NCBI GenBank assembly: GCA_903898755.1
Contig: CAIUGT010000087.1
Location: 1 to 32,915, forward strand
From: an uncultured bacterium
GTDB taxonomy: Bacteria; Planctomycetota; Phycisphaerae; Phycisphaerales; SM1A02
Length of the DNA: 32,915 nucleotides
Direction: 5' to 3'
The notes under the pieces are model-generated. The model made no database searches, was not told where the DNA came from, and saw only the letters and a program-made list of their open reading frames with translations. The translations under genes and the position numbers were made by a program. Positions 1-32,915 of this stretch are shown one piece after another; position 1 is the first letter of the stretch, and each line of letters opens with the position of its first letter.

Positions 1-3000
1 ATCGCTGACACCATTCTGCGTTCAACGGTGTTGCGCGGCGAAGCGGGGGGCGGTCAAGAGCAATTAACAAGCCCGCAGTTGGTGAAAGATTTGCGCCGCA
101 AGATCACCGTGGTCAGCGGTCAACGCAATGAGATCATGCCTCCGTGGTTGTGGATTGGTCGACAATATGGAGTGACAAGTCCAACGAGCCAAGAAACATT
201 TCAAAATGGAATGTTGTGGCTTGGACTTCATCCAGAATCTCCAGGCGCACGCGACGAAAACGGAAATGGCAGAATTGATACATCTGGTGGTTCAAACAGT
301 GAGCTTGGTTTCGGCAAGCAAGACTTAAGCCGGATTGCATGCTCTTCTGATCCTTTCTTGGACGGCAAGTCCATGAATGTGTCTAGTACAGATCCAATTG
401 ATGGTCGTGATTTCAGCCGAGCTCTGCGTTACTTTGAGGACATCAATCAAAAACTTGATCTTCGCAAACCGCTTCTTGTGACGCGCGATGTAATCAACAA
501 TCAAACTGGGGTAGCAGCCATTGATGGCATTCCTGATCGCACGGCTGATGGTGCGCTTGATCAATTCATGGCATTGACCGTTGATCAAGAACGCTTGGCA
601 ATGAATGATTTTGTTCGCGAAGCACGCGGACGAATCCGCGCAGCACTGCGCATTCATTCTCCAATGTCGCCTGCGGCATCGAGCGGCGTTTTGGTGACAT
701 GGGCGCTTGACGCGCTCGACCCAACTGTTCGCTTCTCTGATTACACCGATCGATTTTACGAGCACTATCTGTTCAGCATGAATGCGAAGGTGCAACATTT
801 TGCTCAAGTTGGATTTGCGATAGCCATTTCACCAGACACCACTGGCGACAAAATGAACGTTCCAACTTTGGGACAGGGCGGAACGGGTCCGCAGCCCGCG
901 AAAGACTTCATGTCTTTCCGCAGCGCGTGGTCTAGCGAAACGTTGTCCGCAAGTATGGCTGCCAATATTGCAACATGGCGCAGTCGCGCGGACTTGATGT
1001 ATTCACCCAACATTGGCAGTGGCTTACCCGATCCAACCCTTCCGCTGCGCGCAATTCATCAGCCAATCTTGCCCGCCATTCCACCTGTGGCTGGCGCGTC
1101 TTATGCACAAACAACACTCGCGCCTCTTGCGCTGCGTGCGGTTGATCCATCCAAAGAAACCACGCCGTTAATTGCCAAAGGAAAAGCGACATCAGGCACA
1201 GCTACTGCCACAGACATTGTGTTCCCCGGCATTGAAAAACATCCGTTCTTCACCGAGGTGTTCTTTGGTTGGGTGTATCCAGCCACCACCGCGGAAGACA
1301 CTGGAACACTTACTCCAGCTGTCTTTGACATGTGCATGGGCGCCGCGCCTGCGCAGACCACCATTGAAAAATATAAATATGTCGCGCTTGTCAATGGTCG
1401 TGTTGGCACCGGCTACGCGCCGCTTGATGTCACCACTTCAACTGGAACAACGCCCACCACTCCAGATGTGAAGCGGGATCAGCTGGATGAAATTCGAACG
1501 CCTGTGCTTGTTGTTCAAGTGGCTAATCCGTGGAACGAACCCATTCGCCTTGGTGATTTCCGCATCAATATTTTCGGAACGGATTATGACTTTCCAGATT
1601 ATGAATTGGACGCAACTGGAACAGTTGTCAAGGATTCCGCTGGCCTGCCTGTGCCACTGATGCTTGCGCCTGGAAATGAAACCGAACCCGCTACGGCAAC
1701 CGTGTATCTGATTGCCAATGTGATTGGTAATCCAAGCCAAGCCACCACCGTCCTTACTCCGCCCGCGGAAGGCGACATGTCCGATGTTGCAATGTGGGAT
1801 CCACTGTTTCGCAGACGTTGGCTTGATTACTTTGACTTGTATGAATATTCAGATGTGCCTATTGCGAATGGCACAACATGGTCAACCATGCCGCAGTTGG
1901 CCACATCGCCGCCATCAAGCCCATTGTTTCCATTCACTATGAAAAGCGCCTATCCAGGCGCAGCATTTGATAAGCAATTGTCGCGCAGTAAATTGCTCAA
2001 CGCCATGCAAGACACGCCGGGCAAGGCCAGCAATTTCCTAAAGGCTGGCGCTTTGCCTGGATCACCTAAGACTCTCACGCTATTTAAGCAAAGTTTAACG
2101 CGCGACAACATGGCTCGCGGCGTCTCCATGCATCGGGTGTTGAAAGATCCATCAACAGGTGTCGCTACCGGAACACTTCTAGAAGTTGATCGCTTTGACG
2201 GCCATTCAGATTTGGATCATTGGACGACGACAGGCAAAAACACTTCATTGGGAGCAGTTGCTGGCATTCCCATGTTCGCTGACGACCGCAACTTTGACAC
2301 CAACCTTGTCACTGGTGGTCGCTTCTGGACCGCGGCTGCGCGCATTACATTGCCACCAACAACCGGCGTGTTGGGTCGCGACGGAATTGCTGGCTTGACC
2401 ACGATGAATATTCCAGACTTGCTTGGCGCCGTGCCAAGTCCGTTGCCACTTCTTCCAACTGGTCTTGCCGTAGCGAGCGATTATTCCTACGACGGTCCCG
2501 GCGCAAGCGCATCTTTGTTTCCGCCTCCGACCGCCAAGGAACTTGTCCGCTCATCTAGTAAAAAGTTTCGGTATTTGGCTGTTCCACAAGGCAAAACGCA
2601 ATGCGGCGTAACGGCTCCGGCCAGCAGCGATTTGCCGCCTGATTCCGTCTATGGCCCGGCGTTATTTCCAGGAATTGTGTTGGGCAAAGTCATTCCCACG
2701 GTTGATACCAAAGCGGATGGCGACTACTTCACAACATGGACCCACGTCTCGCGTAATTGGTCGCGATTGTTTGACGCCAAGTTTGTCACAGTTGCGGCAA
2801 CAAACATTCCAAATCCAGCGCTCTCCACAAACGCGCAACTCAACTTGCCCGTCTGGGATTACACGCGTGAACTTGTCACTGGATCGTTCGCATCCAATCC
2901 GCTCCCAACCGATTCAACAAAATCTCGTAGCCCCATGATTCCTGTTGAACGATTTGCTCCGCGCTTTGTGTTTAGCAATCGCACGGAGCCAGAGTTCACA

Positions 3001-5502
3001 AACAGGCCGTTGTTGCTGCAACCATCTCGTATTGAATTGTCCGACTTTAAAATGGACGGCAAACTTACAAACGCAACTGCAAATGGCGGCGCATCTATTT
3101 CTGGTTCCACCGTGACCGTATCAATGACGCCTTGGACCACAACCAATCCGATTGCCGGTTCAAGCACCCCAGGCACTGTCACCGTTCCAAGCGCGGGGTT
3201 CACCAGCGCGGGCGATGTGTTTCAATTGGGAAGTTTCTCCACGCCTGCGGATCCAGATATTTGGTTCCCTGTTGTTGGCGACACAACTTGGATGATTCCA
3301 AGCACCACCGCGCCAATTGTGACATTCAACATGTTGCTTACACCAGTGTGGGCGCCGCTACCAGATTTTTGTGGATTGGTGCCACCGTCAACCAGCACGC
3401 AAGATTCAACGGTGAGTCAAGCGAATTGGCCAACAATGGTATTGCGCAAACCAACGTCGTTTAATTGCCAGACCGTCATGTACAACGCGGTGCCAAATTA
3501 TTATCCAGATACTGCAAGCAATCCATTGCCCAAGAAAGTCAAAGCGTTCTACGGAAATTCACGAGAGGGGTCAACTTCATTTTCTGATACTAAGTTTGTC
3601 ACGCCACTATGGTCAGTGCAAGCGGGATCTGTTCCAGTGAAAAACACCGCTGGAGAAACTTTTATGCCAGACGGTCAATACCGCGTGTTCATGGGTGACA
3701 AAGGCGCGCGCTTGCTTGATCACGATGGATTTACGTTGCCAATTGATTTGGCAACAGGTGGTGAAGCGGCAGGCAGGCCATGGCTTGCGCGTGGATTGTG
3801 GAACACGCTTGACCGCATTCCGCAGGCGGGCAGCTTGCAAATGTTGCAGAAGGATGATGACTTTGAACAGATTGGCGAGTTGCTTGATGTGTTTGCGTGG
3901 GGCCCCGCGTATCGCATTGATTCATCAACAAATGTGCTTGCTAAAACCAACGTGGCTCCCACTCTTTCGCCAACTCGCTTAGCAACTCCCGAAACTGTTT
4001 CACCAGTAGTAGGCGTGCGCAGGGCAGTTATTCCAAACGCGCAAGCCAAAGCCACCTTCGCGGAAATCATGAGCAACCGCGTGCCAGGTTTCCCCGTAGG
4101 TGAGGGACCGTTTATCAATCGCATTCAAGTTGATCCGCTGAATGTTGCGTTTAGTGGTGGCGGCGCAACTAGCACCCCGTATCAGTTTGGCGGCACAAGC
4201 GCGCTGCGAACTCCGTACGCGCCAAATGTTCCATGGGGTATGCGCATATTTGATTGCTTCACCGTGGACGGCGCGGGCGCGGCTTTACGATTTGATTGGA
4301 CTATTGCGGCCAATACCACTGACATTAAAAATGGTGGAAGCACGCTGTTAAGTGATCGCAATTCGTTGTCAAGCACGGCAAACAGACCTGTTGCGGCGCT
4401 TGTGCCAGTGGATGTTCGTAGCACAATTAATACCGCGTCCACAACATCAGTCACGCCGCAAATATTGGCGCAGTGGGAGTACGACCGCAGCCCAAGTTTG
4501 TCGGGCAATTTCTCCGGCTTGCCAACCAAAGGATTGTTGAACATCAACACCGCGTCCATTGAAGCGCTCAAGACATTGCCCAGCATGACGGAAATGGTGT
4601 ATGACGACACGGGTCGCTATGACGGTCCAACAACTGGATCGGGAACGATTGCTCCTCAAATTCCAGATCCAGGGTCATCCGGCGGCAATCCGTATGTGCG
4701 TATGCCGCTGGCTATTGAAATTTATCGCAATCAACTTGACCCAAACTCTTCCACAAGGCCATGGGTTTCGAAAAGCACCAATGCAATGGATGTGTATCTG
4801 GATCAGGCAAAACCTGAAACGGACCCGTTGTATCCAACCTACGTTGATCGTGGTGACACCATTGCTCCTGCGACCGCGCCGTTGCTTATTCCAAATCAGT
4901 TGCCAGTCAACGGTTTGCAAGTTGCCTACAACACGGGCATGCAAAGCCAGCGCGGCATTTCAACCATTGGCGAAGTGTTGGGCATGGCGCGCCAAGCCAG
5001 TGAAATGTCTTGGAGTATTCGTAGCTCTGGAACCGACCCGTACAACCAGAATTCCACACGTGATCGCCGATTCACTTCCAGCAATTATGACCCACATAAA
5101 GGCTGGGAAACCCGCGACGATCATGCCACCAACACAACGATCGAAGCGCTTGACGCGCGTCTATCAACGGACCGCCAAGGCTTTCGTCAATTTGATTTTG
5201 TCACAGGCAGCACTATCACTGACCGGCAAGCGCTGACCTATGACACAAGTTACGGCGATAGCGAGGAGTTGAATTTGCTCTTCAAGGGCATCTCGAACTT
5301 GGTCACCACACGCAGCGACGTGTTCACGGTGTATTTCAAAGTGCGGACCGTGAAACAAAATCCTGTCAATGGAAAGTGGAATGGCGCTGACCGCGAATTT
5401 GTGCTTGACGACGCTCGCTATGTCATGTGCGTGGACCGTACCAATGTGAACAGACCTTCGGACCAACCGCGCATTGTGTATTTCAGCCGCGTGCCGGAAT
5501 AA
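1..5502 (+). CDS. Giant GspK-like helix-hairpin-helix protein, 5' end outside window
   Basis: The reading frame is already open at base 1, so the true start lies upstream; about 1,833 codons are visible. I recognise only the C-terminal part. Around 4531-4575 it encodes GLLNINTASIEALKTLPSM, a helix-hairpin-helix of the type found in GspK minor pseudopilins and ComEA. A second half-motif, RGISTIGEVLG, follows near 4951-4983, and the end contains SNLVTTRSDVFTVYFKV, a C-terminal signature I associate with planctomycete GspK-like proteins. The preceding 1,500 residues are rich in Thr, Pro, Ser and Ala and include the stretch VANPWNEPIRLGDFRI, as in large envelope-associated proteins of the Verrucomicrobia/Planctomycetes group. 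The likely role is in or alongside a type II secretion or type IV pilus-like apparatus. That is an inference, because no pilin or secretion gene lies in the window and the N-terminus cannot be seen. No terminator is obvious after the stop. Confidence 0.85.
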   Translation: MADTILRSTVLRGEAGGGQEQLTSPQLVKDLRRKITVVSGQRNEIMPPWLWIGRQYGVTSPTSQETFQNGMLWLGLHPESPGARDENGNGRIDTSGGSNSELGFGKQDLSRIACSSDPFLDGKSMNVSSTDPIDGRDFSRALRYFEDINQKLDLRKPLLVTRDVINNQTGVAAIDGIPDRTADGALDQFMALTVDQERLAMNDFVREARGRIRAALRIHSPMSPAASSGVLVTWALDALDPTVRFSDYTDRFYEHYLFSMNAKVQHFAQVGFAIAISPDTTGDKMNVPTLGQGGTGPQPAKDFMSFRSAWSSETLSASMAANIATWRSRADLMYSPNIGSGLPDPTLPLRAIHQPILPAIPPVAGASYAQTTLAPLALRAVDPSKETTPLIAKGKATSGTATATDIVFPGIEKHPFFTEVFFGWVYPATTAEDTGTLTPAVFDMCMGAAPAQTTIEKYKYVALVNGRVGTGYAPLDVTTSTGTTPTTPDVKRDQLDEIRTPVLVVQVANPWNEPIRLGDFRINIFGTDYDFPDYELDATGTVVKDSAGLPVPLMLAPGNETEPATATVYLIANVIGNPSQATTVLTPPAEGDMSDVAMWDPLFRRRWLDYFDLYEYSDVPIANGTTWSTMPQLATSPPSSPLFPFTMKSAYPGAAFDKQLSRSKLLNAMQDTPGKASNFLKAGALPGSPKTLTLFKQSLTRDNMARGVSMHRVLKDPSTGVATGTLLEVDRFDGHSDLDHWTTTGKNTSLGAVAGIPMFADDRNFDTNLVTGGRFWTAAARITLPPTTGVLGRDGIAGLTTMNIPDLLGAVPSPLPLLPTGLAVASDYSYDGPGASASLFPPPTAKELVRSSSKKFRYLAVPQGKTQCGVTAPASSDLPPDSVYGPALFPGIVLGKVIPTVDTKADGDYFTTWTHVSRNWSRLFDAKFVTVAATNIPNPALSTNAQLNLPVWDYTRELVTGSFASNPLPTDSTKSRSPMIPVERFAPRFVFSNRTEPEFTNRPLLLQPSRIELSDFKMDGKLTNATANGGASISGSTVTVSMTPWTTTNPIAGSSTPGTVTVPSAGFTSAGDVFQLGSFSTPADPDIWFPVVGDTTWMIPSTTAPIVTFNMLLTPVWAPLPDFCGLVPPSTSTQDSTVSQANWPTMVLRKPTSFNCQTVMYNAVPNYYPDTASNPLPKKVKAFYGNSREGSTSFSDTKFVTPLWSVQAGSVPVKNTAGETFMPDGQYRVFMGDKGARLLDHDGFTLPIDLATGGEAAGRPWLARGLWNTLDRIPQAGSLQMLQKDDDFEQIGELLDVFAWGPAYRIDSSTNVLAKTNVAPTLSPTRLATPETVSPVVGVRRAVIPNAQAKATFAEIMSNRVPGFPVGEGPFINRIQVDPLNVAFSGGGATSTPYQFGGTSALRTPYAPNVPWGMRIFDCFTVDGAGAALRFDWTIAANTTDIKNGGSTLLSDRNSLSSTANRPVAALVPVDVRSTINTASTTSVTPQILAQWEYDRSPSLSGNFSGLPTKGLLNINTASIEALKTLPSMTEMVYDDTGRYDGPTTGSGTIAPQIPDPGSSGGNPYVRMPLAIEIYRNQLDPNSSTRPWVSKSTNAMDVYLDQAKPETDPLYPTYVDRGDTIAPATAPLLIPNQLPVNGLQVAYNTGMQSQRGISTIGEVLGMARQASEMSWSIRSSGTDPYNQNSTRDRRFTSSNYDPHKGWETRDDHATNTTIEALDARLSTDRQGFRQFDFVTGSTITDRQALTYDTSYGDSEELNLLFKGISNLVTTRSDVFTVYFKVRTVKQNPVNGKWNGADREFVLDDARYVMCVDRTNVNRPSDQPRIVYFSRVPE

Positions 5503-5624
5503 GTTTTTATCTATTCACCCAGGATGTGGCTGATGGAATTCGCATGATGTGGTCCGCTGTGCCTGTATTCGCCATAGCCACATGTATGGTTTGCCCATGT
5601 CCTTCGCGCTTGTCGCTAATTTCG

Positions 5625-5630
5625 TAGTAT
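5625..5630 (+). promoter_or_regulatory. Putative -10 box of waaA (TAGTAT)
   Basis: TAGTAT lies 9 bases before the waaA ATG, and no Shine-Dalgarno sequence is present in between. A weak -35-like TTCGCG lies 16 bases upstream. If used, transcription would start about 3 bases before the start codon, giving an almost leaderless mRNA. Confidence 0.4.
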
Positions 5631-5639
5631 CGCTTTCAC

Positions 5640-7010
5640 ATGCGCGCCTTGACCGATGCGGCTTATTTTGTGGCGGCCATATTCACCAGTCCGCTGTGGC
5701 TTTTTTGGCTCTTTCGCTCAGGTCAGCAGCGCACTGATTGGCGGGCGCGTTTTGGTTTTGGCGAGCCGTTGCCGAGAGCTCGTGCTGAGCCTACGGATGA
5801 TGCGCAATCATCTTCAAAGGCAAATGTAAAACGTGGCCGCATTCTTGTGCATGCTGTGAGCATGGGTGAGGTGAACGCAGCGCGGCTTCTGGTGGAGCGC
5901 CTGTGCCAGCATTGCGAAGTGGTGCTGAGTGCAACCACCGACACCGGCTTTGCGCGCGCGCTTGCGGTTGCACCAGTGGGTGTGAGCGTGGTTCGTTATC
6001 CGCTGGACATGAACATGGCGGTTGAGAGATTTTTAAACCGAGTTCAGCCAGATCTGGTTGCGCTAGTTGAACTTGAAGCGTGGCCTAATTTTATCCGCGC
6101 GTGCTCTTCGCGGCGCATTCCAATTGCCGTGGTCAATGGTCGCATCAGTGACCGTGGCTTTCGGCGTTACAAGTTGGCGCGCTGGTTTTTAAAGCCGCTC
6201 TTCAAGCGATTTCGATTTGTGTCCGCGCAAACGCAAATCTACGCCGATCGATTTGTGCACATGGGCGTTCCTGCGGAGCGAGTGCATGTGGGCGGCACCA
6301 TGAAGTGGGATGCCGCGCAGGTTGCGCCAATTGCTACCAATCACGCGGCGCAGCTACGCGCTTTTGAAGATGCGCAGCAACTTGCCAATGACTTGGCGCG
6401 CGAACTTGGAATTGATACCGCTCGTCCGCTTGTGGTTGCTGGAAGCACCGCCGAGGGCGAGGAAAAATTGCTGCATGCGTGTGTTCCAGAAGGAGTTCAA
6501 TTATTGTGCGCGCCGCGCAAGCCCGCGCGCTTTGACGCGGCGGCGCTTGACCTGCCTGGTTGCGTTCGTCGCACACAAAGACCAATTGGAAGTGGTGATG
6601 GACAGCGGGGGAGCGACCGATTTTTGCTTGACACCATGGGTGAATTAAAGAAGGCGTATGCGCTCGCCACCGTGGTTGTTGTGGGCCGCAGCTTTGGCGA
6701 CCTGCATGGCAGCGACATGATGGAGCCCGTTGCGCTGGGCAAAGCCACAATCATTGGTCCGCGCTACGGCGACTTTGCTGACACGGCCCAGAAGCTGCTT
6801 GATGCAGGCGGCATGTTGTGCGTCACCCGTGAAGCGCTGCCGCGTGTTTTGCAAGAACTCATCGCAGATGCCGCCGCGCGACAACGCATGGTCGACGCCG
6901 CATTGGGCGTGATTCGCCGTGAACAAGGCGCCACCATGCGAAACGAAATGTTGTTGCGAGAGCTGCTTCAAGAAACAATTCAAGCGCGCGTTGCTGTGGG
7001 GTGTGCATGA
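5640..7010 (+). CDS. waaA: 3-deoxy-D-manno-octulosonic acid (Kdo) transferase
   Basis: GT30 glycosyltransferase that transfers Kdo from CMP-Kdo to the lipid A precursor on the inner face of the cytoplasmic membrane. The 456-residue product begins with a hydrophobic anchor (about residues 8-25, AYFVAAIFTSPLWLFWLF). The conserved SMGE motif with the likely catalytic Glu is at 74-77, followed by VRYPLDM, ELEAWPNF (family form ETELWPN), NGRISDRG and VGGTMKWD. It is slightly longer than E. coli WaaA (about 425 residues), partly because of a polar linker at about residues 45-64 before the first Rossmann domain. The stop overlaps the thiL start as ATGA, so the two are probably translationally coupled. 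The gene implies an outer membrane with Kdo-containing lipid A. No Shine-Dalgarno sequence precedes the ATG. Family assignment is secure. Confidence 0.95.
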   Translation: MRALTDAAYFVAAIFTSPLWLFWLFRSGQQRTDWRARFGFGEPLPRARAEPTDDAQSSSKANVKRGRILVHAVSMGEVNAARLLVERLCQHCEVVLSATTDTGFARALAVAPVGVSVVRYPLDMNMAVERFLNRVQPDLVALVELEAWPNFIRACSSRRIPIAVVNGRISDRGFRRYKLARWFLKPLFKRFRFVSAQTQIYADRFVHMGVPAERVHVGGTMKWDAAQVAPIATNHAAQLRAFEDAQQLANDLARELGIDTARPLVVAGSTAEGEEKLLHACVPEGVQLLCAPRKPARFDAAALDLPGCVRRTQRPIGSGDGQRGSDRFLLDTMGELKKAYALATVVVVGRSFGDLHGSDMMEPVALGKATIIGPRYGDFADTAQKLLDAGGMLCVTREALPRVLQELIADAAARQRMVDAALGVIRREQGATMRNEMLLRELLQETIQARVAVGCA

Positions 7011-7981
7011 GCGCTGATTTACCGCGCGCAGATTCATTCGCGGAGGACGCATTGCTTGCGCACATACACACAACGGTCGCTGGCGCGGAGAATGTGGTTG
7101 TTGGTCCTGGCGACGACATGGCAGTGATCAAAGTGAACGGTGGAGAGTTGCTGGCCGCCAAAGATTTATTGGTTGAAGGCCGCCATTTTTTGGGCACGGC
7201 AAGCATGGCGCAGATTGGCCGCAAAGCCGTTACTCGCAACATCAGCGATGTGGCCGCCATGGCCGCAAAGCCTGTTGCCATTCTTGCGGCATGTGTTTTG
7301 CCGCGCTCCATAACTCAAGCGTGCGCGCAAGAATTGGTAGACGCCATTTCGCGCACGGCCGCGCACTTTGGCGCGCCATTGATTGGTGGCGACACATGCG
7401 TGCATGTTGCAAATGGTCCGCTCACAATTTCCGTGACCGTGCTTGCGCAGCCACTTGATGGCGTGAAACCAATTCTTCGCAGCGGCGCGCGCGCGGGCGA
7501 TCAACTTTTTGTCACGGGTGCGCTTGGCGGTTCACTCCAACCGGATGGGGGTGGACATCACTTCACATTTGAGCCACGTCTAGCGGAATCCCACGCGTTG
7601 GCTCGGCTGCTTGGCGCCAATGTGCACGCCATGATGGATCTCTCAGATGGTCTTGCCCGTGACGGCGCTCGTTTTTCGCAAGCAAGCGCGTTGCAAGCGG
7701 TCATTATTGCTGAACAGCTTCCGTGCACGCCCGCATGCGTAAAGGCGCACACGCAAGTGAATGCGTGGCGGGGCGCTTTGGGTGACGGCGAAGATTATGA
7801 ATTGCTGTTCGCGGTGGCGGCTGGCGTGAAAGTGCCCGCGACCATTGGCCCAAACAACACTCCGCTGACTTGCATTGGTTCTTTGCAAGCGTTGCCAGGC
7901 ACAAATTCAGAGGCATTGATTTGTATGCACAATCAGAAAGTGGTGGATGTTTCCCAACTTGGACTTTGGCATAACACTTAA
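7007..7981 (+). CDS. thiL: Thiamine-monophosphate kinase
   Basis: ATP-dependent phosphorylation of thiamine monophosphate to thiamine diphosphate, the last step of cofactor synthesis, in the cytoplasm. I start it at the ATG at 7007, which overlaps the waaA stop (ATGA); an upstream in-frame GTG at 7001 is less likely. The 324-residue product has the usual length and the AIR-synthase-like fold motifs: GPGDDMAV (33-40), KDLLVEGRHF (52-61), GRKAVTRNISDVAAMAAKP (71-89), later IGGDTC and MMDLSDGLARD, and GDGEDYELLF near the C-terminus. These give the metal- and nucleotide-binding acidic residues. The coupling to waaA has no obvious metabolic logic. A 149-base gap follows before the next gene, with no convincing terminator in it. 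Confidence 0.95.
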   Translation: MSADLPRADSFAEDALLAHIHTTVAGAENVVVGPGDDMAVIKVNGGELLAAKDLLVEGRHFLGTASMAQIGRKAVTRNISDVAAMAAKPVAILAACVLPRSITQACAQELVDAISRTAAHFGAPLIGGDTCVHVANGPLTISVTVLAQPLDGVKPILRSGARAGDQLFVTGALGGSLQPDGGGHHFTFEPRLAESHALARLLGANVHAMMDLSDGLARDGARFSQASALQAVIIAEQLPCTPACVKAHTQVNAWRGALGDGEDYELLFAVAAGVKVPATIGPNNTPLTCIGSLQALPGTNSEALICMHNQKVVDVSQLGLWHNT

Positions 7982-8130
7982 TGCGTCCCATTCTGTCTGG
8001 GCAACAAATATTGCAAAGCACACACTTGTCCAGTTCAAATTGGTGCATGCCGTCAAAAGAAATTGCCTCATGGCTACACTTTGCCTTCTGCTGAGCATGT
8101 ATTTTCAATTCATAAATTCCAAACCAACCC

Positions 8131-8748
8131 ATGAAGACATTTGAAATCACAACACATTCCCACGCGCAGACCGAGGAGGTCGCTTGCATGCTCGCCAAGC
8201 TGCTTGTTGGTGGTGAAACCATCGCGCTGCGTGGCGATCTTGGCGCGGGCAAGACATGCTTTGTGCGCGGACTTGCAAGTGGTCTAAGTTGCGATGAGCG
8301 TCAAGTGAGCAGTCCAACATTTATTGTTTTGCAGCGCTACCGCGGCGCGCGCATAGATCTGGTGCACGTGGACGCGTATCGCTTAAGCAACCCAGAGCAA
8401 CTGCGCGACAGCGGCCTTGAACTTGGCGCGCATGACAGCGTTGCCGCAATTGAATGGTCTGAGCGCGTTGAAAGTGAATTACCCGCGGACACCATTACGG
8501 TTTCACTTGCCGCCACCAGTCCAACCGAGCGCGCCGTCACCATCCACGCGTCTGACAATTTCATAGAGCGCCTTGGCATGAGCCTGCGCCCTCGACCATG
8601 CGCTATTTGCAAAGCGCCCGTTGAATTTCTTGGTCAAACAAAACCATTCTGCAGCAAGCGCTGCCGCGACGTGGATCTGGGTCGATGGATTGATGGGCGC
8701 TACCAAATTTCCAGGCCCATTGAGCAGACTGATTTAGACGAGGACTGA
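8131..8748 (+). CDS. tsaE: TsaE-YacG fusion: t6A ATPase plus gyrase-inhibitor zinc finger
   Basis: Residues 1 to about 148 are TsaE, the ATPase that works with TsaB and TsaD to make t6A37 in ANN-decoding tRNAs. They contain Walker A GDLGAGKT (35-42), SSPTFIVLQRY (60-70), HVDAYRL (79-85) and IEWSERV (107-113). Residues about 155-197 are a complete YacG domain: CAIC (Cys157, Cys160), then KPFCSKRCRDVDLGRWIDG (Cys174, Cys178) and YQISRP. Free-standing YacG is a small zinc protein that binds GyrB and inhibits DNA gyrase. The reading frame is continuous across the junction with no stop or frameshift. An in-frame ATG at 8578 (Met150) sits just before the YacG part and could in principle give YacG alone, though no clear ribosome binding site precedes it. 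The upstream leader (AAACCAACCC before the ATG) also lacks a Shine-Dalgarno sequence. Both domain assignments are secure. Confidence 0.93.
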   Translation: MKTFEITTHSHAQTEEVACMLAKLLVGGETIALRGDLGAGKTCFVRGLASGLSCDERQVSSPTFIVLQRYRGARIDLVHVDAYRLSNPEQLRDSGLELGAHDSVAAIEWSERVESELPADTITVSLAATSPTERAVTIHASDNFIERLGMSLRPRPCAICKAPVEFLGQTKPFCSKRCRDVDLGRWIDGRYQISRPIEQTDLDED

Positions 8749-8882
8749 AAAAACAGAATTCCAAACAGGGGGCTGACGTTGAAAAACTATTGAAGGGGGG
8801 CGTGTCAGTTGTAGAAAGCGTTCGCAGTCCGTGCTATGCACCACAATCGATTCTGTCTTGATCCGGATTTCGTGCACTCAAA

Positions 8883-10808
8883 TCACCCAGTGATGTCGCC
8901 TCCAACGACGTTACGCAGCGCCATAATGGACTCGCGCAGTGCCGCGGCGGCATGTGAAAATTCACTTGTGGCTTCTTGAGCGCGCGACGCGTTTTGCGTG
9001 AGCGCGTCCATGGCTTGACGAATTTGGTCCGCACCTTGCACTTGACTTTGCATGCCCTCGGTCACTTCACTGAAACTGTTTTCAACACTGCCAACTTGAT
9101 CAATGACTCTGGTCAGGCGTTGGCCGACCTCGCCCACATTGGTCACGCCGCGGCGCACTTGCTCGCTGAAGCGGTCCATTTCCATAACGCCGCCAGAAAC
9201 AGCGGCTTGCATTTGTTGAACATTCTTTTCAATATCAAGCGTGGCGGCGGCGGTCTGATCGGCAAGACGACGAATTTCACGAGCCACCACCAAGAAACCA
9301 CGACCACTATCGCCGGCTTTTTCCGCTTCAATGGCTGCGTTCACGCTGAGCAAATTGGTTTGGTCAGATACCTTTGTAATTGCATCAACAATCGCATTAA
9401 TGCTGCTGGCTTTCTCAAAAATCATGGACAGGCGTTCGGCGACATTGGTGGTCGCGTTGGCAAGTCCTTCCATGGTGGCGCCCATGGCTTGCACCCCAAT
9501 CCGGCCCTCGGATGCGTTCTGCGATGACTCGCTTGCGGCCTTTGAAATGCCCTCCATTTTGCTCAGTAATTCGCTGCCAGTCACTGTGATCTGGCGCACG
9601 GCCGCGGCAATCTCCACGCTGTTTGCGCCAAATGATTGCGACACGGATTCTTGTTGGCGGCTGGAACCAGCCATTTCAATGGCGGTGCTGCTAATGCCTA
9701 CAGTCACACGGCTGACTTCACCAACAACTTTGGTGGCGGTGCTCAAAATAAGCGTGCCCATGATGAGAATTCCAACAACACCAACCAGAAGGTTAAGCCA
9801 TAAGTCGCTCAAAATTTCATGGATTAAAAGAGCGCGAGGAATTTCAACAACAACTTTCCAATCATTCACGGCAACACGGGTCATCGCGTGAATAGTTTCA
9901 GACTTGTTCAGTGGGTTTAAAGCGGTCCCAAGAACATTTTTTCCGCTTTGAGCCAATAAAGTGCGCAACGACATCGCCCACGGCGTCTTGTCGAGTGGCT
10001 TGCCTGAAATGGATTCAAAGGTGGCGCGAGTTTGTTCGGTGGCGGTGATGTCGCCTGGATATGCGGCGACAAAATTATCCTCGTCGGTGAGCAAATACAC
10101 ATTCAGGCCACTTTGAATCGCAAGTTCTTTTATAGTTTCGCTCGCAAATACAAGCGGCCTGCTTAATCCAACAACGCCAGCAAATTTTCCATCAATCAAA
10201 AATGGCAAGACAAACTCCGTCACCAATTCTCCTTCATGCATATGTGGTTCTGTCACAATAATTTTGTGAAAGTTTCCATTGGAAAAATCTTGCTTAGCGG
10301 TTTTGTAATATTTGCTTTCGACAACATTGTTGATGGGTCGCAATACCAAGGCATGTGCTGGTGTTGAATCGCGATCAAATCGTGGAACAAATCGACCGCT
10401 TGAATCAGTGGCTTGATCGATTGACAGCTCGCCAGTTGAAGATGGACCAACAGCCGGCTTTGTCGCCGCGCCAGTCGTTTCGTACGCAACAAAGACACCA
10501 AGCTTTGGATTGGCCTCGGCAACAGCCTGCGCATATTTGAGCATGTCGGCTTTCTTGGAGTACAGGCCATTTTCAATCGCAAGCGCCATGGCGGTCACAG
10601 TGGCAATCGCTTTTTGGTCGTATGTTTCTCCCCGAGAAGTGATGTATTCAGCTTCTGTCTTGGCTAGTTCGCGAGCATCATGTTGCTTGGAAGTCACGCT
10701 TAAAAAAGTGGTGGTTACAACAATGGCAACAACAACCAAGACGCTGGGGAGCACGCCAAACTTCACAAATCGACCAAGCAGCCCGCGACGAAATTTCTGA
10801 AGGATCAT
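8883..10808 (-). CDS. Methyl-accepting chemotaxis protein, Cache sensor, WspA-like tip (copy 1)
   Basis: Membrane chemoreceptor of 641 residues. TM1 is at about 14-37. A periplasmic double-Cache-like sensor at about 40-325 includes VLPFLIDGKFAGVVGLSRPL, typical of Cache folds. TM2 is at about 335-357. The cytoplasmic signalling coiled coil runs from about 360 to 635. No HAMP domain is visible: the coiled coil follows TM2 after a short TATKVVGEVSRV linker. The hairpin tip (about 478-520) reads KVSDQTNLLSVNAAIEAEKAG, then RGFLVVAREIRRLADQTA. From memory this resembles Pseudomonas WspA more than classical Tsr/Tar receptors, suggesting coupling to an alternative (Wsp-like, cyclic-di-GMP) pathway. 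There is no C-terminal NWETF-type CheR tether. The neighbouring 10869-12800 gene is a close paralogue in the same orientation. No chemotaxis kinase lies in the window. No Shine-Dalgarno sequence precedes the ATG; see the -10 box at 10815. Confidence 0.93.
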   Translation of the reverse strand: MILQKFRRGLLGRFVKFGVLPSVLVVVAIVVTTTFLSVTSKQHDARELAKTEAEYITSRGETYDQKAIATVTAMALAIENGLYSKKADMLKYAQAVAEANPKLGVFVAYETTGAATKPAVGPSSTGELSIDQATDSSGRFVPRFDRDSTPAHALVLRPINNVVESKYYKTAKQDFSNGNFHKIIVTEPHMHEGELVTEFVLPFLIDGKFAGVVGLSRPLVFASETIKELAIQSGLNVYLLTDEDNFVAAYPGDITATEQTRATFESISGKPLDKTPWAMSLRTLLAQSGKNVLGTALNPLNKSETIHAMTRVAVNDWKVVVEIPRALLIHEILSDLWLNLLVGVVGILIMGTLILSTATKVVGEVSRVTVGISSTAIEMAGSSRQQESVSQSFGANSVEIAAAVRQITVTGSELLSKMEGISKAASESSQNASEGRIGVQAMGATMEGLANATTNVAERLSMIFEKASSINAIVDAITKVSDQTNLLSVNAAIEAEKAGDSGRGFLVVAREIRRLADQTAAATLDIEKNVQQMQAAVSGGVMEMDRFSEQVRRGVTNVGEVGQRLTRVIDQVGSVENSFSEVTEGMQSQVQGADQIRQAMDALTQNASRAQEATSEFSHAAAALRESIMALRNVVGGDITG

Positions 10809-10814
10809 GCGGCA

Positions 10815-10823
10815 ACATTAGCA
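10815..10823 (-). promoter_or_regulatory. Putative extended -10 (TGCTAATGT) of chemoreceptor copy 1
   Basis: On the minus strand TGC-TAATGT is followed by exactly 6 bases (TGCCGC) and then the ATG. Transcription would begin on the start codon. The same arrangement and almost the same bases stand before copy 2. No clear -35 is seen, consistent with an extended -10. Confidence 0.5.
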
Positions 10824-10868
10824 GGTGTGCCACGAGACGGGTACATGCCCACGAGAAACATTTCAATA

Positions 10869-12800
10869 TCAAACAGAGAGTTCACCACTAATGACTTTGC
10901 GCAAGGAAAAAATCGCCTCACGCAAGGATTCCGAAGCAGATGAAAATTCGCTTGTCGCTTCTTGCGCGCGTGATGCGTTCTTGGAGAGACCATCCATGGC
11001 TTGGCGGATTTGATCCGCACCTTGGGTTTGTTGTTGCATGGCCTCGGTCACCTCGGAGAAACTGCTTTCGACACCGGAGACTTGGTCAATGACTTTGGTC
11101 AATCGCAAGCCAACATCGCCAACGGTGGTCACGCCACGGCGCACTTGCTCGCTAAATCGGTCCATTTCCATAACTCCACCAGAAACCGCGGCTTGCATTT
11201 GCTGAACCATTTTTTCAATATCAAGTGTGGCCGAAGCGGTCTGATCCGCAAGGCGACGAATTTCTCGCGCAACAACTAAAAACCCACGTCCACTTTCACC
11301 AGCTTTTTCAGCCTCAATGGCGGCATTCACGCTGAGTAAATTTGTTTGATCTGAAACCTTGGTGATGGTGTCAATGATGGTGTTGATACTGCTTGCCTTC
11401 TCAAAAATCATGGAGAGGCGGTCAGCCACATTGGTTGTGGCGCTGGAAAGATTTTCCATGGTGCTCCCAATCGCTTGAACGCCAACGCGACCCTGGGAGG
11501 CATTCTGCGCCGACTCGCTGGAAGCCTGAGCGATCTTCTTCATGTTGCGGAGCAATTCCTCGCCAGTCACCGTGATTTGTCTGACCGCGGCGGCAATCTC
11601 AACACTGCTGGAACCAAAATTTTGCGTCATGGATTCTTGTTGACGACTCGAGCCCGCCATCATATTTGCCGTGTTGCTGATTCCAACAGTGACTCCGCTG
11701 ACTTCGCCAACAACTTTGGTTGCGGTTCGCAGAATAAGCACGGCCATGATGAGAATTCCAACAATGCTTAACACTAAAGAAACCCATAAATCTGACCACA
11801 TTTCTCGCAACATCAGGGCTCCTGGAATTTCGACGATCACTTTCCAGCCACCTGTTCGGACTGTTCCCATGACATGAATGCCATTTGAGTTTGAAAGGGG
11901 ATTCACCGCGCTTGAAACAACTTCTGAGGTCTTTTGAAAAACAATATCGCGTAAAGGGTTTGCCCATTCAGTCGTATCCAATGGTTTTCCAGGCAATGCT
12001 GAGTAGGTTGCTCGCGACTGGTCATCCGCGGTGACATCGCCACACATTGCCGCAATGAATACATCCTGATTGGTCAGAAGCATGACGTTAATTTTGTTTC
12101 CATCACACATTTGCTTCATTAAATCCAAGGACGCAAGCAGCGTTCGTTGCAATCCAGCAATTCCCATGAATTGGCCATTGATGACGATTGGCATGACAAA
12201 CTCATAAACCATTTCGCCTTTGTGCATGTGTGGATCAGTCACAACAACTTTACGCGACTTGTTGTTCGTGAATTCTTGCTTGCAGCGGATGTAGTAATTG
12301 GTGTCTTCAATATTGGAAATGGAAGTCAAACCAAGCGTGCGCGTGGTGGTCGTGGTGTCGCGTTCGTAAAGTGGAGCGAAACGTCCATTGGCATTTGTTG
12401 CTTGGTCGATATTTTTATCCAATGAGGCCGTGGAAACAGTCGCTGGTGCATTGGACTGAATGCTGTTTGGTTCCAAAGCGACAAAAACACCAAAATCAGG
12501 GTTGGCTTCAGCGATTGGTTTTAAAAACTGAAGAATCTCAGCGCGCTTAGAAATTAAACTTGTTTCAAGGGCCAGGCGAATGACAGAAATTGTTCCAAGG
12601 GCCTTTTGATTTCGATTTTCAATTTCAGAAGTCAAACGAAGAGTCATTTTTCGGGCCAGCTCAGAAGCTTCAAGCTCAAACTTGAGAAGGCTGAAATACG
12701 TGTTCACGCAAAGAACGCCCACAATGACAATGACGCCAGGCAGAATCCCAAATTTCACAAATCGTCCAAGCAGGCCAGTGCGGAATTTTTTCAGGAGCAT
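10869..12800 (-). CDS. Methyl-accepting chemotaxis protein, Cache sensor, WspA-like tip (copy 2)
   Basis: Membrane chemoreceptor of 643 residues and a paralogue of the gene at 8883-10808, laid out the same way. It has TM1 at about 14-37, a periplasmic Cache-like sensor (with FVMPIVINGQFMGIAGLQR), TM2 at about 337-360 and a HAMP-less signalling coiled coil with tip KVSDQTNLLSVNAAIEAEKAG. The cytoplasmic halves of the two copies are nearly identical over long stretches (for example SGGVMEMDRFSEQVRRGVT), whereas the sensor halves have diverged. This suggests duplication followed by a change of ligand. Copy 1 follows 60 bases downstream in the same direction, but each copy has its own -10 box, so they may be transcribed separately. 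The upstream region 12801-13077 has no open frame I can support. No Shine-Dalgarno sequence precedes the ATG. Confidence 0.93.
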   Translation of the reverse strand: MLLKKFRTGLLGRFVKFGILPGVIVIVGVLCVNTYFSLLKFELEASELARKMTLRLTSEIENRNQKALGTISVIRLALETSLISKRAEILQFLKPIAEANPDFGVFVALEPNSIQSNAPATVSTASLDKNIDQATNANGRFAPLYERDTTTTTRTLGLTSISNIEDTNYYIRCKQEFTNNKSRKVVVTDPHMHKGEMVYEFVMPIVINGQFMGIAGLQRTLLASLDLMKQMCDGNKINVMLLTNQDVFIAAMCGDVTADDQSRATYSALPGKPLDTTEWANPLRDIVFQKTSEVVSSAVNPLSNSNGIHVMGTVRTGGWKVIVEIPGALMLREMWSDLWVSLVLSIVGILIMAVLILRTATKVVGEVSGVTVGISNTANMMAGSSRQQESMTQNFGSSSVEIAAAVRQITVTGEELLRNMKKIAQASSESAQNASQGRVGVQAIGSTMENLSSATTNVADRLSMIFEKASSINTIIDTITKVSDQTNLLSVNAAIEAEKAGESGRGFLVVAREIRRLADQTASATLDIEKMVQQMQAAVSGGVMEMDRFSEQVRRGVTTVGDVGLRLTKVIDQVSGVESSFSEVTEAMQQQTQGADQIRQAMDGLSKNASRAQEATSEFSSASESLREAIFSLRKVISGELSV

Positions 12801-12806
12801 GGGGCA

Positions 12807-12815
12807 ACATTATCA
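12807..12815 (-). promoter_or_regulatory. Putative extended -10 (TGATAATGT) of chemoreceptor copy 2
   Basis: On the minus strand TGA-TAATGT is followed by 6 bases (TGCCCC) and the ATG, the same geometry as copy 1. The preceding CACACC is also shared with copy 1, so the promoter was probably duplicated with the gene. Confidence 0.5.
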
Positions 12816-13033
12816 GGTGTGACTTGATCAAACGCTTTGTTCAATCCCATGGACCAGAATCCGTCAACATTCGGTTGAAGGTAAACATTTGAATACGAAT
12901 ACAGCCCAAGCAATCAAAATGACCTGAATGGCTTCAAGACCCCTTTTCGCCCATAATTGGTATTCTGTTAAATCACATTCTTCGAGCGTCTTCTATTCAA
13001 ATGCCGCGCAATTACCTTGATTTGTAATGCCTG

Positions 13034-13063
13034 TGGCGTTTCACGCGCGTTCCACCAACGCCA
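13034..13063 (-). terminator. Possible weak hairpin downstream of lysC
   Basis: A 7-bp inverted repeat (TGGCGTT / AACGCCA) with a 16-base loop begins about 15 bases after the lysC stop on the minus strand. No T-run follows, so it is not a canonical intrinsic terminator. It may only mark a transcript end that depends on another factor. Confidence 0.22.
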
Positions 13064-13077
13064 ATCGCTTCTTGTCC

Positions 13078-14352
13078 TTAGACCCGGCCAAGTTGCCGCT
13101 CAATGGTCACGCGCTCGCCCTGTTCAAGGCCAAATGCCGCGTGCACCAGGCGGATGGCGTTCCTGCCGTGCTCCTGTGGGATCAGGCATGAGATCTTGAT
13201 CTCACTGGTCATGATGCATCGAATGGCAATGTCCGCCTTGCCCAAGGTTTCAAAGAGCCTGCCAGCGACACCTGAATGATGGCGCATGCCGGAACCCACA
13301 ACGCTGAGTTTGGCCAAGCCAATTTCAATATCCATGGTTCCGGATCCCAAGATTTTCAGGGCCCGCATGACGGCTATTTTCACTTCGGGCAATTCAGCGT
13401 GGGCGACCGTGAAACTGAGATCAATAAACTTGTGCGTGATCTGGTCGGAATCGTTTTGAATGATGTCGTCCACCAGAATTCCCATTTGAGAAATGGCGCC
13501 AAACAAAATGCCTTGCGTGTTCGCGCTTGAAGGCAACCCCTTCAGAACAACGCGCCCCAAGTCGCTCTTGAGCGCGCAACCAATGACCGCGATTGATTCC
13601 ATAAACGGAGTCTCCTTTTGAATCACTGTTCCAAGTTCAAAGCGCTGGCTATGTCGAACATGAATGGGCACACCATAGCGTTGACCGAACACAACCGCTC
13701 GTTCATGCATAACACCCGCGCCCACAACGGCAAGCTCCAACATTTCTTCGTAGGTAATTTTCGTCAGGCGCGGCGCCTCTGGAACCAAGCGCGGATCGGC
13801 GGTATGGACACCATCAACGTCGGTGTAAATTTCGCAGCAGCCACCATCGCCAACAACATCAAGCGCCGCCGCGATGGCGACCGCGGTTGTGTCGCTGCCA
13901 CCTCGACCAAGCGTGGTCAGATCGCCTTCTGGTGAAACCGCTTGAAATCCAGCAATAACCGGAATGAACCCCCCGTCGATTTTTCGGTCCATGTTCGCGC
14001 GATCTATGGCATCAATTCGAGCGTGGCCAAACTCGCCGTCGCTGCGAATTCCGCACTGATACGCATTCATACTGCACGCGCGCAGACCCAAATCTTCAAG
14101 CGCGATTGCGGCCAACGCGCTGCTTGCAAGTTCGCCGGTGGCCATCAAAGCATCAAGCTCGCGCTTGGCTGGCTTGGCGGAAAGTTTTTTGGCGAGCTCG
14201 ATCAAGTCATCGGTTGAATCGCCCATGGCGCTGACCACCATGACCACGCGATCACCATCAGCCTTGGCTGCGGCAACGCGACTTGCTGCGTGACGAATGC
14301 GCTGTGGATCAGCGACCGAAGTTCCACCGAACTTCATCACGCGCGTCGACAT
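13078..14352 (-). CDS. lysC: Aspartate kinase
   Basis: Phosphorylates aspartate, the first step towards lysine (diaminopimelate), threonine and methionine. The 424-residue protein has KFGGTSV at 7-13, GRGGSDTTA in the substrate-binding region and CEIYTDVDGVHTADPR, which together define the amino-acid kinase domain. Two C-terminal ACT domains follow (about 260-335 and 340-415), as in lysine/threonine-inhibited enzymes; feedback control is inferred from family knowledge. It starts only 3 bases after the typA stop, and a Shine-Dalgarno AAGGA lies about 6-7 bases before its ATG inside the end of typA, so the two genes are co-transcribed. The length is normal and all core motifs are intact. Some homologues make a separate beta subunit from an internal start; I see an internal Met near the ACT region but no strong ribosome binding site. 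Confidence 0.95.
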   Translation of the reverse strand: MSTRVMKFGGTSVADPQRIRHAASRVAAAKADGDRVVMVVSAMGDSTDDLIELAKKLSAKPAKRELDALMATGELASSALAAIALEDLGLRACSMNAYQCGIRSDGEFGHARIDAIDRANMDRKIDGGFIPVIAGFQAVSPEGDLTTLGRGGSDTTAVAIAAALDVVGDGGCCEIYTDVDGVHTADPRLVPEAPRLTKITYEEMLELAVVGAGVMHERAVVFGQRYGVPIHVRHSQRFELGTVIQKETPFMESIAVIGCALKSDLGRVVLKGLPSSANTQGILFGAISQMGILVDDIIQNDSDQITHKFIDLSFTVAHAELPEVKIAVMRALKILGSGTMDIEIGLAKLSVVGSGMRHHSGVAGRLFETLGKADIAIRCIMTSEIKISCLIPQEHGRNAIRLVHAAFGLEQGERVTIERQLGRV

Positions 14353-14355
14353 GAA

Positions 14356-16221
14356 TTATCCTTCGCGTGAAGAGGCCTCGGCGCGACTTCGCTCAGAACG
14401 CTCCACACGCTTACGCTCCGTTTCGTTGAGCAATCGCTTGCGCATACGGATGGCTGTTGGAGTGATCTCGACAAGTTCATCATCTTCAATATATTCCAAA
14501 GCTTGCTCCAAGCTCATGATGCGCGGTTGCTTCAAAACAACCGTGGCGTCCTTGCTGATGGCGCGAACGTTGGAAAATGGCTTCATTCGAGTGGCATTGA
14601 CCACCAGATTATTTTCGCGCGTGTTCTCACCAACCAACATTCCTTGGTAGCAAATGTCGCCGGGCTTCACAAACATCACGGCTCGGTCGGACAGTGGCTC
14701 AATTGCATAACTGGTCGCGGGACCAGCTTCGTTGGCGATTAACACCCCCTGCACGCGTGGCTTGATGGCGCCAGGATTCACGGCGCGCCACGATGCGAAT
14801 GCATGATGCATAACGGCCTCGCCGCCAGTTGCGTTGAGCAATCGCGAGCGCAAGCCGATCAGGCCGCGCGCAGGAATGTCAGCTTCAATGTGCATGCGGC
14901 CGTTGCGTGGATCAACTTTGGTGATTTCACCAGCGCGGCTTCCAAGCAACTCAAGCGCGGCGCCCATTCCAGATTCAGCCACATCAAGCGTGAGGCGTTC
15001 CCAAGGCTCGCACATTTCACCGTCGACTTCTTTTTCAATGACCTGAGGCTTGCCCACGGTCAATTCAAAACCTTCGCGGCGCATGGTTTCAAGCAAGACG
15101 CCCAAGTGCAGCAATCCGCGGCCTGAAACGTGGAATTCTTCGGAGGTTTCGCCTGGTGTAACCCGCAGCGCAACATTCGATCGAAGTTCACGGTCCAATC
15201 GCTCGGACAATTGACGGCTTGTGACAAACTTGCCTTCGCGTCCACCAAGCGGTCCGTCATTAATACGGAACACCATGTGCAGCGTTGGCTCGTCCACGCT
15301 CACGCGCGGCAAAGCGTCTGGAGAATCTGGATGCACAACAGTGTCGCCAATGGTGATGTCTGGGATACCTTCAACGGCGCACAAATCACCGGCAAAAACT
15401 TCTTGCGCCTCGCGGCGACCAAGACCTTGGAACTGATTCACTTTGGAAACACGTCCACGATCCATGCGTCCATCGGCGCGGCACAAACCAACAGCCATGC
15501 CAGGCTTGATGCTTCCGCGCATCACGCGACCAATGGCAATGCGTCCGACATATTCGCTGTAGTCCAAATTAGTCACCAAGAATTGCAGTGGACCTGAGGC
15601 GTCCATCTTTGGCGCGGGCACATGCGTGAGAATGGCGTCGAACAAATCATCCACGCCACGATCTTTTCCAGTCTTGTCGCGGCTGGCCCATCCATCGCGT
15701 CCACTGGCCCAAAGCACAGGGAAATCAAGCGCAATTTCATCGGCGCCCAGTTCAATGAGCAAATCAAACACTTCGTTCACAACGGCGTCGGTGCGCGCGT
15801 CTGGTCGATCGCATTTGTTCACAACAACGATTGGCTTCAGACCAAGTTGAATTGCTTTTTGCAACACGAAGCGCGTCTGCGGCATGGGACCTTCAAGCGC
15901 GTCGATGAGCAACGCGCAACCATCGGCCATGCGCAACACGCGCTCAACCTCGCCACCAAAGTCGGCGTGGCCTGGCGTGTCAATAATGTTGACGCGCAAA
16001 ATGGTTCCCTTGTTGGGACCAAAACGAATCTCGTACGTCACCGCGCAATTCTTGGAGAGAATGGTGATTCCACGCTCGCGTTCAAGCGGATTGGAATCCA
16101 TGACGCACTCCGTCAGCGCCTCGTTGGTACGAAAGGCGCCGGCTTGGCGCAACATGGCATCAACTAAAGTCGTCTTTCCGTGATCGACATGCGCGATAAT
16201 TGCAACGTTTCTAAATTCCAT
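14356..16221 (-). CDS. typA: Ribosome-associated GTPase TypA/BipA
   Basis: Translational GTPase of the EF-G/EF-Tu superfamily that binds the ribosome and assists assembly or stress-related translation. I start it at the ATG at 16221 ([18 protein letters not shown]), not at the longer frame, because this is the family's normal N-terminus and GAGGTG stands about 6 bases upstream. The 621-residue product has G1 AHVDHGKT (10-17), G2 RERGITI, G3 [14 protein letters not shown] and G4 NKCDRP, then domain II, the EF-G-like domains III and V, and the BipA-specific C-terminal domain ending in a basic tail ([19 protein letters not shown]). The lysC start lies 3 bases after the stop. The M32 peptidase gene ends 55 bases upstream, so the three may form one operon. 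Confidence 0.96.
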
Positions 16222-16276
16222 GATGAGCACCTCAGTGTAACGGCACTCCGCTTGATTTCGATGCACAAAATGAAAT

Positions 16277-17821
16277 TTATTCCAAACCGTACAAAGGCAA
16301 TAACTTGGCCTCCAAATGGCGCATCATGGGGTCGGCTGACAGTGGCGCACCCGTGACTTTGCGACACAACTCATCAAGTCGATAGCGACGGCCCTCGCAG
16401 TGCACGTTTTTGCGCAACCATGTCAATAGTGGCTCAAATTCCCCGCGAGTGAAGCCTTCTTCAAGGCCAGGAATATCCTTGCGGGCCTTTTCAAACAACT
16501 GCGCCGCCAAAAGCGTGCCCAAGGTGTAGGTCGGGAAATAGCCAATCGCGCCCATGCTCCAGTGCACATCCTGCAAGCAACCACGGCGATCATCTGGCAC
16601 AGTCACGCCTAGATATTCCTTGTACAGCTTGTTCCAAATACCTGGCAAATCACCAATGGCCATGTCGCCGTTGAGCATGTCACGCTCCAACTTGAAGCGA
16701 ATCATGACGTGCATGTTGTACGTGGCCTCGTCGGATTCAACCCGAATGAAACCAGGCTCCACAACATTGGCCGCTTGGTAAAGATGTTCAAGCGTGAAGT
16801 GGTCGCAGGCGTCGCCAAAGAATGCGCTCAGTTGTGGACGCGCCCATTTCCAGAATTGCATGCTTCGACCAACTTGGTTTTCCCACATTCGACTTTGACT
16901 TTCGTGCACGGACAAACCTGCCGCGCTGCCCATTGGCAAACCCGCTTGCGCGAAGTCAAGCCCCTGCTCATACATACCGTGGCCCGACTCGTGCATGGTG
17001 GAACCAAGCGCGTCAAACACGCAGGTCTCGGTATAGCGCGTGGTCATGCGCACATCGCGGCAATGACTACCGCCACAAAATGGATGCGCGCTGCGATCAA
17101 GCCGACCGCAGTTGAAATCAAATCCAATGCGCTTGGCCATGTAGCGCACAAACTTTTCTTGCGCGTCAATTGGCAACGCGAACTCATTGAACGCATTAGA
17201 AGGATGCTTGGACGCGACGCGAATTCGATCAAGTAATTTTTGCAGGCGCGCACGCAGTGGCTCGAACACCTTGGTCACATCGGCCGCGGTCAGAGCGGGT
17301 TCGTAGTAATCCGCCAACGCGTCCCAGGCCTCGCCGCCTTTGGGCCAACCCAGGCACTGCGCTTTTTGAATGTTCAGTTTCACCGTTTTTTCAAGCCACG
17401 GCTGGAACTTTTTAAAATCACTATCGCGCCGCGCCTCAACCCACGCATGCTGTGCTTGACTTCCAGTTTGCGCCAATTCCGCAATGAGCGACGATGGCAA
17501 TTTTGTGGCCTTGTCGTAATCGCGGCGAATCTCGCGCACATTCACCGCATCGGCGCAGTCCTCTGGCATGGAAGCCACAACCCCTTCCGCCGCGGCAATC
17601 AGTTCGCCAATTTTGGGCGCGGTGAAGGCTTCATGCGCAAGCCGAGCAAGTTGTGAAAGTTGTCGACTGCGCAAAGGTGCGGCGCCGTTCGGCATCAATG
17701 TCTCTTGATCCCAACTCAAAATTCCGGCAGTGCTATTCAGAAGATGCGCGTCTTGAACGGCGGCAAATAAAGTGGTCAAGGCGCTGTGTGTTGATGTTGT
17801 GTTTGCGGTTGCGGTTGTCAT
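16277..17821 (-). CDS. M32 family metallocarboxypeptidase (carboxypeptidase Taq)
   Basis: Zinc-dependent carboxypeptidase, probably cytoplasmic because no signal peptide is seen, that trims C-terminal residues from peptides. The 514-residue length is typical of the M32 family. Diagnostic motifs are all present: DVRMTTRY (256-263), the zinc site HESGH (277-281, HEXXH) with the third ligand in HESQSRMWEN (306-315), and HWSMGAIGYFPTYTLG further on. Start choice: the ATG at 17821 has GAGGAG about 7 bases before it. It follows the terminator of the upstream DUF1573-ankyrin gene, so it should have its own promoter; I could not pick one out with confidence in 17822-17880. It leads into typA after 55 bases. 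Confidence 0.95.
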   Translation of the reverse strand: MTTATANTTSTHSALTTLFAAVQDAHLLNSTAGILSWDQETLMPNGAAPLRSRQLSQLARLAHEAFTAPKIGELIAAAEGVVASMPEDCADAVNVREIRRDYDKATKLPSSLIAELAQTGSQAQHAWVEARRDSDFKKFQPWLEKTVKLNIQKAQCLGWPKGGEAWDALADYYEPALTAADVTKVFEPLRARLQKLLDRIRVASKHPSNAFNEFALPIDAQEKFVRYMAKRIGFDFNCGRLDRSAHPFCGGSHCRDVRMTTRYTETCVFDALGSTMHESGHGMYEQGLDFAQAGLPMGSAAGLSVHESQSRMWENQVGRSMQFWKWARPQLSAFFGDACDHFTLEHLYQAANVVEPGFIRVESDEATYNMHVMIRFKLERDMLNGDMAIGDLPGIWNKLYKEYLGVTVPDDRRGCLQDVHWSMGAIGYFPTYTLGTLLAAQLFEKARKDIPGLEEGFTRGEFEPLLTWLRKNVHCEGRRYRLDELCRKVTGAPLSADPMMRHLEAKLLPLYGLE

Positions 17822-17880
17822 ACGAATCTCCTCAATGAGCTGTGGTGTAGATAAAATTCAACAAATCAATTTTTAAAATG

Positions 17881-17908
17881 AAAGAGTCCCGACCGTTCGG
17901 GACTCTTT
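17881..17908 (-). terminator. Strong intrinsic terminator after the DUF1573-ankyrin gene
   Basis: A perfect 12-bp stem AAAGAGTCCCGA / TCGGGACTCTTT closes a 4-base loop. It sits 30 bases after the stop of the gene at 17939. A-rich and T-rich flanks on both sides allow bidirectional function, but only the minus-strand gene runs into it. Confidence 0.8.
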
Positions 17909-17938
17909 TGTAGTGTCACGCAAAAGTCATGATGAACA

Positions 17939-19765
17939 TCACATGCCTGGAGCAACTGGCGGAGCCAACGCTGGAGGCGCGAGTGGTGTTGGAACAGTTG
18001 AAGCTGGCTTCATGCCCAAGTCGCCTTCTAAATACTTGATCACATCAGTGCGGTTTTGATCAGCGCGATTCTTGGCGTAATCCAAGGCGTTCCAGCCGCG
18101 TGTGTCTTTGGCGGTGATATCGGCCTTGGCTTCTTTCAGCGCCTTCAACTTCTCAACGGTTCCGCTTCCGGCGGCAACCAACCACGTGGTCATGCCTTGA
18201 CGATTTTTCACTTCAAGGGGCGCGCCCGCTTTGATCAAGATGGTCAAGCTTTCAAACTTGCCGTTGCGCGCGGCACGCATGACTGCGGTGTCTCCAGTTA
18301 AATTATCCGCGACATTCAAGTCGGCTTTTTTGTCAACCAAAATTTGCACTGAACGTGGATCGCCAGTTCCGGCGGCCCACAACAATGGCGTGAGACCATT
18401 CTTGTCTTGAATGCTTACTTCCGCGCCTGAAGCGATCAACAACTCCACGGCTTCGGGTGTTCCCAAACCAGCAGCCCACAGCAGAGGTGAACCCCCCAAG
18501 CGATCCTTGCTGTTCACATCCGATTTGGCTTCCAACAACAACTTCATGGACTCAACGCACTTCGGGTCGCGGCTTTCAGCGGCCACACACAACGGAGTTT
18601 TTCCAGCGCGATCACGATTGTTCACGTCGGCCTTTGCCGCCAAAAGTACAGGAATCACTTCAACGCGATTTTCCTTGGCCGCCCAATGCAACGCGCTACG
18701 ACCGCCCGCGCTTTCAGGAGCGTTCACATCAATTTTGCCTTCAAGTTCTTTTTTCACTTTTTCAACATCGCCAGCGCGCGCCGCGGTCACCAATGCACTG
18801 GCGGCACGATCGGTTGGACTTGATCCAGGCGCGTGTGGCTCACTGGCGCTGCCACTCGAGGCTGGCCGACGAATCAACACTGAAAGCGATGGAACTTTTG
18901 GGTGATCCGTTGAGAAAGTCAACTTGATTGTTCGACCAGTTTCATCCCACGCCTTCCAATCAACATGCACAACTTGCTCGGCCTTTGCTTCTGGACTGAT
19001 ATCCGGAACAATTGGCGGCACAGCGCTTGTGATTTTAAACGGCGTTCCATCAAGACATTTAAAAGTGATCGCGCCTTCGGTTGTCTTCCCTTCAGCTGGT
19101 CCTTCAAGCATGTCTGGCGTCATGGTGATGAACGCGGGAACAGTTCCCTGCACGGTCACCATCATTGGAGTGTGGCCTTCAATTTGAAATGTCACGCGCT
19201 TGCTAATTGGAACGCCAGCCTTAGGACCAGGCTTTAATGTGATGTCCACTTCCGCGGAACCACCAACTGGAATCGGATCCTTCGGGGCGCCTGCCGTTGT
19301 GCAACCACAACTGGTCACGGCCTTGGTGACAATGACTGGCTTGTCGGAAATATTGATCAACTTTACTTTCGCGGTTTTCGCGGTGTCGACCATCATTTCG
19401 CCAAGGTCAAGAACTTCAGGTTCAATTTTAAGAACTGGTGTCGCGTCAAGCGGAGCTGTTGTTGTGGCGCCTGGCGGAGTCGCTCCAGGTGTCACGTTGC
19501 CAGGATTCAACGGCGTTGCCGGTTGCTCCTGAACAATTTCTTTTCCAGCTTGCGAAGGAGCCATAAGGTCAGAATTAGATTTGCCCTTTTGGATTTCTTG
19601 ATAGTTCAATTCTTTGCTGGCAGTGGAACCAACAGGCTTCGTCGATGGAGCCTTGGCTGGAGCCGTCGCAGGCGCATCTTGGCGCGCCAAAGATGGGCTT
19701 GCCAAAGCCGCGACAAAGGACATGGACAGGGTTAAAAAGAAACGGCTGGAAAAAGTGTGAGCCAT
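17939..19765 (-). CDS. Secreted DUF1573 protein with C-terminal ankyrin repeats
   Basis: I use the ATG at 19765 (MAHTFSSRFFLTLSMSFV), which gives a clean signal peptide (about 1-27, cleavage near ASPSLA) and has GGAG about 10 bases upstream; a longer in-frame start at 19822 lacks these. The 608-residue product has a Pro/Ala/Thr-rich linker (28-108) and a DUF1573 domain (about 110-210) with the typical TSCGCTTA at 151-158. A second beta-rich stretch (about 211-300) ends in FSTDHPKVPSLSVLIRR, and roughly eight ankyrin repeats follow (about 322-582, for example GGRSALHWAAKENRVEVIPV and GLTPLLWAAG). A Pro-rich tail closes it. DUF1573 is an Ig-like domain common in Bacteroidetes and Planctomycetes; its function is unknown. 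Ankyrin repeats bind proteins. The product is probably periplasmic or surface-located. It has its own promoter and terminator, so it is monocistronic. Confidence 0.9.
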   Translation of the reverse strand: MAHTFSSRFFLTLSMSFVAALASPSLARQDAPATAPAKAPSTKPVGSTASKELNYQEIQKGKSNSDLMAPSQAGKEIVQEQPATPLNPGNVTPGATPPGATTTAPLDATPVLKIEPEVLDLGEMMVDTAKTAKVKLINISDKPVIVTKAVTSCGCTTAGAPKDPIPVGGSAEVDITLKPGPKAGVPISKRVTFQIEGHTPMMVTVQGTVPAFITMTPDMLEGPAEGKTTEGAITFKCLDGTPFKITSAVPPIVPDISPEAKAEQVVHVDWKAWDETGRTIKLTFSTDHPKVPSLSVLIRRPASSGSASEPHAPGSSPTDRAASALVTAARAGDVEKVKKELEGKIDVNAPESAGGRSALHWAAKENRVEVIPVLLAAKADVNNRDRAGKTPLCVAAESRDPKCVESMKLLLEAKSDVNSKDRLGGSPLLWAAGLGTPEAVELLIASGAEVSIQDKNGLTPLLWAAGTGDPRSVQILVDKKADLNVADNLTGDTAVMRAARNGKFESLTILIKAGAPLEVKNRQGMTTWLVAAGSGTVEKLKALKEAKADITAKDTRGWNALDYAKNRADQNRTDVIKYLEGDLGMKPASTVPTPLAPPALAPPVAPGM

Positions 19766-19811
19766 AGTGAGAGATCTCCGGGACTGTGTCCCAATCAAAG
19801 GCGAACAGACG

Positions 19812-19840
19812 ATTCTAACCAAGTATCAGGCGATTGCGAA
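19812..19840 (-). promoter_or_regulatory. Sigma-70-type promoter of the DUF1573-ankyrin gene
   Basis: On the minus strand a -35-like TTCGCA (19835-19840) is followed by a 17-base spacer and a -10 TAGAAT (19812-19817). The predicted start near 19805 gives a leader of about 40 bases, enough for the GGAG before the ATG at 19765. Confidence 0.6.
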
Positions 19841-19885
19841 CGCATGAGCGATGAATAATGTTCACAGAGATTGACGATTGCGGGT

Positions 19886-19891
19886 TACAAT
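19886..19891 (+). promoter_or_regulatory. Putative -10 box (TACAAT) of the Memo-like gene
   Basis: TACAAT lies 9 bases before the ATG at 19901. The bases between are pyrimidine-rich (CCCACCCCT), with no Shine-Dalgarno sequence. TTCACA at 19861-19866 could be a -35 with a long 19-base spacer. The mRNA would have only about 3 leader bases. It stands back to back with the promoter at 19812-19840. Confidence 0.42.
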
Positions 19892-19900
19892 CCCACCCCT

Positions 19901-21130
19901 ATGAGCAACACGCCAAGCGATATAACGCCAGCCGCACCCCTTGCGGAACACTTACTTCGCCCACAAATTCGCAATTTTCAGCCCACTGGCTTTGAAAAAG
20001 ATGGCAAATCATTTGTTCTGCTGCGCGACCCTTCCATGTTGACCGAGCAACAGATGGCCGTGATGCCACAAGTGCTGCAGTTGGTGCTTTTATTTCAGGG
20101 CCGCGAGACGCTGGATGAGATTGCCGCCAAGACACAAGCCCCAATGCATCTATTGCAAGACTTAGTCACACGCATGGATGAGGTTGGTTTGATTTGGGGA
20201 CCACGCTTTGAGGAACTAGAGCGCGTGGCTAAAGCCAAAATCACCGCCTACGGACATTTTCCAATCAGTTGCTCCGCTTCAATGGGCAAGGACGCGCAAA
20301 CGTGCTCCGAACAAATGGACAAGTGGCTGAGTGAAATGGAAGACCCAGAAATTGATGGGACCATTCTTGGATTGGTCGCTCCACATTTGGATTATCAACG
20401 TGGTTGGCCTGGCTACGCGGCCGCGTATCGCGCGTTGAAAAAAGATCAGAAGCCAGACCGCGTGATCATTTTAGGCACCAATCATTTTGGAATTGGCGAT
20501 GGCGTGGTGGTGAGCGAATATGGTTTCATGACGCCGCTTGGTAAAGCAAGCGCTGACAAGACCATGTTGGCGTTCCTTGAAAAGACCCTTGGTTCCAAGC
20601 GTATTTACGCGGATCAAATTGACCACCTTGGCGAGCATTCCGTACAAATGCACATTCCATGGTTGCAGCATTTCTACGGCGATGTTCCCCTGCTTGCGGC
20701 GCTGATTCCAAATCCATTGGTGCCGCCAGTTGCGGATGATGACGAGCGCGCAACCACCGCCCAGTTTGTGGCCGCGATTCGCACAGCGCTCACCGAGATT
20801 GGTGGCCGCACATTGTTGATCGCGAGCAGCGACTTGAGCCATGTTGGTCCGCAGTTTGGCGACCAAGGCCAAATCACCGACGCGGCCTCAAGTGAGATTG
20901 AGCAAATGGATCGTCAACGCTTGGCCGCCTATTGCAACAAGGACACAACTGGGTTCGAGGCGATTTTTGCCAAGGACCAAAACCGAACGCGTTGGTGCAG
21001 TGTGGGCAACATGCTTGCGGCGCAAGCTATTTTGCGGCCAGAGAATGTTGATCTGATTGACTACCAACAAGTGCGCGATCCCAACGGAATCTCGCTTGTC
21101 AGTTCCGCAGCGCTTGCATTTTCAAGTTAA
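19901..21130 (+). CDS. Memo-like (AmmeMemoRadiSam system protein B family) protein with N-terminal extension
   Basis: I start at the ATG at 19901; an in-frame TTG at 19871 lies upstream of the probable -10 box. The 409-residue product has a helical N-terminal domain (about 20-110, including LVLLFQGRETLDEIAAKT and LVTRMDEVGLIWG, which looks like a PqqD/winged-helix module). The Memo fold occupies about 150-409. Likely metal-site or active-site residues are in VAPHLDY (His162), GTNHFG (His195), SVQMHIPW, SSDLSHVG and RWCSVGN (Cys). Memo proteins resemble extradiol dioxygenases; in prokaryotes they are often found with AMMECR1 and a radical SAM protein, but neither partner is in this window. The biochemical role is unsettled and I assign none. 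The gene is convergent with the UDG-like gene, and both end around the hairpin at 21204-21236. Confidence 0.9.
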   Translation: MSNTPSDITPAAPLAEHLLRPQIRNFQPTGFEKDGKSFVLLRDPSMLTEQQMAVMPQVLQLVLLFQGRETLDEIAAKTQAPMHLLQDLVTRMDEVGLIWGPRFEELERVAKAKITAYGHFPISCSASMGKDAQTCSEQMDKWLSEMEDPEIDGTILGLVAPHLDYQRGWPGYAAAYRALKKDQKPDRVIILGTNHFGIGDGVVVSEYGFMTPLGKASADKTMLAFLEKTLGSKRIYADQIDHLGEHSVQMHIPWLQHFYGDVPLLAALIPNPLVPPVADDDERATTAQFVAAIRTALTEIGGRTLLIASSDLSHVGPQFGDQGQITDAASSEIEQMDRQRLAAYCNKDTTGFEAIFAKDQNRTRWCSVGNMLAAQAILRPENVDLIDYQQVRDPNGISLVSSAALAFSS

Positions 21131-21195
21131 CTCCATGGACTACATGGGAAGTGGCTGCGTGTTCCAGTTGAGTTCGCTTGTAGATACAAAGCGCT

Positions 21196-21236
21196 AAATA
21201 AAAGAGCCCGCCGCAGTTATGCACCGCAACGGGCTC
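21196..21236 (-). terminator. Intrinsic terminator of the UDG-like gene
   Basis: A 7-bp stem GAGCCCG / CGGGCTC (21204-21210 with 21230-21236) encloses a GC-rich 19-base loop. On the minus strand it is followed by TTTTATTT. It lies about 120 bases after the UDG-like stop at 21359. On the plus strand no T-run follows, so it is weaker for the convergent Memo-like gene. Confidence 0.65.
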
Positions 21237-21358
21237 CTCGTGGGGGTTGTTTGAATCAGCGCAACAAATGCTGAAATAGAGAGCAAATAGCAGTTCTTGA
21301 ATCCCATTTCGTACGACGTTGCGAATTTGATTCAAAAATAGAAGAAATTGAATGAAAT

Positions 21359-22363
21359 TTATTTCGCGGTCAGTTTGGTCATGGCCAATTTCATGTCCGA
21401 CCACATGAATGCGCGTGTTTCCATTGTGTAATTGCGCAAAAGATAAGCGGGATGAAAGGTTGGCATGACTGGAATAGGCGCAACAAGGCAACCTTGGGGA
21501 GGCATCCAAACGCCCCACTTACCACGCAAAAGCGAAATGCCTTCATCCTTGCGCAGCAATTGTTTTGCGGCTGGTCCACCCATTGGCACAATGACTTTGG
21601 GTCGAATCACCAAAAGTTGCTCGGTGAGAAACGATGCGCATTGATCCACTTGGTCCTGCGTTGGAGTTTGATTGTGTTGTGGACGAGTCTTCAAAACATT
21701 GGTGAGGAAAACTTGCTCGCGGCTTAAACCCATGGCCTTGATCATTTCATCCAACTTCACTCCCGAGTCCCCTTGAAATGGCTTGCCAATTGCGTCTTCA
21801 TTGTCGCCGGGCGCCTCGCCAATAAAAACCAATTCAGCGTTGGCGCTTCCTTCTCCAAGAACCGTGTTGGTGTAGTTGCTCGCCGAGCAACATAGTGGGC
21901 ATGTGGCATCATGTCGCGTTCGAATTTCATTCAGCGCGTTGATTCGCTCTTGCAATATTTCAGGCAACGCTCGCGTCATGCCCCATTGCATGGCATGTGC
22001 ATTTGCTCCAGCCGTCGTTTTATTGACAGATTGAACCGTTACACGTGCGGCATTTAAATTTGAAATGCGTTCGCTTACATTTTGTTCGTTTGAAATTTCA
22101 TGAGTCCGCGTTGTGGACGGCGGCTCAACTGGTGCGGATTTGATTTGCTCTGCAGGCATGGACACGGATGATGTTGTTGGAACTGAATGCGCATCCAAAT
22201 CAAGCTGCGAAAATTTCGGGGCCATGGTCAAACCCATAGCTTGATCCGCCAGAATCAGCGAGCGCAATTTGGAATTCACGGATGGGCTCAAGACATGTTC
22301 TCCATTTGTAAACGTAACAGATCGTATTTGAAATGAGTGACCAACAAAAACCAACTCATTCAT
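21359..22363 (-). CDS. Uracil-DNA glycosylase family 4-like protein with one Fe-S cysteine replaced
   Basis: The C-terminal half (about 150-334) matches family 4 (UdgA-type) uracil-DNA glycosylases, which remove uracil from DNA in base-excision repair. It contains IGEAPGDNEDAIGKPF (181-196), NVLKTRPQHNQTPT (222-235), a PMGGPAAKQLL segment and the catalytic-loop PTFHPAYLLR (301-310). Family 4 enzymes hold a 4Fe-4S cluster through four cysteines. Here Cys155 and Cys158 (CPLC) and Cys242 are present, but the third, normally in NVVKCRPP, is Thr226 (codon ACT on the coding strand). The N-terminal 150 residues contain LRSLILADQAMGL plus a low-complexity Ser/Thr/Pro linker, a layout I recall from planctomycete homologues. 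The start is uncertain: ATG 22363 has no Shine-Dalgarno sequence, and a GTG near residue 29 is an alternative. Glycosylase activity should not be assumed. Confidence 0.88.
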   Translation of the reverse strand: MNELVFVGHSFQIRSVTFTNGEHVLSPSVNSKLRSLILADQAMGLTMAPKFSQLDLDAHSVPTTSSVSMPAEQIKSAPVEPPSTTRTHEISNEQNVSERISNLNAARVTVQSVNKTTAGANAHAMQWGMTRALPEILQERINALNEIRTRHDATCPLCCSASNYTNTVLGEGSANAELVFIGEAPGDNEDAIGKPFQGDSGVKLDEMIKAMGLSREQVFLTNVLKTRPQHNQTPTQDQVDQCASFLTEQLLVIRPKVIVPMGGPAAKQLLRKDEGISLLRGKWGVWMPPQGCLVAPIPVMPTFHPAYLLRNYTMETRAFMWSDMKLAMTKLTAK

Positions 22364-22429
22364 GGGCTGGTCGAGCCAATTGAAAGAGTGAAAACAAAAA
22401 AATGTTCAATTGAAAGCCGCCGAACCGAG

Positions 22430-23473
22430 TTAAGGAGTTGCGACATGGGGGGCGGTCGCCAACACGGCAACCCCCGCTACTGCGATAAACGCGCCAAGAA
22501 TGGCCCGCGCGGATGGCCATCGTCCTTCTGTTATTCGCGTGACTGGCAAAATCATCACGGGGACAAGCGACATGAGCGTGGTGGCAATTCCTACTTCCAG
22601 TTTTTGCAACGCATAGAGAGAGCACCAGACGCCAAGAATGGGGCCCGTGAATGTGCCAATGAGCAAGGTGACAATCGCTGTTGAACTGAACGCATTTGAG
22701 CGTGTCAAGGCCTGTGTCTTGACTTTTGTTGCGGCAAGCGATTGACCGCTGGTCAATGTGTCACTTGATGAAGTCGTATTACTCGTTGTGGAATTGATGT
22801 TTGCAACATTCGCCGCGGCATTGCGAGTCGCTCGATTCATTCGGCTCACAACAAATGCAATGACAATAATTCCCACGGCGCCCGCGCTCATGCGCACCGT
22901 TTGCGCAGACATGGCGTCAATATCTCCGCGCAGTCCATTGCTCGCCAAGACCATTCCAACGCCTTGACACAACGCGGCGGCGGCTCCAAACCACACGCCT
23001 TTGATTTGCTGCGCAGCCGTAATCACACTTGTGGCGTGCGGTCGTTCCGCCGCTACCCACAAAACGCCAATCAACGTGATGACCATTCCAACAATTGCTT
23101 GCAACATCATGGCCTGGCCAAACACAATCCATGACAAAGACGCGGCAACGGTTGGAGCAAGCGTCATGAGCAATGTTGTTGTGCGCGCGCCCACCAGAAC
23201 ATATCCCGCAAAAAGAAATTGGTCGCCAATGGCCAAGCCAAGAAGTCCGCTAATGGCCAAGTACCAAGTTCGATCCGCGCCAATGGTCGGCCAGGGTGAT
23301 CCCTTTAAAAACCAATGTAAAACAAGCAGCAACGACGCCGCCAATACGCTGCGAAGCAGATTTAATCTCGTGGCGCCCATGCGACGGCCAGAGGCGGCGA
23401 AGGCTAGGCTGGAAACCACCCACAACGCACTGGTGGCAAGTCCGGCGAATTCGCCAGATCGTTCAATCATCAT
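22430..23473 (-). CDS. EamA-family (DMT superfamily) transporter
   Basis: Integral inner-membrane protein of 347 residues made of two EamA repeats, about ten hydrophobic helices in total. The first repeat covers about 5-142 (for example LVGARTTTLLMTLAPTVAAS, the conserved end of the repeat). The second covers about 158-342 (LEVGIATTLMSLVPVMILPV). DMT transporters export or import small metabolites; the substrate cannot be told from sequence. Unusually, the loop between helices 6 and 7 carries about 50 residues of low-complexity Asn/Ser/Thr/Ala (about 211-262). Two tandem ATGs begin the frame, and I use the first. There is no Shine-Dalgarno sequence; a TAGCAT box sits exactly 6 bases before the ATG. 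The UDG-like gene follows 66 bases downstream. Confidence 0.9.
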   Translation of the reverse strand: MMIERSGEFAGLATSALWVVSSLAFAASGRRMGATRLNLLRSVLAASLLLVLHWFLKGSPWPTIGADRTWYLAISGLLGLAIGDQFLFAGYVLVGARTTTLLMTLAPTVAASLSWIVFGQAMMLQAIVGMVITLIGVLWVAAERPHATSVITAAQQIKGVWFGAAAALCQGVGMVLASNGLRGDIDAMSAQTVRMSAGAVGIIVIAFVVSRMNRATRNAAANVANINSTTSNTTSSSDTLTSGQSLAATKVKTQALTRSNAFSSTAIVTLLIGTFTGPILGVWCSLYALQKLEVGIATTLMSLVPVMILPVTRITEGRWPSARAILGAFIAVAGVAVLATAPHVATP

Positions 23474-23479
23474 GCGCCA

Positions 23480-23485
23480 ATGCTA
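23480..23485 (-). promoter_or_regulatory. Putative -10 box (TAGCAT) of the EamA transporter gene
   Basis: On the minus strand TAGCAT is followed by TGGCGC and the ATG, a 6-base gap. This is the same geometry as the two chemoreceptor genes and the aminotransferase gene, and it predicts a leaderless mRNA. No -35 is convincing. Confidence 0.45.
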
Positions 23486-23568
23486 CTGCGTTCTTGCAAC
23501 CACACTGTTGAATTTTAAAACGCAAGATGTTGCACATATGCGTTTGTTTGCAAGTTCAAAAGAGAATG

Positions 23569-23597
23569 AAAAAACCATCTCAGTGAATTCAACTGAA
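23569..23597 (-). terminator. Possible weak terminator after the gene at 23618
   Basis: On the minus strand TTCAGT-TGAATTC-ACTGAG forms a 6-bp stem with one G-U pair and a 7-base loop, followed after ATGG by TTTTTT. It lies about 20 bases past the stop. The stem is short and AT-rich. Confidence 0.33.
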
Positions 23598-23617
23598 GCT
23601 GCAACGCTTTGCGAAAA

Positions 23618-24259
23618 TTACGCAGGCTTATTCTTGCTTGACTTGCCGGTCTTTGGGGACGGCGCGTGCTCGCCACCCATTTTAAACATGGACTGCGTGC
23701 GCAGAACCATGCCCGTGTCGCTGCGCAAATGAAAACCTTGAATATGCACTTCATTGCGATAGCGCTGCATGTCAATCAATGACAAGTTCTGGCGACCCTT
23801 GGCGTCTGTCCAAATGCTGTGCAGTGAATTGGAGTCGCGAATGTGCGCCATCATTTCGCGGTGGGTTCCACTGTACAAATGCTCCGACAGAGTTTCAGTT
23901 TGAATAGTGGTCATGTATGTCAAACTATCGCTCATGACTTCGGTGTGATCGCGCTCGCCTGCGCATGGAAGATTGGCAAGAAGACCGCGATCAGGCAGAT
24001 TTGCTCCGCCTTCAACCACGACTTCGCACACACACATGTTGGCAAATTGGAAGCGACCCGCGTGCCCACCCTTGAAAATCCAGCCTTCAAATTCATAGTC
24101 TGGATGGGTGATTCGGCGGCGTCCTTCAATACCGAAAAATTCTGGATGCACCGCCTTGCGATACACAAGCATGACGTAGGACTGCAAACCAGCCGGTTTG
24201 ATATTGGACGGGTCTTGCGTTTCTCTTTTGAGCGAGTTCTTTTCCATAAGGTTGACCAT
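23618..24259 (-). CDS. Conserved hypothetical protein, possibly DUF2617-like
   Basis: A 213-residue soluble protein that I do not recognise with certainty. The segments YRKAVHPEFFGIEGRRR, CEVVVEGG, LPDRGLLANLPCAGERDHTE and SLTYMTTIQTETLSEHLYSG recall the pattern of DUF2617 proteins from memory (HPELF, then LP-RG-L, GER and QVETL), which have no assigned function. There is no signal peptide and no membrane segment. The C-terminus is a Lys/Ser/Pro-rich tail (APSPKTGKSSKNKPA). The start at 24259 has no Shine-Dalgarno sequence; GAATGT stands exactly 6 bases before the ATG, close to the TANNNT pattern of other genes here. An alternative Met follows at residue 5. It lies between rnpB and the EamA gene in the same direction. 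That it is a real gene is supported by the clean frame and its fit to the gene spacing. Confidence 0.78.
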   Translation of the reverse strand: MVNLMEKNSLKRETQDPSNIKPAGLQSYVMLVYRKAVHPEFFGIEGRRRITHPDYEFEGWIFKGGHAGRFQFANMCVCEVVVEGGANLPDRGLLANLPCAGERDHTEVMSDSLTYMTTIQTETLSEHLYSGTHREMMAHIRDSNSLHSIWTDAKGRQNLSLIDMQRYRNEVHIQGFHLRSDTGMVLRTQSMFKMGGEHAPSPKTGKSSKNKPA

Positions 24260-24377
24260 TGTCGCACATTCGATCCTTCAGTTCAAGACTTTTCTTTTAT
24301 TTTTCTCAACATTCACCAAGACAGAAAAACATTGGGACTTTCAGCAAGTATTTGATGTGCGAATTTCAATAGGAACT

Positions 24378-24412
24378 TTAAAAAGTCACGGCGAGTCCGA
24401 GGACCCGCCGTG
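24378..24412 (-). terminator. Intrinsic terminator of rnpB
   Basis: On the minus strand a GC-rich 7-bp stem CACGGCG / CGCCGTG (24387-24393 with 24406-24412), extended inside by GTC / GAC, is followed by CTTTTTAAAG. It begins right after the 3' end of the RNase P RNA. Confidence 0.8.
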
Positions 24413-24413
24413 G

Positions 24414-24803
24414 CTGAATTTGGAAATAAGCCGGATTTTGTTCCAGCTTTCGCTGGTGGCGATCATTTCTCTCTGGACCAACGTTGCCGCTGGCCTCGAA
24501 GCACGCGACCCGCCCTACCCGCGAACTACGGGAGTTGGTTTCCCAACAAGGACTGCTTGCGCTTGCACGCGGTGGGGTTTTCCATGCCTTGTTTGTCACC
24601 AAACAAGCGGTGCGCTCTTACCGCACCTTTTCACCCTTGCCACGCACTCCCGAAGGAGCCGTTCGGCGGTTTCTTCTCTGTGGCACTGTCCCTAATCATC
24701 AGCTTGATCGATGGCCGTTCGCCATCACCGTGTTCTTCCGTGTCCGGACTTTCCTCGCCTGAAGGCACAAACACTTCAAGGGCGATCACCTATCCAAAAT
24801 CAT
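24414..24803 (-). ncRNA. rnpB: RNase P RNA (bacterial class A)
   Basis: Catalytic RNA of ribonuclease P, which matures tRNA 5' ends. On the minus strand the universal blocks appear in order: GAGGAAAGTCCGGAC (near 24751-24765), ACAGTGCCACAGAGAA, GGGTGAAAAGGTGCGGTAAG, a GGAAAACCCCACCG block, GGGTAGGGCGGG, AGAGAAATGATCGCC, and near the 3' end ACAAAATCCGGCTTAT, matching ACARAAYYCGGCTTA. The ends were set from helix P1: TGATTTTGGA at the 5' side pairs with TCCAAATTCA at the 3' side with one mismatch, and the P3-like hairpin CTTGAAG / CTTCAGG follows. The length is about 390 bases; the ends are good to a few bases. No -10 box stands at the right distance upstream, where instead a long hairpin follows rplU, so the RNA may be processed from the rplU transcript. 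Confidence 0.96.
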
Positions 24804-24805
24804 GA

Positions 24806-24862
24806 GACGCTTGAAGTGCGCGGCGCGCTGATGAAAGCGTGCCACATGCACATTCAAGCGTC
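24806..24862 (-). other. Long hairpin between rplU and rnpB
   Basis: GACGCTTGAAGTGC (24806-24819) pairs with GCAC-A-TTCAAGCGTC (24848-24862) with one bulged base. Inside, GGCGCGCT (24822-24829) pairs with AGCGTGCC (24836-24843), closing a 6-base loop. About 22 base pairs form in 57 bases. The hairpin begins 12 bases past the rplU stop and ends about 3 bases before helix P1 of rnpB. There is no T-run directly after it. It could be a partial terminator or a processing site. Confidence 0.7.
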
Positions 24863-24874
24863 AATTGCGGGGTA

Positions 24875-25195
24875 TTAAGCGGAAATACCAGTCACACGAA
24901 CGCGCAGCAAACCTTGGCGATGGCCAAGAGTGCGGCGGTAGCCCTTGCGACGGGAATACTTTCCAATGACCAACTTCTCGCCAAGGAATTTCTCAATGAG
25001 CTCGGCTTCAACCTTTGCGGAGGCGAGGTATGGCACGCCAATCTTGGCGGGCTGACCATCGGTTCCACCAAGAGCAAGAACCTTGTCAAAGGTGATTGTC
25101 TTTTGGCCTTCAACAAGCGGACGAAGATCGATTTCGATTTCATCACCTTGGCGAACAAGAATTTGGGTTCCACTATCTTCAAAAATTGCGTACAT
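24875..25195 (-). CDS. rplU: 50S ribosomal protein L21
   Basis: Component of the large ribosomal subunit that contacts 23S rRNA. The 106-residue length is typical. MYAIFEDSGTQILVRQGDEI opens the protein like bL21, GQPAKIGVPYLASAKVEAEL is the middle, and KYSRRKGYRRTLGHRQG is the basic RNA-binding signature near the C-terminus. A Shine-Dalgarno AGGAG lies 7 bases before the ATG, and a good extended -10 sits upstream. In most bacteria rplU is followed by rpmA (L27). Here it is followed by the hairpin and rnpB, and rpmA is not in the window. Confidence 0.97.
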   Translation of the reverse strand: MYAIFEDSGTQILVRQGDEIEIDLRPLVEGQKTITFDKVLALGGTDGQPAKIGVPYLASAKVEAELIEKFLGEKLVIGKYSRRKGYRRTLGHRQGLLRVRVTGISA

Positions 25196-25230
25196 GAGAA
25201 TCTCCTAAGGATAAAATCGGCGAGCCAAAC

Positions 25231-25239
25231 ACTATAGCA
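25231..25239 (-). promoter_or_regulatory. Extended -10 promoter of rplU (TGCTATAGT)
   Basis: On the minus strand TGC-TATAGT forms a good extended -10. The hexamer 17 bases further upstream (CTGCAA) is only a poor -35. The predicted start near 25224 gives a leader of about 29 bases that contains the AGGAG ribosome binding site. Confidence 0.6.
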
Positions 25240-25290
25240 CAGAACACGGTTTTTTGCAGTGGCTGGTTCAACATAATCCACGCCCGCAAC

Positions 25291-26499
25291 TCATCGGCAA
25301 ATCGCCCTCAGTGTGGCTTTCATGCGCCGCCCCGCTTCCTTGATGGTTTCAAGATCTTTGCAAAAAGCGAAGCGAATCAGGCTGGAGCGCTCCTCTAGAC
25401 CAAGCGTAGAACCAGTTTCATAAAACGCGGTGCAGGGAATAGCAGCGACGCCAACGGCTTTGACCAAGTGTTCGCAAAAGGCCTCGTCTGCTGAAAGTGC
25501 GCCGGGTTCAACATGAAAAGGTTCGTGCTTGGCCAGCACAAAATACGAACCCTCTGGAATAAACGGGTTGAAGCCCGCATCGCGCAGAATGGAAAGCATG
25601 GCGTCCCGACGAAGCGCATAGTCGCTGCGCAGTTGCATGTAAAAACTTTCAGGCGCGTTGAGCGCATCCACCGCCGCGCGCTGCAGAGGAGTGGCTGTGC
25701 TGAATGTAAGAAATTGATGCGCGCTGCGAATGGCTTGCGTGAACTGCTCCGGCGCGATGGCCCAACCCACTTTCCAACCGGTGAGTGAAAATGTTTTTCC
25801 CAAACTTGAAAGCACAATGGTGCGCTCGCGCATTCCAGGCACAGTGGAAATTGATTTATGTTGGCGCTCAAAATAAATATGCTCGTAGACCTCGTCGCTC
25901 ACCACCAAGCAATCGTTGTCAATGGCTACCTGCGCGATCTGCGTTAATTCTTGATCGCTCAACACGCGACCAGTTGGATTGTGTGGCGAGTTGATTAAAA
26001 TCAAACGCGTCTTGGGTGTGACGGCTTTGCGCAACTCTTCGATTGGAAATGCGAAGTCAGGCGCGTGCATTCTGATGGAACGCAAAACGCCGCCGGCCAT
26101 AGACACCGCCGCTGGGTAACTGTCGTAAAAAGGCTCGACCAAAATAACTCCTTCGCCGGGCTCGACAAGACCCAACATGACGGCAGCAATGGCTTCCGTG
26201 GCGCCACTGGTGACGGTGATTTCAGTTTCAGGATTCACTTCAATGCCAGAATCTTTGTGAAAGCGCGCGGCGATGGCGCGGTTCAATTCCGGCAATCCAA
26301 AGGCGCGCGCGTACTGGCCAAATCCGGCGTCAATGGCGGCTTTACCAGCGGTTTTCACAAAGTCTGGACCATCGAAATTGGGAAACCCCTGCCCCAAATT
26401 CACGGCCTTGTGCTGCGCCGCCTGGCGACTGATGCGCGTGAACACGCTCTCACCAAAGTGAGCCAACCGACTCGCGGTGGGTGAATTTTTTCGAAGCAT
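25291..26499 (-). CDS. PLP-dependent class I aminotransferase (methionine/kynurenine type)
   Basis: Fold-type I aminotransferase of 402 residues. I start it at the ATG at 26499 (MLRKNSPTASRLAHFGESVF); the open frame extends about 118 codons further, but that part is unlike the family and runs across the divergent gene's start. Motifs: NLGQGFPNFDGPDFVK (34-49), TSGATEA (98-104), HNPTGRV (173-179), SDEVYEH (201-207) and SSLGKTFSLTGWKVGW (231-246), with Lys235 as the PLP-binding lysine. The NLGQGFPNFDGP and GKTFSLTGWK blocks are those of the YbdL/kynurenine-oxoglutarate/glutamine transaminase branch, so methionine, glutamine or aromatic amino acids are the likely amino donors. Exact specificity is not readable. 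There is no Shine-Dalgarno sequence; TACTAT stands exactly 6 bases before the ATG. It is divergent from the pseudouridine synthase gene across only 49 bases. Confidence 0.93.
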   Translation of the reverse strand: MLRKNSPTASRLAHFGESVFTRISRQAAQHKAVNLGQGFPNFDGPDFVKTAGKAAIDAGFGQYARAFGLPELNRAIAARFHKDSGIEVNPETEITVTSGATEAIAAVMLGLVEPGEGVILVEPFYDSYPAAVSMAGGVLRSIRMHAPDFAFPIEELRKAVTPKTRLILINSPHNPTGRVLSDQELTQIAQVAIDNDCLVVSDEVYEHIYFERQHKSISTVPGMRERTIVLSSLGKTFSLTGWKVGWAIAPEQFTQAIRSAHQFLTFSTATPLQRAAVDALNAPESFYMQLRSDYALRRDAMLSILRDAGFNPFIPEGSYFVLAKHEPFHVEPGALSADEAFCEHLVKAVGVAAIPCTAFYETGSTLGLEERSSLIRFAFCKDLETIKEAGRRMKATLRAICR

Positions 26500-26505
26500 G
26501 GCGAG

Positions 26506-26511
26506 ATAGTA
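26506..26511 (-). promoter_or_regulatory. Putative -10 box (TACTAT) of the aminotransferase gene
   Basis: On the minus strand TACTAT is followed by CTCGCC and the ATG, the 6-base gap shared with three other genes in this window. It lies within the 49-base divergent spacer, so its upstream elements overlap the start region of the pseudouridine synthase gene. Confidence 0.48.
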
Positions 26512-26548
26512 TCGCGCATCATAGATGCGGCGCATTTGTGAATGATCC

Positions 26549-27346
26549 ATGACAAATAAACACCACAAGTCCAAGAAGCAAGAGCCCGCGCGACCAGAGC
26601 GACTTCTGCCAAAGCCCAACGCGAAAATTCGCGTGAACATTTTATATGACGATGGCCACGTGTTAGCGATGGACAAACCCGTTGGCTTGCCAACGCAACC
26701 TGGTCGCGGACACATTGATGACACGTTGGTCAACGCCGCGTTCGCAACCCACGGCGAGGCGCTATCCAAACTTGGAGCCGATCGTGATTGGGGATTGCTG
26801 CATCGCCTTGACCTGGATGTTGGAGGCGTTGTGTTGATGGGCTTGACTGACATTGGCTACGACAGCGTGCGCGCGCAATTTGAGGATCGCACGATCGCCA
26901 AAAAATATCTGGCCATTGCGCACAACGCGCCGCCTGCCGATACCGGCCGCTGCACGCGCGAACTTGCGGAGGTTGTTCGCGGCGACATGAAAGTGAGCGT
27001 GCATGTGCCGCGCGGCGGCGAAGAAGCGCAAACACGCTGGAAAGTGCTGAGCAAATCAAAGACCCATTGCTTGCTTGAAGTGGAGCCACTCACTGGGAGG
27101 CTGCACCAAATTCGGGCGCATTTGGCCATGGTGGGTTGTCCGATTGTTGGCGAGCGCGTGTACCGCGCTGACCTGCCGCCCAACACATCGCGCGCGCCAG
27201 CGGGTCGATCTCAGGAACCGCTTCTTCTTCAAGCTTGGGAAATTGAATTTCGTTGCGTGGCTGGCACGCGCCAACGCGTTCGCAGCAAGTTGGGAATTGA
27301 CATGCTGCAATTCGCAACGCAACAACGCTGGCAGATTCCAGTTTGA
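26549..27346 (+). CDS. RluA-family RNA pseudouridine synthase
   Basis: Converts uridine to pseudouridine in rRNA or tRNA. The 265-residue protein starts with a Lys-rich tail (1-28), then VNILYDDGHVLAMDKPVGLP (29-48), the catalytic motif HRLDLDVGG (85-93, Asp88 being the likely nucleophile) and GRLHQIRAH (family form GRTHQIRVH). There is no N-terminal S4 domain, so it resembles the short RluA/RluC-like members; the target uridine cannot be told. The catalytic loop reads HRLDLDVGG where most homologues have HRLDKDTSG, a modest deviation. No Shine-Dalgarno sequence is seen before the ATG, and a GTG at residue 29 is an alternative start. The next gene follows at once, with an open frame touching its stop (TTGA), so they are probably co-transcribed. 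Confidence 0.92.
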   Translation: MTNKHHKSKKQEPARPERLLPKPNAKIRVNILYDDGHVLAMDKPVGLPTQPGRGHIDDTLVNAAFATHGEALSKLGADRDWGLLHRLDLDVGGVVLMGLTDIGYDSVRAQFEDRTIAKKYLAIAHNAPPADTGRCTRELAEVVRGDMKVSVHVPRGGEEAQTRWKVLSKSKTHCLLEVEPLTGRLHQIRAHLAMVGCPIVGERVYRADLPPNTSRAPAGRSQEPLLLQAWEIEFRCVAGTRQRVRSKLGIDMLQFATQQRWQIPV

Positions 27347-27381
27347 AAAAAAAACCAATGTCACGCTACTCTTTCATCGAC

Positions 27382-29193
27382 ATGCGGAAACTTCTCCCGT
27401 TGCTCATGATTGTGGCGTCCTCAAGTTGCAGCAACATTGAGAAGGCGAACCCGCAACCAAAGTCCACCTTCACGCAGCGGCCGCCCATTGAAATGGATGT
27501 CGATCCAATCATGCGCGGAACCATCGCCGGCGAAGCAGTGCTTTTGGGATTCAACGATACGGTTGTGCGGGGCTACGGACTTGTTGTTGGTCTCAAGGGA
27601 ACTGGAAGCCGCGCCATGCCTGTTGAAGTACGCGCGTTGTTGCTTCGTGAAATTGGCCAACGAAAACAATTTGATCCGTTGCTCTCTCCAAACGGATCAA
27701 ACGCGCGCTTGCTTGACACAGATGATGTTTCGGCGGTGATTATTGAGGGAATTATTCCGCCTGGCGCCGTTGCGGGAACTCGATTTGACGTGCGCGTGTA
27801 CGCAGCGCCCGGAACTTCCACAACAAGTATCGAGGGCGGCAGATTATGGATGACGGATTTGCGCCCAGGTGTATTGATGACGGGCGCGCAACAACCATTC
27901 GCCATTGCCGAGGCTGGCGGACCCATCTTCATCAATCCATTCTCCACTTCTGTTGCGGCCGGCGCCGACGCGGTGGATCGTTTAAGCGGACGAATTCTTG
28001 ACGGCGGCACAGTGTTGAAGGATCGACCTTTGAAATTGCGATTGGCGACGCCAAGCCACAACCGTTCGCGCACGATTCAGTCCGCCATCAATGGATTATT
28101 TCCCCGCGAGAACGATCAAAAGAACGACACCGCTCGCGGCAAGAGCGATGAATTGATTGAGTTGACGGTGCCACCAAGTTACTCCGAGCGCACTGGTGAA
28201 TTTGCCCAACTCATTCGCCATTCACCCGTGGACATTGGAGCCACGGAGCAAACCGCGAATAATATTCGACGTAGTTTGCTGGCAAATCCTGGAGCGGCGG
28301 AAGCGGCGGCGTGGCGTTGGCAAGCCCTGGGTAAAAAATGTATTCCTGTTATTCAAGAGCTTTATACAAACCCTGAAGATCAACCACGAATGGCCGCGCT
28401 TGAAGCGGGCGCGAAGTTGAATGATCCTTTGGCGGTGCCGCCGCTTTTGGAAATGATCAAGTCTGGTCCAAAGGAAAATCGCCAAGCCGCAATCCGCCTG
28501 CTTTCAAAAATGGATTCCAATCCAACGATTGATTTGGGCGTGCGCAATTTCATTGATGATCGCGATATCGATGTGCGCTTTGCCGCATACGAATGCTTGC
28601 GACGCAGACGCGATTCATCCGTGCGTGTCATGCCGCTGAACGGCCGATTTAAATTGGAGATTGTGGACGCCAAAAAGCCCATGATTTATCTCACGCAAAC
28701 CGGCGATCCGCGCATTGTGATTTTTGGTGATTCCTCCGAATTACTGCGCCCCATGACCGCCAATATTTGGAATGGACGTTTGTTGATGCGTGGCGAGTTG
28801 GATGATCCCAATGTGCAGGTCTTCTACAGGCCAAACGCGGCCAACAATCCGACCATCGACAATATTTCCGCCCGTCTTTCCACTGTGGTCGCTTTCATGG
28901 CCAGGCCCGCGGGCCCCCGCAGCGCCGACACTGGAATTGGCTTGAGTTACAGCGAAACCATCAACGCTCTTCATTCATTGTGGAATTCCGGCTATATCGC
29001 AGGCGATTTCAAAGGCGAACAAGATCGGTTGTTGGCTTCGATTATTAAAGAAGAGTCGCGCGCCGAACCAAAGGAGCGTCCAGAGTTCCCAATGGAATCA
29101 GAGGTCACGGATTCGTTGACCACTCGAGCGCCAGAAACCCCTGCCGCGCAACTTGATAGCAAGCCCAAAATATCGGATACTGTTCCGCGCTGA
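27382..29193 (+). CDS. FlgI-like P-ring domain fused to HEAT-type repeats, probable lipoprotein
   Basis: I choose the ATG at 27382 ([18 protein letters not shown]) because it gives a short lipoprotein-like signal with Cys16, although the -3 residue is Ser instead of Leu. Other starts are the ATG at 27358 and a TTG at 27343. The product has 603 residues. About 40-285 resembles the flagellar P-ring protein Flg[15 protein letters not shown] (63-76), [22 protein letters not shown] (116-137), then [24 protein letters not shown] and a final RHSPVDI block. About 305-415 is a run of HEAT-like helices (for example [24 protein letters not shown]). About 420-530 is a separate beta-rich domain, with a Pro/Glu-rich tail. 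FlgI proper is about 365 residues and has no such extension. No flagellar gene is next to it, so a role as a P-ring is doubtful. TACTCT lies 9 bases before the ATG. Confidence 0.85.
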
Positions 29194-29261
29194 GTGGATA
29201 TGTTTCACTCGCGTTTTCAAATGCGTCCAGGAGGGGCGCAACGCACCTGACAGGAGGTCGC

Positions 29262-32200
29262 ATGCGACTTGCACGACTTGTATTGAGTGGTTTTAAAAGT
29301 TTCGCCGACACGACCGAATTCCGTTTCGATTCCCCGCTGACGGGCGTGGTCGGACCAAATGGTTGCGGCAAGAGCAATGTCGTGGACGCTATTAAATGGG
29401 TGCTGGGCGAGCGCAGCGCAAAAAGTTTGCGCGGTGGCGCCATGATGGACGTGATCTTCGCGGGCAGCGCTTCACGCAAGCCGGCGGGAATGGCCAGCGT
29501 GATCTTGGTGTTTGATAATCCAAAGATGGCGGAATTTTTACAGCGCTCGGAGGCGTCGCCTGAACTTGTTGAAGCGGAGGAATTTGGCGACGAACCTGAG
29601 GATGGCGAAGTCATTCGCCGCGAGGCCGTGCGTGATCGCGTTCTTCCTGTGGACAGCGATGAAGTGCAAGTGGAGCGTCGCCTGTGGGCCGATGGACGCA
29701 GTGAATATCTGGTGAACGCGAAAAAAGTTCGACTGCGCGACATTCGAGAATTGTTTCTTGACACGGGCATTGGTAACGATGCGTATTGCATTATTGAGCA
29801 AGGAAAAGTGGACGCCATGTTGCGCGCGCAACCTGTTGAACGCCGCACCATTTTGGAGGAGGCCGCGGGTGTTGCGCGTTTTCGTTCCCGCAAGCATGAA
29901 GCCGCGCGCAAATTGGATCTTGCGGAGCGCCATCTTGTCGCCGTGCGCGAGCAATTGATTGGCGTTGAGCGCCGCTTGCGCATTGTGCGCGGACAAGCTG
30001 AGAAGGCGAAAAAATTTCAGTTGCTAGAAGAACGCCGCCGTGGACTGCGTCGCGCCGTTTCGTTTGAGCAATACCACGAATTGCGCGAGCAACTTGTTGG
30101 CTTGACCAATCAAGTGACATCGCTTGAGGAGCGTCGCCGACACGTGACGGCGCAATTGGAAACCACCGAGCAACAACGCCTTGAGGCGGACAGCCTTCGC
30201 GCGCAGAAATTGGATCGACGCCACTCGCTTGAGCAAATACAACTTGAGGCCGTGGGCGTTGAGCGCCAATGCCAACAGCGGCTTGAGTTTTTGGAGGGCG
30301 CGCGCGCCGAAAATCTGGCGGCCGCGGAAACTGAAGCGCAGCGAATTGCCGCGATCAAAGCCAAATTAAGCGAACTTTCCGCCAGTCTTGAAGACGCGCA
30401 AGCGTTGACCGCGGCGGCTGAAGCGCAAGTGACCGAAGCGGAACAAGCCGCGGCAAGCGCATCGCGTGAGCGTGCGGTGGCCTCTGAAAAACTAAGCGAG
30501 TCCGAGCAGGAAATCCGCCGACGCAGCGATACCGCTTCTGGAGTGGAGCGTGAACGAGCGCGCGCCGCTGGTCGATTGGCGGCCATGGATGAGCGCGTTC
30601 CATTGTTGAACGAGGAAGTCAAACGCCTCACGTCACGCGTGGAAAGTTTGCAACAAGAATTGGTGACGCTTGAAACCCAGCGCGCCAATGAATTGCAATC
30701 GCGCCAGGTGGCGGAACTTGAAATCGAACGCCTTCACACGCAACTTCAGGCGGAGGCCAGCGCGGTTGAAGCCGTTGGCGATCGACAAGCCGAGGCCATG
30801 GCGCGTCTTTCTTCGCGGCGCGAGGAGCGTTCAAGTTTGGAAAGTCGTTTGCGCTTGCTTGATGAAATGGCATCAATGGGCGAAGGTTTGGATGAAGCGG
30901 TAAAACGCATTCTTGCCCAGCGCCAGAATTACGCGTGGTTCGCCGGCATGCTTGGCGACCTGATTGAAACTGACAGCGAGCACGCGCCATTTATTGAGTC
31001 CGCCCTTGGCGAAGATTTACAAATGTTGCTTGTGGGCACGCACACCGATCTTGAAACCGCGGTGGATTCCATTCGCAGTCAAGACGGTCGCGTTCGCATG
31101 GGCGCCATTGACATGCCGTTCTCCCCTGCCGCCTCGCGCCCAGAAATGCAAGGCGTTGAACCCCTAGTTCATGCCGTGCGCTGCAGCAATGAATTGAAGT
31201 CGCTTGTGCAATCATTGTTGGGCGATGCGTTTGTGGTTGAATCATTGGCCATGGCGTTGCGTTTGGCCGCTGGCGAATTCCGCGGCGCCACATTGGTGAG
31301 CCGCTGCGGAGCCATGGTGGATCATCGCGGACAAATCCACATGACTGGTGCGCGCGCGTTGCGTTCCGGCGTGTTGGCACGTCGCGTTGAGCGAGGCGAA
31401 TTGGAAGCCGCAATCGGCGCAATTTCAATTGAGATTTCAATGGCCGAAGGCGACTTGTCCGGCTTGACCGAGGAATCAAAGATCGCCGCCGCTCGCCATC
31501 GCGAAGCCGACGAGAGCATGAAGGTTGCAATGCGCAGCCGATTGGACGCTCAATATCAAGCGGATCGATTGGAGCAACTGGGTTCACGCGTTCGTCACGA
31601 CCGCGATCGAACTGAACTTGAACGACACGAAGCTGATCGGCGCCTTCGTGAAATTGACACCGAGCGCAGCGATGGCGCGGCCAAGGTGGCAAGTCTTGAT
31701 CGACTTCTTGCTGATGAACGCGCCGCAATTGCGCTGGCCACCGAGGCGGCCAATGGAACCCGTCAAGCCGTGGAAATTTCCAATGAGTTGCTTTCAAGCG
31801 CTCGCACCAAAGCTGGCGAATCAGGCGCGCTGTTGCAAGGTCGACAACGTGAGCGACGCTTGCTTGAAAATTCATTTGATGAGGCCAAACTGCAAGACGC
31901 CGATTTGCAATCAGAGTCAGAGCGTCGCGCTGAACGCTCGGAAGATTTGGCGCGCCAACAAGCCCAAGCCGAAGCCGAAAAAATTGCCGCCGAGGAACGC
32001 CAGCAATCCGCCGCCGCGCAAGTCACCGTGGTCGCCGAGGAACTTGAACAAGCCGTTCAATTGGCGGAGCAACTTTCAGAGGCGCTGCGTGTTGTTCGCG
32101 ACGAGGCCTCACGTGTTGAGCGCGATCATTCATCGGTAGAAATGGACCGCCGTGAATCGGAAGTTCGCCGTGAATCCATAGAAGAAAGCACGCTGACTGA

Positions 32201-32915
32201 GTTGAGCATTGATTTGTCATTGGGCTACGCGGATTACATCGCGGAGCGTTCCACGGAAGGCTTTATGACGCCTGATCGAGAAGCCGCCAGCCGCGAGGCC
32301 GAGCAACTTCGCGATGAAATTAAGAGTCTTGGCAATGTCAACATGGAGGCGATTGACGAACTCGCGCAACTTGAAGGCAAGAACGAGGAGTTGGCCAAGC
32401 AAGTGGGCGACATTGATGAAGCGCGCGCTGGCTTGACCGAGTTGGTGGTGAAGTTGGACGATGTCAGCCGCCGCAAGTTCAAGGAAACATTCGAGTCAGT
32501 GCGCGAACGCTTCGCGGGCAATGATGGAATGTTCCGCCGTCTCTTTGGCGGCGGCAGCGCCGACTTGTATTTGGTTCCAATGGAAAACGGTGAAATTGAT
32601 TGGCTAGAAAGCGGAGTTGAAATTCGCGCCAAGCCGCCAGGCAAGGAGCCGCGCGTCATCAGTCAACTTTCCGGTGGCGAAAAAACCATGACCGCAGTCG
32701 CGCTGCTCATGGCTATTTTCCGTAGCCGTCCAAGTCCGTTCTGCATTCTGGACGAAGTCGATGCCGCACTTGATGAGGCCAATGTTGAGCGCTTCACAAA
32801 CGCCTTGCCACCTTTCCTGGATCGCAGCCACTTCATCATCATCACGCATCACAAGCGCACTATGCAAGCCTGTCATGAACTCCACGGAGTCACCATGGCG
32901 GAACGTGGCGTCAGC
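29262..32915 (+). CDS. smc: Chromosome segregation protein SMC, 3' end outside window
   Basis: Condensin ATPase that organises and segregates the chromosome. A strong AGGAGG stands 4 bases before the ATG. Residues 1-1218 are visible and the frame is still open at the window edge; since SMC proteins are usually near 1,190 residues, only a short C-terminal piece is missing. Motifs: N-terminal Walker [10 protein letters not shown] (31-39) and the [11 protein letters not shown] region. A first coiled coil spans about 170-520 and a hinge about 540-660 ([20 protein letters not shown] and GAMVDHRG). A second coiled coil spans about 680-1020, with [13 protein letters not shown] near 1025. The ABC signature [11 protein letters not shown] is near 1136 and Walker [12 protein letters not shown] near 1162, followed by the D-loop and [11 protein letters not shown]. 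It follows the FlgI-HEAT gene by 68 bases. No kleisin gene (scpA or scpB) is in the window. Confidence 0.97.

Follow-up and report, generated by a model that had tools for sequence, protein, structure and literature searches.

TsaE (YjeE/YdiB; PF02367, TIGR00150) is the tRNA-modification ATPase of the t6A pathway; as set out in a passage of one review, it binds, with ATP, where TsaD and TsaB meet and dissociates once hydrolysis has taken place (PMC9654439). YacG of Escherichia coli (PF03884; 4TMA, 1LV3) is a gyrase inhibitor, a free-standing protein of 65 residues. The part of a 2024 review that deals with it has its tryptophan inserted into GyrB and its C-terminal region in contact with GyrB and GyrA (PMC10886550), and an excerpt of a 2017 paper names YacG residue 40 (printed as F40) and GyrB F513 as contacts (PMC5507300). 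A literature search covering titles and abstract openings, with most subscription papers outside its scope, found no description of a TsaE-YacG fusion. We describe here the fusion of these two known families, widespread in one planctomycete order (Phycisphaerales), and a zinc-free variant of YacG; these are what we regard as new.

The protein studied resembles TsaE in its Walker A, SPTF, HxDxYR and EW motifs, its fold and its ThiL-like neighbor, but carries a C-terminal YacG domain. That domain has the four zinc cysteines and the PFCSKRC..DLG.W core of E. coli YacG, with a tryptophan that corresponds to W40, but is tethered behind TsaE. Two other differences from E. coli YacG are seen in the order: a common tail (Y.ISRPIE) and, in the family here called f2, the lack of three of the four cysteines. 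Our preferred reading, held with slightly better than even confidence, is that of a bifunctional protein derived from a thiL-tsaE-yacG cluster, the YacG half of which still binds gyrase.

Architecture and genome context

The window (the whole 32,915-nucleotide stretch of DNA that was analyzed) belongs to a draft genome of 2.59 Mb (154 contigs, 91.6% complete), a member of family f1. Features of the fused gene are collected in Table 1.

Table 1. Positions of the fused gene, its parts and its upstream neighbor in the window
Feature	Position	Strand	Basis
tsaE-yacG fusion ORF, 205 aa, ATG 8131 to TGA 8746-8748	8131..8748	+	ORF translation, Pfam
TsaE (t6A ATPase) domain, residues 9-134	8155..8532	+	PF02367, 116.5 bits (genome search) / 115.5 bits (protein search)
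Walker A GDLGAGKT, residues 35-42	8233..8256	+	G35, G38, G40, K41, T42 invariant in 64 aligned fusion proteins
Junction, residues 135-155, with predicted helix 142-151 leading into YacG domain	8533..8595	+	Pfam limits, structure model
YacG domain, residues 156-202	8596..8736	+	PF03884, 53.6 bits (genome search) / 51 bits (protein search)
Zinc-ligand cysteines C157, C160, C174, C178	8599..8664	+	translation, alignment
W186 codon, aligned to W40 of E. coli YacG	8686..8688	+	alignment
C-terminal tail YQISRPIEQTDLDED; Y.ISRP common to most of order	8701..8745	+	alignment
Upstream neighbor, ThiL-like (ThiL, thiamine-monophosphate kinase)	7001..7981	+	AIRS domain, 78.2 bits

The open reading frame translates with no internal stop. 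A preliminary description of this DNA had claimed TsaE and YacG domains in one frame of 205 residues, and both proved to lie above their Pfam cut-offs (115.5 against 26.6 bits for TsaE; 51 against 25.5 bits for YacG). The TsaE half also exceeds the NCBIfam equivalog cut-off of TIGR00150 (89.5 against 60.1); the YacG half falls below both of its equivalog cut-offs (PRK01343, 53.1 against 79; PRK00418, 35.6 against 83). The residues listed in that description are all in the translation, namely, Walker A, SPTF (residues 61-64), HVDAYRL (79-85) and EW (108-109) for TsaE and Cys157, Cys160, Cys174 and Cys178 for YacG. It had also proposed looking for a free-standing yacG; profile searches of the 91.6%-complete genome returned one YacG and one TsaE match, both inside this frame, and found neither a second yacG or tsaE nor a free-standing YacG. 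The same genome encodes TsaD (PF00814, 264.9 bits), and a second, partial PF00814 match (38 bits) is probably TsaB.

The structure model of the whole protein has a mean pLDDT of 95.5 and a pTM of 0.87, and in it residues 142-151 form a helix that leads from TsaE to the YacG domain. The closest matches among solved structures are TsaE of Thermotoga maritima and of Bacillus subtilis (6n9a_E, 5np9). The high pTM suggests that the two halves are held in a fixed predicted arrangement.

Elsewhere in the window, a 1,824-residue open reading frame (28-5502, + strand) has no Pfam match at 1e-5, and two adjoining, similar genes for methyl-accepting chemotaxis proteins (8883-10808 and 10869-12800, both on the - strand; MCPsignal, 107 and 111 bits) are probably a tandem duplication.

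Distribution of the pair and origin of the fusion

The preliminary description had proposed listing the architectures of related proteins. We searched 151 genomes of the order for both families and compared positions and frames. YacG was found at 123 places in 122 genomes, and 79 of these places are fused with TsaE in one open frame. At another 42, YacG follows TsaE on the same strand, with 83 to 797 bases between the profile matches (all but two below 300), and two, both in f4, have no nearby TsaE at that threshold. Fused and adjacent places, respectively, number 24 and 0 in f1, 32 and 8 in f2, 8 and 0 in f3, 8 and 34 in f4, 6 and 0 in f5, and 1 and 0 in f101. A finer survey with purpose-built profiles, of the 142 genomes with a retrieved locus, gave 78 fused, 42 adjacent and 21 with TsaE only, plus one whose stretch has YacG and lacks TsaE. 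The combined tally for all 151 is 83 fused, 42 adjacent, one with both genes apart and 21 with TsaE but no YacG; TsaE was not found in the other four. The fused genomes span at least 51 genera (a genus code being available for 78 of the 83). The physical link is thus stable and extends well beyond one protein, being present in the majority of the YacG-bearing genomes sampled from the order, with nearly all the others adjacent.

For the outside sample, we looked for TsaE in 40 YacG-carrying genomes, most of them near-complete, from the class and phylum. Among the 33 with both positions given, the two genes were never adjacent and lay on different contigs or more than 100 kb apart; likewise, none of 30 YacG loci from the phylum and class (stretches of 1.9 to 3.2 kb, some from the same genomes) contained TsaE. 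In this sample, pairing of tsaE and yacG is a feature of the order. A collection of contigs contained at least 567 TsaE loci, and the 80 that were listed comprise 13 fusions, 2 adjacent pairs and 65 with TsaE only. The 13 fusions are planctomycete by record except for one (L098, recorded as Vicinamibacteraceae), the YacG stretch of which is identical to that of an order genome (G393). The nearest named records to the window protein (L093, L094 and L095, from planctomycete metagenome assemblies) are all fused, with 179 to 183 of 205 residues identical.

At 121 of 141 order loci, the gene immediately upstream of tsaE, in the same orientation, is ThiL-like; at 4 a ThiL-like gene is further off or on the opposite strand, and at 16 none was found in the stretch. 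In B. subtilis, too, thiL and tsaE are adjacent. In the window, about 150 bases (7982-8130) separate tsaE from its ThiL-like neighbor; this spacer is wider than at nearly all other loci of the order and may hold a promoter.

Where the two genes are separate (42 pairs), yacG can be given a start that overlaps the end of tsaE in 22 pairs, one within 20 nucleotides in 10 and one further apart in 10; because the candidate start nearest to overlap was chosen, this count favors overlap. The arrangement fits the joining of a neighboring gene pair through loss of the stop between their reading frames, and the fusion would have arisen by read-through joining of tightly spaced, often overlapping genes in the thiL-tsaE-yacG cluster. 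Separate homologs at the same place, which the preliminary description had set against a fusion, do exist in 42 genomes; as a second form in which this gene pair occurs, they explain the origin of the fusion and do not cancel it.

The joining could have been neutral, a stop having been lost between operon neighbors whose products stay independent, with no cross-talk. The frequent overlaps agree with this, as do the alternation of fused and separate states inside f2 and f4, the varied downstream neighbors (21 scanned) and the 15 changes between fused and separate states needed on the TsaE tree, the topology of which is poorly resolved (it is built on few columns, and 53 of its 146 inner branches lack support). 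Against it, f1, f3, f5 and f101 show the fused state only, wherever YacG is found (39 places), and we consider a purely neutral history rather unlikely.

A zinc-free YacG variant in family f2

Thirty-three fused f2 proteins were examined (three more f2 fusions found by Pfam lie outside this set). Three of the four zinc cysteines are lost in 32 of their YacG domains, with CTAA, CTSA, CTIA, CTVA and similar patterns at the four sites; all four are kept in the remaining fusion and in all 8 separate f2 proteins. All 32 zinc-free forms are thus in TsaE fusions (e.g., L245:2666-2872, + strand), and for f2 a Fisher test relating zinc state to fusion (32, 1, 0, 8) gives a p of 9e-8, with kinship ignored. 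C, PF, DL and W occur in every one of the 32 domains, and their majority pattern is CP.TG..VPPDSPTWPFADERAR.ADL..WF. Of the 32 f2 places that Pfam showed as fused, 9 score below the PF03884 cut-off of 25.5 bits, and 4 more places were found by the purpose-built profile only. A zinc-free profile run on 392 genomes of the phylum gave 96 to 105 bits for five genomes, all of them f2 and zinc-free, and 72 bits or less at all other places reported (the sequences of which were inspected in part).

One zinc-free domain was modeled, with a core pLDDT of 93 to 98 and a less certain tail. Its top five Foldseek matches are four chains of 4tma (gyrase-bound YacG) and 1lv3 (NMR); the top three have probabilities of 0.99 to 1.00, but the E-values of the matches are only 0.06 to 0.26, usual for so short a domain. 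On this model, the f2 variant appears to keep the predicted YacG fold.

Zinc-bearing and zinc-free forms of the ribosomal proteins L31 and L36 are termed C+ and C-, and the f2 variant is like them in losing zinc ligands while retaining the fold. It differs from them in that the domain here is YacG and that the zinc-free forms seen are all fused to TsaE. We took the cysteine motifs of L31 and L36 (loci L307 to L336) to mark zinc-type and zinc-poor forms. On that assumption, L36 is zinc-poor in 5 and zinc-type in 3 of 8 genomes with zinc-free YacG, zinc-type in 5 of 5 f2 genomes with a zinc-intact YacG and intermediate in one f4 genome. The usual two cysteine pairs of L31 are absent in 15 of 15 cases. 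The window genome itself has zinc-poor L31 and L36 (L318, L336) yet a four-cysteine YacG. Since zinc-poor L31 and L36 are frequent here, the window genome included, general zinc economy is an alternative, of which ligand loss in f2 may be a part; the idea that the zinc loss is peculiar to fusion is weakened.

Selection, gyrase contacts and possible function

Against L093 to L095 (three pairs; the L096 pair was left out because its sequences were out of register), the window protein gave a dN/dS of 0.023 to 0.057 for YacG and 0.088 to 0.108 for TsaE. Synonymous divergence of the YacG half is 1.0 to 1.45 in these pairs, so dN/dS for so short a stretch is rough. Among L093 to L095 themselves, YacG has no amino acid change in one pair and a dN/dS of 0.09 to 0.10 in two, with 0.09 to 0.16 for TsaE; YacG is thus not always the lower (both are about 0.09 for L094-L095). 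When L093 and L094 are compared with L095, the YacG half shows about four times the synonymous divergence of the TsaE half (0.80 to 0.85 versus 0.21), perhaps because of recombination at the junction or because so short a stretch is saturated. Taken together, the ratios indicate that the YacG half is under purifying selection where it is present.

In an alignment of 64 of the 78 fusion proteins, the TsaE motif residues G35, G38, G40, K41, T42, S61, P62, H79, D81, R84, E108 and W109 are invariant, as are C157, F173, D182, L183 and W186 and also M1 and R134. In a wider alignment of 120 order genomes (46 fused with four cysteines, 32 fused with fewer and 42 separate), F173, D182 and W186 are present in all 120 and L183 in 119. 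All four are kept in 78 of 78 fused proteins, the C-terminal tail motif is kept in the majority, and Y.ISRPIE is common to much of the order. In E. coli YacG, the position aligned with W186 is residue 40, a tryptophan in strain K-12. These retained residues and the tail motif are consistent with retained gyrase binding, as judged from sequence; W, D, L and F could instead be retained for the fold. GyrB F513 is F in all 29 planctomycete GyrBs that cover the site (30 genomes given), including 11 of 11 from YacG-less genomes (in a twelfth, GyrB is a fragment that lacks this position). The site therefore exists but does not discriminate, being conserved with or without YacG, and we rejected it as evidence of coevolution.

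Under our preferred reading of a bifunctional, gyrase-binding protein, the N-terminal TsaE ATPase would act with TsaD and TsaB in the t6A pathway, and the C-terminal YacG would be a gyrase-binding module that places W186 into GyrB and uses its free tail, as E. coli YacG does. With TsaE attached at the N terminus of YacG, the tryptophan helix and the C-terminal tail would be left free. Fixed 1:1 production and tethering would be the likely consequence, so that the amount of gyrase-binding YacG would follow the amount of TsaE. Both gyrase binding here and any signal between the halves are things that we infer.

YacG may instead have been recruited to the t6A machinery, where it would stabilize TsaE or contact TsaB/TsaD or tRNA, with gyrase regulation lost and the zinc loss in f2 reflecting the change of role. 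The restriction of the tsaE-yacG neighborhood to the order (0 of 33 genomes outside) speaks for this, as do the fixed domain arrangement suggested by the model (pTM of 0.87), the ligand loss in 32 of 33 fused f2 proteins and the shortness of the junction, with a median of 27 residues between profile matches in four-cysteine proteins and 23 in zinc-free ones (minimum, 12 and 8). But the features retained include those reported to contact gyrase, the tryptophan and the tail, and the best structural matches of the zinc-free domain are still YacG chains bound to gyrase. In addition, 20 of the 43 f1 genomes examined have TsaE with a short tail only and no YacG match genome-wide (in G448, one of these, a contig end truncates the locus). 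Genome size is lower in this group (median, 2.45 versus 3.3 Mb; p of 6e-4, kinship ignored). On balance, recruitment of this kind seems doubtful.

Because the YacG half is missing from so many f1 genomes, it is dispensable, and its loss there counts against an important coupling of t6A to gyrase. We think it quite unlikely that the fusion is a regulatory device of the order, in which gyrase inhibition by the YacG half would depend on the ATP/ADP state of TsaE or on docking to TsaB-TsaD, supercoiling would follow translation capacity, and f2 would possess a zinc-free gyrase-binding domain that exists only fused. The tie between t6A or translation status and gyrase activity that the preliminary description had suggested stays a conjecture. 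An artifact of assembly or sequencing, such as the missed stop raised in the preliminary description, has practically no chance of being the explanation even for a draft in 154 contigs and was rejected, since the same fusion recurs in L093 to L095, in single-contig genomes (e.g., G368 and G397) and across at least 51 genera, which excludes chance and sequencing error.

For the YacG family, the f2 variants show which features are kept (the first cysteine, F, D, L, W and much of the tail) and which can be lost (three zinc ligands). The physiological role of YacG is, in our judgment, not settled; adjacency or fusion kept across one order gives it a partner by genome context and makes a link between t6A and gyrase directly testable.
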